From: Verrucomicrobiota bacterium
GTDB taxonomy: Bacteria; Verrucomicrobiota; Kiritimatiellia; SS1-B-03-39; UBA6053
Length of the DNA stretch: 64,000 nt
Direction: 5' to 3'
Assembly: GCA_020831625.1 (NCBI GenBank)
Contig: JAFIGD010000009.1
Coordinates: 62,001 to 126,000 of the forward strand
The position numbers were made by a program, and so were the translations under genes. This document shows positions 1-64,000 of the stretch, one piece after another. The notes beneath the pieces were generated by a model. The model saw only the letters and a program-made list of their open reading frames with translations, had not been told where the DNA came from and made no database searches. Numbering within the stretch: the stretch's first letter is position 1; each line of letters starts with the position of its first letter.

Positions 1-252
1 GGCAATGTTTGGATTTTCGTGAACCGCGGCGGCACCTGGTACGCGGCGACCTGGGACTGGATGCGTCCGGGCCAAACCGCCAAAAGCACTTCCGCTGTTC
101 GCGGAACCGGCGGTCACATCCGCAGCGCGCCGCTGAACAACTTCACGCCCCGCTCCGGTGAAACGTATGGCTTCATGGTTTCAACCCCGGCCAGAAGCGC
201 CGAGCGGACCATCAATCAGCGCAGCAATGTCTCTCTGGTTGTCTGGCCCTGA
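1..252 (+). CDS. C-terminal part of an unrecognised protein (5' truncated)
   Basis: The reading frame is open from the first base of the window and ends with TGA at 250-252, giving the last 83 residues of a protein whose start lies outside. The fragment is polar, rich in Gly, Arg, Thr and Ser, and contains aromatic segments such as W-Y-A-A-T-W-D-W that would suit a secreted or beta-rich domain. I do not recognise a family. The frame is followed by a strong rho-independent terminator, which supports this as a real gene end. Function cannot be assigned from the fragment. Confidence 0.6.
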   Translation, partial: GNVWIFVNRGGTWYAATWDWMRPGQTAKSTSAVRGTGGHIRSAPLNNFTPRSGETYGFMVSTPARSAERTINQRSNVSLVVWP

Positions 253-277
253 TCCGCTACAGAATACGTAAAATCAT

Positions 278-302
278 AAGCCCCGTTTCGGGGCTTTTTT
301 TT
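278..302 (+). terminator. Rho-independent terminator after the truncated first gene
   Basis: An 8 bp perfect stem (aagccccg / cggggctt) with a TTT loop is followed directly by a run of T. It lies 25 bp after the stop codon at 252 and ends only 2 bp before the ATG of the next gene. Confidence 0.9.
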
Positions 303-304
303 GT

Positions 305-685
305 ATGCGCTCCAAGCCTCGCCCCAAAGGGGAACCTCAAACCCTTCCAAACGCCTCCAGCCCCCGCCAGGAACTGGAGACCACGATCGCACGGAAACAT
401 CCCGATATCCGCGAAGTCCGTCGAACCTCACGGGGCGTGGTTCTCGAACGGGCTCACCGCCCCGGTGCCCGGGATATCGAAATCGACACGATGGGCGAAT
501 CCGTTCTCGCCCGGCTGGACGGCCGGAAAACCCTCGAAACCCTCCGCATTGAATTTGCGGCGGAGCACTGCCTTTCCCCTCTGGAATCCCGCGCGCTTCT
601 GCTCAGTTTTCTCAGGGATTTGAAACAGCGGGAACTGATTCAGCTTGTACCGGCACCCCCCTCTTCTCTTTCGAATGCCCCTTAA
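305..685 (+). CDS. PqqD-like peptide-binding protein (orphan)
   Basis: The 126-residue protein matches the PqqD-like family over about residues 45-115: a small winged-helix-like fold with the pattern G-x-x-V-L-A-x-L-D-G-x-x-T-x-x-x-L, an acidic/alanine helix and a final F-L-R-D-L-K-x-R-E-L-I helix. Such proteins usually present a peptide substrate to a radical SAM enzyme (PQQ and other RiPP pathways), but neither enzyme nor precursor is visible nearby, so the partner is unknown. The first ~40 residues are basic and Pro-rich, look disordered and may not all be translated. The ATG at 305 lies 2 bp after the upstream terminator, so either the message starts further up and is read through, or a non-ATG start downstream is used. 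Confidence 0.7.
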   Translation: MRSKPRPKGEPQTLPNASSPRQELETTIARKHPDIREVRRTSRGVVLERAHRPGARDIEIDTMGESVLARLDGRKTLETLRIEFAAEHCLSPLESRALLLSFLRDLKQRELIQLVPAPPSSLSNAP

Positions 686-700
686 TCATAATTTATTTTG

Positions 701-2926
701 ATGATGAAAACGTCAGCTCTGCTTCCTGATCCAGCCGTATCCCTCCAACGTCATCATGGTGTTCTCATCGCCGAATCCTTGCAGGTGGCAAAATCCACAG
801 GCTCTCTGCGTTTTGCGGAGGGGGATTGGAATGTATCGCTCGAAACAAAGCCGGTTGCGGCTGAACACGTCACGCATATTGCCTGTGCTGAGCTGCTGAA
901 AGGTGCGGGCGGGAAGATTTCTCTGTCGATGGCGTTTGATCTCCCGGACTGGTCCGAATCCGTGTATGTGCTTTCTCCCGGCGCGGTGTACAACGGTAAC
1001 CGGTTTCCGGTGATTCAGGACCGCTATCCGCCCCTCCCTCCGCCGCGCGGACCGGAGGATCCCGATCAACGCCCCCGTATCACCCGCGTGCCGCGTCTTT
1101 CCGCCGAACCCGGCCCCTCCCGCCTCGCCATTCCCTCCAGTGACCCCGCGGTCCCCGGTATCGGTTTCTGGTTTCCCACACGGCGAAAAGGTCTGTGGAT
1201 CCTGACACCCGAACGCAATGCGCAGGGGCTTTACGGATACACACTGGAGGAAAATGAAACCCGCGACAGCGCCCGCCTGTGCATTCAGTCTCCCTGTGTG
1301 CGTGAATATGCGTACGAGATGACAAACGATCTTGGTCCGTCGCCCGATCAGGCGCTCGATGTTTCGGTCGGCGAACAAATCGAAATACAGGTCATGGCAT
1401 GCGCCTTCGACTGCGCGGCCGTTCAGGATTTATATGACGCCCTGGTGCCGCTTCGCAACGCCATGGTTCCCCCGCCCCGCCGGCGGTGCGACATCCCGCT
1501 GTCCGCCGTCTGGGCAATTCAGGAGGATAAATTCAACCGGGAAAACTGGGTCGAGGACGGCGGATATTATGCCGTGGGTGTTGAACCCATGCGCTCACAG
1601 TCCATTCACCAGGACTGGCAGGCGGGATGGGTCGGCGGCATGATTTTCACCCACGCTCTGTACCTCCGGGGAAATGAGCAAACACGAGCCCGAGTCCGGC
1701 GAAATTTTGATTTTCTGGCCGACCGTGGCCAGGCGCCCTCCGGCTTTTTCTACGGAGTTATCCATCAAGGCCGGACTCTCGGGGATAACTTCCGCGATGA
1801 AACCGCTCCCTGGCATCTGCTCCGTAAAAGCGGAGATGTCCTCTTTTACGGCCTCTCCACACTGGCCCACATGAACGAATCCGACATCAAACCCGCCTGG
1901 AAGCTGTGCTTCCAGCGCTGCGCGGACGCGTTTGTCCGGCTCTGGGACACGCAGGGTCAGTTCGGTCAGTTTGTGAACCACGATGACGGCGCACTGCTGG
2001 TTTCCGGCTCCCTGAGCGCCGGGATCGCTCCCGCAGGCCTTGTGCTCGCCGCCCGGCGTTTTCCGCAACGCGCCGCCGAGTACCTGCGCGTGGCCGTCGC
2101 CGCGGCGGAGCACTACGATCAACACTATTTAAAGCAAGGCCTCACCAACGGCGGCCCCGGCGAAATCGCCCAGGGTCCCGACAGCGAATCCGCAGCCGGA
2201 TTTCTTGAAAGCCTGGTCACCCTTGCCGAGGAAACCGGCGAAGCCCGCTGGACCGATGCCGCCCGCCGCTGCGCCGTCCAAGCCTCCAGCTGGGTGTTCA
2301 GCTACGACGCCGCGTTCCCGCCGGAAAGCACCTTCGGCCGTATGGACATGCTCAGCGCCGGCACTGTGCTTGCGAACGTCCAGAACAAACACAGCGCTCC
2401 CGGCATCTGCACCCACTCTGGGCTGTCCCTGCTCAGGCTCTATCGCCTGACCGGTGACCCGTTTTTTATGGATCTCCTGCGGGACATTGCCCGGGCGCTT
2501 CCCCAGTATATGTCCCGGACCGACCGGCCCATCGCATGGAAAATCCCCTATAATCCGCCGGAATCCCCTGATATCCAACACCTCAAACCCGGCTGGATGT
2601 GCGAGCGCGTCAATGTTACCCAATGGGGCCCCACCGAACCCGCCGGCGAAGTGTTTTACTATTCCTGCTGGAGCGAAGGCGCACTGGCGCTCACCTGCGC
2701 CGAACTTCCCGGCGTCTACGCCCGCCCGGACACCGGCGGGGTCTGGTGTCTGGACAGCGTGGAGGCCCAATGGGAATCGCCGGCCCGCAAATCGCTGCTC
2801 CTTCACAACCCGACGCCATACACAGCACGGGTCCTCGTCAAATTCGAAACCGACACAGAACAGCAATGCATTGAAGAGACGCTGGAGCCCGGCTCCACCC
2901 GCGCCGTCCCGCATACGCTTGACTGA
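701..2926 (+). CDS. Probable six-hairpin (alpha/alpha-barrel) glycosidase-like protein
   Basis: A 741-residue protein, starting at ATG 701 (a second ATG follows at 704; an upstream TTG at 698 is less likely). The N-terminal ~250 residues look like a beta-sandwich; residues ~270-650 contain repeated helical pairs with aromatic and acidic patches (D-W-Q-A-G-W-V-G-G; F-V-N-H-D-D-G; G-P-D-S-E-S-A-A-G-F), a pattern seen in six-hairpin glycosidases. No signal peptide is evident, so it may act in the cytoplasm on imported sugars. No catalytic acid can be assigned with certainty. It lies 15 bp after the PqqD-like gene and may be cotranscribed with it. The family assignment rests on overall pattern only. 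Confidence 0.5.
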   Translation: MMKTSALLPDPAVSLQRHHGVLIAESLQVAKSTGSLRFAEGDWNVSLETKPVAAEHVTHIACAELLKGAGGKISLSMAFDLPDWSESVYVLSPGAVYNGNRFPVIQDRYPPLPPPRGPEDPDQRPRITRVPRLSAEPGPSRLAIPSSDPAVPGIGFWFPTRRKGLWILTPERNAQGLYGYTLEENETRDSARLCIQSPCVREYAYEMTNDLGPSPDQALDVSVGEQIEIQVMACAFDCAAVQDLYDALVPLRNAMVPPPRRRCDIPLSAVWAIQEDKFNRENWVEDGGYYAVGVEPMRSQSIHQDWQAGWVGGMIFTHALYLRGNEQTRARVRRNFDFLADRGQAPSGFFYGVIHQGRTLGDNFRDETAPWHLLRKSGDVLFYGLSTLAHMNESDIKPAWKLCFQRCADAFVRLWDTQGQFGQFVNHDDGALLVSGSLSAGIAPAGLVLAARRFPQRAAEYLRVAVAAAEHYDQHYLKQGLTNGGPGEIAQGPDSESAAGFLESLVTLAEETGEARWTDAARRCAVQASSWVFSYDAAFPPESTFGRMDMLSAGTVLANVQNKHSAPGICTHSGLSLLRLYRLTGDPFFMDLLRDIARALPQYMSRTDRPIAWKIPYNPPESPDIQHLKPGWMCERVNVTQWGPTEPAGEVFYYSCWSEGALALTCAELPGVYARPDTGGVWCLDSVEAQWESPARKSLLLHNPTPYTARVLVKFETDTEQQCIEETLEPGSTRAVPHTLD

Positions 2927-3016
2927 AGCGTTTTTCATCAGGGGTGTTCCCGAACAGGTTGACAATAAACCTACATAAATCTGGAAGCGGACCCGGAGAT
3001 AAACGATACTGTGTTT

Positions 3017-3754
3017 ATGAAAACTAAACACACACCTTTGCTACCGTCCCGCGCCGCATTCACCCTGATTGAAATGCTGGTCGTCATCGCCATCATTGCC
3101 CTGCTGGTCGCGATCACCATCCCGATGGTTAACCGGGGAATTGCCAGCGCACACCGCTCGCAAAGTATGGCCAACCAGCGACAAATTGGTCAGGCGTTCA
3201 TGATGTACGCCGCCGAGAACCGCCGCACGGAATTACCGCCGCCCAACGAACAGGGGGTGGCTGGCCATCCCTTCGGCAGACCCTGGTTTGTGGCGATTTC
3301 CCCATATCTGGACGGACAGACGGGAGGGGCACGGGACCTTTCTTCTGTTTACCGTTGCCCGGTTTACGCCCGGGAGTTTGTCCGGCTAATGCCTAACGAA
3401 CCCCTCAGCTCCTGGTTGCAACTCGGGTACGGCATGAACATTCACACCATCCGCCTGCCCTCCGGGGGCTGGCCCTGGCCGGACGGCAATGCGGCCAACT
3501 TCCGAACGCCTCTCAGTGAAGTGCGGAATCCGTCCCGAACGATTCTTATTGCGGACGAAACGTCATGGAATTTCAACATCTCCAAAGAACGGTTTGATCA
3601 TCACATGACATCCCCCAACGGATATTGGGATCGAACCAACAAAGACCACATCAGAATGCGGGGGTTCCGTCATGGCCGGGGGGCTCTGTTCCTCATGTTC
3701 GACGGTTCCGTCCATTTCCTAACCCCGCAGGATGTTCAGCCTCTCCTTCTGTAA
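3017..3754 (+). CDS. Type II/IV pseudopilin-like protein with H-X9-DG motif
   Basis: The N-terminus carries a short basic leader, the prepilin peptidase/N-methylation motif A-F-T-L-I-E-M-L-V-V-I-A and one hydrophobic helix. The C-terminus has the H-X9-DG motif (H-G-R-G-A-L-F-L-M-F-D-G), characteristic of the very large pseudopilin families of PVC bacteria. The middle has R-C-P and N-P-S-R-T-I-L-I-A-D-E segments typical of this group. About 245 residues, exported and anchored in the inner membrane; the role is unknown, though such proteins are thought to assemble into pseudopili or act in secretion or polysaccharide capture. The start could instead be GTG at 3011, which is better placed relative to a GGAG at 2995. 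Confidence 0.9.
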   Translation: MKTKHTPLLPSRAAFTLIEMLVVIAIIALLVAITIPMVNRGIASAHRSQSMANQRQIGQAFMMYAAENRRTELPPPNEQGVAGHPFGRPWFVAISPYLDGQTGGARDLSSVYRCPVYAREFVRLMPNEPLSSWLQLGYGMNIHTIRLPSGGWPWPDGNAANFRTPLSEVRNPSRTILIADETSWNFNISKERFDHHMTSPNGYWDRTNKDHIRMRGFRHGRGALFLMFDGSVHFLTPQDVQPLLL

Positions 3755-3868
3755 CCCCGTCTTGAAAACAAATTTGTATTATATAAGATGTCTAAATACT
3801 TTTTTGTTGCATAAAAATTATCCCGTGACGCCTAAATTACCCTTTAAAAGATAATTAGAATCTTTTTC

Positions 3869-3896
3869 TTCACATTGGCATTTCAGGTGCTAGATT
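3869..3896 (+). promoter_or_regulatory. Candidate promoter before the ATP-grasp cluster
   Basis: The 148 bp between 3754 and 3903 is visibly AT-rich compared with its surroundings. It contains TTCACA, 16 bp, TAGATT (3869-3896) as a sigma-70-like pair, and overlapping it TGGCAT-N5-GTGCT (3876-3891) with the GG/GC spacing of a sigma-54 promoter. Both would start transcription at about 3902, nearly on the ATG, so neither is convincing. Confidence 0.2.
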
Positions 3897-3902
3897 GAAT
3901 GC

Positions 3903-5372
3903 ATGAATTCATCCCAAGCCACTGACATCCTTTCGTACGATCCCGGTAATTTTTACGACGAATTGTTTGCGGCTCAGGGAAGTGTTCGACCTGAACAGGC
4001 TCTGCTGGGGGACGCGCTCTCTCAAATGGGTCCCCCGGAGTTGCTTGCCCGCCAACAGGCCGCCGAAACCGCCCTCTTGCGCATGGGCATCACCTTCCAG
4101 GTCTATGGCGATGAAGGAAAAGGGGAACGGGTCTTCCCGTTCGATCTGGTCCCGAGAGTCATCACCTCCCCCGAATGGAACCGGATTGAGCGCGGGCTGA
4201 AACAGCGCATCACCGCATTGAATCTGTTTGTGGATGATATCTATCACGATAAAAAAATCCTCAAGGATAAAATTGTGCCCGACTGGGTGGTTTACTCGTC
4301 AAAGGGCTATCTGGAACCCTGCGAGGGCATGAATCCTCCGCTTGGCATTTGGTGTCATATCTGCGGCTCCGACCTGATTCGGGATGAGCACGGTGATTTT
4401 TATGTGCTGGAGGACAACCTCCGCTGCCCCTCCGGGGTCTCGTACGTTTTGGCGAACCGCATGGTCATGAAACGAACCCTGCCGGAAGTCTTCGCCCGGA
4501 TGAATGTCCGCCCCGTCGCCGACTACCCGGACATGCTGTTGCAAACGCTCCGCTCCGTCAGTCCACACACCCAGGGCGCACCCCGCATTGTCGTCCTCTC
4601 TCCCGGCATCTACAACTCCGCCTATTTCGAACATGCGTTTCTGGCCCAACAAACCGGTGCCGAACTCGTGGAGGGGCGGGATCTCGTGGTCTCCGACGGA
4701 TTCGTCTGCATGAAAACCACCCGGGGACTCCAGCGCGTGGACGTGATCTACCGCCGCATCAACGATGACTATCTCGACCCCCGAACCTTCCGCCCCGATT
4801 CCGTTCTCGGCGTCGCCGGCCTCATGGAGGTCTTCAAAGCCGGCCGCGTGGCCATCGCCAATATGCCCGGTCCCGGCGTGGCCGACGACAAAGTCGTCTA
4901 CGCCTTCGTCCCCGATATGATCAAATATTACCTTGATGAGGATCCCATTCTTCCGAACGTTCCCACCTATCTCTGCAGCCGCGAGGAAGAGCGGAACCAT
5001 GTGCTTCAAAACCTCGACAAACTCGTCGTCAAAGAATCCGACGGCGCCGGAGGATACGGCATGCTGATCGGACCCGCCTCCACCAAAGCCGAACAGGACA
5101 CCTTCGCTGATCACATCAAAGCCAATCCCAGGGGCTACATCGCCCAGCCCACCCTCTCCCTCTCCCGCTCGCCCATTCTCCTGAAAGACGGAACCCTGGG
5201 CGGACGCCATCTCGATTTGAGGCCGTTTGTTCTCTACGGAAAAGACATCAAGGTCCTGCCCGGAGGACTGACCCGGGTGGCCATGCGCGAAGGATCGCTG
5301 GTCGTCAACTCCTCCCAGGGCGGAGGCAGTAAAGACACCTGGGTTCTCAATCAGGAAGGAGGCGTGTCATGA
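3903..5372 (+). CDS. Circularly permuted ATP-grasp protein (COG2308-type)
   Basis: The 489-residue protein has the features of the circularly permuted ATP-grasp family (old DUF404/DUF407): F-P-F-D-x-V-P-R near residue 79, the L-x-x-F-x-x-D-I-Y-x-D segment near 110, the metal/nucleotide-binding V-L-E-D-N-L-R-C-P-S-G-V-S-Y near 165-180, V-V-x-S-D-G-F and a late V-V-K-E-S-D-G-A-G-G-Y-G glycine-rich loop. ATP-grasp enzymes join a carboxylate to an amine or thiol using ATP; this family is thought to be a peptide amidoligase, but no substrate is established. It is the first gene of a tight cluster and overlaps the alpha-E gene by 4 bp. A weak AGGTG lies 13 bp before the ATG. Confidence 0.93.
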   Translation: MNSSQATDILSYDPGNFYDELFAAQGSVRPEQALLGDALSQMGPPELLARQQAAETALLRMGITFQVYGDEGKGERVFPFDLVPRVITSPEWNRIERGLKQRITALNLFVDDIYHDKKILKDKIVPDWVVYSSKGYLEPCEGMNPPLGIWCHICGSDLIRDEHGDFYVLEDNLRCPSGVSYVLANRMVMKRTLPEVFARMNVRPVADYPDMLLQTLRSVSPHTQGAPRIVVLSPGIYNSAYFEHAFLAQQTGAELVEGRDLVVSDGFVCMKTTRGLQRVDVIYRRINDDYLDPRTFRPDSVLGVAGLMEVFKAGRVAIANMPGPGVADDKVVYAFVPDMIKYYLDEDPILPNVPTYLCSREEERNHVLQNLDKLVVKESDGAGGYGMLIGPASTKAEQDTFADHIKANPRGYIAQPTLSLSRSPILLKDGTLGGRHLDLRPFVLYGKDIKVLPGGLTRVAMREGSLVVNSSQGGGSKDTWVLNQEGGVS

Positions 5373-6358
5373 ACACCGGCATCCTGCTCAGCCGCGTCGC
5401 GGATTCGATTTACTGGATGAGCCGCTACATGGAGCGTGTCGAAAACACGGTCCGGCTCATGGAGGTCAACTGGAACCTCATGCTCGATCTTCCCCAGGTG
5501 CAGACCAACGAATGGGAGTCCCTCCTTCATGTCAGCGGTGATTTCGACCTCTTTAAAAGCGCCTATGACGAGATCAACGCCGAAAATGTTATGCGGTTCA
5601 TGACCTTTGACCTGCTGAATCCCAACTCCATGTACGCCTGTTTGACCGCCGCCCGCGAGAACAGCCGCGCCGTCCGGGACGTGATCACCCCCGATATGTG
5701 GGTTCTCATCAACAGCATGTACCTCATGGTCAAAAGCTACGACTCCAACGCCCGCGGGTTTTACACCAATCCCTTCGATTTCTACCGGGAAATTCAGGAA
5801 AACGTTCTTCATTTTTACGGGGTGGAGCACGCCTCCACCTTCCGCGGCCAGGCCTGGAACTTCAACCAGCTCGGCCGCATGCTTGAACGCGCCGATAAAA
5901 CCACCCGGATTCTCGACGTCCGCTATTTCCTGCTGCTCCCCAGCCTTCGGGAGGTCGGCACCGCCCTCGAAGACCTCCAGTGGTCCGCCATGCTCCGCTC
6001 CGTCAGCAGCCTCGAGCCGTTCGTGAAAAAATACGGCCCCGTCAGCGCCCGCGGCATCATCGAATACCTCCTCCTGGACCCCCAGAACCCGCGTTCTCTC
6101 CGCTACTGCCTCCAGCACGCAGACCAGTCCCTCCGCAACATCAACGGCACCCCCTTCGGCACCTACAGCAACGATGCCGAGCGGCGGCTGGGTCAGCTCT
6201 GCGCCGACCTCAATTACCTGACCGTGGATGAAATCATCCGCATCGGCCTGCATGAATGCCTCGACGATCTGCAAATCCGCATGAACCGCGTGCACACCGC
6301 CATCAGCGAAACCTATTTCAACCCGGATGTCCAAACACAGAATCAGGGGGGGCTGTAA
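5369..6358 (+). CDS. Alpha-E domain protein (COG2307-type, DUF403)
   Basis: The 329-residue, mostly helical protein opens with L-S-R-V-A-D-S-I-Y-W-M-S-R-Y-M-E-R-V-E-N, the hallmark N-terminus of alpha-E proteins, and has a second conserved segment F-N-Q-L-G-R-M-L-E-R-A-D-K-T-T-R near residues 165-185. The biochemical role is unknown; the family is nearly always encoded beside a circularly permuted ATP-grasp protein and a transglutaminase-like protease and is taken as their partner. The start overlaps the upstream stop (ATGA), implying translational coupling. Confidence 0.93.
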   Translation: MNTGILLSRVADSIYWMSRYMERVENTVRLMEVNWNLMLDLPQVQTNEWESLLHVSGDFDLFKSAYDEINAENVMRFMTFDLLNPNSMYACLTAARENSRAVRDVITPDMWVLINSMYLMVKSYDSNARGFYTNPFDFYREIQENVLHFYGVEHASTFRGQAWNFNQLGRMLERADKTTRILDVRYFLLLPSLREVGTALEDLQWSAMLRSVSSLEPFVKKYGPVSARGIIEYLLLDPQNPRSLRYCLQHADQSLRNINGTPFGTYSNDAERRLGQLCADLNYLTVDEIIRIGLHECLDDLQIRMNRVHTAISETYFNPDVQTQNQGGL

Positions 6359-6524
6359 CCATGCCGTCCGGCGCCTTGACCCGTCTTTGGACCGGGTGCG
6401 TTAACCCGAGACCTGTTCCGGGGTCCTTCGTGTTCGAACTTGGGTGGGATCCAATCCCGGCGCAAGTCACACCCGGTTGCGCATCCGGTCCTCTTTTTGC
6501 TGTCTCTTCCCGGCAAACTCTGTA

Positions 6525-9053
6525 ATGCGCACAGCCATGTTGTGCATCCCGGATCAGGAAACCCGTCAATACACCGAATCGCTCCAGGGCTACGATGAGG
6601 CTGTGGGCCCCGACGGCGCCATCGCGCCCGAATGGGCCCCCGTCCTCGAACACATTCACAACACCTCCCCGGCCACACGGCGGATGTGGTCCGGAGCCAT
6701 CCGCCGCGATCTCCGCGAGGACGGCCTCACCTTCACCATGAATCCCGACCCCCTGCCCAGCACCCGGCAGGAGGATCTCGACCCGATTCCCTGGGTCTTC
6801 ACCGCCGCCAACTGGGCACCGATCGACGCCGGCATCGCCCAGCGCGCCCGCCTCCTTGAAACCGTCGCCCGCGATCTCCTCGGCCCCCGCGACCTCATCC
6901 GCAAAGGCCTCATCCCCGCCGATCTCCTCTTCGCCCACGCCGGATACCTCCGCGCCTGCGTCGGCGTTCCCGCCAACCTCGGCGCCCATCTGTTTCACTA
7001 CGCCGCCGACCTCGCCCGCGGCCCCGACGGCCGCATGTGGGTCCTCGACGATAAAACCCAGGCCCCCTCCGGCGCCGGCTACGCCCTCGAAAACCGCACC
7101 ATTCTCGGACGCATGTTTCCCGATCTCCTCGGCTCGCTGCATGTTCACCGCCTCGCCTCCTGGTTCCGCACCTTCCGCCGCTCCATCATGGACCTCCATC
7201 AGGGCCGCCGCCTAGATCCCCGCGTGGTCATGCTCACTCCCGGCCCCTACGCCGGAACCTACTTCGAGCACGCCTATCTCGCCGCCTACCTGGGATACAC
7301 CCTGGTTCAGGGTGACGACCTCGTCATGCGCGAGGGCTCCCTTTGGCTGAAAACCCTCGAAGGTCTTCAACCGGTTGACATCCTCATCCGCCGGGTGGAC
7401 GCCGAATACTGCGACCCCCTCGAACTCCGCCGCGACAGTTTTCTCGGCGTCGCCGGTCTACTCGGCGCCATGCGCAACCGCCGGGCCGCCTGCGTCAACC
7501 ACCCCGGCATCGGCGTCCTCGAAAACCGGGGCCTCCTGCCCTTCCTGCCCGGCATCTGCCGCGAGGTTCTCGGCGAAGACCCCATCCTTCCCTCCGCCGC
7601 CACCTGGTGGTGCGGACAACCCAAGGAATGCCAGCACGTTCTCGCCAATCTGCGCAAGATGGTCATCAAGCCGATCGACCGCAACGCCAACATCAAAACC
7701 GTCTACGGCGGCCGCTGCACGCCCGTCCAGCTTGAAGCCCTGCGCAACCGGATCCTTGCCCGCCCCATGCGCTACGTCGGACAGGAACAGATCGGATTCA
7801 GCACCACCCCCATGCTGCCCGGAAAAACCCTCGAACCCCGCCGCAGCGTCCTCCGCGTGTTCGCCTGCGCCAAAGAGGACAACTACGCGGTCATGCCCGG
7901 CGGCCTCGGCCGAGCCGCAGCCGATCCCGACTCCACCCTCGTCAGCATCGGCGAAGGCGGCATCCTCAAAGATGTCTGGGTGCTCTCCGACAAACCCGAC
8001 ACCCACCGCACCCTCTGGGTCGAAACCGAAACGCCCCGCGACAACACCTGGTTCGGCGGCGTGTTCACCAGCCGCAGCGCCGACCACCTCTTCTGGGTCG
8101 GCCGCTACGCCGAACGCATCGCCCGTCAGGTCCGCCTCCTTCGCGGCATGGTTGAACAGCGGGCCTCCCTCCTGGACGACGCCGACATTTCCACCGAGGT
8201 GCTCGCCCACATGGCCGACCTCATGGATCATTACCAGGGCCGCTACCCCGAACCGGAAGAGGACGACGCCCCTCCCCCGCCCGTGCTGACCTTGGAAGAC
8301 CGCCTTTCCGTTTCTCTCCAGGACAAAGATCATCCCGGAACCGTCATCCGCACCCTCCAGGCCCTCATGTTCGCCGCCTACGGCGTGCGCGATGTCTGGT
8401 CCCAAGATTCCTGGCGCATTCTCACCACCATCGAAACCGCCGGAAAACGCTGCTGCCGCGATGTCCATTCCCCCTTCGCCATCGGCGGCGACCTCGACGA
8501 ACTCATCGAAAAACTTTACGCGTTTTACGGACTCAATTCCGGCGGGATGACCCGCGAATCCGGCTGGGGCATGCTCATGCTCGGCCGCACCCTCGAAGCC
8601 GCCATCGGCCTCATCGAACTCCTGGAGGGTCTCATCTTCGACGAGGCTGCCCCCGCCCTTCAGGCCGCCATGCTGGACACCGCCCTCTCCCTCAACGAAA
8701 ACCTCATCACCTACCGCCGGCACTACCGCACCACGCCCCGCCTGGACGCCGTGCTCGATCTGGTCCTGTCCATGGACATCAATCCCCGCGCCCTGGTCTT
8801 TCACATCAGCCAACTGATCGACATCCTCGACCGCCTGCCGCCGCCCACGGTTCCCGAGGCCATCCGCCCCACCCGTCAGTCCCTGCGGCAGCTCCGCAAC
8901 ACCCTGATGGATGCGCCCTGGCGAACCGACCCCTCCCGCGCCGCCCGCGAAGCGCTCTTCCTGGAGGCCCGCCAAATCCTCGAACAATGTTCCGCCGCCG
9001 TCACCGCAGCCTATTTCAACCACACCCACACCCGCGCCCTCGAGGCATTCTGA
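6525..9053 (+). CDS. ATP-grasp / alpha-E fusion protein
   Basis: A natural fusion of the two preceding families. Residues ~1-490 are a second circularly permuted ATP-grasp module (V-L-D-D-K-T-Q-A-P-S-G-A-G-Y-A-L-E-N-R; Y-V-G-Q-E-Q-I-G-F-S-T-T-P); residues ~510-842 are an alpha-E domain beginning S-R-S-A-D-H-L-F-W-V-G-R-Y-A-E-R with a later M-L-M-L-G-R-T-L-E-A-A. The two modules diverge clearly from the stand-alone copies. The frame is open from 6444, but the first 27 codons are low-complexity and translation more likely starts at ATG 6525 or 6537. The 165 bp before it contains no convincing gene. Cytoplasmic; function inferred as ATP-dependent ligation with unknown substrate. Confidence 0.92.
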   Translation: MRTAMLCIPDQETRQYTESLQGYDEAVGPDGAIAPEWAPVLEHIHNTSPATRRMWSGAIRRDLREDGLTFTMNPDPLPSTRQEDLDPIPWVFTAANWAPIDAGIAQRARLLETVARDLLGPRDLIRKGLIPADLLFAHAGYLRACVGVPANLGAHLFHYAADLARGPDGRMWVLDDKTQAPSGAGYALENRTILGRMFPDLLGSLHVHRLASWFRTFRRSIMDLHQGRRLDPRVVMLTPGPYAGTYFEHAYLAAYLGYTLVQGDDLVMREGSLWLKTLEGLQPVDILIRRVDAEYCDPLELRRDSFLGVAGLLGAMRNRRAACVNHPGIGVLENRGLLPFLPGICREVLGEDPILPSAATWWCGQPKECQHVLANLRKMVIKPIDRNANIKTVYGGRCTPVQLEALRNRILARPMRYVGQEQIGFSTTPMLPGKTLEPRRSVLRVFACAKEDNYAVMPGGLGRAAADPDSTLVSIGEGGILKDVWVLSDKPDTHRTLWVETETPRDNTWFGGVFTSRSADHLFWVGRYAERIARQVRLLRGMVEQRASLLDDADISTEVLAHMADLMDHYQGRYPEPEEDDAPPPPVLTLEDRLSVSLQDKDHPGTVIRTLQALMFAAYGVRDVWSQDSWRILTTIETAGKRCCRDVHSPFAIGGDLDELIEKLYAFYGLNSGGMTRESGWGMLMLGRTLEAAIGLIELLEGLIFDEAAPALQAAMLDTALSLNENLITYRRHYRTTPRLDAVLDLVLSMDINPRALVFHISQLIDILDRLPPPTVPEAIRPTRQSLRQLRNTLMDAPWRTDPSRAAREALFLEARQILEQCSAAVTAAYFNHTHTRALEAF

Positions 9054-9066
9054 TAAAGGCCTCCTC

Positions 9067-9978
9067 ATGAATGAAGCCACCTACCTCGTGCGCCACACCA
9101 CCGCCTACACCTACAGCGAACCGGCGCAACAATCCCACAACCTCGCCTGCCTGCTTCCGCGCGACTATGCCGAACAATCCCTGGACGCCTCCAAAGTCCT
9201 CCTCAGCCCCGAGCCCCAATGGCGGAACGAATGGCGGGATATCTACGGCAATCACCGCCACTCCTTTTCCCTGTCGGTCCCCCACGAAACCCTCGAAGTC
9301 ACCCTGCTCGCCAAACTCACCCGCCGCCTCAGTCCGCCGCCGGACATCCCGCGCCCCTGGGAGGACTGTGTTCTTCCCGACGGAGCCCTCTGGAGCAGTC
9401 CGGCCCTCATCCAGCGCGAATTCAGGTTCCCCAGCCCCCAGCTCCCGGCCCTGAACGAGCCCGGCTTCGATTGCGATGACTGCTTCGCGCCCGGCCGGCC
9501 CGTTCTGGCGGCGCTCGACGCCTTCATGACCCGGATTCACGGAACCTTCACCTACGACCCCAAAGCCACCACCACCTTCACACCCCTCGCGGAGGTGTAC
9601 AAAAAAAAGGCCGGGGTCTGCCAGGATTTCGCCCATGCCGCCATCGCCGAACTCCGCCGCCGCGGCTTCGCCGCCGGCTATGTCAGCGGCTATCTTGAGA
9701 CCGTCCCCCCGCCCGGCCGCGAAAAGCTCCGCGGAGCCGACGCCACCCACGCCTGGTACGCCGTCTATCTCCCCGGACACGGTTGGATTCATTTTGATCC
9801 CACCAACAACTCCCGCGCCGGACTCCAACACCTCATCACCGCCTGGGGACGCGACTACGGCGATGTCGCCCCCCTCAAAGGCGTCCTCCTCGGCGGCGGC
9901 GCCCACACCGTCAAAGTCGCCGTCGATGTCTTCCCCTGGCCCGACCAGGTTCCCGAAGATCTCCGGAACGTCTTTTGA
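9067..9978 (+). CDS. Transglutaminase-like cysteine protease family protein
   Basis: The 303-residue protein has the N-terminal beta region (Y-L-V-R-H-T-T-A-Y-T-Y-S-E-P) and the transglutaminase core: K-K-A-G-V-C-Q-D-F-A-H with the catalytic Cys (about residue 190), A-T-H-A-W-Y-A-V-Y with the catalytic His, and W-I-H-F-D-P-T-N-N with the Asp. The triad is complete. It starts 13 bp after the fusion gene; an in-frame extension back to 8911 only overlaps that gene and is rejected. Family members of this gene cluster are cytoplasmic and are proposed to cut or transfer the peptide made by the ATP-grasp enzymes; this is inference. It closes the cluster. Confidence 0.93.
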   Translation: MNEATYLVRHTTAYTYSEPAQQSHNLACLLPRDYAEQSLDASKVLLSPEPQWRNEWRDIYGNHRHSFSLSVPHETLEVTLLAKLTRRLSPPPDIPRPWEDCVLPDGALWSSPALIQREFRFPSPQLPALNEPGFDCDDCFAPGRPVLAALDAFMTRIHGTFTYDPKATTTFTPLAEVYKKKAGVCQDFAHAAIAELRRRGFAAGYVSGYLETVPPPGREKLRGADATHAWYAVYLPGHGWIHFDPTNNSRAGLQHLITAWGRDYGDVAPLKGVLLGGGAHTVKVAVDVFPWPDQVPEDLRNVF

Positions 9979-9997
9979 CGCTTCGCAATCGAAATCA

Positions 9998-10075
9998 GGG
10001 CCAACGGCCCGGCCCAGCCCAGTCCGTCAGGACTGGGTCTCAAACCCCACACCATCCACACAGGGCCAACGGCCC
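9998..10075 (+). repeat. Two GGGCC-AAC-GGCCC palindromes with a hairpin between
   Basis: GGGCC-aac-GGCCC occurs at 9998-10010 and 10063-10075, 65 bp apart. Between them is a perfect 8 bp stem CCCAGTCC-gtca-GGACTGGG (10018-10037). The same words (gggccaacgg, cagcccagtcc) recur in the repeat block at 22404-22661, so this is one dispersed repeat family. It may also end transcription of the upstream cluster, although no T-run follows. Confidence 0.7.
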
Positions 10076-10202
10076 GGCTCAATTCCGGCCCCCTCCTCAT
10101 ACCGATTGAGCCGCCCCCTCGTCCGGGTTTTCTTAAACATATCCTTGCATCCGCGCAAAATCCTGTCAGAAAGCATCGCTTAAACCTTTAGGAGAAATAC
10201 AC

Positions 10203-10577
10203 ATGGAAATTATTCAATCCAATGCCGCCCCCGCCGCCGTGGGACCCTACAGCCAGGCCGTCCAGGTCGGTCACCTGCTCTTCTGCAGTGGTCAAATCCC
10301 CGTGGACCCCGAAACCAAGGCCATCGTCGAAGGCGACATCCACGTCCAGGTGGAACAGGTGCTCAAAAACATCAGCGCTGTGCTCTCCGCCGCGAACCTG
10401 ACCCTCAACAATGTGGTCAAAGCCACTGTTTTCATGGTGGACCTCAAGGACTTCCCGGTCATGAACGGGCTTTACGCACAGGCCTTCGGCGATCACAAAC
10501 CGGCCCGCTCCACCATTCAGGTCGCCGCCCTCCCCCTCGGAGCCCGCGTCGAAATCGAAGTCATCGCCGAGTTGTAA
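10203..10577 (+). CDS. ridA: RidA family reactive imine/enamine deaminase
   Basis: At 124 residues this has the normal length of RidA (YjgF/YER057c/UK114). Conserved features include V-G-P-Y-S-Q-A near the N-terminus, F-C-S-G-Q-I-P, and the C-terminal P-A-R-S-T-I-Q-V-A-x-L-P-x-G-A-x-V-E-I-E-V-I-A, which holds the Arg and Glu that bind the 2-imino acid. The enzyme hydrolyses reactive imines released by PLP-dependent enzymes to keto acids and ammonia, as a cytoplasmic trimer. A good ribosome-binding site (taggagaa) lies 8 bp before the ATG. It stands alone, converging on the TonB receptor gene. Confidence 0.95.
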   Translation: MEIIQSNAAPAAVGPYSQAVQVGHLLFCSGQIPVDPETKAIVEGDIHVQVEQVLKNISAVLSAANLTLNNVVKATVFMVDLKDFPVMNGLYAQAFGDHKPARSTIQVAALPLGARVEIEVIAEL

Positions 10578-10607
10578 AAAAAAGGGAGGGAGCCGAAGCC
10601 CCCTCCC
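10576..10607 (-). terminator. Rho-independent terminator of the TonB-dependent receptor gene
   Basis: On the minus strand a 10 bp GC-rich stem (one G-T pair) closed by a TTCG tetraloop is followed by eight T. It lies 26 bp past the receptor stop. Read on the plus strand the same stem lacks a T-run, so it acts mainly for the minus-strand gene. Confidence 0.92.
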
Positions 10608-10633
10608 CGCGGGATATTTTCCGAGAGAGAGAA

Positions 10634-12733
10634 TCAGAAAGAATATTTCGCGCCAACCGTGAAGTTGCGTTCCGGGCCCACATAGATACCCTGACGCAAC
10701 CCGGCGATGTACAGCTCGTCCGTGAGGTTGTTGACCGAACCGAATACACTCAGATTTTCCGTGACCGCGAAGCGGCCCGTGAGATCCAGCGTGAAGTAGC
10801 TCGGGATACGTCCGCCCCATGTGCCGGTGCTTTCGGTGGTCAGTTCCCGGACGTTCATGCCGTCGCCGAAAGACTCGCCCGTATAGTTCAGCAGCAACGC
10901 CGTTTGCATGCGGCCCTGCTGATACGCGAGCGAAAGATTCGCCATCCACTCCGCGGAATCCGGCAGGCGGTTGCCCTTCACCGCATCCCCGGGCCGATCC
11001 TCACCGAATTCCGCCGTCGGAATCCAGGTCGCGTTGGCGTCCAGCGTGAAGCCGTTGCGGAAATCATATCCAGCCGCCGCTTCCAGACCCTGAATCAACG
11101 CGCTGCCTTCATTCGGATCCCGAATGCCCGACACGCCCGGATCCACCTGATTGGCGAAGTCCATTTGGAACGCGGTCAGCTCATACGTAAACCGGCCGTT
11201 TCCGCCCCGGACGCCCAGTTCGAGGTTCACCGAGGTTTCCGCGTCCGTGGGCGGCGTGTCCACGCCCACCACGCTGCCGACCAGCGGCGGCGCAAACGCG
11301 CGGTACACACTGCCGAAGACCTGTGCGGTTGGACTCAACTGATACGTCGCGCCAACCCCGGGCATCCACTCGGTATTGGAGAAGGAGTCTGCTCCCCCCG
11401 CATTGCGAAGATCGTTCCGCTTTTGTTCATAAGCCTCCACACGCAGACCGGCGGTCACCGCCAGCGCGTCGGTCAGATTGAAGCGGTTCTGTGCAAACAC
11501 GGCCAGACTCTCGGCGGAGTCGAGACGGTTGCGCAGCGGAGCCTGTTTGGGATTGCGTGGCGTGCCGCGATTCGCAAGCAGCGTCACATCCTCCATTTCC
11601 TCCTCCATCAACCGCAGGCCCAGCTCCGCCTCGTTCTCAATGCCGAAGGCTCCATGGTTCAGGGTCAGCCGCGTGTCAAATCCCAGGCGGGAAAAGGCGC
11701 GGTTGTTGCCCTGGACCTCATCGGAATAATTCCAGACCCGGAATCCATCCGCGTTCACCGTGGTGGGATTGGTCCCGTCCAACTGGAAGCGCCAGTAATC
11801 CCGGTTCATTTCGCTCCAGTACACCAGGGTCTGCAGGGACGTATCCGGATTGATCTGCCAGGCATGATTGATGTCAAACGAAAACCGCTGCGTCAAAAAC
11901 CAGTCGTCCGGAGCCGGATTGAACTGCGCCCCGGCCCGATAGGCATCCGGAAACAGCCCGCGGTACGAAATATTGGCGTCGGTCTCATGATAGAGAAACT
12001 TCACCCCGATGATCTGGTTGTCACCCACCGCGGTTTCGGATTTCACCATCACGTCCGTCATGTCATACGATTTATCCATGAACCCGTCGCTGGTGGCGCG
12101 GGTGGCGATAACCCCGAAACGGGACTCGCCGGACTCGCTGCTTCCGCCCGCTTCAACCATCCCCTCCCGGGTGTTCCAGGAACCGATCCGGCCGGTCACC
12201 GAAACTCCGTCCTCCGGCATGCGGGTCAGATAATTGATCACCCCGCCGATCGTATTCGGCCCGTAGCGCAGCGACGCCGCGCCTTTCAGAACCTCCACGC
12301 CGCTCATCCGCTGAATGCGCGGATTGTAGTATCGGGAGTTGCCCACAAAAATACCCGGTTGAATCGGCACCCCGTCCTCCAGGACCAGGGTTTTATAATC
12401 TCCGGCCGACAATCCCCGCACCCCCGCGTTCACCACCACCGCGTTTTCCTCCTCGCCTTTAATAAAGACCCCCGGCACCCGCCGCAGCACATCCTCCGTG
12501 GAACGCGGTTGAATCTGTTCGAGCGCCTCCGGTCCCACGAGAAACACCGACCCCGGCAGCAAACCGGGATCCTGTCCCCGTCCGGTCACGGTCACCGGAG
12601 CCAAATACACCTGTTGACGTTCTTGAACCGGCTCCGCAAGCGCGAAACCCGCCGACAACCCCAACAGCAGCCCCATCCGGCCGACCGAAACCGCTCCTTT
12701 TCTTATTCCAGTTGTTTTGTTTTTCGATATCAT
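10634..12733 (-). CDS. TonB-dependent outer-membrane receptor (FecA-like)
   Basis: The 699-residue protein has a signal peptide (hydrophobic G-L-L-L-G-L-S-A-G-F-A-L-A, cleavage near residue 33), a TonB-box-like A-P-V-T-V-T-G, a plug domain (R-S-T-E-D-V-L-R-R-V-P-G-V; G-V-R-G-L-S; V-L-K-G-A-A-S-L-R-Y-G-P-N-T-I-G-G-V-I-N) and a long beta-barrel ending in Phe, as required for outer-membrane insertion. G-x-R-G-L and I-Q-P-G-I-F-V-G-N-S-R-Y-Y-N-P resemble ferric-citrate/siderophore receptors, so iron chelate uptake is the likely role, but ligand specificity cannot be read from sequence. An AAGGA lies 10 bp upstream. I saw no Fur box and no TonB/ExbBD genes nearby. Confidence 0.93.
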   Translation of the reverse strand: MISKNKTTGIRKGAVSVGRMGLLLGLSAGFALAEPVQERQQVYLAPVTVTGRGQDPGLLPGSVFLVGPEALEQIQPRSTEDVLRRVPGVFIKGEEENAVVVNAGVRGLSAGDYKTLVLEDGVPIQPGIFVGNSRYYNPRIQRMSGVEVLKGAASLRYGPNTIGGVINYLTRMPEDGVSVTGRIGSWNTREGMVEAGGSSESGESRFGVIATRATSDGFMDKSYDMTDVMVKSETAVGDNQIIGVKFLYHETDANISYRGLFPDAYRAGAQFNPAPDDWFLTQRFSFDINHAWQINPDTSLQTLVYWSEMNRDYWRFQLDGTNPTTVNADGFRVWNYSDEVQGNNRAFSRLGFDTRLTLNHGAFGIENEAELGLRLMEEEMEDVTLLANRGTPRNPKQAPLRNRLDSAESLAVFAQNRFNLTDALAVTAGLRVEAYEQKRNDLRNAGGADSFSNTEWMPGVGATYQLSPTAQVFGSVYRAFAPPLVGSVVGVDTPPTDAETSVNLELGVRGGNGRFTYELTAFQMDFANQVDPGVSGIRDPNEGSALIQGLEAAAGYDFRNGFTLDANATWIPTAEFGEDRPGDAVKGNRLPDSAEWMANLSLAYQQGRMQTALLLNYTGESFGDGMNVRELTTESTGTWGGRIPSYFTLDLTGRFAVTENLSVFGSVNNLTDELYIAGLRQGIYVGPERNFTVGAKYSF

Positions 12734-12835
12734 GTTCGTTATTTCCTTCTTTGGTTTTAATGCATACTCATTTGATTGGCATGTAAATCAGACGCGTTAC
12801 TAATAGACCATTTGCAAAATGGCAAGCTGTATTTG

Positions 12836-12869
12836 CAAAAAAAAACCTGCAAACCGAAGTTTGCAGGTT
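12836..12869 (-). terminator. Rho-independent terminator after tRNA-Ala
   Basis: On the minus strand AACCTGCAAA-cttcgg-TTTGCAGGTT, a perfect 10 bp stem, is followed by a run of T. It begins 9 bp after the CCA end of the tRNA, so the tRNA is probably transcribed alone. Confidence 0.93.
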
Positions 12870-12877
12870 CAAGAAAA

Positions 12878-12953
12878 TGGTGGAGGGTATCGGGATCGAA
12901 CCGACGACCTTCTGAATGCCATTCAGACGCTCTCCCAGCTGAGCTAACCCCCC
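12878..12953 (-). tRNA. tRNA-Ala, anticodon GGC
   Basis: A 76-nt cloverleaf including the encoded CCA. The acceptor stem is GGGGGGU/ACCCUCC and contains the G3-U70 wobble pair, the main alanine identity element. The D-arm is the usual AGCUC-AGCUGGG-AGAGC; the anticodon stem is UCUGA/UCAGA around the loop AUGGCAU, giving anticodon GGC (reads GCC/GCU); the T-arm is GUCGG-UUCGAUC-CCGAU. GCC is a heavily used alanine codon in this window. Confidence 0.98.
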
Positions 12954-13029
12954 GAAAACGATGTTTCGTTTGATGTGGATCTTATAGTCTATTCTCTTCT
13001 GACTTGTCAATGCCGGGGAACGAAAAAAT

Positions 13030-15447
13030 TCAAGGCGTCTCATCCACCCGCCAGGAGGCGCCGCTGCCCTGAAAGAGACTGTAGGACGGCCCTTCCCCGG
13101 ACCGAACCCGTTTCAGCGTAAAATCCGGTCCACGAAAGAAAAAGCCGAAAGGCGGCAGCTGAAAGATTCCGCCCTGAATCTCAAGGGGCCAGTCTTTTTC
13201 AAACGAACCGTTCACCCAGATTTCCTCGCCACTCTCCAGTCGGAAATATATTTGAGAAAGGCAAAGGGTTTGGTCGGAAAACGCCTCGGTGACACTCTGA
13301 AGCCGGGTGCCGTTCCAATAGAGGAGACGAACCACCCGCGAACGGGTGAAACGCTCATGAATCGGCGCCAGAATATTCCGGGCCAAATCGCGGAGATCCG
13401 GATCCGCAACCTCGGGAATCCTGCCGGCGGCCGTATATGCGATCTGGGTGGCGATTTGCCGCCAAAACAACTCGCTTTCCGGAACATCCGTCTCATCGGG
13501 GCGTTGAAACGAACGGGTGCCGCCCATTCCCATCAGGGCCGAATAAGGACTGATGTTTTGATGCGCCAGTTGCGGCAGGAATGGATGCAGGCTCTGAAAC
13601 CCTTCAGCAAACTCCGGCACCAGCCCGCTCAACAATCCGCTGTACAGCCATTCGGAACCGCCGTCACCCAAAAGCGGGAGCCCGGTTTCAGCAGTGCTTT
13701 GCTGAAGCAGAACGCCAAGTTCGGCCCAGGTCTGCGCAAAGGTTCCGGCACCGAGCACCCGCGCGTCGAAATCCGTAAACCGCCAGGGCGGGAAACGGGA
13801 CAGCCAGGGCGCATGGGCATGGGTATACACCCCCTGATGGGTCCCGGTATCCAGTCGGGACAGCGCCAGATCAAAGAAGCGGGCGGATTTCATAAAATAA
13901 CGCTGGGGCGCATATCCCCGCCAGTTCCCCTCCGGATCGCGGGCCAAATCATCCTCCCGCCAGTCGGGATCCGTGGGACGCATGTGAATCAGCCGAAGGG
14001 TCAATCCCTCATCCGAAGGCAGAAAAAATTGTCCGGCCTCCTCCCGCAGATGCGCCGGCGGGGCCGCCGCGCCCGGCATCACATCGTCAAAACCCGTCGA
14101 CACTGTGAAATAAATCCGCTCGCGGAACACATTGCGGCTTCCCTTCCAGCGGGCCGGATACAGCAAACGTCCCAGACCCATGCCCTCCTCCGTTTCCGGG
14201 GGGGCGGCCTCGCCGGCCATGGAAAACCACCAGTCCGGAATTACGCTGGCGAAAAAAAGATTCGACTCCTTCCGCACCAAAGCCGTCGGCCAGCGAAAAT
14301 CATCCGCCAGCCGCATAAACGGCACATCCAAGCGTTCAACCGACACGGACTCCGACCCGCTGAAGCGACCAAGGTCCACCCCCGTAAAGGTCTCGTTCAG
14401 TGAATGCGCCTCCAGTTCCAGCGTGCGTCCCTGAAGAGAAACCGAAAACCGCAAACCCTCGGTATACTGTAAAATCAGTTTATCCTCCTCCATGCGCGAA
14501 AGCCGAAACACCGGCGCTTCCCCCTGGGTGTGAACCGCCACGCCCCGCCAGATCCGCCCCAAATCCACTTCATTGACCCGCACCGAAATTTCGGGGAAAT
14601 TCTCCCGCAGCGCCACCCGGTACTCCACCGTCGTGTTCCCGCTCTGGCTCCGGAAGTGATACGTGTTGTTTTCCTTCTGCTCCAGAGAAACCAAATACCG
14701 CTCGGTCGGCGGATTGGGCCGGAACGCGGCCGGACGGGGCGGAAAATCCAGCAGAACACTTCCCTGCCGCCGCGGCGCGAATGCCGGCGCATAATCATGG
14801 GGTCTAATAAACTGGATGTCCCTCGGAATCCTAGCCACCGATTCCTGATACACCCGCAGGTTTTCCAAATATAAATCCTGTTGACCTTCAACACCCGCGG
14901 GCAAATGCCAGGTCAAGTGCGTCAAATCCAGTGGCCAGCTTTCTTCACCCTCCACCCGCAAATGCAGCATTTGCCAGCCATCACGCGGGCGGTACGGGAA
15001 ATGCCAGGAATACGCACGCCCCCGGGTTCCGGTGCCGTGCAGCACCAGTTCATACCCGCCGGATGGAGAGGTCCCTCCACGGTCATGCCAGACCCAGATC
15101 GTGATGATATTAAACGGCGAATTCACCCGCCAGGGTTCGCCGGGCCGAATCTCGACACGGTGCGGTCCGCTCTGTCGCGGCGTGAACCGGACCCATCCCG
15201 CATATTCCCCCCAAATCGCCTTGGCCCGGTCCTTGTCCAGCCGGACCCGGCCCGTGGGACTGTTCACAGACCACCCGGCAATTTGTTCAAAGCCCGTCAA
15301 CGGCGCGCCCCGCGGCGGGAGTCTCAGCGCCCGCTCCGGCGGTGGCGGCAAAGGACGGTCCGCCCGGCGGAACAGAATTCGGCATCCGCCGGACAGACAT
15401 AAGCCCGCAAACAAACCGAACCGAAGAAGATTGAGAACCCTGTTCAT
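13030..15447 (-). CDS. Large putative lipoprotein of unknown function
   Basis: An 805-residue protein with a lipoprotein signal: basic N-terminus, hydrophobic L-R-F-G-L-F-A-G-L-C and lipobox L-S-G-G-C (Cys 22). Residues ~45-200 look like a beta-sandwich that could bind carbohydrate; the middle is beta-rich; residues ~500-720 contain aromatic/acidic stretches such as Y-T-H-A-H-A-P-W-L and L-G-D-G-G-S-E-W that are reminiscent of glycosidase barrels. I do not recognise the family. It overlaps the GtrA gene by 4 bp, so the two are made together, suggesting a role in envelope polysaccharide metabolism (inference). Confidence 0.75.
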   Translation of the reverse strand: MNRVLNLLRFGLFAGLCLSGGCRILFRRADRPLPPPPERALRLPPRGAPLTGFEQIAGWSVNSPTGRVRLDKDRAKAIWGEYAGWVRFTPRQSGPHRVEIRPGEPWRVNSPFNIITIWVWHDRGGTSPSGGYELVLHGTGTRGRAYSWHFPYRPRDGWQMLHLRVEGEESWPLDLTHLTWHLPAGVEGQQDLYLENLRVYQESVARIPRDIQFIRPHDYAPAFAPRRQGSVLLDFPPRPAAFRPNPPTERYLVSLEQKENNTYHFRSQSGNTTVEYRVALRENFPEISVRVNEVDLGRIWRGVAVHTQGEAPVFRLSRMEEDKLILQYTEGLRFSVSLQGRTLELEAHSLNETFTGVDLGRFSGSESVSVERLDVPFMRLADDFRWPTALVRKESNLFFASVIPDWWFSMAGEAAPPETEEGMGLGRLLYPARWKGSRNVFRERIYFTVSTGFDDVMPGAAAPPAHLREEAGQFFLPSDEGLTLRLIHMRPTDPDWREDDLARDPEGNWRGYAPQRYFMKSARFFDLALSRLDTGTHQGVYTHAHAPWLSRFPPWRFTDFDARVLGAGTFAQTWAELGVLLQQSTAETGLPLLGDGGSEWLYSGLLSGLVPEFAEGFQSLHPFLPQLAHQNISPYSALMGMGGTRSFQRPDETDVPESELFWRQIATQIAYTAAGRIPEVADPDLRDLARNILAPIHERFTRSRVVRLLYWNGTRLQSVTEAFSDQTLCLSQIYFRLESGEEIWVNGSFEKDWPLEIQGGIFQLPPFGFFFRGPDFTLKRVRSGEGPSYSLFQGSGASWRVDETP

Positions 15448-15995
15448 CCTTTAAACACCCAAAATTTGCGGCAGAGATAATTGATGAGAATCGCGGCGAC
15501 AATATTCCCGCCCTTGGCCAGATATTCATTCATCCCGAAACGCCCCACCAGATAAGCGCCCAGCGCGCTGCCCAGCAGAAACGAAACCACCGAAACCAGC
15601 AGAAACAGAGTGATTTCCAAATGACGCCGGTGCCGCCCGGCGCGAAACACCCATTTCACGTTCAGGACATAGGCCACCGCGTTGGCGAAAAAAAACGCGG
15701 TCAGATTGCACTTCAGGTAATTCGCCACCCGCGGATCCGACAGAATACTGTCCATCCAGGCCCATAACGAAGGATAATCCGCCAGGGGACGGGTCACCGA
15801 TTCCGCCGCCTCCCCGATCGGAAACAAAAACAGATTTGCCAGCGTGAACACCAGCAAATCCGTCCCCATGGCCAGCACCCCGGCCATGCCGTATTTCACA
15901 AACTGAATCAGCGGCGGCGCATCATGCGATGCGGCCCGGACAAGCCAGGTCCTGAACTCGCGGACAGGCGGCATGTCGGAGGGCTGGCACCGCAT
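15444..15995 (-). CDS. GtrA family membrane protein
   Basis: A 183-residue protein with four predicted membrane helices and the GtrA signature F-V-K-Y-G-M-A-G-V-L-A-M-G-T-D near residue 32, N-A-V-A-Y-V-L-N-V-K-W-V-F-R in the middle and a final L-C-R-K-F-W-V-F. GtrA-like proteins are thought to flip or help flip lipid-linked sugars (bactoprenol-glucose and relatives) across the inner membrane. It sits between the long greA (15 bp upstream) and the lipoprotein gene (4 bp overlap). The ~50-residue hydrophilic insertion between helices 1 and 2 is longer than usual. Confidence 0.88.
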   Translation of the reverse strand: MRCQPSDMPPVREFRTWLVRAASHDAPPLIQFVKYGMAGVLAMGTDLLVFTLANLFLFPIGEAAESVTRPLADYPSLWAWMDSILSDPRVANYLKCNLTAFFFANAVAYVLNVKWVFRAGRHRRHLEITLFLLVSVVSFLLGSALGAYLVGRFGMNEYLAKGGNIVAAILINYLCRKFWVFKG

Positions 15996-16010
15996 TACGC
16001 ATCACCGGGA

Positions 16011-18164
16011 TCAGGCATTCTCGTCGCTCAGCCAGGCCAGCAGCCCGGCGGATAAAGGCGACACGCGTTTCACCGTGACGGTTTCGACACCGTGCTCACC
16101 GGGAATTTCCACGGTTTCACCCGGCTCATGCCCCTGCAGGGCTTTCGCCAGGGCGCTGGCCGGAGAAATGCGGTTTTGATCCGCGTCCCCGTCCCATTCG
16201 CCGAGAATAGAGAACTCAACCTCGCTGCCGTCGGCCTTCTCCAGCAGGACTGACGTCGCAATCCCCGCGAATTCCGGAGAAAATTCCGAAAAGTCAGTGG
16301 GCTTCACATCACGGAGCTGCGCCTCGATTTCCGCTTTGCGGGAATTCAGCATGCGCTGCATGTCCTTCGCCGCTTTATACTCGAAGTTTTCACGAAGATC
16401 CCCGTGGGCGCGGGCGACGGAAACCTCATTGCGGTTCTCGGGGATCTCTTTGTTGATCAACCGGTCCAGCTGCTTCTGCTTTTCGCGGTAACTGCGGAAC
16501 GAAGTGACCCGGATATTCGGACGCAGCGCCGCCGCCTCCTCCTCGGCCCGGCCGGAAACAATGTCCTGCAGCGAGCCGTCGATTTTCACGATCTGCCCCA
16601 GAACCGAAGCCTTGTCGAGCTGATCCCAGGCGGTGCTGTCTTTCACGCCCTGCGTGAAGGCGCGCCGCTGACGCTCGTCCATCGAACCCAGCACATCTTT
16701 CAACCAGGACGGCTGACGGAAAATTTCTTTCAACTGATTCTGCACCCGCAGACGCGCTCCGGCGTAATCGCGGTTCAACACCTTCAGCAAACGCGCCACC
16801 AGATCCGGGATATTTCCGTAATTCCAACTGCTGATTTTTTCGCGGTGCTGCGACAGCCAGTACATCACATCCACTTCCGACGACCAGTTGTTCCAGCCCT
16901 GACGGAGCGAACTGGCCACTTTATCCTCCAACCCGTGATCAAACAGAAGCTGAATCGCCTCATTCAGGGCGGAATATTCAAGGTCCGGAAGCACCCGCAG
17001 CAAGACCAGATCGGTGGCTTCGTTGTCGGTGTCGGCCATGGCCGCGAAAAACGCTTTGGTCAGCGCCGCCGACAACGCCTGAACCACCGCCAACAGACCG
17101 TCCGGTGCTTTGATCTGCGCCAGGAAGGTGTTCAAATCCACCTCGCCGGGGGTGATGTTCAACTTGCGGGCAACCAGCCACACCCGCACCAGAAAGTCAT
17201 GATGTTTTCCCTGACCGCCAATGGTGACAAACCGAAGCCGGTCCACCAGCACGTCCCGGGGAGCCCCCTCCGGAATCACACCGGGATTCGCATCGAGATA
17301 GTCCTCGATCTGATCCAGCACCACTTCCATGTTCCGGGTTTGGGCCAGCGACTGAAACCAGGCGTCATCATAGCTCTTTTCGTTGGTCAACAGCTCCATC
17401 GGCTCACTGCGCTTGGAGGGAATCACCACCAGAGAGTCCTCTTTCAACTCTTTCCGCGCCTTGGCCCAGAAACTTTTCCACTTCTCCTCGGGCAGAATCG
17501 CCGGGATCAAAAGCGACTGAAGCTGGCCCACCGGAGTCGGACCAAAGCTCTTCAGCGCGATCCGCACCACTTCGGCCGGACTTTCCGCAACCATCGCCTG
17601 AACACCCTCGGGGTTCAAATGATTGCGGGCATATAAATGATGCTCATCGATCAGCTCCGCCAATTCCGCGGCAAACCCCATGTTCATCTCGTGTCCGGGC
17701 TTGTCCGGGAAATCCACCACCACTTTCATTTCATCATGGCGGACCTCTTTAATAATCCCGAATCCGAAATTCTTCATATACACAAAGGTCCCGGCGGACA
17801 TCGATGCGAGCACGTCAATCCGGCGAAGCGCCTCTTTTACCCGGACTCTCGGGGATTCCAGACCCGACATCGTCAGGTACACGGTGTAAAGCGGGTCGCT
17901 TTCAAAAATTTTCGCCAAATCCTTGTGCGCCCGTTTGCGCCATTCCCGGCTGGCGCTGTACCAGTCCGCCATCACCCGGTAAAAACGGATCAGCGCGTTG
18001 ATTTGACTTTTTTCCGCCAGCGTGATTCGGATCAGCTTGGCGTGGGCTTCGGCGGTTTCCGGATCTTCGTGAAAAAGAACAGTCAACGGAGCGAGAAGCG
18101 GTGTGATTTCAGGAGGATCTTTTTCCAGACATTGCAACATCAACACTTCATCAAATTCGGTCAT
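16011..18164 (-). CDS. greA: GreA transcript-cleavage factor with long N-terminal extension
   Basis: A 717-residue protein. Only the last ~170 residues are GreA: a coiled coil with tip D-L-R-E-N-F-E-Y-K-A-A-K (Asp589 and Glu592 at the acidic catalytic positions that coordinate Mg2+ in the RNA polymerase secondary channel) followed by the FKBP-like domain with L-G-E-W-D-G-D-A-D and S-P-L-A-K-A-L-type motifs. The preceding ~550 residues are helical, TPR-like, with a small beta segment near 130-170 (G-T-F-V-Y-M-K-N-F-G-F-G-I-I-K-E-V). Chlamydial GreA has a very similar build and length. The start at 18164 is preceded by AAAAGGA; the frame extends to 18257, but that segment is unlike a coding N-terminus. 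The factor rescues backtracked RNA polymerase. Confidence 0.9.
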   Translation of the reverse strand: MTEFDEVLMLQCLEKDPPEITPLLAPLTVLFHEDPETAEAHAKLIRITLAEKSQINALIRFYRVMADWYSASREWRKRAHKDLAKIFESDPLYTVYLTMSGLESPRVRVKEALRRIDVLASMSAGTFVYMKNFGFGIIKEVRHDEMKVVVDFPDKPGHEMNMGFAAELAELIDEHHLYARNHLNPEGVQAMVAESPAEVVRIALKSFGPTPVGQLQSLLIPAILPEEKWKSFWAKARKELKEDSLVVIPSKRSEPMELLTNEKSYDDAWFQSLAQTRNMEVVLDQIEDYLDANPGVIPEGAPRDVLVDRLRFVTIGGQGKHHDFLVRVWLVARKLNITPGEVDLNTFLAQIKAPDGLLAVVQALSAALTKAFFAAMADTDNEATDLVLLRVLPDLEYSALNEAIQLLFDHGLEDKVASSLRQGWNNWSSEVDVMYWLSQHREKISSWNYGNIPDLVARLLKVLNRDYAGARLRVQNQLKEIFRQPSWLKDVLGSMDERQRRAFTQGVKDSTAWDQLDKASVLGQIVKIDGSLQDIVSGRAEEEAAALRPNIRVTSFRSYREKQKQLDRLINKEIPENRNEVSVARAHGDLRENFEYKAAKDMQRMLNSRKAEIEAQLRDVKPTDFSEFSPEFAGIATSVLLEKADGSEVEFSILGEWDGDADQNRISPASALAKALQGHEPGETVEIPGEHGVETVTVKRVSPLSAGLLAWLSDENA

Positions 18165-18327
18165 ACGGTTTCGATCCTTTTCAAATGGCTCACATTCATA
18201 AGAGAACCTCCCTTTTGCCGTTTCTGTGGATATTGTCAAGTACAGGGGCGGCTTCAAGGATCTTTAAGATGAAAATAAGCGGTGAATCGGACTTGAGCTT
18301 CATGGATTTTCTGGCATTCTTTTCCGC

Positions 18328-18660
18328 ATGATCCACGACACCCTCCAAAAAATCGAAGCCCGCCTTGCCGCCTCGCCCACCCTCTCCGGTGAAAACCGCG
18401 AAGCCCTGGAGGATCTCCTCCGCGAACTGCGTCTTGAAATCGACAACCTCAAAGGCGACCGCGCCGAAGAGGCCGAAAGTATCGCCGCCTTCACCGAGGC
18501 CAGTGCCCGGGAAGCCCTCCGGGAGCAACAGGATCAGGATCTGCTCGACCTGTCCATCAACGGACTCCAACGGTCCGTCCGCCACTTTGAAGCCAGTCAC
18601 CCCAAACTGACACAGGTGGTCAACGGCATTTGCCAACAACTGAGCAATCTGGGGATCTGA
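18328..18660 (+). CDS. DUF4404 family small helical protein
   Basis: A 110-residue acidic protein made of two or three long amphipathic helices, ending H-P-K-L-T-Q-V-V-N-G-I-C-Q-Q-L-S-N-L-G-I, the pattern that marks DUF4404. The family has no known function. The gene is divergent from greA and its TGA is 2 bp from the ATG of the oxidoreductase gene, so the two form an operon. Confidence 0.8.
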   Translation: MIHDTLQKIEARLAASPTLSGENREALEDLLRELRLEIDNLKGDRAEEAESIAAFTEASAREALREQQDQDLLDLSINGLQRSVRHFEASHPKLTQVVNGICQQLSNLGI

Positions 18661-18662
18661 CC

Positions 18663-19697
18663 ATGAGCGAAGAAACCCTGCGAATCGGCATCGTCGGGGC
18701 CGGAGCCAACACCCGGGCCAAACATATTCCCCAGTTGCAGGCCATTCCCGGAGTGGAAATCATTCAGGTCTGCAACCGCAGTCCCGAAAGTTCCCAGCGC
18801 GTGGCGGAGGAATTCGGAATTCCACGCACCGCCGGGCGGTGGGAGGATCTCATCGCCAATCCCGATCTCGACGCCGTGGTCATCGGCACCTGGCCTTACC
18901 TGCACGCGCCGGTCACCCTCGCGGCTCTGGCGGCGGGAAAGCACGTACTCTGCGAGGCCCGCATGGCCATGAACGCCGCCGAGGCCCGCCGCATGCTCGA
19001 CGCCTCCCTCGCCCGGCCCGAACTCACCGCCATGATCGTGCCCAGCCCCTTCACCCTGCCGTGGGACAAAACCATCCGCCGCCTCCTGAACGAAGGGGCT
19101 GTCGGCGACCTGCTGCATGTGGATGTCTTTGCCAACAGCGGCGCGTTTTTCCAGCCCGACAGTCCCATGACCTGGCGTGACGACCGCGAACTCAGCGGCC
19201 TCAACACCCAAATGCTCGGCATCTATTACGAGGCCATGGTCCGATGGACCGGACATGTCCGCCTCCCCGTTCAGGCCTCCGCACGCATTCACGCCAAAAC
19301 CCGCCGCGACCGCGACGGCAATCCACACCCGGTTCACATCCCCGACCACCTCGATATCCTTGGCGAATTCGAATCCGGCGCCACCCTCCACATGCGCTGC
19401 AGCCAGGTCACCGGAGCCTGCCCCACCCCCAATGATTTTCTGCTCTACGGCACCAGCGGCACCCTCCGTTTGGATCTGACCAAAAGCGAGCTGTGCCTCC
19501 TGCGTCCCGACGGCAGTGAGGAGACCGTGCGCATTCCTGAAGAGGAACGCGGACAATGGCGGGTGGAGGAGGAATTCATCAACGCCGTCCGCGGACGGGA
19601 ACCCGTCACCCACACCCCCTTCAGCGAAGGCCTCCGCTACATGGAATTCACCGAGGCCGCCGCCCGCGCCGCCGGGTATGCGGATATTCAGATTTGA
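18663..19697 (+). CDS. Gfo/Idh/MocA family NAD(P)-dependent oxidoreductase
   Basis: A 344-residue protein with an N-terminal Rossmann fold (R-I-G-I-V-G-A-G near residue 7), the family's A-G-K-H-V-L-C-E-A-R segment near residue 95 where E-K-P is more usual (here E-A-R, so the catalytic Lys of the E-K-P motif is not conserved), and a C-terminal alpha/beta substrate domain. The family oxidises or reduces sugars, inositols and related polyols. With the E-K-P lysine missing, this member may have altered activity or a different reaction. It starts 2 bp after the DUF4404 gene; an upstream ATG at 18630 lies inside that gene and is unlikely. Confidence 0.88.
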   Translation: MSEETLRIGIVGAGANTRAKHIPQLQAIPGVEIIQVCNRSPESSQRVAEEFGIPRTAGRWEDLIANPDLDAVVIGTWPYLHAPVTLAALAAGKHVLCEARMAMNAAEARRMLDASLARPELTAMIVPSPFTLPWDKTIRRLLNEGAVGDLLHVDVFANSGAFFQPDSPMTWRDDRELSGLNTQMLGIYYEAMVRWTGHVRLPVQASARIHAKTRRDRDGNPHPVHIPDHLDILGEFESGATLHMRCSQVTGACPTPNDFLLYGTSGTLRLDLTKSELCLLRPDGSEETVRIPEEERGQWRVEEEFINAVRGREPVTHTPFSEGLRYMEFTEAAARAAGYADIQI

Positions 19698-19729
19698 CAC
19701 TCTACTTTTAAACACCTAACAAGGTCCTC

Positions 19730-20578
19730 ATGTCATCCTTTTTCTCAAGAACGCTCGGTTTCAACCGCACCCGTAAAAAAGACATCCCCAAAGGTCTTTT
19801 CACCAAATGCCCCTCCTGCGGCGAAATGCTCAGTCAGGCGGACCTCGAAAAGAACCTTTTCGTCTGCCGGGCCTGCGCCTATCACTTCCCCATGGACCGC
19901 GTCTCCCGCATCCAAATGCTGTCCGACGGCGAAAACTTTGAGGAATGGGACGAGGGCATCACCAGCAAGGACCCCCTGAAGTTCACGGGAACCGACTCCT
20001 ATGAGGCCAAGCTCAAGTCCAACCAGGAAAAAACCGGCTTCAAGGATGCCGTCACCATCGGCCAGGCCAAGCTCGACGGCCGCGACATCGGCCTCGGGGT
20101 CATGGATTTCAAATTCCTCGCCGCCAGCATGGGCTCCGTCGTCGGTGAAAAAATCACCCGCCTCATCGAAAAATCCACCGAACGCGAACTGCCCGTCGTT
20201 CTCGTGTGCGCCTCCGGCGGCGCCCGCATGTACGAAGGCATGCTCAGCCTCATGCAAATGGCCAAAACCAGCGGAGCCCTGGCGCGTCACGCCCAGAAAA
20301 ACCTGCCGTATATTCCCATTCTCACCCACCCCACCACCGCCGGGGTCATGGCCAGCTTCGCGACCCTCGGGGATGTCATCCTCGCCGAACCCCAGGCGCT
20401 CATCGGCTTTGCCGGCCCCCGTGTCATCAAGGAAACCACGCTGCAGGACCTCCCCGAAGGCTTCCAGCGCTCCGAATTCCTGCGCGACAAGGGTTTGATC
20501 GACCGCGTGGTGCCCCGCGGCGAAATGCGGGCAACCGTCTCCGGCCTGCTCGACAAAATGATGGCCGCCCGCGAGTAG
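19730..20578 (+). CDS. accD: Acetyl-CoA carboxylase carboxyltransferase subunit beta
   Basis: The 282-residue protein has the N-terminal four-Cys zinc finger (C-P-S-C-G-E-M-L and C-R-A-C-A-Y-H-F) followed by the crotonase-like carboxyltransferase fold (G-x-L-D-G-R-D-I; [34 protein letters not shown]). With AccA it transfers the carboxyl group from carboxybiotin to acetyl-CoA to make malonyl-CoA, the first step of fatty-acid synthesis. AccA is not in the window. Next to folC, the same pairing as in many proteobacteria; the two genes are 7 bp apart. Confidence 0.97.
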
Positions 20579-20585
20579 AGCCTCC

Positions 20586-21881
20586 ATGCCTTCGCGTTCC
20601 GAACGTCTGGCGGCCCTTTTCGAGCGCACCCACGCCGGTATCAAACCCGGCCTGGATCTGATCGGGGAACTCCTCGCCGCCCTCGGGAACCCCGGGGCCC
20701 GCTTTCTTTCCGTCCATGTCGCCGGCACCAACGGCAAAGGCTCCACCTGCGCGATTCTGGAACGAACCCTCCGGGAATCCGGCCTCAAAACCGGCCTCTT
20801 CACCTCCCCGCACCTGGTCCGCGTCAACGAACGTATCCGCATCAACGGTCAGGAAATCGACGACGAAACCTTTTACGGCATACTCGACCGGATTGAGGCC
20901 GCCGAATCCGGACTCTCCCGTCTACCCACCTTTTTCGAAATCCTCACCGCCGCGGCGTTTCTCGCGTTTGCCGAAGCCGGGGTTCAGCTCGCGGTCCTCG
21001 AAACCGGAATGGGCGGACGGCTCGACGCCACCAACGTGGTCACGCCTCTCGTTTCCGTCATCACCCGCATCGATTTCGATCACATGGAGTTTCTCGGGGA
21101 CACCCTCCCGAAAATCGCCGCCGAAAAAGCGGGTATTATCAAACCCGGCCGCCCCGTGGTGATCGCCCCCCAGGCCGGCGAGGCCCTGGAGGTTCTTCTC
21201 TCAACCGCCGAAGCCCGGTCGGCCCCCGTCACCCTCGCCGGAGAACAGGTGAGCCTCTCCGCCCGCCGGGTCACCCTCAAAGGACAAACCCTCCAGGCCG
21301 AAACCGCCAACAACCGCTACGGAAAACTCACCCTCCCCCTGCACGGCCGCTTTCAACTCGACAGCTTCTCCGCCGCGCTTTGCGCCCTTGAGGACATCTT
21401 CAGCCAATTCGGCACCGAACTCAACCCCGACACCCTGCGCACCGCCCTGGCCGGTCTCTCGTGGCCCGCCCGCTGCCAGGTCCTCAGCGAAGACCCGCCC
21501 GTGATCCTCGATGTCGCCCACAATCCCTCCGGCGCCCGCGCCCTGACCGACACCCTCCGCGAACTCTTCGGCAAAAAAGCCCGCGGCCGCTTCATCATCG
21601 CCCACATGCGCGACAAAGACGCGGCAGGATTCCTCCGAGTCATCGCCCCCCTGGCCGATGAGATTTTCTGCGTCCCGCTCGCCACCCCCCGCGCGCTCCC
21701 CGCCGAAACCCTGGCCGAACAGGCCCGCGCCCTCAAACTCAACGCCAAAGCCTGCACCCTCCCCGAAGCCCGGACCCTGGCCGAAACCCACCCCGACCGC
21801 GCCGACTTCACCTGCATCGCCGGCTCCGTCTACCTCGCCGGCGCCTGGCTCCAAACCGCCCCCGACCCCGGGGAACGGTAA
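20586..21881 (+). CDS. folC: Folylpolyglutamate / dihydrofolate synthase
   Basis: The 431-residue Mur-ligase-fold enzyme carries the P-loop V-A-G-T-N-G-K-G-S-T near residue 45, the folate-binding F-T-S-P-H-L segment, E-T-G-M-G-G-R-L-D-A-T-N, I-D-F-D-H-M-E-F-L-G-D-T and the C-terminal-domain motif L-D-V-A-H-N-P-S-G. It adds glutamate to dihydropteroate and folates with ATP, keeping folates in the cell. It lies 7 bp after accD, so probably cotranscribed. Confidence 0.96.
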   Translation: MPSRSERLAALFERTHAGIKPGLDLIGELLAALGNPGARFLSVHVAGTNGKGSTCAILERTLRESGLKTGLFTSPHLVRVNERIRINGQEIDDETFYGILDRIEAAESGLSRLPTFFEILTAAAFLAFAEAGVQLAVLETGMGGRLDATNVVTPLVSVITRIDFDHMEFLGDTLPKIAAEKAGIIKPGRPVVIAPQAGEALEVLLSTAEARSAPVTLAGEQVSLSARRVTLKGQTLQAETANNRYGKLTLPLHGRFQLDSFSAALCALEDIFSQFGTELNPDTLRTALAGLSWPARCQVLSEDPPVILDVAHNPSGARALTDTLRELFGKKARGRFIIAHMRDKDAAGFLRVIAPLADEIFCVPLATPRALPAETLAEQARALKLNAKACTLPEARTLAETHPDRADFTCIAGSVYLAGAWLQTAPDPGER

Positions 21882-21900
21882 TATCTAATAAGTGAACGCC

Positions 21901-22386
21901 ATGAAGAGATCAAAATTGCTGTTAAATATTGTTGTACTGTCCTCCGCCCTTTCTCTCAGGGCAGTGGAAAATAAAAATAATCCGGGTAATTTATTAAACA
22001 ATATACTCAGCGGTCATGTTGACACTGCTTTTTTCTGTCGTCTTGTGAATGCTTTTGAATCAACGGAATTAATGATCGTTGGGAAATTGTCAGACAAAGA
22101 GAAAAATGATGTGTTAGACAACCTTAAAGACTCCGCCCCATCGGACGGAATTCACCCGCTGAGCGGGATCTACGGGTATTTGGTGTTCCTTGATGATCAA
22201 GGAAATATTATCGCGATTGTGAGTACTTTCCGAAAAACCAATATTATTTCAATTCAATCAGGACACCGTTTTATAGACAAACTGCACCTGGGTTTAGAAG
22301 ACGGGTCACGTGAAGTGGTGTACAAAGAGAATGAAGACTTAAAAATTCTTATTCGGGATATTCATCTTCGATTTCAGAACGAATGA
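21901..22386 (+). CDS. Small exported protein of unknown function, AT-rich
   Basis: A 161-residue protein with a signal-peptide-like N-terminus (K-R-S-K-L-L-L-N-I-V-V-L-S-S-A-L-S-L-R-A). The mature part is polar with I-Y-G-Y-L-V-F-L-D-D-Q-G-N-I-I-A-I-V-S-T-F, a beta-sheet-like stretch. No family recognised. Base composition and codon use (many AAA, AAT, ATT, TTA) differ sharply from folC just upstream, suggesting recent acquisition. It is followed by an 800 bp block of palindromic repeats. A GTG at 21892 is an alternative start. Confidence 0.7.
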   Translation: MKRSKLLLNIVVLSSALSLRAVENKNNPGNLLNNILSGHVDTAFFCRLVNAFESTELMIVGKLSDKEKNDVLDNLKDSAPSDGIHPLSGIYGYLVFLDDQGNIIAIVSTFRKTNIISIQSGHRFIDKLHLGLEDGSREVVYKENEDLKILIRDIHLRFQNE

Positions 22387-22403
22387 AAACCCCTGAGCCA
22401 TTT

Positions 22404-22661
22404 CGGGCCGAAGGTCCGAGCCGATGCCAGCCCAGTCCGGACACAGGAGCCGCGCAGGCGGAACCTGCGTCCGGGCTGGGTTTGGGAAGAAGCACAGGAG
22501 CGCGGGCCGTAGGTCCGCACAGATTTCCGGTGCCTGTGTGCGGGGGTGATTTGCACGGACTTTCAGCCCGCGTTCCATCGGATGAACCCGATTCCCAGCC
22601 CGCAAACGGACCTTCAGTCCGTCTGCGGACTGGGCTGGTATCGGCTCGGACCGTTGGCCCG
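22404..22661. repeat. 258 bp element with 34 bp imperfect terminal inverted repeats
   Basis: The left arm (22404-22437) and the reverse complement of the right arm (22628-22661) match at 31 of 34 positions. Inside are further partial copies of the words gggccgtaggtccg and cgtccgggctggg. It has no reading frame of its own and resembles a REP-like or MITE-like element. Related words occur at 9998-10075. Confidence 0.75.
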
Positions 22662-23038
22662 AACACAGAGGATCGGCACATCTCGATCCCCGAAGGAGAT
22701 GTTCACCGTAGCCGTGGGCAAGGGGCGCTCAAGCCCCGCCGCCCACGGTTTTTGTTCTAAGAACAAGCAAACCCTGAAAGGGTTACTCACCGAAAATCCG
22801 CCTTTCTCTGTTTCAAAATCCGCTGTGTGAGGCTTCCCTTCAGGATACAAATTCGCAACCATTCCCTCTCCACCTGCCCGCAGTGCTGCGCACGGCGTTG
22901 CAGGCATATCCGTTTCAATCCGGGATTAATTCTCTTTCCTCCCGGACTAGAGGCGGGACAGGAGCGCAAATCTCCGCATTTGCCCAGCGGTCGGCGACAG
23001 CCAGCCGCTCAGCGGATACGGAGATTCGCGCTCCCGTG

Positions 23039-23088
23039 TTTTCCGACATTCGGAAACCGAAAGGGTTGATTTTCCGAGGATCGGAAAA
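23039..23088. promoter_or_regulatory. Tandem TTTTCCGA-N3-TCGGAAAA palindromes upstream of dnaE
   Basis: Two 19 bp palindromes, at 23039-23057 and 23070-23088, each with 8 bp arms (one base off in the first), separated by 12 bp so that centres are 31 bp apart, about three helical turns. They lie 101-150 bp before the dnaE ATG. The same arrangement recurs at 53153-53202. This looks like a paired operator on one DNA face, or a dispersed repeat. Confidence 0.7.
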
Positions 23089-23188
23089 CGGGTCAAATGC
23101 ATCCAAAACCGGTCTTCACAACCGCTCCGTGTCGATACCCGTCGATCCGGGGTTGATTTCCTTTCTCCTGTCTGGCATGGAGTGAACC

Positions 23189-26100
23189 ATGGCCTCAGAC
23201 AAACCCTTCGTCCACCTCCACGTCCACTCCAGTTACTCCCTGCTTGACTCCACGGTTCAGGTCAAAAAGGCTGTGAAACAGGCCGCGAAACTGGGGATGC
23301 CGGCCCTGGGGCTCACCGATCACGGGGTCATGCACGGCACTATCAATTTTTTCAACGCCTGCCGCGCCGAAAACATCAATCCCATCGTCGGCTGCGAGGT
23401 CTACACCTGCGCCAACCGTCACGACAAGTCGCGCCAGGCCGCCTCCATGAACCACCTGCTGCTGCTGGCCACCGATGTGGAGGGGTATCACAATCTCTCC
23501 CGCCTCAGCGCCCTCGCCCATCTCGAAGGCTTCTATTACAAGCCCCGGGTGGACATGGAACTGCTCGCGAAATACAGCGGCGGCCTTATCGCCACCTCCT
23601 GCTGCGAACGCGGCGCCATCCCCCAGGCGATTACCGACGGTCTCCCCGACCGCGCCGAGGAACTCGCCGGTCAGTTCCGGGAAATTTACGGCAAAGAGAA
23701 CTTCTACCTCGAACTGGAGGATCACGGCAAGGACAGCGAAAAACGCATCTGCCGGGAACTGATCGAGATGTCCAAACGGCTCGACATTCCCCTCGTCGCC
23801 ACCAATGACGTGCACTATCTCGAACAGTCCCACGCCAAAGCCCACGACATCCTCATGTGCCTGCAGATGCAGACCAAATTCCGGGACGAGCGCCGCCCCC
23901 GCTTCGCCACCGATCAGTACTACTTTAAAACCGCCGACGAAATGTGGAAACTTTTCGGCGACACCCCCGAGGCGCTCTACAACACCATGGCCATCGCCGA
24001 GCGCTGCCACCTGCACATCAAACTCGAAAAAGAGGCTCCCCTCCACTTCCCCACCTACGATGTGCCCGAGAGCTTCGATCTCGACAGCTACCTCACCCAC
24101 CTCTCCGTCGAAGGCCTCAAAAAGCTTTACAACGGGGCCGACATCACCAATCCCAAAAGCGAACTGGAACAGACCCTCAAGGCCCGCTTCGACAAAGAAT
24201 TCGGGGTCATCAAACGAACCGGGTTCGTCAACTACTTCCTCGTCGTCTGGGACTTCATCAACTACGCCCGCACCCAGAACATTCCCGTCGGTCCCGGACG
24301 CGGCTCCGGCGCCGGCAGTCTCGTCGCCTACGCCCTCGGCATCACCGCCATCGACCCCCTGCGCTTCGACCTCATCTTCGAACGCTTCCTCAACCCCGAC
24401 CGCGTGTCGCCCCCCGACTTCGACATCGACTTCTGCCAGACCCGCCGCGGCGAGGTCATCGAATACGTCAAACGCAAATACGGCGCCGAGCAGTGCGCCC
24501 AAATCATCACCTTCGGCACCCTCGGCGCCAAAACCATCATCCGCGACATCGGCCGCGTGCTCGAAATTCCCCTGAGCAACTGCGACAAACTCGCCAAGAT
24601 GATTCCCGAAGAGCCCGGCATGACCCTCGCCAAAGCCGAGGACGCCAACCCCGAATTCAAGCAGGCCCTCAAGAACGATCCCGACGCCAAGCAGATCATG
24701 CCCTACGCCAAAGTCCTCGAAGGCCTGCAGCGCAACCAGGGCACCCACGCCGCCGGGGTGGTCATCGGCGACACCGTGCTCATGGACATTGTCCCGCTCT
24801 GCCGCGATAAAGAAGGCCAGCCCGTGGCCCAGTACGAAATGAAGCCCCTGGAAATGACCGGGCTGCTCAAAATGGACTTCCTCGGACTCAAAACCCTCAC
24901 CGTCGTCCAGGAGGCCGTTGATCTGGTCAAAGAACTCCACGGGGTCACTATCGATCCGCAAACCATACCGCTCGACGACGCCAAGACCTTCGAACTCCTC
25001 AACCGCGGCGACACCGTGGCCGTGTTCCAGGTGGAGTCCCGCGGCATGCGCGACCTGCTGCGTCAGTTTCAGGCCGACCGCATCGAGGATGTCATCGCCC
25101 TCATCGCGCTCTACCGTCCCGGCCCCATGGACATGATCCCGGACTACATCAAACGCAAACACGGAACCCTCACCCTCGACTATCCCCACCCGCTGCTGGA
25201 GAGCGTGCTCAAGGAAACCTACGGGGTGTTTATTTATCAGGAGCAGGTCCAGAAAGCCGCCAACGTTCTCGCCGGCTTCACCCTTGCCGAGGGTGACCTT
25301 CTCCGCCGCGCCATGGGCAAAAAAGATGCCGCCATCATGGACAAAATGCGGGCGCAGTTCATTGACGGCTGCGAATCGGTCAACCAAATCCCCCGGGAAA
25401 AGGCCGGGGAAATTTTCGATTTGATTCAAAAATTCGCCAGCTACGGGTTCAACAAATCCCACTCCGCCGCCTACGCGTTCATCTCCTTCCAGACCGCCTA
25501 CCTCAAAGCCCACTACCCCGCCGAATTCATGGCGGCGGTGCTTTCGCTGGAAATCGGAAACGCCGACAAACTCACCGGATTCATCGGCGAGTGCAAAGAA
25601 ATGGGCATGCAGGTGCTTCCGCCCAGCGTCCAGCAGTCCATGAACCGCTTCCGTCCCGAAAACGGCAATATCCGCTTCGGCATGGCCGGGGTCAAAGGCG
25701 TCGGCAGCGCCGCCGTGGACGCCATCGTGTCCGAACGCGCCGCCAACGGCCCCTTCAAAAGTTTCATGGACTTCTGCATGCGCGTCAACACCCGCGAAGT
25801 CAACAAACGCTGTATCGAATCCCTCATCAAATCCGGGGCCTTCGACTGGACCGATGTCACCCGCGCCCGCATGTTCAACGGACTGGATTTCGCCGTTCAG
25901 CGCGGCGAAAGCACCCGGGCCGACCGCGAGCAGGGCCAAACCAGCCTCTTCGACCTCCTCGGCGGCGGTGACGGCGAAGGTCCGGAGCCCGCCGCAGGGG
26001 ACGACGAACTCCCCGAGTGCGCCCCCTGGCCCACCAGTGAAATGCTCGCCTACGAAAAAGATCTCCTCGGCTTCTACATCTCCGGCCACCCTCTGGAGGA

Positions 26101-26734
26101 GTTCGAGTGGGAAATCAAAACCTACAGCAAAAATACCCTGGAGGAAATTCCCGAACTCGAGGCCGGTCAGGCGGTGCGCGTCGCCGGACTCATCACCGAA
26201 TGGCGCCGGTTTTTCACCAAAAGCGAAACCGAAATGGCCACCTTCAAACTGGAGGGCCTCTCCGGTCATGTCCAGGCCCTGCTCTATCAGGAAACCCTGC
26301 GCACCTACGGTGCCGACCTCGGAAATGACCTGCCGGTCATTCTTTCCGGCGAAATCAAGGACCGCGAAAGCGAACGCTCCATCGTCATCAACGAAATCAC
26401 CCCCCTCGGCAACGCCGCCGCCTGGTACGCGGTGAAAATCTCCATGCATCTGACCGAATCCCAGGTAAAACATGAGCGGCTGGTGCAACTCCGGCAGATC
26501 TGTCAGGAACACCACGGATACACGCCGCTGGTGATCTGCGTGAGTTTCGATGCCGGCCAGCGCGTTTTTCTCTCCGCCGACAAACCCTTCTACGTGAACC
26601 CCACCCACGCCTTCCACCGGGCGGTGGAACACCTGCTCGGCGAGAACAGCCTCTTCATCGAAGCCCTCCAGGAGGTGCACAAAAACGCCCCGCGCCGCCG
26701 ATCCTTCGACCGGAACTTCGCCGGCGGGAATTGA
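23189..26734 (+). CDS. dnaE: DNA polymerase III subunit alpha
   Basis: A full-length 1181-residue DnaE. The PHP domain is at the N-terminus (H-L-H-V-H-S-S-Y-S-L-L-D; G-L-T-D-H-G); the polymerase core includes G-R-G-S-G-A-G-S-L near residue 370 and the catalytic aspartates in P-D-F-D-I-D-F near 408-414; a helix-hairpin-helix and beta-binding region follow, with a clamp-binding motif Q-T-S-L-F-D-L near residue 917; an OB-fold lies at about 990-1080. This is the replicative polymerase. The PHP histidines look mostly intact. Upstream sit two regularly spaced palindromes that may control it. Confidence 0.98.
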   Translation: MASDKPFVHLHVHSSYSLLDSTVQVKKAVKQAAKLGMPALGLTDHGVMHGTINFFNACRAENINPIVGCEVYTCANRHDKSRQAASMNHLLLLATDVEGYHNLSRLSALAHLEGFYYKPRVDMELLAKYSGGLIATSCCERGAIPQAITDGLPDRAEELAGQFREIYGKENFYLELEDHGKDSEKRICRELIEMSKRLDIPLVATNDVHYLEQSHAKAHDILMCLQMQTKFRDERRPRFATDQYYFKTADEMWKLFGDTPEALYNTMAIAERCHLHIKLEKEAPLHFPTYDVPESFDLDSYLTHLSVEGLKKLYNGADITNPKSELEQTLKARFDKEFGVIKRTGFVNYFLVVWDFINYARTQNIPVGPGRGSGAGSLVAYALGITAIDPLRFDLIFERFLNPDRVSPPDFDIDFCQTRRGEVIEYVKRKYGAEQCAQIITFGTLGAKTIIRDIGRVLEIPLSNCDKLAKMIPEEPGMTLAKAEDANPEFKQALKNDPDAKQIMPYAKVLEGLQRNQGTHAAGVVIGDTVLMDIVPLCRDKEGQPVAQYEMKPLEMTGLLKMDFLGLKTLTVVQEAVDLVKELHGVTIDPQTIPLDDAKTFELLNRGDTVAVFQVESRGMRDLLRQFQADRIEDVIALIALYRPGPMDMIPDYIKRKHGTLTLDYPHPLLESVLKETYGVFIYQEQVQKAANVLAGFTLAEGDLLRRAMGKKDAAIMDKMRAQFIDGCESVNQIPREKAGEIFDLIQKFASYGFNKSHSAAYAFISFQTAYLKAHYPAEFMAAVLSLEIGNADKLTGFIGECKEMGMQVLPPSVQQSMNRFRPENGNIRFGMAGVKGVGSAAVDAIVSERAANGPFKSFMDFCMRVNTREVNKRCIESLIKSGAFDWTDVTRARMFNGLDFAVQRGESTRADREQGQTSLFDLLGGGDGEGPEPAAGDDELPECAPWPTSEMLAYEKDLLGFYISGHPLEEFEWEIKTYSKNTLEEIPELEAGQAVRVAGLITEWRRFFTKSETEMATFKLEGLSGHVQALLYQETLRTYGADLGNDLPVILSGEIKDRESERSIVINEITPLGNAAAWYAVKISMHLTESQVKHERLVQLRQICQEHHGYTPLVICVSFDAGQRVFLSADKPFYVNPTHAFHRAVEHLLGENSLFIEALQEVHKNAPRRRSFDRNFAGGN

Positions 26735-26855
26735 GCCTCAACTTCACAAAATATGAGATGTTTCTGAGTGAATTCGAGAAGCTTTTCGGAGCTGATTGAT
26801 GTATGATGCCTATACCTTCAAAAGAAGGCGTCTATATAAATCCTCAGGAGTATCT

Positions 26856-27494
26856 ATGAACACCACCGATCTGTCTCTTCTCATTGAAGCCGTTAAGACC
26901 GGCAAACGCAAAGACGCGAAAGCCGTCACGGAGCAAGCCCTGGCGGAGAACACGTCACCGCAGGCGGTTCTCGATGCATTAAAAACTGGAATGGATGACG
27001 TGGGCCTTCGGTTCAAGGCCAATGAAATTTTCGTGCCGGAGGTCCTTGTTGCCGCCCGCGCCATGAAAACATCCATGGAACTTCTGGAACCGGTGCTGGC
27101 GGCTTCCGGCATTACAGCGGAATTCCGTGTGGTGATCGGCACCGTGGAGGGCGACCTCCATGACATCGGCAAGAATCTGGTGGCCATGATGCTGAAAGGT
27201 TCCGGCTTCGAGGTCATCGATCTGGGCACCAATGTTTCCGCCGCCGCTTTCGCGGAGGCGGTGAAAACGCACAACGCCCAGTTGGTCGGCCTCTCCGCCC
27301 TGCTCACCACCACCATGCCGGCCATGCGAGGTACAGTCGAGTTGCTGAAAGCGGAGGGCATTGCTGTGAAAATCATGGTGGGCGGCGCGCCCATCACGGA
27401 TGCTTTCGCAAAAGAAATCGGCGCGGACGGCTATTCTGCAGATGCCGCCAGCGCGGTGGATCTAGCCCGCAGTCTGGTGGAGGTGGCGGCATGA
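26856..27494 (+). CDS. Corrinoid (B12-binding) methyltransferase protein
   Basis: A 212-residue protein with an N-terminal four-helix cap (about 5-85) and a Rossmann-like cobalamin domain: D100-L-H102-D-I-G105 is the D-x-H-x-x-G motif whose His ligates cobalt, followed by V-G-L-S-A-L-L-T-T-T-M and V-G-G-A-P-I-T. It resembles MtaC/MtbC/DhaC-type proteins that shuttle a methyl group between a substrate methyltransferase and an acceptor methyltransferase. The start at 26856 is supported by CAGGAG 6 bp upstream; the frame reaches back to 26796 without support. The stop overlaps the next gene by 4 bp. Confidence 0.95.
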   Translation: MNTTDLSLLIEAVKTGKRKDAKAVTEQALAENTSPQAVLDALKTGMDDVGLRFKANEIFVPEVLVAARAMKTSMELLEPVLAASGITAEFRVVIGTVEGDLHDIGKNLVAMMLKGSGFEVIDLGTNVSAAAFAEAVKTHNAQLVGLSALLTTTMPAMRGTVELLKAEGIAVKIMVGGAPITDAFAKEIGADGYSADAASAVDLARSLVEVAA

Positions 27495-28750
27495 TGACCT
27501 CCAAACAACGCGTGCGCGCCGCTGTCGAACACCGTCAGCCGGATCAGCTCCCCATGGATTTCGGGGGTTGCTTCATCACCGGCATCCACTGCAGCGTGGT
27601 GGAGCAGCTTCGCGACGTGTATGGACTCGAAAAACGTCCCGTGAAAGTCTGCGAACCCTATCAGATGTTGGGACGGGTGGAGGACGATCTCAAGGATGCC
27701 ATGGGCATCGACATCGAGAGCATATTCCCCAACCGCACCATCTTCGGATTTGTGAATGAAAACTGGAAGGAGTACCGCACATGGTGGGGACAGACGGTTC
27801 TGGTTTCTGAACATTTTCAAACGGAAGAGCGCGCCGACGGCACCTACATCTTCCCCAAAGGCGACCGCACGGCGGCGCCCAGCGGTCACATGCCGAAAAC
27901 CAGTTACTTTTTCGACACCGTTGTTCGCCCGCAGGACTACGACGAAGAGGATCTTACGCTGGAGGAAAACCTCGAAGAGTTCGGCCCCATGAATGCTGAG
28001 GAGACCGCCTACTGGGAGCGGGAGGCCGCCAGGGTTCGCGGCGGTGACCGCGCGGTCATCACCCACCTCAACGGTACCTGCCTCGGCGACATTGCCCTGG
28101 TGCCCGCGCCCTTTCTGACACATCCCAAAGGCGTGCGCGGCGTGGAGGACTGGTATATGCTGCTGGCCTCCGATCCGGACTTCGTGTTCCGGCTCTTCGA
28201 ACGCCAAACCGAAATCGCCCTGGATAACATGACGAAACTCAATGCCATCGCCGGCGACGTGCTCGACGTCGTGGTCGTCTGCGGCACCGACTTCGGCACC
28301 CAGGAGTCGACCTTCTGTTCCGTGGACACGTTCCACGAACTCTGGCTCCCCCACTACCGCCGCATCAACGACTGGATTCACGCGAACACCTCTTGGAAGA
28401 CCTTCAAACATTCCTGCGGCGCGATTGAAATCCTGATTCCGAGTATCATCGAAGCCGGTTTCGACATCCTCAACCCTGTGCAATGCTCCGCCAAAGGCAT
28501 GGAGGCGGAAAGACTTAAGGCGCAGTACGGCGACAAAATCTGCTTCTGGGGCGGCGGCGTGAACACCCAGCAGACCCTGCCCTTCGGCCCCCCGGAACAG
28601 GTGCGGGCCGAAGTGCTCGCCCGCTGCGAAACCTTCGCCCCAGGCGGCGGTTTTGTCTTCAACGCCATTCACAACGTTCAGGCCCTCACCCCCGTGAACA
28701 ACATGCTCGCCATGATCAACGCCGTCAAAGAATACAACGAAGGAAAATAA
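27491..28750 (+). CDS. Uroporphyrinogen decarboxylase-family methyltransferase (corrinoid partner 1)
   Basis: A 419-residue UroD-fold protein. The segment H-S-C-G-A-I-E-I-L-I-P-S-I-I-E-A-G-F-D-I-L-N-P-V-Q-type region keeps the H-x-C zinc site of methyltransferases, and W-G-G-G-V-N-T-Q-Q-T-L-P-F-G follows. Gene order (4 bp overlap with the corrinoid protein, 1 bp from the next gene) makes it the likely enzyme that moves a methyl group from an unknown donor to the corrinoid protein. It lacks the residues needed to call a true haem-pathway HemE. The substrate cannot be predicted. Confidence 0.88.
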   Translation: MMTSKQRVRAAVEHRQPDQLPMDFGGCFITGIHCSVVEQLRDVYGLEKRPVKVCEPYQMLGRVEDDLKDAMGIDIESIFPNRTIFGFVNENWKEYRTWWGQTVLVSEHFQTEERADGTYIFPKGDRTAAPSGHMPKTSYFFDTVVRPQDYDEEDLTLEENLEEFGPMNAEETAYWEREAARVRGGDRAVITHLNGTCLGDIALVPAPFLTHPKGVRGVEDWYMLLASDPDFVFRLFERQTEIALDNMTKLNAIAGDVLDVVVVCGTDFGTQESTFCSVDTFHELWLPHYRRINDWIHANTSWKTFKHSCGAIEILIPSIIEAGFDILNPVQCSAKGMEAERLKAQYGDKICFWGGGVNTQQTLPFGPPEQVRAEVLARCETFAPGGGFVFNAIHNVQALTPVNNMLAMINAVKEYNEGK

Positions 28751-28751
28751 A

Positions 28752-30107
28752 ATGACCGGAAAAGACATTCTCCTGAAAACCCTCCGTTGCGAAGCGGCGG
28801 ACCGCCTGCCCTGGGTTCCCTTCACCGGCGTGCACGCCGGTTCTCTCATCGGGGTGAATGCGGAGGCCTACCTGAAATCAGCCGACCATATTGTTGCAGG
28901 TCTTGAAGCCGCCAACGCCCGTTACCAACCGGACGGGGTACCCGTCGTCTTCGACCTTCAGCTCGAAGCTGAAGTGCTGGGTTGCACCCTCGCCTGGGCC
29001 AAAGAAACCCCGCCTTCCGTCGCGACTCATCCGCTGGACGGCAGCTATGATCTGAATTCTCTTCCGTCTTTCTCCATGAAAAACGGCCGTTTCCCGGCGG
29101 TGTTCGACGCCATCAAACGACTGAAAAGCTCCATCGGAGGCGATACCGCTCTTTTCGGCCTGCTCACCGGACCCCTCACCCTCGCCCTTCACCTGCGCGG
29201 CGAGGAATTCCTCCTCGACATGTTCGATGAGGAGGACGGCGTGGCCACCCTCATGGACTTCTGCACTGACATCGCCATCGATTTCGCCAGGGCCTATCTG
29301 GAAGCCGGCATCGATGTCGTCGCGGTGGTTGACCCCATGATCAGTCAGATTGGCCCCGACCATTTTGAAGCGGTGGTCGCTCCGTCGCTGAACCGCATCT
29401 TCGACACGGTCCGCGACGCGGGAGGACTCTCCTCGCTCTTTGTCTGCGGCAACGCCACCCGCAATCTGGAGGTCATGTCCGCGACCACCTGCGACAATAT
29501 CTGTGTGGATGAAAACGTGGATCTGAAAAAACTCGGTGACGTCTGCCGCGCTGCCGGAAAATCTTTTGGCGGCAACCTCAGACTCACCACCGTGTTCCTG
29601 CTCGGGGATGCCGACGCCACCCGCCGGGATGTCGCGCGCTGCCTGCGCGAGGCCGGCGACGGCCCCGGCTTCATGCTCGCCCCCGGCTGCGACCTCCCCT
29701 ACGCCTGTAAACCTGAAAACATCGACGTGGTCTCCGGCATTGTCCACGACGACTACCTCCGCCAAATCGCCCTCGCCCTGCCGGATGTGATCGACACCGA
29801 CACCTTCGATGACATCGTGATCCCTGACTACGCCGCATCCGCCAAAGTCATTGTCGACGTGGTCACGCTTGATTCCGCCGGCTGCGCACCCTGTACCTAC
29901 ATGCTCAAAGCCGCGCAGGAGGGCGCAAGGGCCGCCGGGATCCCCGTCTCTGTTCGCGAACACAAAATTACCGGCCGCGACGGACTCGGCTACATGAAAA
30001 AGCTCAAGGTCACCGCTATCCCCAGCATCTGCATCAACGGAGAGGAAAAATTCGCCTCCATCATCCCCGAACGCGCCGAGCTGGTGGCCGCGATACGGGG
30101 AACCTGA
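28752..30107 (+). CDS. UroD-family methyltransferase fused to a thioredoxin-like domain
   Basis: A 451-residue two-domain protein. Residues ~1-345 are a MtaA/CmuA-type UroD fold with Cys232 (F-V-C-G-N-A-T) and Cys313 (A-P-G-C-D-L-P-Y) at the zinc-site positions, but Phe230 replaces the usual His of H-x-C. Residues ~365-451 are thioredoxin-like, with C378-A-P-C381 and the cis-Pro segment V-T-A-I-P-S-I-C-I-N-G-E. MtaA-like enzymes pass the methyl group from the corrinoid protein to a thiol or tetrahydrofolate acceptor; the attached redox domain could supply or reduce that thiol or keep the zinc site or cobalt reduced. This last point is inference. Third gene of the cassette. Confidence 0.9.
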   Translation: MTGKDILLKTLRCEAADRLPWVPFTGVHAGSLIGVNAEAYLKSADHIVAGLEAANARYQPDGVPVVFDLQLEAEVLGCTLAWAKETPPSVATHPLDGSYDLNSLPSFSMKNGRFPAVFDAIKRLKSSIGGDTALFGLLTGPLTLALHLRGEEFLLDMFDEEDGVATLMDFCTDIAIDFARAYLEAGIDVVAVVDPMISQIGPDHFEAVVAPSLNRIFDTVRDAGGLSSLFVCGNATRNLEVMSATTCDNICVDENVDLKKLGDVCRAAGKSFGGNLRLTTVFLLGDADATRRDVARCLREAGDGPGFMLAPGCDLPYACKPENIDVVSGIVHDDYLRQIALALPDVIDTDTFDDIVIPDYAASAKVIVDVVTLDSAGCAPCTYMLKAAQEGARAAGIPVSVREHKITGRDGLGYMKKLKVTAIPSICINGEEKFASIIPERAELVAAIRGT

Positions 30108-30143
30108 GTCAGGAGAAATGATCTGTTGTCGGGCTCACGCCCG

Positions 30144-30947
30144 TCAGGATGTGGTGTCCGCCAGTTGCGGATGGATCGGCGGCTCCCCGCCCGCCAACAG
30201 TTCGACCAGAACCACCGTGATGTTATCAAACCCGCCGGCATCATTGGCGGCATTCACCAGTTCCGCAGCCGGATCGAGCGGCTTATGCTGTAAAATTGAA
30301 CAGAACTGGGGGCGGCGCACCATATTATAGAGTCCGTCGCTGCACAAAACAAACAGATCCCCCTTGCGCACATCCACCGGCGTGCGGTCCACCTCTACTT
30401 CCGGGCGCACGCCCACCGCGCGGGTAATCACCCCCGCCATAAACACCGGCACCAGCGCGCTGTCGCTCAAACCCGACTCCGCCGCCATGGAATGATCCAC
30501 CGTCATCGACGCCAGATCATGATTCCGGTAGCGGTATACCCGGCTGTCCCCCACATGCAGAATGCAGGCCTGACGGAATGTCGTCACATCAAAACACATC
30601 AACACCACTGTCGTGCCCATCCCCTGAATCCCCCGCAGTTCCGCCTCCTTCTTAATCACCACGCTCGCGGCGTTGATCGTCTCCTCAACCAGATTCAGTT
30701 TATCCTCGTACCGGATATCGTTTGGTTCAATCAATTCGAACGCCGCCGTAAGCATCTCCACCACTTTGCGGCTGCTGTAGTCCCCCCCGTCCACGCCGCC
30801 CATGCCGTCGGCCACGATAAAAATCCCGTGACGGGCCACCACCCCCAGCGAATCCTCGTTGCGTTTGCGGCGCTTTCCGACATCCGTCCGACTGTGGATT
30901 CGGAACGGCGGCTGCGGCAGCGGTTGATGAAGCGTCGTTTCTGACAT
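30144..30947 (-). CDS. PP2C-type serine/threonine protein phosphatase
   Basis: A 267-residue cytoplasmic phosphatase with all PP2C motifs: R-N-E-D, V-A-D-G-M-G-G, G-M-G-T-T-V-V, V-G-D-S-R-V-Y, L-C-S-D-G-L and G-G-F-D-N-I-T-V-V. The aspartates that hold the two metal ions are intact. It removes phosphate from proteins phosphorylated by Hanks-type kinases, but no kinase is in the window. It converges on the corrinoid cassette with a 5 bp CGGGC-tcac-GCCCG hairpin (30130-30143) at its 3' end that lacks a T-run. Confidence 0.95.
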   Translation of the reverse strand: MSETTLHQPLPQPPFRIHSRTDVGKRRKRNEDSLGVVARHGIFIVADGMGGVDGGDYSSRKVVEMLTAAFELIEPNDIRYEDKLNLVEETINAASVVIKKEAELRGIQGMGTTVVLMCFDVTTFRQACILHVGDSRVYRYRNHDLASMTVDHSMAAESGLSDSALVPVFMAGVITRAVGVRPEVEVDRTPVDVRKGDLFVLCSDGLYNMVRRPQFCSILQHKPLDPAAELVNAANDAGGFDNITVVLVELLAGGEPPIHPQLADTTS

Positions 30948-31099
30948 ATGCTTTTATTTAAGGGATGAATTCGCGTTTGGCAACAAGGGAAAACGCCAAA
31001 ATACCTTTCCGGAAACCGAGACTCTTCCTTGACATTTCAACCCGTAACCATATAACGCAGAGCCATTTTGATTGTTCACAACCCCTTCTGGAGTCCCCA

Positions 31100-31801
31100 T
31101 TGAAGTCTTCCTCCGAAACCAACGCACCCACTCCCCGGACCGCCGCCCTACTCTTTGAATTCGACCACCTGGTGGCCAATCTCCGCGAGGCTACGCTGGA
31201 CATCTTGAAAACAATTTTTGAAGATCAGGATCTTCAACCCCTCCATTTATCCCGGTACGCCCTGAACGTGACCCCGCAAAAGGCCGTCGATCAGATTCAA
31301 ACCGCCCTGGGCATTAAAAAAGGCACCCCGAAAAAACTGGCCGATGAACTCATGAACGGGATTCGCATGCACCTCGAAACCGGAAACATTCAGGTGACCG
31401 ACGCGTTGAGGGATGTGATTGTCCAGGCCCGGGAACGCGGCATGCCCGTTTATGCCCTCACCGCCCTCCCCGAAGGCCCCCGTGAAATCCTGGGCGACCG
31501 TCTGGATCTGCCCGGCCTCGGCATTGAATACGCCCCTTTCGGCACCCAGCTGGAGGCCTATCCCCGCGCCGACGCGTGGCTGAAAATGTGCAAAGATCAC
31601 GATTTGCTGGCCCCGGTTTCGCTGGCGCTGACCACCAGTATGGCCGCCACCAAAGCCGCGATGACCGCCGGAGTCCACTGCGTCGCCATACCGGACCGCT
31701 TCACCGCCTTCCAGGACTTCAGCGGATGTCAAGCCGTGGTGGATTCGCCCAAAGAAATCAATCTGGCGAATGTCCTGAAACAAAGCTACGCCACCGCCTG
31801 A
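31100..31801 (+). CDS. Degenerate HAD-fold protein, probably non-catalytic
   Basis: A 233-residue protein with HAD-type layout, but the key residues are missing. Motif I reads L-L-F-E20-F-D22-H-L-V, so the nucleophilic Asp is Glu and the DGT is D-H-L; the region of motif IV reads A-L-T-T-S-M-A-A-T-K-A-A-M-T-A-G, lacking the acidic pair. The A-x-x-A-G-V-H-C-V-A-I-P tail is retained. It may bind rather than hydrolyse a phosphate compound. The proposed start is TTG at 31100, preceded by CTGGAG; no ATG lies closer than 30965. It begins a plus-strand run with the CBS and XerC genes. Confidence 0.65.
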   Translation: MKSSSETNAPTPRTAALLFEFDHLVANLREATLDILKTIFEDQDLQPLHLSRYALNVTPQKAVDQIQTALGIKKGTPKKLADELMNGIRMHLETGNIQVTDALRDVIVQARERGMPVYALTALPEGPREILGDRLDLPGLGIEYAPFGTQLEAYPRADAWLKMCKDHDLLAPVSLALTTSMAATKAAMTAGVHCVAIPDRFTAFQDFSGCQAVVDSPKEINLANVLKQSYATA

Positions 31802-31838
31802 TCCCGTTTTCCGGACGCCCCCTTCCTGGAGTTCCCCT

Positions 31839-32303
31839 ATGAGTAAAATTCCCGTTGTTGAAGATTTCATGACCAAAGATCTGGTCACCCTGAATCCGGA
31901 AATGGACATTTATGAGGCCATGCTGAAAATGATGAAGCATGACGTCTCCGGCGCGCCGGTTGTCGAGGACGACACCCTGGTGGGCATGCTTTCCGAGAAA
32001 GACTGCATGAGCCTGTTCGCCGCCGCCGCTTACAGCAACCTGCCCCGCGGCACCGTGGCGGAATACATGGTCATGCACCCGGAAACCGTCGGCCCCAAAG
32101 CCGACCTCTTCATGGTCGCCGGTATTTTCATGCACCGCCCCTACCGCCGCCTCCCGGTCATTGATCAGGACAAACTCGTGGGAATTGTCAGCCGTCCAGA
32201 CGTGCTGAAAGCCAGCCTCGAATATTGGCAGCATCCCGAAGGACGCGACTGGACCGATTCCAAATACCTCTCCGCCGAACTCAAAGCGATGCTGAAGCGC
32301 TGA
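31839..32303 (+). CDS. CBS-domain protein
   Basis: A 154-residue protein made of one pair of CBS domains (about 10-65 and 75-135): V-E-D-F-M-T-K-D-L-V-T-L-N, S-G-A-P-V-V-E-D-D-T-L-V-G-M-L-S-E-K-D and R-R-L-P-V-I-D-Q-D-K-L-V-G-I-V-S-R-P-D-V-L. Such pairs (Bateman modules) bind adenine nucleotides and regulate partners. It is 37 bp after the HAD-like gene and 22 bp before xerC; the partner is not evident. Confidence 0.92.
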   Translation: MSKIPVVEDFMTKDLVTLNPEMDIYEAMLKMMKHDVSGAPVVEDDTLVGMLSEKDCMSLFAAAAYSNLPRGTVAEYMVMHPETVGPKADLFMVAGIFMHRPYRRLPVIDQDKLVGIVSRPDVLKASLEYWQHPEGRDWTDSKYLSAELKAMLKR

Positions 32304-32325
32304 CGCGTTCAGCCTCCCGGACATT

Positions 32326-33279
32326 ATGAGCGTCGATCCCGATCTCGACGCCTTCCTCCGTCATCTCGAAGGCGAAAAAAACGCGTCCCCCCACACCCTG
32401 GACAATTACGCCAGGGATATTTCTCAGTTCACAGAAAGTCTGTGGCCGGAGAAAACGCCTCCGTTCCCCTGGGAAACCGTTTCACGGATTCACGCCCGGA
32501 GTTTTCTCGCCCGCGTGCAGCAGAGCGGAGCCCTCCCCGCCACCACCGGCAGAAAACTCTCCAGCCTTCGGAGCTTTTTCAAGTTCCTGCACCGCGAGGG
32601 CCGCGTGGAGGTCAACCCCTTCGCCGGATTGCCGCAACCCCGCCGCGACCGGAATCTGCCCGAAATTCTCGGAACCGAAGAGGTCGGCCGCCTGCTGGAT
32701 GCCCCCAAAACCCTGCTGGCGCAGCAAAGTGATCCCGATGCGTTCAAGCGCTACGCCTGCGCCCGCGACACCGCCATTCTCGAAATGCTTTACAGCTGCG
32801 GCATCCGCCTCAGCGAACTGACCAGTCTGCGCGAAAACCGGATTGATCTTTTCGGTGGGGTCATTCGGGTGCTGGGCAAAGGCAAAAAAGAACGGATGTG
32901 CCCCATGGGCGCGCCCGCGGTGAACGCCCTGCACGAGGCGCTGGAAGCCAGGGAAGCCTTTCTCGCCTCCCTCGGAGAGTTCAAGCGCCCCACCGCACTG
33001 TTCCTCAATAAGCACGGCACCGCTCTCAGCAACCGTTCGATTCAGCGCATGATGAAAACCATGCTTGCCGCCGCCGGACTGAATCCCGACTTTTCACCCC
33101 ACGCCCTGCGCCACTCCTTCGCCACCCATCTTTTAGATGCCGGCGCCGATCTGCGCAGCGTCCAGGAACTGCTCGGCCACAGCAGCCTCTCCACCACCCA
33201 GATTTACACCCATGTCTCCATTGAGCGGATGAAAGAGGTCTACAACAAAGCCCATCCGCGCGCCAGACCCGGCTCGTAA
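32326..33279 (+). CDS. xerC: Tyrosine recombinase XerC/XerD
   Basis: A 317-residue recombinase with an N-terminal SAM-like core-binding domain (F-L-R-H-L-E-G-E-K-N-A-S-P-H-T-L-D-N-Y) and a C-terminal catalytic domain: Arg in S-C-G-I-R-L-S-E-L, Lys in G-K-G-K-K-E-R, H-A-L-R-H-S-F-A-T-H-L, G-H-S-S-L-S-T-T-Q-I-Y-T-H-V with the Tyr nucleophile. The length and ungapped sequence match chromosome-dimer-resolving Xer proteins rather than phage integrases. XerC versus XerD cannot be decided here. It converges on the DUF481 gene with only 2 bp between stops. Confidence 0.93.
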   Translation: MSVDPDLDAFLRHLEGEKNASPHTLDNYARDISQFTESLWPEKTPPFPWETVSRIHARSFLARVQQSGALPATTGRKLSSLRSFFKFLHREGRVEVNPFAGLPQPRRDRNLPEILGTEEVGRLLDAPKTLLAQQSDPDAFKRYACARDTAILEMLYSCGIRLSELTSLRENRIDLFGGVIRVLGKGKKERMCPMGAPAVNALHEALEAREAFLASLGEFKRPTALFLNKHGTALSNRSIQRMMKTMLAAAGLNPDFSPHALRHSFATHLLDAGADLRSVQELLGHSSLSTTQIYTHVSIERMKEVYNKAHPRARPGS

Positions 33280-33281
33280 AA

Positions 33282-34019
33282 TCAGAGCCTGTACGAAATT
33301 CCGGACACCAGCGACCAGTCACTCCGCTCGTTTCCGGCCGCCGGGGTGTTGTCATAGCGCTGAATCAACACCACTCTGAGGCTCAGATTTCCGTTCAATT
33401 TCGCCTGGGCGCCGATCTCAAAATTCAGCAAATAGTTTTCAAAATCCGCGCTTTCCGGAAGGTATTCCAGATTCTGCCAAACCGACGCGTTTTCGCTCAG
33501 CGCCCGCTCGTACAACTGCGCAAAGCGGAAAACAGCGTAGTCGTCGGTTTCGTTATCCACTTCCTCCACCAAATAGGAGAGACCCGCCTCAACGGCCAGC
33601 GACCAAACCTCGTTGCGGACCAGAAAATACCCCAGACCCGGACCGGTCAGGATACGGTACTGGATTTCAGCCAGCTCGTCCCGGAAGGCCGAAAGCGCCA
33701 CCAGCCCATACGCCCGCTCGGAAAACAGATGATTGTATTGCACTTCGGCTTTGGTGTTGTCCGTGGACGTGAACGATGTGGACGTTCCGTCTCCCTCCTC
33801 CCGGGTGGTCTCTCCGTAGTTATAAACAAATGAAGCCCGGAAATCGCCGACCTCGGTTTTATTCCGGGTTTGCAAACCGATATTCATCAGACTGTTTTCC
33901 GTGTTGCCCCGGTTCAGCGTCAGGCCTAAATTCAAGTCGGAAACAAAGCCGTCGGTGGGTTCAGCCTGAACCGAAAACAAAAAAAACGAGGTGAACAAAG
34001 CAACAAAACAAGCGCGCAT
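33282..34019 (-). CDS. DUF481 family outer-membrane beta-barrel protein
   Basis: A 245-residue protein with a signal peptide (R-A-C-F-V-A-L-F-T-S-F-F-L-F-S-V-Q-A, cleavage before E-P) and alternating polar/hydrophobic strands throughout. L-G-L-T-L-N-R-G-N-T-E-N matches the DUF481 (YdiY-like) opening strand, and the protein ends in a strand S-G-I-S-Y-R-L. Start at 34019 rather than 34034 because a GGAG lies 10 bp before it. Role unknown. Confidence 0.85.
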   Translation of the reverse strand: MRACFVALFTSFFLFSVQAEPTDGFVSDLNLGLTLNRGNTENSLMNIGLQTRNKTEVGDFRASFVYNYGETTREEGDGTSTSFTSTDNTKAEVQYNHLFSERAYGLVALSAFRDELAEIQYRILTGPGLGYFLVRNEVWSLAVEAGLSYLVEEVDNETDDYAVFRFAQLYERALSENASVWQNLEYLPESADFENYLLNFEIGAQAKLNGNLSLRVVLIQRYDNTPAAGNERSDWSLVSGISYRL

Positions 34020-34109
34020 AACCAAAAACTCCATAACGGGGTGATCAAAAAATTCAGGAGATTGTATAGCGTATTACAGCCGCCGGGGTCCAGACAGAAT
34101 CCGGTCTTT

Positions 34110-35126
34110 TTATCGGAGTCTGAACGTTCCCATGACCGGGAAGTGATCCGACTCCTGTATTTCGCGCAGAACCTGATGGTGCTGAACGGTCCAGCTCCGG
34201 TCCGGAAGCACCCAGTCAACGATGCGCCGCGGTCCGCCGGTCGGCGCGGTGAAGTCATGCCAGGTGGCCTGTCCGCGCGCCGGACGCCGTTGGAACCCGC
34301 CGAAACTCTCCAGCAGTTCAATCGCGTTCTGGCCGCTCGCGGTGGTTTGCGACATCGGAAATCCCGGCGGCGTGCTGTTCAGGGTGCCCATCACCAGCAT
34401 GGGCAGCCGACTGGCCCGCTGCAGGCTCACGATTTCTCCGGCCGCCCGAACCCGCACCTCTTCACTCCGGCTCTCCAGCTTCGTGACCAGCACCCGGATA
34501 TCCCGGTCCGCACCGATCCGCACCGTGACCAACAGACCGTCCGGATTTCCCGACCGCGCTTTCTCCCAGTTCGACAGCGGCGAAAATTCAACCCGCGCCG
34601 CCTCCACCACCGGGAACCGGCTCAGCAAGGCGTTTCCGTGCGCCACCCGCCGGAAAAAAGGAATGCCCGTGTCCACATTCCGCTGACGCACAATGTAGGG
34701 AAATCCCGCCGCGCGCGCGACCACCTCCGCCTGGTCCAGCCCCCCGCTCCGCCACGAATCAAAATCCACCGACTGCAGGGCGATCAAATCCAGCCCCAGG
34801 GTCCCGAACTGTTCGCCGACCCGTTCCAGTCGCTCAAGCATCTCCGAGGAAGCCCCCCGTCCGCCCTCCGCCCGCTTGCCCCCCGGGCCGCGGCCGTGCG
34901 AGAGGTTATACGTCACCACCCGAAGGCTTTCCGGCGCCCTTGAGGGGGGCTCAGGTTCGATTTCCGGCTTTTCAATGGAAACCGCTCTTGCCTTTTCGGT
35001 GATTCGAAGGAATAAAGAGCCGATCACAAGCGCTCCGCCAACCGACAGCGCAAGCATCAGCATCCGTCCCAGAATGAAACGGAGAACGCGTATAGATCGA
35101 AACGGATTTTTTTTATTCATCTTCAA
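34110..35126 (-). CDS. Endonuclease/exonuclease/phosphatase-fold protein lacking catalytic residues
   Basis: A 338-residue protein with one N-terminal membrane helix (about 18-40) and an EEP domain (67-338). The fold landmarks are present: T-Y-N74-L-S-H-G, G-N-A-L-L-S-R-F-P, I-V-D304-W-V and E-S-D327-H328-F-P-V. However, the metal-binding Glu of L-Q-E is Ser119, the catalytic His of T-H-L is Lys216, and the Asp of G-D-x-N is Thr248. It is therefore probably not an active nuclease or phosphatase and may bind a lipid or nucleotide. It is divergent from the DUF420 gene, with only 20 bp between the starts. Confidence 0.85.
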   Translation of the reverse strand: MKMNKKNPFRSIRVLRFILGRMLMLALSVGGALVIGSLFLRITEKARAVSIEKPEIEPEPPSRAPESLRVVTYNLSHGRGPGGKRAEGGRGASSEMLERLERVGEQFGTLGLDLIALQSVDFDSWRSGGLDQAEVVARAAGFPYIVRQRNVDTGIPFFRRVAHGNALLSRFPVVEAARVEFSPLSNWEKARSGNPDGLLVTVRIGADRDIRVLVTKLESRSEEVRVRAAGEIVSLQRASRLPMLVMGTLNSTPPGFPMSQTTASGQNAIELLESFGGFQRRPARGQATWHDFTAPTGGPRRIVDWVLPDRSWTVQHHQVLREIQESDHFPVMGTFRLR

Positions 35127-35146
35127 AATACCAACCGAGAGAGCAC

Positions 35147-35584
35147 ATGCCCATTGCCCCTATATCTTTTCTTCCCACCCTCAATGCAATCCTAAACCTT
35201 ATCTCTGTTTATTTTCTGATTGTTGGACGCAAAGCCGTCAAGCGGGGGGATATTTCCGGACACTGGAAAAACATGACCAAAGCCCTCTGCGCCTCCGGGC
35301 TCTTTTTGGCCAGCTACCTGTTCTATCACTTTTTTGTGCTTCAGGGCAGCATGCGCTACGAAGGCGGAGCGTTCATGCGCTTTATCTATCTGATCATCCT
35401 GATCCCCCACATCCTTCTCGCGGTCGCGCAGCTCCCCTTCATCATCGCCGCCGTGGTCACCGCCCTGAAGCAAAATTTCACCGCCCATATCCGCATCACC
35501 AAAAAACTGTGGCCCGTCTGGCTCTACGTGAACATCACCGGCGTGCTGGTCTACCTCATGCTTTACGTGCTGCCCCACGGCTGA
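35147..35584 (+). CDS. DUF420 family membrane protein
   Basis: A 145-residue protein with four membrane helices and the conserved histidines and aromatic positions of DUF420 (H-W-K-N-M-T-K-A; Y-H-F-F-V-L; I-P-H-I-L-L-A; L-W-P-V-W-L-Y-V-N-I-T-G-V-L-V-Y). Family members are often near cytochrome oxidase assembly genes, but none is here, and the function is unknown. It converges on recJ. Confidence 0.88.
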   Translation: MPIAPISFLPTLNAILNLISVYFLIVGRKAVKRGDISGHWKNMTKALCASGLFLASYLFYHFFVLQGSMRYEGGAFMRFIYLIILIPHILLAVAQLPFIIAAVVTALKQNFTAHIRITKKLWPVWLYVNITGVLVYLMLYVLPHG

Positions 35585-35598
35585 GGCCCCCCTGGACC

Positions 35599-37338
35599 TC
35601 ACCGGAAATCCTGCAGCATCAACTGCAGCTTTTCCTCGCCCCGGAACACGTTCCGCCGCAGTTGAAACGCGAGATCGATCGGCCCCCCGGGCCGGTCCCG
35701 CTCGCCCATGCCGAACCCGATGGCGTCGCGGGGGCCGTACGGGGAATCGATCACCAGCCGCACATGCTTGCCGCCGCCCACCACCTGCCAGTGGCGCGGG
35801 CTCACCTGCCGCATGCCCCAGACCGGAGTGGTGTTCTCATGCCCGAACGGCATCAGACGGTCCTGCGCGGCCATAAAATGCTCGTTCAAATCGGAAGGCG
35901 TGATCCAGCCGTCGATGTGCTGACGGGGCCGCAAATCCTCCTTCGCCATCACCTCCCGGGCCCGGGCGCTGATCGCTTTGCGAAAGTGAAGAATATTCTC
36001 CTCGGGAATGTCCAGTCCCGCCGCCATGCGGTGTCCGCCGTACTGCAACAGGAACGCGTCCATCTCGGTCAAATGCGTGATCAGGTCAAACCCGTCGATG
36101 CTTCGGCAGCTGCCGCGCCCCACCCCGTCCTCGCCGATGGAAATCACAATCGACGGCCGGTGATACCGCCGGACCAGCCGTGAGGCCACAATCCCCACCA
36201 CCCCCGGATGCCAACTGCGCCGGGCCACCACCAGTACCCCCGGAACCGTCGCGTCGTAAAAGCTTTCGATTTCCTCCACCGCCTCCTCGAGAATCGCCTG
36301 CTCAATCGCCTGCCGATCCTTGTTGGCGTTTTCCAGCACCGCCGCCAAAGGCTCCGCCTCCTGCGCCGACTGCGCCAGCAACAAATTCAGGGCCGTGTCC
36401 GGAGAGGCCATCCGTCCGGCTGCATTGATCCGCGGTCCCAGCACGAAACCAATATGATAGCTGGTCATGGTTTGCTGCACCCCGGCATTGCGCGCCAGCG
36501 CGTCGATCCCCGGCACCTCCCGCTTGTTCAGCACCGAAATGCCGAACCGCGCCAGAATCCGGTTCTCCCCCACCAGCGGCACCATGTCCGCCACCGTCCC
36601 CAGCGCCACCAGATACATCAGCGAACGCATGTCCAGCCGGCCGCTGATCGGAATGTTGCGCTGCCGTCCGATCTTCACCAGCGCGTGACAAAGCTTGAAC
36701 GCCACCCCGACCCCCGCCAGCGTGTGCAGATCCTCCGCATCGCCCAGCTTGGGGTTGACCAGCGCGAAGGCCTCCGCCACGTCTCCGCTTGCCTCATGGT
36801 GATCCGTGACAATGACGTCCACCCCGGCCTCGCGGGCCGCGTTCACCGCCTCGACGCTGCCGGTTCCGCAATCCACGGTCACAATCAATCCCGGAGTATA
36901 CGCGGCCAGACACTGCTCCAACACCTCGCGGCTCAATCCGTATCCGTCATCAATCCGGTGCGGAATGTAGCGGAACACCACCCCGCCAAGGCCCTGAAGA
37001 ACCTTGCTCAGCAGGGCCGTGCTGGTCACGCCGTCCACATCGTAGTCCCCGAACACCAGAATACGCTCTCCGCCGAGCAGCGCTTTCCAAATGCGGTCCA
37101 CCGCCTTCGCCATATCCGGAAGGCGCAGCGGATCCGTGAGCCGTTCCAGCCGGGGATCCAGAAACACCTCCGCGTTCTCCACATCCGCGATGCCCCGGCG
37201 GACCATCACCTCCGCGATCGGCAGGGGCAGGTTAAAAGCGTCCGCCAACCCCCTCGCTTCATCGGGGCATGCGGATTCGTCCAACCAGATCCGGGGCACG
37301 CGCTGGATCATACGCGACGGTGAGCCCCCATCCTTCAC
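35599..37338 (-). CDS. recJ: Single-stranded-DNA-specific exonuclease RecJ
   Basis: A 579-residue DHH-family nuclease: G-D-Y-D-V-D-G-V-T-S-T-A-L-L, V-D-C-G-T-G-S, V-T-D-H-H-E, the DHHA1 motif G-G-H-R-M-A-A-G-L and an OB-fold C-terminus. It degrades single-stranded DNA 5' to 3' in recombination and mismatch repair. The first start is GTG at 37338, overlapping the secDF stop by 4 bp, which implies translational coupling; ATG at 37311 is the alternative. Confidence 0.97.
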   Translation of the reverse strand: MKDGGSPSRMIQRVPRIWLDESACPDEARGLADAFNLPLPIAEVMVRRGIADVENAEVFLDPRLERLTDPLRLPDMAKAVDRIWKALLGGERILVFGDYDVDGVTSTALLSKVLQGLGGVVFRYIPHRIDDGYGLSREVLEQCLAAYTPGLIVTVDCGTGSVEAVNAAREAGVDVIVTDHHEASGDVAEAFALVNPKLGDAEDLHTLAGVGVAFKLCHALVKIGRQRNIPISGRLDMRSLMYLVALGTVADMVPLVGENRILARFGISVLNKREVPGIDALARNAGVQQTMTSYHIGFVLGPRINAAGRMASPDTALNLLLAQSAQEAEPLAAVLENANKDRQAIEQAILEEAVEEIESFYDATVPGVLVVARRSWHPGVVGIVASRLVRRYHRPSIVISIGEDGVGRGSCRSIDGFDLITHLTEMDAFLLQYGGHRMAAGLDIPEENILHFRKAISARAREVMAKEDLRPRQHIDGWITPSDLNEHFMAAQDRLMPFGHENTTPVWGMRQVSPRHWQVVGGGKHVRLVIDSPYGPRDAIGFGMGERDRPGGPIDLAFQLRRNVFRGEEKLQLMLQDFR

Positions 37339-39791
37339 GCTTTCGCCGTCTTCTCGTCTTTGTGCCAGAGCAACATCACCGGAGTTGCCACAAAGATGGA
37401 CGAATACGTGCCGACCAGTACGCCGATGAACAGCGCGAAGGCGAAGTCGTTAATCGCGCCGCCGCCGAAGATCAACAGCATCAGCACCGTCAGCAGCGTC
37501 GTCACTGAGGTCAGCAACGTCCGGCTCAGCGTCTGGTTGATACTGATGTTGGCAATGTCTTTGTAAGGCTTGCCTTTGAGCAGCTTGAGGTCCTCGCGGA
37601 TCCGGTCGAACACCACGATGGTGTCGTTCGCGGAGTACCCCACAATCGTCAGCAGCGCCGCCACAATCGGGAGACTCAACTGACGTCCGAACAGCGTGTA
37701 GATCCCCACCGTCAGCAGCACGTCATGCGCCAGCGCGGTGATGGTGCCCATCGCGAACGCGAACTCAAAGCGGAGCGTGATGTAGATCACAATCCCGATC
37801 AGCGCGAAAAGGATCGCCCGGATACCGCGGTTGCGCATCTGTGCGCCGACCTGGGGGCCGATTTCCTCCAGATGAATCACCTGGAAACCATGCTCCTCGC
37901 CAAACGCCTCCAACAAACGGGCGCGCGCCTGTTCCGAAAATTCAGCGGCCACATTCACCTGCAGGGTGTCCGTGCCCGCGCCTTCGCCGGAAAGACCGCG
38001 CTGATATTGAATCACGGCCTCGGGAAGTCCTAAAACGGTCTCAATTTCGCCCGTGGAAGGCCGGGTGTCTTCATCCGAGGTCAGACTGAACCGCATGGAG
38101 GCTCCGCCGGTGAAATCAATCCCGAGCACATCCGAACCCTTCAGTCCGATGTTCACCAGGGTGGCCACAAGCAGAAGCCCGCTGATCCCGAACGCGATTT
38201 TGCGTTTGCTCAAAAAATCAATTTTCAGATCATCCGGCAAAATCGACATCATTTTCAGCGTCTTGATCGGCGAATACGCCGCCAGCAAATCGAAGCCCAT
38301 GCGGGTAAAGACCAGCGCCGTGTACATCGACACCAAAATCCCCGCCGTCAGCATCACCGCAAAACCGCGGATCGGTCCGGAACCCTGCATGAACAGGATC
38401 ACCGCCACCAGCAGTGTGGTGATGTTCGCGTCGAAAATAGTGCTGAACACCTTTTCATATCCCGATTGAATCGCGCTCACAAAGCGTTTGCCCGATTTCT
38501 GCTCTTCACGGATCCGCTCAAAAATCAGCACGTTGGCGTCCACCGCCATCCCGATGGTCAGCACCAGTCCCGCGATCCCCGGCAGGGTCAGCGTGGGCAG
38601 CGCATTGATGTTGCCGGCCCCGGCGCCGCCGCCGCCGGCGAAAATTCCAAGGAACCCGGCCGCGAGCATCATGCCCAGTGGCAGCAGCACCGCGTCCAGA
38701 ATCAGCGCCAGGTTCACAATCACCCCGGAGACACGATAGTAGATGAGCATGAAAATCACCACCACTGCAATACCGGCCAATGCGGCGTAAACACCGCTTT
38801 GAACCGCGTCGGCACCCAGGGAGGGCTCCACCTGCTGCTGCATCAGAATCTCAATCGGAACCGGCAGCGAGCCCGAGTTCAAGGCGTTCGCCAGCGAAGA
38901 CACCTCTTCAAACGTGAAACTGCCGGTGATCACCGCATTGCCGCCCGCGATCGCGCCCTGAATGTTCGGGGCGCTGTACAGGGTGTCGTCCATCACGATC
39001 CCCAGACGGCGGCCGATGTTGTCGCTGGTGATCCGGAAAAAGCGCCGGGCGCCTTCCGGAGTCAGGCTCAACGCCACCTGCAGACGGCCGAACTCATCCT
39101 GGTCCGGACGGGCGCGGCGAACGGCGGTTCCCTCCAACTGAATACGGACATCCACATAATTGGGCTCGAAGAAATCCCCGTAGTTTTCCACCGTGATTCT
39201 GGAAAGCATCAGCTCGTACTGGCTTGACACCCGCCCGGTATTGGCGACCAGCGCCTGATACTCATCATCACTCATCCCCTCACGCTCAAACGCAGAATCC
39301 CGCTGATAATACTGATTCCCCTGAACCGTGACAATGTTGTATCCCGGCGGCGCGATCCCTTCGGCGAACAACCGTGCCACCAGCGCATTATTCTCCTCAT
39401 GAATCAAACGGAACTCCAGATAGGCCGGCCGCTGGATCAAATCCTCGAGCTGCTGGCGCTCATCATCGCCCACGCCCGGAATTTCAAATACAATGTGCCC
39501 GGTGCCCGGCTCTTTATACACCGTGGCTTCGCGGGTGCCCGCGCCGTCGATCCGGTTGCGGAGCACTTCCAGGGCCTGATCCTGAGCCACCCGCCGTTGT
39601 TCGGAGCTGGGCTCGGTCTGCCCCTCCTCAAGCGGGAGGGCGTCGTAATCAACGTCCAGCACAAACCGGTAACCGCCTGCCAGGTCAATCCCCAGGGGGA
39701 GTTTTTCGCCCAAAGGCCAGGCCAGCATAAACGACCATACACACAAACCGGCCAGAACCAGCCAGCGCCACATCATGTTTTTATTCTTCAT
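37335..39791 (-). CDS. secDF: Protein-export membrane protein SecD-SecF fusion
   Basis: An 818-residue fusion. Residues 1-~500 are SecD: an N-terminal helix, L-G-I-D-L-A-G-G, a large periplasmic P1 domain, then five helices with T-L-P-G-I-A-G-L-V-L-T-I-G-M-A-V-D-A-N-V-L-I-F-E-R-type motif. Residues ~530-818 are SecF: V-L-G-I-D-F-T-G-G, T-I-V-G-Y-S-A-N-D-T-I-V-V-F-D-R. It uses the proton-motive force to pull translocated proteins out of SecYEG. In Gram-negatives SecD and SecF are more often separate. It lies in a yajC-secDF-recJ operon. Confidence 0.97.
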   Translation of the reverse strand: MKNKNMMWRWLVLAGLCVWSFMLAWPLGEKLPLGIDLAGGYRFVLDVDYDALPLEEGQTEPSSEQRRVAQDQALEVLRNRIDGAGTREATVYKEPGTGHIVFEIPGVGDDERQQLEDLIQRPAYLEFRLIHEENNALVARLFAEGIAPPGYNIVTVQGNQYYQRDSAFEREGMSDDEYQALVANTGRVSSQYELMLSRITVENYGDFFEPNYVDVRIQLEGTAVRRARPDQDEFGRLQVALSLTPEGARRFFRITSDNIGRRLGIVMDDTLYSAPNIQGAIAGGNAVITGSFTFEEVSSLANALNSGSLPVPIEILMQQQVEPSLGADAVQSGVYAALAGIAVVVIFMLIYYRVSGVIVNLALILDAVLLPLGMMLAAGFLGIFAGGGGAGAGNINALPTLTLPGIAGLVLTIGMAVDANVLIFERIREEQKSGKRFVSAIQSGYEKVFSTIFDANITTLLVAVILFMQGSGPIRGFAVMLTAGILVSMYTALVFTRMGFDLLAAYSPIKTLKMMSILPDDLKIDFLSKRKIAFGISGLLLVATLVNIGLKGSDVLGIDFTGGASMRFSLTSDEDTRPSTGEIETVLGLPEAVIQYQRGLSGEGAGTDTLQVNVAAEFSEQARARLLEAFGEEHGFQVIHLEEIGPQVGAQMRNRGIRAILFALIGIVIYITLRFEFAFAMGTITALAHDVLLTVGIYTLFGRQLSLPIVAALLTIVGYSANDTIVVFDRIREDLKLLKGKPYKDIANISINQTLSRTLLTSVTTLLTVLMLLIFGGGAINDFAFALFIGVLVGTYSSIFVATPVMLLWHKDEKTAKA

Positions 39792-39878
39792 ACCAGGGAT
39801 GAATCTTTCGTTAGGTTTTTTACATTTAAAATCGCGCCCGCGTTCCCGTCCGGGGGAACAGGGCGAAAGTCCGCGGGA

Positions 39879-40256
39879 TTATTGCACCGGCGTGGCGTCC
39901 AGATCCTCGTCATCGGACAGAATCATGGAAATCCCTCCCCGCACCACTTCCAGCCGCACGTTGTCGGCCACTTTCACTTTCACCACTTTCCCGTCGATCT
40001 GGGCAATTTGACCGATAATCCCGCCCGTCAAAAGCACCCGGTCGCCTTTTTTCATTTGCTCCAGCATCGCCTTGCGCTCTTTTTCTTTGCGCATCTGCGG
40101 GCGGATCATCATCACATACATGATCGCCAAAAACAGGAACATCATCATGGCGAAGCCGGGACCAGACTGACCGCCTTCACCGGAGGGCGGGGCCATGGCA
40201 ATCAAGACAGAGGCGTCAAACAAAGAGGAAAACAACATAAAAGCTCCAAAATTCAT
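39879..40256 (-). CDS. yajC: Preprotein translocase subunit YajC
   Basis: A 125-residue protein with one membrane helix (about 36-55: M-M-M-F-L-F-L-A-I-M-Y-V-M-M) followed by the family motif R-P-Q-M-R-K-E-K-E-R and a cytoplasmic beta domain (G-D-R-V-L-L-T-G-G-I-I-G-Q-I). It joins SecDF in the accessory translocase. It is the first gene before secDF, 87 bp upstream. The N-terminus before the helix (about 35 residues) is longer than usual; a later start is possible. Confidence 0.95.
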   Translation of the reverse strand: MNFGAFMLFSSLFDASVLIAMAPPSGEGGQSGPGFAMMMFLFLAIMYVMMIRPQMRKEKERKAMLEQMKKGDRVLLTGGIIGQIAQIDGKVVKVKVADNVRLEVVRGGISMILSDDEDLDATPVQ

Positions 40257-40344
40257 TTAAAAAGCCGCGAAAAAAATGCGGGGCAATCCTCCCTGTCTGT
40301 TTTTAGGGCTTTCGTCAAGACCGGAGGGGCCAAAGGCGGTAAAA

Positions 40345-40776
40345 TCATTCCGCATCCAGGTCTTCGCCCACCCGGCGCAGGATCTCCTCCGGATCCACCG
40401 GCGGCCCTTCTCCGATCCCCGGACATTCCGCGCAGGTCTTCGCCCAGGCGGCTTCACTTCTCACATTCCGGAACCAGAACGGATAGCGGCGGCACTGCCC
40501 CGGTTTCACCGCGTGAATCGAACAGCGGTTTTCCTCAAAAAACACGCAATCCCCGTTTTCCCGCTCCCGAATCCGCACCTCATCCCCTTCCCGGATGGCC
40601 CATTCAGGGAGGGCCTCGTCTGCGGATTCCCCCCGATACAAAACGATCCGCGCCAGTTCCTCCCGGCTCACCCGCACCCGCCCCGGCTCACCCGTGCAGC
40701 ACGCCCCGCACTCCGTGCACGAAAACCGCACCCCCCGAAGATATTCCGGAATTAAAAAATCGTTCACGTTATTCAC
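40345..40776 (-). CDS. YkgJ-type cysteine-cluster protein
   Basis: A 143-residue protein with the Cys pattern F-S-C-T-E-C-G-A-C-C near residue 20 and C-R-R-Y-P-F-W-F further on, typical of YkgJ-like proteins thought to bind zinc or an iron-sulfur cluster. Function unknown. The first possible start, GTG at 40776, lies inside a 7 bp tandem repeat array; GTG at 40767 is a plausible alternative. Confidence 0.82.
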   Translation of the reverse strand: MNNVNDFLIPEYLRGVRFSCTECGACCTGEPGRVRVSREELARIVLYRGESADEALPEWAIREGDEVRIRERENGDCVFFEENRCSIHAVKPGQCRRYPFWFRNVRSEAAWAKTCAECPGIGEGPPVDPEEILRRVGEDLDAE

Positions 40777-40815
40777 TCGTCACTCGTCATTCGTCATTCG
40801 TCATTCGTCACTCGT
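40774..40815. repeat. Heptamer tandem repeat (CAYTCGT)6
   Basis: Six contiguous 7 bp units, CACTCGT or CATTCGT, fill the space between the YkgJ-type gene and nspC and include the first possible start codon of the former. The array is a likely source of slippage. Confidence 0.9.
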
Positions 40816-40823
40816 CCCCCCCC

Positions 40824-41978
40824 TCATCCCAGCCGGTCCCGGAATTCCCGGTATCCGAACCGGCGGGTCACCCGCAGTCCGTCCGCCTGAGGATCCCACA
40901 GCGCGATCGCCGGATGCGCAACCCCGTTGAAATGCGTGGTCTTCACCATGCTGTAGATCGCCATATCGCTGAACACCAGGCGGTCCCCGCGTTTGAGGGC
41001 CGCATCAAAACTGTAGTCCCCGATGCGGTCGCCGGCCAGACACGACACCCCGCCCAGCTTATAACTGTGCGCCTTTTCCCCGGCGGCTCCGCTGTTAAGA
41101 ATGTGCGGCCGGTACGGCATCTCCAGCACATCCGGCATATGCGCGGTCGCCGAGATGTCGAGAATCGCGTGGCGGTGCCCCTGACTCTCAAACACATCCA
41201 GCACCTCGCTCACCAGCCATCCCGCATTCAGCGCCACCGCCTCGCCCGGCTCCAGAATCACCTCCAAATCATAGGTCTCCCGCATGTGGCGGATACAGCG
41301 CACCAGACGCTCCACATCATAATCCGGCCGGGTGATGTGATGCCCGCCGCCCATGTTCAGCCATTTCATCCGATGCAACAGCGGCCCGAAGTTTGCCTCC
41401 ACCCGCTCCAGCGTTCGCTCCAGCGTGTCGCTGCCCTGCTCGCAAAGCGTATGGAAATGAAGTCCCGTAATCCCGGTCACATCGCAGCCCTCCAGATCGC
41501 TGGCGGTCATGCCGAACCGCGATCCGGGAATGCAGGGATTGTACAAATCCACCTCCACTTCGCTGTACTCCGGATTGATCCGCAGGCCATATGCCACCCC
41601 CGGACGGGCCAGCGCCTGTTCCCGGAAATACGCCCACTGCGCGACGCTGTTGAAACTGATGTGCGTCGCCAAATCCAAATACTTGGGAAAATCCTCATCG
41701 GTATACGCCACCGCGTACACATGCACCTCGCCGCCGAACTCAAGCGATCCCAACAGTGCCTCGTTCAGCGAACTCGCCGTGGTCCCGGCCAGATAAGGAC
41801 GCAGCCCCGGAAAACTCGGATGCATTGAATAACCCTTCAGCGCCAGAATAATCTTCCCGCCGGACGCGTCCTGCACCGACTTCAGAAGCTCCCCGTTCCG
41901 CCGCAGCGCCTCCATATCGACAATAAAACAGGGGCTCGGGATCTGATCGTGCGGAATGGGAAAGGGTTCGTTCATCAT
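40824..41978 (-). CDS. nspC: Carboxynorspermidine decarboxylase
   Basis: A 384-residue PLP-dependent enzyme of the alanine-racemase-fold decarboxylase group. Lys48 in A-L-K-G-Y-S binds PLP; L-N-M-G-G-G-H-H, I-L-E-P-G-E-A and G-G-V-S-C-L-A-G-D-R-I-G-D-Y (with the active-site Cys) follow. Its length and E-P-G-E-A motif match NspC rather than LysA or ornithine decarboxylase. It makes norspermidine or spermidine from the carboxylated form, the last step of the alternative polyamine route. The partner carboxy(nor)spermidine dehydrogenase is not in the window. Confidence 0.93.
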   Translation of the reverse strand: MMNEPFPIPHDQIPSPCFIVDMEALRRNGELLKSVQDASGGKIILALKGYSMHPSFPGLRPYLAGTTASSLNEALLGSLEFGGEVHVYAVAYTDEDFPKYLDLATHISFNSVAQWAYFREQALARPGVAYGLRINPEYSEVEVDLYNPCIPGSRFGMTASDLEGCDVTGITGLHFHTLCEQGSDTLERTLERVEANFGPLLHRMKWLNMGGGHHITRPDYDVERLVRCIRHMRETYDLEVILEPGEAVALNAGWLVSEVLDVFESQGHRHAILDISATAHMPDVLEMPYRPHILNSGAAGEKAHSYKLGGVSCLAGDRIGDYSFDAALKRGDRLVFSDMAIYSMVKTTHFNGVAHPAIALWDPQADGLRVTRRFGYREFRDRLG

Positions 41979-42037
41979 GCTGCCCTGATTAGCATATCGG
42001 GACTTCCAAGCGCAAACCCGTATTCATATTCTTCCTC

Positions 42038-42158
42038 TTAATCTTAATCTTAATCGTAATCTTAATCGTAATCTTAATCTTAATCTTAATCTTAATCTTA
42101 ATCTTAATCTTAATCGTAATCTTAATCACGCACCGCTCAGCGATTACGATTACGATTA
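42038..42158. repeat. Hexamer array (TTAATC/GTAATC)15 with an inverted tail
   Basis: Fifteen contiguous 6 bp units of TTAATC (twelve) or GTAATC (three) at 42038-42127, followed after 14 bp by an opposite-strand run GATTAC-GATTAC-GATTA (42142-42158) that could pair with the array. It lies between the nspC start (divergent) and gph. A short minus-strand frame through it encodes only I-K repeats and is not a gene. Confidence 0.92.
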
Positions 42159-42215
42159 GGTGTACGATCAGGAAAAATCGCTTCACACCCGCCCAAAACC
42201 TGCTAAGCCCCCCTC

Positions 42216-42896
42216 ATGACCGCATCCCCCTCAACCTCCGCTGTCCTTTTCGATCTGGACGGTACTCTGCTCGACAGTCTCAAAGACATCGCCAACGCCA
42301 TGAACCTTGTTCTGGAACAACACGGCTTCCCGACCCATCCCGTGGAGGATTACAACCACCACGTCGGCGACGGCATGGACACCCTCGCCCGCCGCGTCCT
42401 GCCCCCCGGCGAAGCCGGAAACACCGAGCTGCGCGCCCGTATTGTCCGCCATATGAAGCGGACCTATTCAGACACCTGGTATCACTGGTCCGCCCCCTAC
42501 CCCGGCATTCATGACCTGCTGCAAACGCTGGGGGCCTCGCCGCTCAAGCTCGGCGTGCTCAGCAACAAACCCGATGAATTCACCACCGTCATCGTCGAGC
42601 ACTTCTTTCCCCTCACCCCCTGGGCCGCCATCCGCGGAGCCCGTCCCGGCATTCCGATCAAGCCGGCCCCTGATGCCGCTCTCGATATCGCCCGCGAATG
42701 GAATTTGCCCCCGGAACAGATCGTCTTCGTCGGCGACACCTCCACCGATGTGCTCACCGCCGTGAACGCCGGCATGCCCTGCATCGGTGTCACCTGGGGC
42801 TTCCGCGACCGAGAGGAACTTCTGGCCCACGGCGCAAAATGGATCGTGGATTACCCGGCTGAAATTCCTGCGATTCTTGGCCTGCAGCCCGAATGA
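42216..42896 (+). CDS. gph: Phosphoglycolate phosphatase-like HAD hydrolase
   Basis: A 226-residue HAD enzyme with complete motifs: F-D-L-D-G-T-L-L-D-S near residue 12, S-N-K-P (motif II Ser), Lys in P-I-K-P and V-G-D-T-S-T-D-V. The cap domain and length match the Gph/PGP group, which hydrolyses 2-phosphoglycolate from DNA repair or oxygenase reactions; other small phosphate substrates are possible. Confidence 0.87.
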   Translation: MTASPSTSAVLFDLDGTLLDSLKDIANAMNLVLEQHGFPTHPVEDYNHHVGDGMDTLARRVLPPGEAGNTELRARIVRHMKRTYSDTWYHWSAPYPGIHDLLQTLGASPLKLGVLSNKPDEFTTVIVEHFFPLTPWAAIRGARPGIPIKPAPDAALDIAREWNLPPEQIVFVGDTSTDVLTAVNAGMPCIGVTWGFRDREELLAHGAKWIVDYPAEIPAILGLQPE

Positions 42897-42940
42897 CATA
42901 TGGGTCGACTGAAAATGACCAAGGATAAAGAGACTTGTTT

Positions 42941-42981
42941 TACCTTGCAAAATTAAAGTGACACTTTAATAATACAAGGTA
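42941..42981. promoter_or_regulatory. 41 bp palindrome touching the start codon of the DUF4143 gene
   Basis: An exactly symmetrical structure centred on base 42961: outer arms TACCTTG/CAAGGTA and a perfect inner 9 bp inverted repeat ATTAAAGTG-a-CACTTTAAT. 17 of 20 paired positions match. The ATG of the ATPase gene is the last bases of the right arm. It could be an operator for self-regulation or an RNA hairpin that hides the start. Confidence 0.7.
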
Positions 42982-44207
42982 TGAAAAGGTCGTATTCTAA
43001 TTTATTGGAAGAGCAGTTGAGTATGTTTCCGTGCGTTGCGGTGATTGGGCCGCGTCAGTGCGGAAAAACAACCCTGGTGAAAGGTCTCTCAGGAAACTGG
43101 CGGTATTTTGATATGGAGCGGGGATCGGATCTTGTTGTCGCCTCTGAAGATCCTGATCTGTTTCTGCGACTGAATTCAGACAAGGTCGTCATTGATGAAG
43201 CGCAAATGCTTCCATCTCTGTTTCCGGCTTTACGTGTCGCCATTGATGAGAATCGAAACCGGAAAGGCCGATTTGTGATCACCGGATCAAGTTCTCCGGA
43301 TTTACTGCGGTCGGTTTCAGAATCCCTGGCGGGGAGAATGGCCATCATTGAGATGTCGCCACTTCTCTGGTCGGAAACAGCCCCGTCTGTTCCCATGTCG
43401 GTGGTGGAACGCCTTGCGGAAGGCGTCACGGATGCAAACGAACTTATTGAAGGGCTCCAACCCAGGGGAACGTTGGCGGACGTGCACAACTATTGGTTTC
43501 GAGGAGGCTATCCCGAACCCTGGCTCAATGAAGAACCGCTCTTCCGGGAACGTTGGAGCGATCAGTACATTCAAAGTTACCTTCAAAGAGATTTGGCCCG
43601 TTTGTTTCCCGGGTTGGACCCGCAGCGCTACCGCCTCTTTATCCGCATCCTGGCCGGAATATCCGGCGATGTCATAAATTATGCGCAAGTCGCCAGGGCG
43701 TTAAATATTTCCAGCCCCACGGCCCGTGACTACTTTGAAATCGCCCACGGCAGTTTTCTATGGCGCCAAATTCCAGCGTTCCACCACAATTCCGTCAAAC
43801 GGCTGGTGAAACATCCAAAGGGCTATTTGCGCGACAGCGGACTTTCACATCAACTTCTGCATATCCGCAACCTGGATGCATTGCTGGCACATCCGCGCTC
43901 AGGATCAAGCTGGGAGGGCATGGTCATTGAGGAAATCCTCCGGCAGTTTTCAGTATTGGGCGTTTCAGTGGAACCCTCCTTTTACCGTACAGGAGGGGGT
44001 GCCGAGGTCGATCTGGTCTGTGAAGGCCTATTCGGAATCATCCCGATTGAAATCAAACACGGTCAACGCGTTGATCCCCGCGATCTGCGCGGAATCAAAG
44101 GGTTTATGGAGGAACAAAAAAGCCCCCTGGGACTGGTAATTCAAAATGACACAGCACCCCGCCTCTATACCGAACGCTTAGTCGGGATACCCTTCTCCCA
44201 CCTCTGA
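42981..44207 (+). CDS. AAA ATPase with DUF4143 C-terminal domain
   Basis: A 408-residue protein of a very widespread but poorly understood group. Walker A is G-P-R-Q-C-G-K-T near residue 23, Walker B V-V-I-D-E-A-Q, sensor I-T-G-S-S; the C-terminal DUF4143 part ends with A-E-V-D-L-V-(x)n-I-E-I-K-H, a PD-(D/E)xK nuclease-like pattern. Family members have been suspected to be mobile or defence-related. It is visibly less GC-rich than its neighbours. Alone, with its own palindrome; its stop is 8 bp from the next converging gene. Confidence 0.92.
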   Translation: MKRSYSNLLEEQLSMFPCVAVIGPRQCGKTTLVKGLSGNWRYFDMERGSDLVVASEDPDLFLRLNSDKVVIDEAQMLPSLFPALRVAIDENRNRKGRFVITGSSSPDLLRSVSESLAGRMAIIEMSPLLWSETAPSVPMSVVERLAEGVTDANELIEGLQPRGTLADVHNYWFRGGYPEPWLNEEPLFRERWSDQYIQSYLQRDLARLFPGLDPQRYRLFIRILAGISGDVINYAQVARALNISSPTARDYFEIAHGSFLWRQIPAFHHNSVKRLVKHPKGYLRDSGLSHQLLHIRNLDALLAHPRSGSSWEGMVIEEILRQFSVLGVSVEPSFYRTGGGAEVDLVCEGLFGIIPIEIKHGQRVDPRDLRGIKGFMEEQKSPLGLVIQNDTAPRLYTERLVGIPFSHL

Positions 44208-44215
44208 CCTCCCAC

Positions 44216-44533
44216 CTACCCCTTCGACACTCTCCCCCGCCCCGTCAAAAAACGGAACATCGCTTTCTCTTTGGCCCAGAAAAAGTGAAACTGACCCAAC
44301 AGCGTACCGAACACCATCAGCATAATCTGATAGGTGGGAAACATCAAAAGCAAATACGTCACGGCCCGAATCAAAAAGGGTGTCTCAGACGTAAATCCAA
44401 GTAACGGCCAAAAAATTCTGCGGATTTGCGTAATGGACAAGCCCGCCAGGGAAAACGTCACCAAAATAGCAACCACCTGTCCCGTGGACGTGATCCCCCA
44501 TTTCGCTTTGAGTCGGTTAATCCAGGCCGGCAT
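44216..44533 (-). CDS. Small membrane protein (resembles DUF6787) at the end of the ATP synthase operon
   Basis: A 105-residue protein with two membrane helices (T-G-Q-V-V-A-I-L-V-T-F-S-L-A-G; Y-L-L-L-M-F-P-T-Y-Q-I-M-L-M-V-F-G) and a conserved K-W-G-I-T near residue 11 and G-Q-F-H-F-F-W-A-K-E-K near the end. The pattern matches small integral proteins of the DUF6787 type; no function is known. It lies 11 bp after atpC and so may be cotranscribed with it. Confidence 0.7.
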   Translation of the reverse strand: MPAWINRLKAKWGITSTGQVVAILVTFSLAGLSITQIRRIFWPLLGFTSETPFLIRAVTYLLLMFPTYQIMLMVFGTLLGQFHFFWAKEKAMFRFLTGRGRVSKG

Positions 44534-44544
44534 GTCGATGGCGA

Positions 44545-44847
44545 TTACTCGCTGTCTCCGGCGGCAATCTTCTTGGCCTCTTCATAGGAGGCGGCCTTCT
44601 CCGCGAAGTCGATCAGGAGAACCACATCCGGCGGACGAACTTCAAGCGTGCCTTCTCCGAAGACATACCAGTGGTCTTTTCCGTCCACGGTGATTTTAGC
44701 CGGACCGGTCAGCAGCGCCGAAATCATCGGCGCGTGTCCGGTCAAAATCCCCATCGACCCTTTGTAGGCGGTCACCTGCAGGGCATCGACGGCCCCGTGT
44801 TCAAAAACAGGGCCTTCGGGGGTTAAAATTCGAATGGGATAACTCAT
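44545..44847 (-). CDS. atpC: ATP synthase epsilon subunit (short form)
   Basis: A 100-residue protein containing the N-terminal beta-sandwich (I-R-I-L-T-P-E-G-P-V-F; G-S-M-G-I-L-T-G-H-A-P-M-I) and only the beginning of the C-terminal helical hairpin. Typical bacterial epsilon subunits are ~130-140 residues, so most of the inhibitory C-terminal domain is absent. It links the gamma shaft to the c-ring. 20 bp after atpD. Confidence 0.95.
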   Translation of the reverse strand: MSYPIRILTPEGPVFEHGAVDALQVTAYKGSMGILTGHAPMISALLTGPAKITVDGKDHWYVFGEGTLEVRPPDVVLLIDFAEKAASYEEAKKIAAGDSE

Positions 44848-44867
44848 GAATCTCTTTCGGGAGCGCC

Positions 44868-46960
<2,093 letters not shown>

Positions 46961-47016
46961 TCTTTTAAAGGTTGTACACATCAAAACAAAAAAACATTAA
47001 ATCATCAACGCGCATT

Positions 47017-47895
47017 TTAGAGTGCCTCGGCACCCGAGATGATCTCGATCAACTCGGTGGTGATCGCGGCCTGGCGGGCGCGGTTGCGAAGCAGGGTGTT
47101 TTCTTCAATGAGGTTTTTGGCGTTGGTGGTGGCGTTGTCCATCGCGGTCATCCGGGCGCCGTGTTCACCGGCGGCGTTTTCCAGCAGCGCATAAAACACC
47201 TTGAAGGTCACCAGTCGAGGCACCAGAAATCCGAGAAGATCCTTCATGCCCGGTTCGGCAATGATATCCTCGGTCGCCTGGGGCGCTTCCAGTTCCATGT
47301 CCGGAAGGTCGGTCGCGGTTTCCAGCGGCAGCAACTGATGCAGACGGGGAATTTGCGCAAGCGGACTGACAAACTCGTTGCACATCAGCAACACCCGGTC
47401 AAACGTGCCGTCCAGAAAGACCTTTTCAAGCTGTTTGGTGACCCGGGACGCGTCGTGGGTGGTGGGACTGGCGCTGACCAGGTCAAAGCGGCGGTACACC
47501 GTCGCCCGTTTCTGGAAATGCGTGAACCCGCGCCGGCCGCAGAAGGCCAGCTGGTATTCGATTCCGTCCCCTTCCCGCTCCGCGAAAAAACGCTCGGCGA
47601 AACGGATCAGGTTGTTGTTGAATCCGCCGCAAAGCCCTTTGTCGGAGGTGAACATCACCACCAACACCGATTTGATCTCCTCCCGCTGCTCCAGCAGAGG
47701 ATGCATGGAGCTGTCCACGTTCTCCGCGATCCGGCGAATCTGCTGATTCACCTCATGCGCGAAGTCCTTGGCGCCCCGCTGGGCGTCCTGAGCCTTGCGC
47801 AGCTTGCTCGCGGAAACCATTTTCATGGTCTTCGTGATCTTGCTGGTGTTCTTCAGACTGTTGATCTTGGTGTTGTATTCCTTGATACTCGGCAT
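47017..47895 (-). CDS. atpG: ATP synthase gamma subunit
   Basis: A 292-residue protein forming the rotor shaft: N-terminal I-N-S-L-K-N-T-S-K-I-T-K-T-M-K-M-V-S-A-S-K-type helix, S-D-K-G-L-C-G-G-F-N, and the C-terminal helix with A-M-D-N-A-T-x-N-A, ending I-T-T-E-L-I-E-I-I-S-G-A-E-A-L. Canonical place after atpA; on its other side the operon is broken by the inserted four-helix gene. Confidence 0.98.
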   Translation of the reverse strand: MPSIKEYNTKINSLKNTSKITKTMKMVSASKLRKAQDAQRGAKDFAHEVNQQIRRIAENVDSSMHPLLEQREEIKSVLVVMFTSDKGLCGGFNNNLIRFAERFFAEREGDGIEYQLAFCGRRGFTHFQKRATVYRRFDLVSASPTTHDASRVTKQLEKVFLDGTFDRVLLMCNEFVSPLAQIPRLHQLLPLETATDLPDMELEAPQATEDIIAEPGMKDLLGFLVPRLVTFKVFYALLENAAGEHGARMTAMDNATTNAKNLIEENTLLRNRARQAAITTELIEIISGAEAL

Positions 47896-47931
47896 CGCGG
47901 AGTCGCTTTCGGGAGGGAGGACCGGTTAAGA

Positions 47932-49446
47932 TCAGTTCCAGGTTCGCTTGAAGTCGTCAATCAACGCCTTCAATTCGGTTTCCAATTCGTCTGTGAGCGC
48001 CTTTTCAGCGCCCAGCTTGCGGACAAATTCGGCGTAAGAGGAGTCGAGCGCCTCGTGCAGTTTGGCTTCAAACTCGCGGACGCGGTCTACCGGAACACTG
48101 TCCAGATAACCGCGGGTGCCCGCATAGATGATCACAATCTGCTTCACAACGTTCAGCGGCGCGTTCACGCCCTGTTTGATGACCTGCATCAAACGCTGAC
48201 CGCGCTCCAACTGACGGCGGGTATTCGCGTCCAGGTCACTCGCAAACTGCGAGAACGCCGCCAGTTCGCGGTACTGGGCCAAATCAAGACGCAGGGTGCC
48301 CGCAACCTTTTTCATCGCTTTGATCTGCGCATCGCCCCCCACACGGGAAACCGACAGACCGGGATTGATCGCCGGACGCTGACCCGCGTTGAACAGGTCG
48401 GATTCCAGGAAGATCTGTCCGTCGGTGATCGAAATCACGTTCGTCGGAATGTACGCGGACACGTCGCCGCCCTGGGTTTCGATGATCGGCAGCGCCGTCA
48501 GCGAACCCGCGCCTTTGTCGTCGCTCATTTTCGCGGCGCGTTCCAGCAACCGGCTGTGCAAATAGAAAATGTCGCCCGGATACGCTTCACGGCCCGGCGG
48601 ACGGCGGAGCAACAGAGACAACTGACGGTAGGCCTGGGCCTGTTTGGTCAAATCGTCATAGATAATCAGCGCGTGCTTGCCGTTGTCCCGGTAATGCTCG
48701 GCCATCGCGGTGCCGGCATACGGCGCCAGAAACTGCATCGCGGCGGGATCCGAAGCGGTCGCGGCGACGATGGTGGTGTATTCCATCGCCCCGTGCTTTT
48801 TCAGCGTCTCCACAACCTGCACCACGGTCGAACGCTTTTGACCGATCGCCACATAAAAACAGTGCACATCATGCCCGCGCTGATTGATGATCGTGTCGAT
48901 CGCCAGCGCGGTTTTGCCGGTTTTGCGGTCACCGATGATCAATTCGCGCTGACCGCGGCCGATCGGCGTCAGCGCGTCGATGACCTTAATCCCGGTCTGC
49001 ATCGGCTCATGCACGTCTTTGCGGTCAATGATGCCGGGCGCTTTGAGTTCGATCTGGCGGGTGGTTTCGGCGTGAATCGGCGGACCGCCGTCAATGGCCA
49101 CCCCGAGGGCATCCACCACGCGGCCGGAAAGCGCGTCCCCGGCGGGAACAGAAGCGATGGACTGGGTGCGTTTGACCTGATCCCCCTCCTGAATCGCGGA
49201 GTCGTCACCGAAGAGGGCGATACCGACGTTGTTTTCTTCAAGGTTGAGGGCCATGCCGCGCAGGCCGGTTTTCGGGAATTCCACCAGTTCGCCGGCCATG
49301 ACTCCGGAAAGACCATGCACGCGGGCGATGCCGTCGCCCACATTCAGAACCGTGCCGACCTCATAGAGTTCGGGACCGGTTTTGAAGTCCTGGAGTTGTT
49401 GACGAAGAATGGAAGCCACCTCATCGGGCTGGATGTCGATGGACAT
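47932..49446 (-). CDS. atpA: ATP synthase alpha subunit
   Basis: A 504-residue protein with G-D-R-K-T-G-K-T (non-catalytic nucleotide site), [20 protein letters not shown] and the C-terminal family features. It alternates with beta in the F1 head. It follows atpH by 14 bp. Confidence 0.98.
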
Positions 49447-49460
49447 ATACGATTCCTTAA

Positions 49461-49994
49461 TTAAGCGTTAATGATATTTTGTTTAAAACGGGTGAGCTTG
49501 GCGAGCAGCGAATAATCTTCAATCTCATCCCCGATACGGAACAGAAAACCGCCGATCAGCGACGCATCGATTTCTTCGATCAGTCGAACGGATTTTCCGT
49601 TGCGCGCAGAGAGTTTATCTTTCAGCGTCTTCTCCTGTGCCTCCGTAAACTTTGCGGCCGAGCGGAGATACACTTCCAAAACATCCTGTTCCTGATCAAG
49701 GGAAGCGGAAAGTTCGGTGAGAATGTCCGGAAGCGCGGCCAGCCGGTTCTGCGAGACCAGCAAATGGAGGAAATTCCGGGTCAGCGGAGACAGTTTCCCT
49801 TCGAACAACGCCCGAAGGACCTCATCCTGCTTGCCGGAGGGCAAGAGCGGATCCTGCAGAAAAGCGACAAACTCGGGTGAAGAGCCTATCAAATCGGAAA
49901 GCGCGGCCACATCCGCCAAAACCTCATCCAGATTGCCCGATTCACGGGCAACATCCAGAAAGGCCGGGGTGTAACGTTTAGCGACGGTCGACAT
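49461..49994 (-). CDS. atpH: ATP synthase delta subunit
   Basis: A 177-residue helical protein with [10 protein letters not shown] near the N-terminus, [11 protein letters not shown] in the middle and the C-terminal [17 protein letters not shown] motif. It anchors F1 to the peripheral stalk. 4 bp from atpF. Confidence 0.96.
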
Positions 49995-49998
49995 GCGG

Positions 49999-50556
49999 TC
50001 AGATCTCCGAAAGCAACTGATCGGTCAGCACTTTGCGACTTTTCGCATCCAGCTTCTCGTTCAGAAGTTTCATGGTGAGTTCAACAGCGGATTCGGCACT
50101 GAAGGCCCGCAAAGCGGCTTCCGCCTTGCCCTGCGCGGCCGCCAGATCTCTGGCTGCATTCTCGCGGAGAATGTCCGCCTGCTTTTTGGCCTCGGCTTCA
50201 ATTCCGCGGGCCGCTTCTTTCGCGGCTTCACGGGCGGCATCGATCATTTGACGGGTCTTCTGATCCGTCTCATCAATCTTTGCTTTGACCTTGGCATCCA
50301 GCGTCGCCATTTCCCGTTCAAGGGTTTCGGCGTTTTCGAGCGATTTCTCAATTTCCTCTTCGCGCTTGTCCAGGTTGTCCAGGATCGGCGTGAAGGCGTG
50401 TTTTTTGAGAATATAGGCCGCAATGCCAAAGATCACCAGAAACCAGAAGAACATGGCACCGCTTACCGCGGAAGATGAACCTCCGTGGGGGGCGGCACTG
50501 TGTCCGGCGGGCACTTCAATGTGCTGACCAGTGGCGGTCGGTGTGGGTTGTGACAT
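49999..50556 (-). CDS. atpF: ATP synthase b subunit
   Basis: A 185-residue protein with one membrane helix (about residues 32-50: A-M-F-F-W-F-L-V-I-F-G-I-A-A-Y-I-L) followed by a long charged coiled coil rich in Glu, Lys and Ala. It starts with ~30 extra polar residues (G-Q-H-I-E-V-P-A-G-H-S-A-A-P-H), longer than usual. Peripheral stalk. Confidence 0.96.
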   Translation of the reverse strand: MSQPTPTATGQHIEVPAGHSAAPHGGSSSAVSGAMFFWFLVIFGIAAYILKKHAFTPILDNLDKREEEIEKSLENAETLEREMATLDAKVKAKIDETDQKTRQMIDAAREAAKEAARGIEAEAKKQADILRENAARDLAAAQGKAEAALRAFSAESAVELTMKLLNEKLDAKSRKVLTDQLLSEI

Positions 50557-50591
50557 GCGATGCGTCTCCGAAGAGGGTTCCGGAGAGAGGC

Positions 50592-50810
50592 TTACTTACC
50601 GACAGCGATAATGCAGATCACAGCGCAGAACAATGCCACACCTTCGATCAGCGCCGCGGCGATAATCATCATGGTCTGAAGTTTGGGCTGGATTTCGGGT
50701 TGACGGGCGGAGCTTTCCAGAGCGGCGACAGCCAGACGGGAAATTCCAAGGGCGGCTCCGATTGTAACAAGACCGGCTCCGATGGCGGCGAGAACTGCTG
50801 CTGATTCCAT
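50592..50810 (-). CDS. atpE: ATP synthase c subunit
   Basis: A 72-residue hairpin of two membrane helices joined by the polar loop A-R-Q-P-E. The ion-binding Glu lies in helix 2 (A-A-L-I-E-G-V-A-L). The residues that mark sodium-binding c-rings are absent: the Gln of helix 1 is replaced by Ile in the A-L-G-I-S-R-L stretch and the Glu is followed by Gly rather than Ser. A proton-driven enzyme is therefore the better reading. Confidence 0.97.
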   Translation of the reverse strand: MESAAVLAAIGAGLVTIGAALGISRLAVAALESSARQPEIQPKLQTMMIIAAALIEGVALFCAVICIIAVGK

Positions 50811-50852
50811 AATGATGTACCTTTAGTCGTGAGGTTATGAGTTAAACAAGAT

Positions 50853-51647
50853 TTAATGTTCAGGGTGAAGGACCTGCCCAACGAAAATCGCGGACAGCAT
50901 GGTGAAAATGTAGGCCTGCAGGAATGCGACCAACATTTCCAGAAAGAAAACGAAAAGGCCTCCCAAAAGCGCGGGCAGCGCGGGAGCCCCATAGATGTAA
51001 ATCAAGCCGATCATCGCAAACAGGACGATGTGTCCCGCAAGCATGTTGGCGAACAGACGGATAGACAACACGATGGTTTTAATAAAAATCCCGGCAATTT
51101 CGATCGGGACCAATAAAAACAAAACCGGAAGCGGGATGCCGTGCGGGATGAAGTTTTTCAGGAATCCCACAAACCCGAAACGCTCAATGCCCAGATAAAG
51201 CATCGCCGCGAAAGTGGTGAACGCCAACGCCGCGGTGACCCCCACCACCCCGGTTGCGGTGGTGAACAATGGAATCAAACCCATGAAATTCAGCGTAAGA
51301 ATAAACGTGAACTGCGTTAAAAACAGCCAGGCATATTTGCGCCCGTCTTCTCGGCCAAGATTCGCAACCGAAATTTCGTCCCGGACAAACACCACAATCA
51401 CTTCAAGAAAATTGGTGATCCCATGAGGGACTCGCGCCTTCTGATCATATACTTTGCAATAAAGCCAGCACAGGAACGCGGCTCCAATCATGCCCATCAA
51501 CCCCGACAAGGTGAACCAGGGCGGAAGATTCGCTTTCGCAAAGTCCAAATGCAGTCCCCCGATGGTCCAGGCGTGGCCATCCAGAACGTGGTGCGTGATG
51601 TAATCCACCACTTCCTGCATTTTGTCGACGTTTTGTTCGGGGCTCAT
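50853..51647 (-). CDS. atpB: ATP synthase a subunit
   Basis: A ~264-residue membrane protein with five or six helices and the essential Arg in S-I-R-L-F-A-N-M-L-A-G-H, which faces the c-ring. C-terminal F-L-Q-A-Y-I-F-T-M-L is typical. Starts at ATG 51647; an upstream frame to 51680 overlaps the preceding gene. Confidence 0.97.
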   Translation of the reverse strand: MSPEQNVDKMQEVVDYITHHVLDGHAWTIGGLHLDFAKANLPPWFTLSGLMGMIGAAFLCWLYCKVYDQKARVPHGITNFLEVIVVFVRDEISVANLGREDGRKYAWLFLTQFTFILTLNFMGLIPLFTTATGVVGVTAALAFTTFAAMLYLGIERFGFVGFLKNFIPHGIPLPVLFLLVPIEIAGIFIKTIVLSIRLFANMLAGHIVLFAMIGLIYIYGAPALPALLGGLFVFFLEMLVAFLQAYIFTMLSAIFVGQVLHPEH

Positions 51648-51663
51648 CCGGTAAAAAAGTAAA

Positions 51664-52041
51664 TTAAGGGGTTGTTGCAAAATGGATGCGCGCGACTCCG
51701 CACGCTAAAACCACGGGATAGGTTATGAAAAACACGGACACAAATACTCGGATGTCCACAGCTTGCAACCCTATAAGTAAAAAAAGTGTGAAACAATTCA
51801 CAAATAGCTTTCCGCCAATCCATAAGAGCCCCGGAATAAGGCCCAGCTCATCAATTTTTGGTCCCCGGCCAAGGTCCGCCAATGCGAACATTCCGTGATT
51901 AAACAGCAATAAAGCAAGCGCCGCCGCGAAATCCCGGCCCGGCGGGGTATCGGCAATTCGATTGTGAATACCTATCGCCAGCCCGACAAGACATAGGGTG
52001 GATGCGACCCAAAACAATCCGCCAAGGAGCCACCGTCTCAT
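51664..52041 (-). CDS. AtpI-like membrane protein, leader of the ATP synthase operon
   Basis: A 125-residue protein with four membrane helices and few charged residues between them. Its position, 16 bp before atpB and overlapping the AtpZ-like gene by 4 bp, and its topology match subunit I of ATP synthase operons, which helps c-ring or F0 assembly. Sequence similarity alone would be weak. Confidence 0.65.
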   Translation of the reverse strand: MRRWLLGGLFWVASTLCLVGLAIGIHNRIADTPPGRDFAAALALLLFNHGMFALADLGRGPKIDELGLIPGLLWIGGKLFVNCFTLFLLIGLQAVDIRVFVSVFFITYPVVLACGVARIHFATTP

Positions 52042-52361
52042 GCGTCCTCTCCCGAAGCCTGTTGGGTCGGCGCGTCCGTTGTGGAGACTGCCGCCTTTTT
52101 TTCAACCTCCGCCGGCGCGTCCGCCGTCCGGGTCAGCTTCCAGACCTCGTACGCCCCATAGATGAATCCGACCCCCACCCCCAGCAAAACCCCCAGCGGC
52201 TCCCGCCCGGTTTTCTCATCCCAACGGTGCCCCAGCCAGGCGAAAAGCCCCATGGCCACCGCGAAACTGCTGCCCATCATCACCGCCGGATGCATCCGCC
52301 CCGCCTCGTTGATATTTCGATGCGCACGGACAAGACGGTTTGGCGGTAAGGAGGAACCCAT
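52038..52361 (-). CDS. AtpZ/AtpI-type F0F1-ATPase accessory protein
   Basis: A 107-residue protein with two membrane helices (M-M-G-S-S-F-A-V-A-M-G-L-F-A-W-L-G; L-L-G-V-G-V-G-F-I-Y-G-A-Y-E-V-W) joined by H-R-W-D-E-K-T-G-R-E-P, the pattern of AtpZ-like proteins. A polar Ala/Thr-rich tail follows. First gene of the ATP synthase operon; start chosen at ATG 52361 because the frame further up reads into the divergent promoter region. Alternative start ATG at 52295. Confidence 0.8.
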   Translation of the reverse strand: MGSSLPPNRLVRAHRNINEAGRMHPAVMMGSSFAVAMGLFAWLGHRWDEKTGREPLGVLLGVGVGFIYGAYEVWKLTRTADAPAEVEKKAAVSTTDAPTQQASGEDA

Positions 52362-52444
52362 GCGTCTTTCTCTATGGAGGCACCGGAGGATTTCAAGCGT
52401 TCTTGAAGATTGCAAGGCCCCTGTTTTTGACGTAGGTTGAAAAT

Positions 52445-53143
52445 ATGACTGAACACACACCTTTTGATTTCTGGTACGCGGTCCAGAACACCCGGATTTT
52501 ACAACTGCCCCGCAATAATCTCGAAACCTTCGGCACCACCCGGATTCAGTATCATTTACTGACCGAATCCATGGACACCGTCAACGAGGTCCGTGTCCGC
52601 GAAGGCTCTCTGAACGCCTCCCAGCCGCAAATTCTGCTGCCGGACCACTTTAAACGGAAAAACCTTCAGGGATTCGAAGACGAGGAAACCAACCGCTTCC
52701 TGGAATGGCTCAAAACCCATCAGCCCGACATGCGCTTCCTGCAGTACGGCTTCACCATCAGCAAACAGGACGTGAAAGACACCATCCTCCACGATTCCAT
52801 CGAGGTGGTGACCGAAAACGTGATGAAGCAGGTGGCCGACCGCGATCAGGGCAACTGCGCCGTGCTCCTGGGGGTGGAACAGCCCTGGGAGGTCTGCCTC
52901 TTCAAAATGATGGTCGATATGGTCGAGCGCTCCGCCCCCGGGCAGATCTCCGCCCTGCAGGAGCGCAACCTGCTCCCCAACCCCAACCGGGCCGCGCAGG
53001 AAATCGAGCAGGAGTTCCAAATGGCCGAACGCGACGCCGCCCGCGTCCCCTATCTCTACAAACAACTCCACCGCCACGGCGTCTTCGAAGAAAACCAGGA
53101 CCGCTTTTTCGCCCTCGTCCGTTCTTCCGAACGGAAAAACTGA
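52445..53143 (+). CDS. Conserved-looking cytoplasmic protein of unknown function
   Basis: A 232-residue soluble protein, no signal peptide or membrane helix. It begins F-D-F-W-Y-A-V-Q-N-T and has I-L-L-P-D-H-F-K-R, F-L-Q-Y-G-F and C-A-V-L-L-G-V-E-Q-P-W-E-V-C-L-F-K-M-M-V-D segments and a helical C-terminus. I do not recognise the family. It is divergent from the ATP synthase operon, 83 bp away. The codon use is like its neighbours, so it is a real resident gene. Its last codons overlap the first of three spaced palindromes. Confidence 0.8.
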   Translation: MTEHTPFDFWYAVQNTRILQLPRNNLETFGTTRIQYHLLTESMDTVNEVRVREGSLNASQPQILLPDHFKRKNLQGFEDEETNRFLEWLKTHQPDMRFLQYGFTISKQDVKDTILHDSIEVVTENVMKQVADRDQGNCAVLLGVEQPWEVCLFKMMVDMVERSAPGQISALQERNLLPNPNRAAQEIEQEFQMAERDAARVPYLYKQLHRHGVFEENQDRFFALVRSSERKN

Positions 53144-53202
53144 TATTTCGCGCTTTCCGAACATCGGAAAATAAGACAAGACGTTTTCCGAACTTCGGAA
53201 AA
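53125..53202. promoter_or_regulatory. Three phased palindromes before the glycosyltransferase gene
   Basis: Perfect or near-perfect copies of TTTTCCGA-N3-TCGGAAAA lie at 53153-53171 and 53184-53202, with a degenerate copy (TTCCG-aa-CGGAA) at 53125-53136 inside the preceding coding region. Centres are at about 53130.5, 53162 and 53193, so spacing is 31-32 bp. The last copy ends 6 bp before the glycosyltransferase ATG. The same pair precedes dnaE at 23039-23088. Confidence 0.75.
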
Positions 53203-53208
53203 CTTAAT

Positions 53209-54306
53209 ATGCAAAGGATTCATCAACTGGTTGCCGGTTACAGCAAAGGCGACGCGATTTCGAACGAGGCCCGGAAAATCCGGGGCCTCTTCCTCAGCCT
53301 TGGCGCGGAAAGCGAAATCTTCTGTGAAATTTCCCGCACCCTGCCCGAACTCCGCAAAGACTGCCGCGACATCGCCTCCGCCAAAACGGCCATCGGCCCG
53401 GAGGATGTCGTTATCCTCCACCTCTCCATCGGCTCGGAGGTGAATGATGTCTTTCCCGCTCTGCCCGGCATCAAAGTGATCCGATATCACAATATCACCC
53501 CCGCCCATTATTTCCGGGCGCTCAATGACCACATCGCCCATCAGCTTGAGCGCGGACGGCATCAGCTCAAAGCCCTCGCCGGGACCGCAGTTCTGAACAT
53601 GGCCGACAGCGAATACAACGCGCAGGAGCTTCGCGAGGCCGGTTATGAAAACGTGCATGTGTCCCCGCTGGTTCTGGAACTCAAACGGCTGACGGATCAG
53701 CCCAACGCCGAAATCCTTGAAACCTATGCCGACGGGATGCTGAATATTCTGTTTGTCGGCCGCTGCGCGCCCAACAAACGCCTTGAGGACCTGCTCCACG
53801 CATTTTATTATGTTCAGAAGTATGTGGAACCCCGCTCCCGCCTCCTGCACGTGGGCAGTTTCGCGGGCACCGAACAATATCTGGCCATGCTCAAGGCCAT
53901 CGCCCGCGATCTGGATCTCAAAAACGTGAATTTTGTCGGATCGGTTCCGGAAGACCACCTCTGCGCGTATTATAAGGTTTCCGATGTGTTTCTGTGCATG
54001 AGCGAACATGAGGGATTCGGCATCCCGCTGCTTGAGGCCATGCAGGCAGACATTCCCGTCCTCGCCTACGCCTCCGCCGCCGTGCCCGAAACCATGGGCG
54101 GGGCCGGACTGGTCTTTCACGATAAACTGTTCGACGAACTCGCCGAGTGGATTGTCCGCGCCGGCCGCGACGCGGAACTGCGGCAGTCTCTGCTCCAGGG
54201 GCAACAGGCGCGCATCCGCGCCTATGAAACCTCCGACCCCGGCGCCCGCCTCCTCGAACTCCTTTCCCCCTGGCTCCACCTCTCCCGCACGAAATCCGCC
54301 CAATGA
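53209..54306 (+). CDS. GT4-type glycosyltransferase
   Basis: A 365-residue GT-B enzyme. The N-terminal half contains R-Y-H-N-I-T-P and V-L-N-M-A-D-S-E-Y-N-A-Q-E-L; the C-terminal half has L-F-V-G-R-C-A-P-N-K-R, V-N-F-V-G-S-V-P and the E-x7-E motif in S-E-H-E-G-F-G-I-P-L-L-E-A-M. It transfers a sugar from a nucleotide donor, probably in envelope polysaccharide synthesis. Start at ATG 53209; a frame running back to 52705 overlaps the previous gene and is not real. Gene ends just before a hexamer array. Confidence 0.9.
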   Translation: MQRIHQLVAGYSKGDAISNEARKIRGLFLSLGAESEIFCEISRTLPELRKDCRDIASAKTAIGPEDVVILHLSIGSEVNDVFPALPGIKVIRYHNITPAHYFRALNDHIAHQLERGRHQLKALAGTAVLNMADSEYNAQELREAGYENVHVSPLVLELKRLTDQPNAEILETYADGMLNILFVGRCAPNKRLEDLLHAFYYVQKYVEPRSRLLHVGSFAGTEQYLAMLKAIARDLDLKNVNFVGSVPEDHLCAYYKVSDVFLCMSEHEGFGIPLLEAMQADIPVLAYASAAVPETMGGAGLVFHDKLFDELAEWIVRAGRDAELRQSLLQGQQARIRAYETSDPGARLLELLSPWLHLSRTKSAQ

Positions 54307-54318
54307 CTTTGCTTCATC

Positions 54319-54441
54319 TTAATCTTAATCTTAATCTTAATCCTAATCCTAATCCTACTCGATCCCGCCCCCCTCTTCCCTGACCTCTGTCTCGAACTCG
54401 AACTCCCAACCCGAACTCGAACTCGAACTCCCAACTCGAAC
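54319..54441. repeat. Two hexamer arrays between glycosyltransferase and lptF/G
   Basis: Four TTAATC and two CTAATC units (54319-54354) are followed by a second array of CGAACT/CCCAAC-type hexamers (about 54391-54441). The first has the same unit as the 42038 array. The 144 bp gap contains no gene. Confidence 0.88.
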
Positions 54442-54450
54442 TTCTCCCCC

Positions 54451-55530
54451 ATGCGCATCCTCGACCGATACAATCTCCGAACCTTCATGCTCCCGTGGCT
54501 CTGCGTCACCCTCGGGTTTGCCTTTCTGTTCATCATCATTGATCTGATCGACCGCCTCAACTATTTCCTGGACGGCAACGTTCCCGTTCTGGACATCGTT
54601 CTCTACTATCTGCGGTTTCTGCCGACGGTCTGGATCTACATTGGCCCGATCACTCTCCTGCTCGGACTGCTGTTCGCGCTCTATCAATTGACCCGCCACA
54701 ATGAAATCATCGCCATGCGCGCCAGCGGAATCTCAATCTACCGGGTGATGCTGCCGTTCCTGATTCTCGGGGTGATCTTCTCGATCCTCACCGTCCACAT
54801 TTCCGAAAACATCGCCCCGAAAGCGCTCGGCTGGACCGAACAGTACATGGAAAACCTGCGCCGTCCGGACGCCTCCCAACTGCTCAACCTCCGCTTCCGC
54901 GACCCTGAAAGCAACCGGACCTGGGATATTCAGGAGCTGAACCTCGAGACCTACGAAATCCGGAACGTCACCGTGGTGCAGCGCCGCCTGCAGACGGACA
55001 CCATCCACTACGTCATCGGCGCTCAGCGCGGCGTGTGGATGGACAGTCACTGGGCATTCTACGACGTTGTCACCCAGAATCATTCCGAGGAAGGCTGGCC
55101 GCAGGGTCCTCCGGTGGCCGATTCGGTGCGTCTGATGCAGGAACTCACCGAATCGCCCCAGCGGATTGTGCGCGAAACCATGAAGTTCGAGTATATGACC
55201 TCCCGCGAAATGCGGGAATATCTGGCCAACCGCCCGGTCTCCGACCGAACCCGCGCAGACCTCCTCACCCAGCTTCACATGCGCCGCGCCCAGCCCTGGC
55301 TCTGTCTGGTCACCATCATGCTCGCCGTTCCTTTCAGCACTCACACCGCCCGCAAAGGGGTCTTCGCCGGTGTCCTGCTCTGTATCCTGCTCTTTTTCTC
55401 GCTTATCTTCACCCTCAGCCTCTTCAAAGCCCTTGGCCAGGGTCAGCAAATCCCCCCGTGGATCGCCGGTTGGTTTCCCTCGCTCTTTTTCGGAAGCATC
55501 GGCGTTTTTCTCTTGCGGCGCTTGCGCTGA
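54451..55530 (+). CDS. LptF/LptG family LPS-export permease
   Basis: A 359-residue protein with the LptF/LptG build: three membrane helices at the N-terminus (about 10-120), a beta-jellyroll periplasmic domain (~130-250) and three helices at the C-terminus (about 275-355). I-L-D-R-Y-N-L-R-T-F, R-H-N-E-I-I-A-M-R-A-S-G-I-S and L-A-V-P-F-S are family motifs. It forms the inner-membrane part of the LptB2FG transporter that takes lipopolysaccharide to the outer membrane. Only one permease gene is seen; a partner should lie elsewhere. 18 bp before pilT. Confidence 0.93.
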   Translation: MRILDRYNLRTFMLPWLCVTLGFAFLFIIIDLIDRLNYFLDGNVPVLDIVLYYLRFLPTVWIYIGPITLLLGLLFALYQLTRHNEIIAMRASGISIYRVMLPFLILGVIFSILTVHISENIAPKALGWTEQYMENLRRPDASQLLNLRFRDPESNRTWDIQELNLETYEIRNVTVVQRRLQTDTIHYVIGAQRGVWMDSHWAFYDVVTQNHSEEGWPQGPPVADSVRLMQELTESPQRIVRETMKFEYMTSREMREYLANRPVSDRTRADLLTQLHMRRAQPWLCLVTIMLAVPFSTHTARKGVFAGVLLCILLFFSLIFTLSLFKALGQGQQIPPWIAGWFPSLFFGSIGVFLLRRLR

Positions 55531-55548
55531 TTCTGCATCATCCACATC

Positions 55549-56646
55549 ATGTCACTAGAAATCCTTATCGAATTTTTCGTCCAGGTCGTCGAAGCCGAAG
55601 CCTCCGACATCCATCTCAAAATCGGGCAGCCCCCCATCTACCGGCTTGAAGGACATCTCTACAAAGCCGACTGCCCTCCGGTGACCCGGGATCAAATCCT
55701 CGAACTGATGAGTGAAATCCTCACGCCCGGGCTCAAGGAGGCGTTCGATAAAAATCAGGAGGCTGACTTCGCCTGGAACATGAACGACCGTGTCCGCTTC
55801 CGCGCCAACCTTTTCTCCAGTAACGGCGAGCCGACTCTCACCCTCCGCTACATTAAAAACGCCGTCCACACCTTCGAAAGCCTAAACCTGCCGCCTCAAT
55901 TGGTCAAAATCGCCATGACCCGCCGGGGGATCGTTCTGCTCGCCGGGACCACCGGCAGCGGGAAATCCACCACCCTCGGCGCCATGCTTAATTACATTAA
56001 TGACCGGGAATTCAGGCGGATCATCACCATCGAAGACCCCATCGAATACCTCTTCAAAGATAACAAATCTGTGATTTCCCAACGTGAGATCGGATTCGAC
56101 ACCGACACCTTTCAGACCGGACTCCGCGCCGCCATGCGCCAGGACCCTGATGTCATCATGGTCGGAGAAATCCGGGACCGCAACAGCGTCGAAACCGCCA
56201 TCACCGCCGCCGAAACCGGCCACCTCATTTTTTCCACCGTCCATGCCGAGAACAGTGTGCAGGGCGTCCTCCGCATTCTCGACATGTTCAAACCCGAAGA
56301 GCGCAACCAGATCCGCCTCGCGGTTTCTCAAACCCTTCAGGCCATCATTTGCCAACGGCTCATTCCCAGTCTGAACGGACGCGTCCGCCCCGCCTGCGAG
56401 ATTCTGCGCACCAATGCCCTCGTCAAAAAATTGATTATTGAGGAAGGTGTCGACCGCCTCGCCACCGCCATCGAAACCGGGAAAGAGGAGGGCATGATGT
56501 CCTTTAACCAGGCCCTCTATCAAATGGTCAAAGAAGGCATCGTCGACCAGGAGACCGCCATGCGCTTCGCCTCCAACCCCGAGGCCCTCCACATGAACCT
56601 CCGCGGCATCTTCCTCGACGCCGGCCACCGCATCGTGGGCAGGTGA
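55549..56646 (+). CDS. PilT/PilU-type pilus retraction ATPase
   Basis: A 365-residue ATPase with E-A-S-D-I-H-L-K-I-G near residue 16, Walker A G-T-T-G-S-G-K-S-T-T, I-E-D-P-I-E-Y, Q-R-E-I-G and R-D-x-N-S-V-E-T-A-I-T-A-A-E-T-G-H-L-I-F-type motif and final H-x-x-G. These fit PilT and PilU; the two cannot be separated by sight. It powers retraction of type IV pili and matches the pseudopilin found at 3017. Coexpressed with the Lpt permease (18 bp apart). Confidence 0.93.
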   Translation: MSLEILIEFFVQVVEAEASDIHLKIGQPPIYRLEGHLYKADCPPVTRDQILELMSEILTPGLKEAFDKNQEADFAWNMNDRVRFRANLFSSNGEPTLTLRYIKNAVHTFESLNLPPQLVKIAMTRRGIVLLAGTTGSGKSTTLGAMLNYINDREFRRIITIEDPIEYLFKDNKSVISQREIGFDTDTFQTGLRAAMRQDPDVIMVGEIRDRNSVETAITAAETGHLIFSTVHAENSVQGVLRILDMFKPEERNQIRLAVSQTLQAIICQRLIPSLNGRVRPACEILRTNALVKKLIIEEGVDRLATAIETGKEEGMMSFNQALYQMVKEGIVDQETAMRFASNPEALHMNLRGIFLDAGHRIVGR

Positions 56647-56674
56647 CGCAGCAAATAATTGGTTTCAAACGCGA

Positions 56675-56953
56675 TCAATCTTCCGTCATCTCCGGGGCGT
56701 GTTTATTTTTGATCCGGTTACGAATCGCCCGCTTTACCTGCTCATCGGTCAAGGAAGGTGAATTGGGCTTCAAAAGCGTTTGCGCACAACCTGCTGACGA
56801 CCCGGCACCGCGCATCTTGCGCATCGAAATTGTATTCGCCCCCCCCATGGCAAACTCAAGATGATCCCCGGCACGAATCGCAAGCGAATCCCGAATCTGT
56901 TTCGGCAGCGTAATTTGCCCTTTGGATGTGACTTTTGCATGTAACGTGATCAT
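56675..56953 (-). CDS. AbrB/MazE/SpoVT-type DNA-binding protein (orphan)
   Basis: A 92-residue protein with the AbrB swapped-hairpin domain in its first 45 residues: A-K-V-T-S-K-G-Q-I-T-L-P-K-Q-I-R-D-S-L-A-I-R-A-G-D-H-L-type sequence. The rest is charged. Such proteins are antitoxins or transition-state regulators. No PemK or VapC toxin gene lies on either side, so it is an orphan. A palindrome overlaps its start codon, suggesting it regulates itself. Confidence 0.9.
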   Translation of the reverse strand: MITLHAKVTSKGQITLPKQIRDSLAIRAGDHLEFAMGGANTISMRKMRGAGSSAGCAQTLLKPNSPSLTDEQVKRAIRNRIKNKHAPEMTED

Positions 56954-56984
56954 TCCTTACTTTTAACAGGTTTTAGTAAGGAAT
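56952..56984. promoter_or_regulatory. Inverted repeat over the start of the AbrB-type gene
   Basis: Perfect 10 bp arms ATTCCTTACT (56952-56961) and AGTAAGGAAT (56975-56984) with a 13 bp spacer. The left arm includes part of the start codon (read on the minus strand). A dimeric autoregulator's operator is the simplest reading. Confidence 0.65.
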
Positions 56985-57010
56985 CAAGACCTTCTGCCGC
57001 TTTAAAAAAA

Positions 57011-58363
57011 TCAGAACAGACTCGGCCCCGTCATCGGCGAAAGTCTTTTTCCCTTAATCCGCCCGGCGGCGGCCCATTTTTGCACTTTGCGCTGCACCCC
57101 GTTGCGGAACGCGATCACCGTATAGGTGTCGGAGACATGAATTTTTCCGAGATCCTCCGCGTTCAGTCCCGCCTCGTTCACCATGGCCCCGACGATATCC
57201 CCGGGCCTGATTTTGTCTTTCTTGCCGCCGTTCATGAGAAAACTCACCATGGCGGGCTGCGGCGGAGAACCGGGCCGGGGCTTTAAATCCTCCGGGCTCA
57301 GCACGCCGGGGGCGCGGCGCTCCACCAAGGCATACGCCCTGCCCTTCCGCCCCGCGCGGCCGGTGCGTCCGGTGCGGTGCAGATGAATTTCCGGATCGTT
57401 TGCGGGATCAAAGTGAATCACCAGCGGCAGATCCTCGATGTCCAGTCCGCGGGCGGCCACATCCGTGGCCACCAGAATACACACACTGCGGTTTGCCAGC
57501 CGGATTAACGCGTCCGTCCGGTCCCGCTGTTCCATCTCTCCGTGCAGCGTCGCCACCGAAAACCCCTCCGTGTTGAGCGCCCCGGCCACATCCCGGCATC
57601 CCTGACGTGTCGCGCAAAACACCAGCGCGCTTTCCGGCATTTCCTGACGCAGAATCCGGGACAGCGTGCGGAGTTTGTCCTGCGCTTTTGAATACACCTC
57701 CCGCTCCTCCACAATGCCCGGCGCGAGGGTGGTGTCCACAATCACGCTTTCCGGATTTTTCTGCAGTTTTCGGCTTAAAGTGCGGATTTCCTCCGGAAAC
57801 GTGGCCGAAAACAACAGCGTTTGCCGATTGCGGGGAAGCGCTTTGACGATTTCCATCACCTCCTCCGCGAACCCCATATCCAGTAGCCGGTCCGCCTCGT
57901 CCAACACCAGCGTCCGGACCGCCGAAACCTGCAACAGTTCCTTGCGGATATGCTTGGCGATCCGCCCCGGAGTTCCCACCACAATGTGCGCGCCCGCCCG
58001 CATGGAGACTTCCTGAGGCCGGCCGGGCATGCCGCCGCAGAGCGTGACGAGCTTGATGTTGGGAATGTTCCGGGCCAGTCGGCGGATTTCCGCCGCCACC
58101 TGCTCGGCCAGTTCGCGCACCGGACAAATCACCAGCGCCTGGGTCTCCAAAACATCCGGGTTCAGCCCCTGCAGCAGCCCCAGTCCGAACGCCGCCGTCT
58201 TGCCGCTTCCGGTTTTGGCCTGTCCAAGCACATCCTTTCCCTCCAGAATCAGCGGCAGCGCCGCCGCCTGAATCGGGGTGGGTTCATGATACCCCAGCCC
58301 GGAAAGGTTTTCCAAAAGCGGCGGGGAAAGCGGCAGAGAGTCAAAGGAGCTGAGAGAATTCAT
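57011..58363 (-). CDS. dbpA: DEAD-box RNA helicase, DbpA-like
   Basis: A 450-residue helicase with Q-motif P-T-P-I-Q, A-K-T-G-S-G-K-T, G-T-P-G-R, D-E-A-D, S-A-T, A-T-D-V-A-A-R-G-L-D and H-R-T-G-R-T-G-R-A-G. The C-terminal ~75 residues (I-R-P-G-D-I-V-G-A-M-V-N-E-A-G) match the DbpA RNA-binding domain, which binds hairpin 92 of 23S rRNA. It acts in 50S subunit assembly. Confidence 0.93.
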   Translation of the reverse strand: MNSLSSFDSLPLSPPLLENLSGLGYHEPTPIQAAALPLILEGKDVLGQAKTGSGKTAAFGLGLLQGLNPDVLETQALVICPVRELAEQVAAEIRRLARNIPNIKLVTLCGGMPGRPQEVSMRAGAHIVVGTPGRIAKHIRKELLQVSAVRTLVLDEADRLLDMGFAEEVMEIVKALPRNRQTLLFSATFPEEIRTLSRKLQKNPESVIVDTTLAPGIVEEREVYSKAQDKLRTLSRILRQEMPESALVFCATRQGCRDVAGALNTEGFSVATLHGEMEQRDRTDALIRLANRSVCILVATDVAARGLDIEDLPLVIHFDPANDPEIHLHRTGRTGRAGRKGRAYALVERRAPGVLSPEDLKPRPGSPPQPAMVSFLMNGGKKDKIRPGDIVGAMVNEAGLNAEDLGKIHVSDTYTVIAFRNGVQRKVQKWAAAGRIKGKRLSPMTGPSLF

Positions 58364-58404
58364 GCTCCCGTCTTACCGCATCAGAACCGAATGTCGATAT
58401 CGGG

Positions 58405-58854
58405 TCACACAAAGCGGTTAAACAACCGGGCCAGCCAGGAGGCGTTCATGACCGCATTGTGGAGCGCCTCCAGGGGAGCCATTGCCAAAAGCGTTAACAC
58501 CAGGGCGGAGGTCATCAGTGAACGGATCACACCGGCGGTCATTCCCCAGGACGCGGGCCGTTTTTTGCCCCAGGCGGTCAGGGAGGCTTTAAACCGGCTC
58601 CGGCCTTTGTGCATCAGCAGCATCACCGCGCCGAAAATCAGGATAAAGCCCCAAAATCGGGCGGCGCCCTGCCCCAGTCCCGGCAGTTTCACCAGCATCG
58701 CCGCCATGGCGCGGTACAGACCGAAACCGAAGATCGCCGGAAACAGACGGCGCAAAATACGCCAAAGTTCCAAACCGACACCCCGCTCCCGTCCCTTGCG
58801 GGCCGCAAACGCGGCCGCAAGGAGGATGATCAGGTCGATCCAGGGAATAATCAT
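58405..58854 (-). CDS. CvpA-like integral membrane protein
   Basis: A 149-residue protein with four membrane helices; the opening W-I-D-L-I-I-L-L-A-A-A-F-A-A-R-K-G and the distribution of helices resemble CvpA-like proteins, but the match is weak. Function unknown. Same strand as dbpA and 41 bp upstream of it. Confidence 0.55.
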   Translation of the reverse strand: MIIPWIDLIILLAAAFAARKGRERGVGLELWRILRRLFPAIFGFGLYRAMAAMLVKLPGLGQGAARFWGFILIFGAVMLLMHKGRSRFKASLTAWGKKRPASWGMTAGVIRSLMTSALVLTLLAMAPLEALHNAVMNASWLARLFNRFV

Positions 58855-58875
58855 GCGGTCGGAACGATGGAACCG

Positions 58876-59367
58876 TTACAGCGAAAACCGAAGCGCGACG
58901 CCGAGGAACACCGTGTCGGTGCTGATCTTGGTGTCCGAATCGCTAAGCTCGGCTTTTTCATTGAAGCGGTAATTGCCAAACAGATCGAAAAACACGCCGG
59001 GCAGCACCTGGAAGTTCAAGCCGGCGCGGAGGCTGAAGAACGGATCATCGACAAATCCGCCGTCCTGATGCACCCATCCCGCGCCCGCGGCGGCATAGAT
59101 CCCCTGACCGATCAGAAAATGGAACTGGGGCGCAAGAGCGTCCTCGCCGAACCGGTCGGGAAGAAATTCCAGGGCCAGGTCCCATCCGATAAGCTGCGGA
59201 CGGCGCTGATAACTGATGAAATAGCTGAACCCGTCGTCATCGGTTTCGCTGGTGATGTCATCGACCGCCACCCAGTAATTCATCCCGCCGCCGATGCGGT
59301 TCAGATGTTCCTGCGCGTGGAGGGGCAGAATCAGGGCGAAGAATAAGAAGGACAGAAGTATTTTCAT
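58876..59367 (-). CDS. Small outer-membrane beta-barrel protein
   Basis: A 163-residue protein with signal peptide (K-I-L-L-S-F-L-F-F-A-L-I-L-P-L-H-A, cleaved before Q-E) and about eight alternating strands ending V-F-L-G-V-A-L-R-F-S-L with the C-terminal aromatic needed for outer-membrane insertion. The size fits an OmpX/OmpW-like eight-stranded barrel. Ligand unknown. Confidence 0.8.
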   Translation of the reverse strand: MKILLSFLFFALILPLHAQEHLNRIGGGMNYWVAVDDITSETDDDGFSYFISYQRRPQLIGWDLALEFLPDRFGEDALAPQFHFLIGQGIYAAAGAGWVHQDGGFVDDPFFSLRAGLNFQVLPGVFFDLFGNYRFNEKAELSDSDTKISTDTVFLGVALRFSL

Positions 59368-59494
59368 GGTCGTCTCCCAAGGAGGTATATAAAGTACAAG
59401 ACCGGTACATCGTGCACTTCCCTTCCCGAAAGCGCAAGGTAAATCCGGGGTATATTCGATTGTCAGATCCTCCGCAACAGGCTAAAGCCCCCTC

Positions 59495-60886
59495 ATGCCT
59501 CCCGCAAAAGAACTCCGTGCCTCCCTGCGTTTGGTGACCTGGGGGTGCTGTCTGTTTATGATCTTCAACACCGGCGTGTCCTCGCCCCTGATCTTAAAGC
59601 TGATTCAGCAATTGGGCGGCACCCCAGCGCAGGTGGGGCTTTACGGCGGCATTCCCCTGATTGCCCTATCCATGCAGTTCGTGGGCGCACTGCTGGCCCG
59701 CCGCCTGAAAGCCCGGAAACCCGCGTTCATGATCTGGATCATTCTCGGCCGGCTGCTCTATCTCCCGGCCTTGCTGGGCCCGGTTCTCGTTCCGGCGCTG
59801 AGGAATCCGCGCGGGGTGAGCTGGATGATTCTCTTCCTGTTTCTGGGAAATCTGCTGAATCACATGGCCACCCCTCTCTTCTATTCGTGGATGGGGGATC
59901 TGATTCCCCGCCGCGTCCTCAACCGCTACTGGGGCGTGCGGGCCTCCTGGAGTTCCGCCGTCTGGGTCTTGAGTTATCTCGTGATCATGGGCCTGAGCGG
60001 CATTCCGGGCTTTCCGTTTTATTCGCTGATTCTGCTCGTGGTCTCCGTCAGCGTGATTGCCGGCATCTGGGATATCCTGCTCTTCCTGCGGGTCCACGAA
60101 CCCCCGCCCCACCCTCAGGCTCCCGAACATCCCGTTCGGATCCTCCTGCAGCCCCTCCGCGACAGGCGGTACCGTCAGTTGGTCTTCTTTTTCAGCGGCT
60201 GGAACGCCGCCGCCGTCTGCGCCGCCGTGCAAATGGGCTTTTACCTCTTCGCGGTGATGGGCATGCCGGTCTGGAAAGCCACCCTGATTTGGTCGCTGCA
60301 GGGACTCGGCACCGCGCTCTCCGCCAAAGGCTGGGGCCGTCTGGCGCAGCGGCGGGGCTGCGTCTTTCTGCTGCGCACCGGCATGATGTTCAAAATTTTC
60401 ATCGGCCTGGCGTTTGTGGTCATCACCCCCGAAACCGCCTTCTGGATTCTCCTCCCGGTCTGTTTCTTCGACGGCATGTGGAACGCCGCATACGGGGTGG
60501 GACAGAACGGCCTCATGTTTGAATGTTCACCCGACCGCGACCGGGCGATGTTTGTGGCCTCCATGACCGGACTGTGCGGACTCGTCGGCGGCCTGTCCGC
60601 CACAGTGGGCGGTCAACTGATTCAGCGGCTTCAAGGCCTGGATCTTCATGCGCCGTGGGGACCGCTGAACGCCTTTCAGGTGATCTTTCTCATCAGCACC
60701 GTCCTGCGCGTCCTCATGGCGTTCTGGGCCTGGCGTCTGCCCGCCGACAAACCCACCCCGGGCACGCCCTGGGTCAGCGACCTCCTGGACGTCTGGCCCT
60801 TCCGCGCCTTCCGCTACCCCGTTGGACTGTACAACAACTGGATCCTCAAGCCGGATGCGGGCGGAACGATGAATGACCGCGGATAA
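59495..60886 (+). CDS. MFS-type membrane transporter
   Basis: A 463-residue protein with about eleven or twelve hydrophobic helices and the MFS-like motif R-R-L-K-A-R-K-P between helices 2 and 3. No substrate clue. The final ten residues (D-A-G-G-T-M-N-D-R-G) and the stop codon are made by the first unit of the 42 bp tandem repeat that fills the following gap, so the gene end has been rewritten by the repeat. Confidence 0.88.
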   Translation: MPPAKELRASLRLVTWGCCLFMIFNTGVSSPLILKLIQQLGGTPAQVGLYGGIPLIALSMQFVGALLARRLKARKPAFMIWIILGRLLYLPALLGPVLVPALRNPRGVSWMILFLFLGNLLNHMATPLFYSWMGDLIPRRVLNRYWGVRASWSSAVWVLSYLVIMGLSGIPGFPFYSLILLVVSVSVIAGIWDILLFLRVHEPPPHPQAPEHPVRILLQPLRDRRYRQLVFFFSGWNAAAVCAAVQMGFYLFAVMGMPVWKATLIWSLQGLGTALSAKGWGRLAQRRGCVFLLRTGMMFKIFIGLAFVVITPETAFWILLPVCFFDGMWNAAYGVGQNGLMFECSPDRDRAMFVASMTGLCGLVGGLSATVGGQLIQRLQGLDLHAPWGPLNAFQVIFLISTVLRVLMAFWAWRLPADKPTPGTPWVSDLLDVWPFRAFRYPVGLYNNWILKPDAGGTMNDRG

Positions 60887-61197
60887 TAGACCACGGATGC
60901 GGGCGGAACGATGAATGACCACGGATGGAAGACCACGGATGCGTACGAAACGATGAATGACCACGGATAACAGACCACGGATGCGTACGAAACGATGAAT
61001 GACCACGGATGGAAGACCACGGATGCGGAAAAGACCACGGATTGAAGACCACGGATGGGGACGGGCTCTGAGGCAACGCGGGAATAAGACCACGGATGGG
61101 GACGGGCTCTGAGGCAACGCGGGAATAAGACCACGGATCGAAGACCACGAAAAAGGCACATGGCCCAACCAGCATCCGTGGTCTTTCATCCGTGGTC
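60853..61197. repeat. 42 bp tandem repeat, a 41 bp variant and an inverted end
   Basis: Four 42 bp units start at 60853, 60895, 60937 and 60979 and a partial fifth at 61021; each holds GACCACGGAT words. From 61053 two units of a 41 bp variant (ggatggggacgggctctgag...) follow at 61053 and 61094. At 61173-61197 ATCCGTGGTC appears twice on the opposite orientation, so the array ends in an inverted copy. The first unit overlaps the MFS coding end. Nothing else is seen in the gap 60887-61245. Confidence 0.92.
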
Positions 61198-61245
61198 TCC
61201 CCTCACCCTGCCCCACCCTGCCTCCAAGCCCGTCGCAATCCTCAG

Positions 61246-61536
61246 TCATTGCTGCAGAATTTCCTCCACCATCGTGTACACAACACTGCGATGTTGGGCG
61301 AACAGGCAACGGATCACGGGGCCGTTTTGGGAAGGGATGGGCTGAAAAATAATCCGATGTGCACCAACACGCAACCGTTGATAATTGGACAAACGCCCCT
61401 CCAGATTGCGAATATCCCCCTGAAGATTTTCAAGCTTGTGAATAGCCAAACGTAAAGATCGCCGGGGTGCGGGAGGCAGTCCTTTCACGTAGGCAATGAC
61501 CTGATCGGAAACCTCAACGATCATCGTTAAGCGCAT
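61246..61536 (-). CDS. RelE/ParE-family toxin
   Basis: A 96-residue basic protein with the RelE-like beta-hairpin sequence L-R-V-G-A-H-R-I-I-F-Q-P and C-terminal V-V-Y-T-M-V. These toxins cut mRNA at the ribosome or inhibit gyrase. It overlaps the antitoxin gene by up to 23 bp (11 bp if it starts at M5, 61524), the usual antitoxin-first arrangement. Confidence 0.88.
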   Translation of the reverse strand: MRLTMIVEVSDQVIAYVKGLPPAPRRSLRLAIHKLENLQGDIRNLEGRLSNYQRLRVGAHRIIFQPIPSQNGPVIRCLFAQHRSVVYTMVEEILQQ

Positions 61537-61768
61537 CCACGGAGTGAAAATTCAGTTCTCCGCGTTCATAGGCCCGAATATGATGCATCGTCTCCGGCTG
61601 AGCCAGAATCTCAAGTGTTTCGACGATCGAATCCATCCGCTCCTTGGAAACAACATAGGCCACCGTTTCGTGGTGCCGGGTGATGGGAATCATCCCCAGC
61701 GAGGCGCTTTCTTTCACCATCGCAGGAAGCTGTTGTTGCGCCTGAGTGATCGTATACGTAGTTTTCAT
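61514..61768 (-). CDS. Phd/YefM-type antitoxin
   Basis: An 84-residue protein with T-Y-T-I-T-Q-A-Q-Q-Q-L-P-A-M-V and I-T-R-H-H-E-T-V-A-Y-V-V-S, the Phd/YefM N-terminal DNA-binding domain; the C-terminal tail is a disordered toxin-binding segment. It should bind the toxin and repress the operon. Confidence 0.88.
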   Translation of the reverse strand: MKTTYTITQAQQQLPAMVKESASLGMIPITRHHETVAYVVSKERMDSIVETLEILAQPETMHHIRAYERGELNFHSVDALNDDR

Positions 61769-61774
61769 GGATAA

Positions 61775-61802
61775 AATATGTATAATTTTCCGTGAAAGTC
61801 AA
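61775..61802 (-). promoter_or_regulatory. Candidate promoter of the toxin-antitoxin operon
   Basis: On the minus strand TTGACT (61797-61802) is followed after 16 bp by CATATT, or after 18 bp by TATTTT, in an AT-rich patch just before the antitoxin ATG. Both -10 candidates match only four of six bases, so the exact start is uncertain. Confidence 0.4.
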
Positions 61803-61820
61803 GTAACGATCTTTCGCCTC

Positions 61821-63299
61821 TCAGCCCGTCACCATCCCCTCATACAACCGAAGGTATTCCTCCGCCGTCCGTGTCCAGGTGACATCCTGCTTCATCCCGT
61901 TGACCCGCACCCGGCGCAGCTCCTTCGGCTCGTGGTACAGGCTCATCGCCGCCCGCACACAGGCCAGCAGCGCCTCGGGCGTGTACGCGTTCATCAAAAA
62001 CCCGGTACCGCCTTTCGGGTCTTTCCGCACATCCGTCACCGTGTCCACCAGGCCTCCGGTTTTATTGACCACCGGAACGGTGCCATAACGCAGACTGTAC
62101 AACTGATTCAATCCGCAGGGCTCAAACGCGCTGGGCATCAGGAAAAAGTCGCCCCCCGCCTCCATCCGGTGGCTTAAATCCGAATCGTAGCCGATCCTGC
62201 CGGCGAATTTCTCCGGCCAGGCCTGATTCCATTCCAAAACCATTTTGTGATATTTCTCCTGCCCCGACCCCAGCAACAGAAACTGCAACGGCAGCGCCAG
62301 CATTTCTTCAATGGCTTTGGCGATCACATCCACGCCTTTCTGATCCACCAGCCGCCCCACCAGCACAAACAACGGCAGGTCTTTCTGATACTTCAGCCCG
62401 AACTCCTCCACCACCGCTTTTTTGCAGATCTCCTTGTCCGCGAGTTTGCTCCGGCTGTAATTCGCGGGCAGCGTCTTGTCCGTCTCCGGATTCCACGCAT
62501 CCACATCCACCCCGTTCACAATGCCCACAATCGGTTCCGGCAGCGCCCGGATCACCCCGTCCAAACCGCACCCGAACGCCTCTGTGGTCACCTCCTTCGC
62601 ATAGGTCGGGCTCACCGTGTTCACCCGGTCCGCGCCCACCAGCCCCGCCTTCATCAGGTTGATCTGACCGTAAAACTCAATCTCCGGGTACCGGTTCAGC
62701 ACATTTCCCGGAAGATTGGTCTCGTACAAGTGCGTGGCCGCATACACCCCCTGATACGCCAGATTGTGAATCGTGAACAGCACCTTTTCCCGCCGCTTCC
62801 GCCCGGTCCCGTTCAGCCCCTTGTCCAGCAGCAGCGGAATCATCCCCGTCTGCCAGTCGTTGAGGTGCAGCACGTCATAGGGCTGCCCCAATCCGTCGAT
62901 CAGCGCCACCACCGCTTTTTGAAAAAAAAGAAAACGTTTGAAATTATCTCTGTACTCTCGATGCGGAAGCGCGTATAGTTCGGTCCGATCGAAGAATTCT
63001 TCGCATCCTACGAAATAGGTAAGAGTGCCCATATGGCGACACGAAAAGATCTCGGCTTCAATCACTTCACCCCCCAAGGGAATCTTCAAGGTGTGGGGCG
63101 TGCGTTCGAGAGAATAACCGTGTCGGCTCTGACCCTCCCACACCCTCCGGTACAGCGGCAGTATCCGCTCCACCTGAACCCCCATCGGGTTCAACGTGTT
63201 CGGCAGGGCTTCCGACACGTCGGCCAGCCCTCCCGTGCTGGCGAAGGGACGGGATTCACTGCTGACAAACAAGACGCGGGGAAATTGGGGATCACTCAT
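61821..63299 (-). CDS. glgA: Glycogen synthase (GT5)
   Basis: A 492-residue GT-B enzyme using ADP-glucose. The C-terminal signature is complete: P-S-A-F-E-P-C-G-L-N-Q-L-Y-S-L-R-Y-G-T with E-x7-E, then T-G-G-L-V-D-T-V. The N-terminal A-S-T-G-G-L-A-D-V carries Ser21 where K-T-G-G-L has a Lys that touches ADP-glucose in E. coli. Start at ATG 63299 (M-S-D-P); GTG 63320 is possible. It is divergent from rnr. Confidence 0.94.
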   Translation of the reverse strand: MSDPQFPRVLFVSSESRPFASTGGLADVSEALPNTLNPMGVQVERILPLYRRVWEGQSRHGYSLERTPHTLKIPLGGEVIEAEIFSCRHMGTLTYFVGCEEFFDRTELYALPHREYRDNFKRFLFFQKAVVALIDGLGQPYDVLHLNDWQTGMIPLLLDKGLNGTGRKRREKVLFTIHNLAYQGVYAATHLYETNLPGNVLNRYPEIEFYGQINLMKAGLVGADRVNTVSPTYAKEVTTEAFGCGLDGVIRALPEPIVGIVNGVDVDAWNPETDKTLPANYSRSKLADKEICKKAVVEEFGLKYQKDLPLFVLVGRLVDQKGVDVIAKAIEEMLALPLQFLLLGSGQEKYHKMVLEWNQAWPEKFAGRIGYDSDLSHRMEAGGDFFLMPSAFEPCGLNQLYSLRYGTVPVVNKTGGLVDTVTDVRKDPKGGTGFLMNAYTPEALLACVRAAMSLYHEPKELRRVRVNGMKQDVTWTRTAEEYLRLYEGMVTG

Positions 63300-63352
63300 G
63301 AGCAAGCTCTTACCTTTCACAAACCAGACATCAAATAGGAAATCATTTTTTC

Positions 63353-64000
63353 ATGAATCAAGACAATTTACAACGACAAGTTGAGGCGTTTATTAAAAAG
63401 CCCGACTTTAAACCGATTAAACTCCACGGACTGCTCACCGGTCTGGGATACAACAACTCCAAACGCAAAGAACTGCGCAAAGTTCTCAAGCGCATGGAGG
63501 ATCAAAACCGCATTGTCCGTCTTCCCGGCGGCCGTTTGGCCGCGCCCGAATCCGGACGGAAGGATAAACCCCGCCCCAGCGTCACCGGGGTTATCTCCAT
63601 TCACCCCCAGGGCTTCGCCTTCGTCGCCGTGGAGCCGCAATCCCAGGACCACCTGCCCGGCGACAATGATGTGGACGAGGTCTTCATCCCCGTTAAAGCC
63701 GTCTCCGTGGCCCGTCACGGCGACCGCGTGCTCGTCACCGTCGAACCCTCCAGCCGCAAAAAAGGCCTCTTCGAAGGCAAAGTGCTCGAAGTCATCGAAC
63801 GGGCCAACGTGTTCTGCGTCGGCACCCTCCGCCGTTCCGGCGGCAGCTGGTCAATCCTCCCGGACGATTCACGCTTCCAGTCCTCTGTCCGCGTCCGCGA
63901 CTTCGAAAAGATCGTCCCCAAGGCGTCCCACAAGGTCGTGGTCCGCCTCGATGACCGCATGGATCCCGCCCAGGGCGAAACCGGCGTGCTCGTCGAGGAC
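63353..64000 (+). CDS. rnr: Ribonuclease R, N-terminal part (3' truncated by window end)
   Basis: The frame is open from ATG 63353 to the last base (216 codons), so this is the 5' end of a longer gene. Residues 1-~60 form the winged-helix domain typical of RNase R; residues ~75-150 form a cold-shock/OB domain (V-I-S-I-H-P-Q-G-F-A-F-V; E-V-F-I-P), followed by the beginning of a second OB domain. Full-length RNase R degrades structured RNA 3' to 5' and is about 700-800 residues. The RNB catalytic core is outside the window, so RNase II cannot be excluded. Confidence 0.9.
   Translation, partial: MNQDNLQRQVEAFIKKPDFKPIKLHGLLTGLGYNNSKRKELRKVLKRMEDQNRIVRLPGGRLAAPESGRKDKPRPSVTGVISIHPQGFAFVAVEPQSQDHLPGDNDVDEVFIPVKAVSVARHGDRVLVTVEPSSRKKGLFEGKVLEVIERANVFCVGTLRRSGGSWSILPDDSRFQSSVRVRDFEKIVPKASHKVVVRLDDRMDPAQGETGVLVED

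Follow-up and report, generated by a model that had tools for sequence, protein, structure and literature searches.

Does a pair of palindromes situated directly before a glycosyltransferase gene act as a switch for that gene, or does it belong to something larger? The pair lies in a 64,000-nucleotide stretch (the window) of contig JAFIGD010000009.1 from a Verrucomicrobiota bacterium of the class Kiritimatiellia. Two 19-bp palindromes were read in the window sequence, copy 1 (CTTTCCGAACATCGGAAAA; positions 53153-53171, centre 53162) and copy 2 (TTTTCCGAACTTCGGAAAA; positions 53184-53202, centre 53193), neither being assigned to a strand, and their consensus is TTTTCCGANNNTCGGAAAA. The centres are 31 bp apart and the end of copy 2 lies 6 bp before the ATG at 53209, exactly as claimed in the original prediction. 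The upstream gene (52445-53143, + strand) had no Pfam match and terminates with a stop codon at 53141-53143, 9 bp before copy 1, and the downstream gene (53209-54306, + strand) encodes a GT4-type glycosyltransferase (Pfam Glycos_transf_1). The latter gene is succeeded at 54307-54450 by runs of hexamers resembling CTTAAT/CCTAAT and CTCGAA. A second array of two copies, also unstranded and 31 bp apart, is present in the window at 23039-23088, with one copy (TTTTCCGACATTCGGAAAC) at 23039-23057 and the other (TTTTCCGAGGATCGGAAAA) at 23070-23088, 100 bp upstream of a dnaE-like gene.

A degenerate third copy had been proposed within the end of the upstream gene. This element (53123-53138, unstranded) consists of two abutting half-sites, TCTTCCGA (53123-53130) and ACGGAAAA (53131-53138), with a 0-nt centre in place of the 3 nt found in genuine copies. 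Half-site pairs in 554 kb of this organism's own genome comprised 56 with a 3-nt centre and a single one with a 0-nt centre, which was the third copy itself. Its codons are C-terminal and, as read from the sequences, specify LVRSSERKN* as compared with LVRRAERQQ* in congener G015, other congeners without the array being similar at this position. As the 0-nt centre was unique and similar codons occur in array-less congeners, the third copy is doubtful and was probably fortuitous.

Identical geometry at two loci had been highlighted and was present, 31 bp in each case, but this observation understated a pattern that extends across the genome and the class. In the window, nine matches were detected when up to three mismatches were allowed, as compared to a mean of 1.15 and a maximum of 4 in shuffled sequences. 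The own genome (4.89 Mb in 111 contigs) contained 190 exact copies of TTTCCGANNNTCGGAAA, for which composition alone predicts ∼0.01, and no copies of the reversed control; most copies in the sampled DNA of this genome were paired at 31 to 32 bp. Phased pairs were found in 80 of the 346 genomes of the class that were scanned, with no reversed-control matches in any genome. Copies numbered from hundreds to over a thousand per genome within the class, with up to about a thousand exact copies, and a phylum-wide scan detected at most two copies in any genome of other classes. Among the matches listed, named array records were assigned to Kiritimatiellae, Lentisphaerae or Verrucomicrobia, with a few PVC group or uncultured entries, and it was from these assignments that the class name Kiritimatiellia was derived. 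A search for TTT..AAA phased pairs in array-less genomes, as a test of other arm sequences, yielded only background. Six IMG/VR contigs (L127-L132) matched the phased-pair pattern, one of which (L130) had three copies in the Kiritimatiellia dialect, so that arrays may also occur in prophages or in fragments of host DNA. No description of the motif or of such Kiritimatiellae repeats was found in the open-access literature that was searched.

A local operator, or a small regulon including the glycosyltransferase gene, would be consistent with an array ending 6 bp before the ATG. This explanation was largely refuted by orthologous gene pairs lacking the array; the 190 genomic copies and the unrelated neighbours of arrays also speak against it, and we regard it as exceedingly improbable. 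Three relatives (G015, G581 and G187) retain the two genes with a gap of a few base pairs and no array, which is the outcome that the original prediction had itself named as refuting it. Array neighbours were varied housekeeping genes without a common function, their names being judged by eye from the sequences. A core regulon was also sought in array-poor genomes, and no gene recurred beside their few arrays apart from dnaE, which was near arrays in both G000 and G003. The suggestion of a regulon including the glycosyltransferase gene was thus not sustained.

Retention of an array with its gene in close relatives differed between loci, with absence at the glycosyltransferase pair and presence at an aspartyl-tRNA synthetase (AspRS)-like gene. 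Upstream of the latter, four congeners have arrays of 2, 4, 2 and 2 copies at a constant spacing of 31 bp, and the 12-bp spacers of G000 and G580 could not be aligned. Arrays are quickly gained and lost but, at loci that retain them, palindromes and phase persist and spacers drift.

Placement relative to genes was examined using gene calls from a home-made finder with a simple hexamer model. In samples of three genomes (G000, G012 and G065), arrays were chiefly intergenic. Among 59 cases in tandem gaps, the array was nearer to the stop codon of the preceding gene than to the start of the following one in 47 (P = 5e-6), with median stop-to-array distances of 8 to 10.5 bp. The shares of convergent, tandem and divergent gaps containing an array were 0.44, 0.28 and 0.31 for G012 and 0.55, 0.47 and 0.29 for G065; the corresponding values for G000 were 0.24, 0.10 and 0.07, the absolute shares for this genome being biased by the selection of stretches around known copies. 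Arrays that hug upstream stops or sit between convergent genes, where a promoter is absent, are a further argument against the claim of a regulon. Intragenic copies were prevalent in G081, a member of genus g4, with 85 of 141 copies (up to three mismatches) located within genes in sequence that was 89% coding.

The palindromes have a centre of strictly 3 nt and arms in clade-specific dialects, namely TTTCCGA/TCGGAAA in the own family, TTTCCAA with a GSC centre in family f4, TTTCCAA/TTGGAAA in f8, f22 and genus g17 of f10, and TTTCCAY/RTGGAAA in the remaining f10 genera, with TTTCCAT in G047. Centre-to-centre spacings were 22 and 30 to 32 bp, plus sums of these values. The spacers between copies contained almost no information, although the neighbouring copy at 31 bp was plainly visible in the profile, and no information was detected in the flanks outside the palindrome. 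In several genera, a repeated motif resembling AATCGCCAAAAC or GTTTTTGGCGATT was present in the spacers (genomes G404, G336 and G405; loci L020, L021 and L053), unlike the unconstrained spacers elsewhere, and may represent a second site or a recent tandem duplication. At L231 (G093) and L241 (G583), a related pair with a conserved spacer of about GTGAAAACACG was near LacI-type regulator genes in both genomes.

The location of arrays a median of 8 to 10.5 bp past the stop codon in tandem gaps could reflect an RNA-level element, either a terminator or a 3′ hairpin, particularly as these genomes have few intrinsic terminators. In a simple scan of the G000, G012 and G065 samples, no more than a few percent of genes were followed by such a terminator, whether or not an array was present. 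An array following a phosphofructokinase-like gene was, however, itself succeeded by an ordinary terminator in two species, and a search of Rfam produced no match. Two-sided changes at mirror positions in the arms were no more frequent than independence predicts, and the majority of single changes broke pairing, indicating selection on each half-site rather than on a hairpin. In combination, the strict 3-nt centre, the uninformative spacers and the absence of compensatory pairing point to DNA sites rather than RNA hairpins. A spacing tied to the DNA helix and the intragenic copies in g4 are likewise at odds with an RNA element, which was rejected on the absent compensatory changes, the Rfam result and the terminator scan and which we consider to have a negligible likelihood.

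Pair distances in G081 were near to multiples of 10.5 bp. In a discovery set (G081, G157, G035 and G032), 82 pairs at 69 to 600 bp exhibited phasing with an R of 0.45, a value attained by none of 5,000 jittered sets, and an open scan of periods peaked at 10.5 bp. Control words (TTTCC, GGAAA and TTCCRA) in the same DNA had R values of 0.03 to 0.06. A hold-out set of exact pairs at 104 to 158 bp was drawn from 13 genomes, of which eight had matches and seven were among the matches listed. The 75 pairs listed had an R of 0.775 (P about 3e-20) and a best period of 10.4 to 10.5 bp, and G442 by itself contributed 21 pairs with an R of 0.84 (P about 3e-7). Three pairs from G226, which is of another family, were unphased in this range. 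A second hold-out set at 284 to 344 bp (58 pairs) had an R of 0.49 (P about 1e-6), and the 50 pairs left after removal of G032 and of those parts of G081 that had been sampled had an R of 0.45. When the phase was set to zero at zero distance, the fitted period was 10.43 bp (bootstrap, 10.42 to 10.45). The pooled P values overstate independence, as G032 and part of G081 entered both the discovery and the hold-out analyses and some orthologous pairs are found in more than one congener. Long-range register was apparent mainly in genus g4; in family f6 (G226, G157 and G035), the few pairs at more than 69 bp were without register. The suggestion of a fixed helical phase was upheld in that spacing is locked to whole turns and spacers are unconstrained.

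Register was maintained within genes. Nearest neighbours in the same gene of G081 provided 27 distances with an R of 0.82 (P about 1e-8), and the phased copies occurred in genes resembling murC, cysS, tilS, dusA, coaBC and others. Eleven of the same-gene distances above 60 bp were not multiples of 3, and hence protein repeats are not an explanation. Periodicity of coding DNA is also an unlikely cause of phasing, as the control words were unphased and many distances were not multiples of 3. One in-gene pair, with copies 137 bp apart, was common to G081, G032, G442 and G319. Comparison of 80 bases detected 0 to 2 differences in the 17-bp palindrome and 14 to 22 in the other 63 bases, and in G319 the codons had changed from SKARK to SNAWK with the TTTCC and GGAAA arms unaltered; as its members were obtained by exact matching, this example illustrates rather than tests the constraint. 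The proposed coexistence of a protein-coding constraint with the site thus applied on a large scale in g4, the third copy for which it had been suggested being a weak example.

The high and variable copy number, the rapid gain and loss and the intergenic location near gene 3′ ends might be attributed to mobile or proliferating palindromes of the REP/BIME type, phased by happenstance. REP/BIME and GTAG/CGTC-tagged palindromes are indeed short, present in high copy number, extragenic and near gene 3′ ends (PMC3733652), and the present palindromes are similar in these respects. Those described here differ in having neither a GTAG nor a CGTC tag in the profile, no link to Y1 transposases and a helical register. 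Neither spacers nor flanks are duplicated together with the palindromes, copies occur inside housekeeping genes, and a chance phase, as judged from the controls, does not account for register over 10 to 30 turns. A RAYT/REP reading was rejected as Y1 (RAYT) transposases do not track the arrays: G012 had 589 phased pairs and two weak Y1 matches, and G423 and G440 had no phased pairs but 19 to 22 Y1 matches. Proliferation of this kind is consequently rated as highly unlikely. An uptake, partition or self-marking sequence (DUS-, parS- or defence-like) would be in keeping with genome-wide occurrence, clade-specific dialects and an even density along a closed chromosome. In G081, which is closed as one 3.88-Mb contig, array density was equal in two distant regions, and a biased chromosomal position was rejected on this basis. 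Neither of these regions was enriched over the other, and none of these functions requires register over 10 to 30 helical turns; a marker sequence is accordingly judged quite unlikely.

On balance, the palindromes are probably the sites of a putative dimeric protein of Kiritimatiellia that assembles cooperatively along a single DNA face and most likely structures the nucleoid. Dimers would occupy this face at intervals of two, three or more full turns of the helix, and register over tens of turns irrespective of coding status is what such an assembly is expected to select. The protein would structure the chromosome as a sequence-specific nucleoid-associated protein through wrapping, filament formation or looping, and phased arrays, which in array-rich genomes are mostly intergenic and often directly after a stop codon, may serve as strong nucleation points. 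Protein binding, oligomerisation and an architectural role are what we infer from the sequences. The multimeric binder of the original prediction is thereby supported by the whole-turn spacing, in contrast to its regulon. A variation in copy number of more than 10-fold within genera is odd for an essential architecture. The question posed by the glycosyltransferase locus can be answered in that the palindromes point to a chromosome-wide protein assembly and not to a switch for a single gene. A more far-reaching proposal, which we advance tentatively and would sooner doubt than accept, is that this bacterial class has something akin to chromatin. A sequence-specific protein would track a single face of the helix for tens of turns, palindromes would be selected in register across hundreds of base pairs, within housekeeping genes too, and the genome would in this way record a helical repeat of ∼10.43 bp.

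Bacterial nucleoid proteins seldom leave a readable sequence code, and here one is visible in the raw sequence, its helical register being measurable without experiment. The array code predicts the positions of the putative protein and supplies an exact bait for its isolation, an in-phase array being compared with one shifted by half a turn. The arrays also offer a test of the constraints that an architectural protein places on coding sequence.

The main rival to a nucleoid protein is a feast/famine (Lrp-like) global transcription regulator, whose dimers would wrap DNA on in-phase sites and tune hundreds of genes; we consider this possible but unlikely. Sites of the Lrp family are two or three helical turns apart from centre to centre, with wrapping of the DNA and several dimers on the same face (PMC2995911), and the present palindromes, at 22 and 30 to 32 bp and sums of these, resemble them. 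The AspRS array, near a gene start and retained in four congeners, would suit a regulator, and an Lrp/AsnC gene was found in all 19 array-bearing genomes tested. Such a gene was equally found in most of the array-less genomes tested, palindromes were upstream of the Lrp gene in just one of those gene regions that were read, and the array at the glycosyltransferase gene was not retained in congeners. Arrays between convergent genes, by upstream stops and, in g4, within genes are similarly difficult to reconcile with transcriptional control. A single-copy 159-amino-acid Lrp-like protein (L307-L325) occurs class-wide, mostly adjoining a ∼1.15-kb gene, and its HTH region scores weakly.

Three candidate binders (Lrp, NrdR and Y1 transposases) were considered and none tracks the arrays. 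Lrp has an attractive geometry but its presence does not follow the arrays, which differ further from Lrp/AsnC arrays in having hundreds of sites per genome, many of them intragenic. NrdR boxes are paired palindromes whose centres are an integral number of turns apart, 15 to 16 bp in Listeria (PMC12051234), and thus share the paired architecture and whole-turn spacing. NrdR is confined to ribonucleotide reductase genes, in contrast to the hundreds of copies by unrelated genes observed here, and is universal in the class with or without arrays and hence uninformative. CdbA of Myxococcus xanthus is a sequence-specific nucleoid-associated protein with 569 peaks in and between genes, and the likeness extends to hundreds of chromosome-wide sites that are intragenic as well as enriched in intergenic regions, with neighbours of no functional category (PMC7156744). 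The CdbA motif, in an organism of another phylum, consists of GC-rich direct repeats spaced by one turn, whereas the present sites are palindromes that have a 3-nt centre and keep register across many turns. By uniting the whole-turn spacing of Lrp and NrdR sites with a number and placement similar to those of CdbA, these sites favour a cooperative nucleoid protein.
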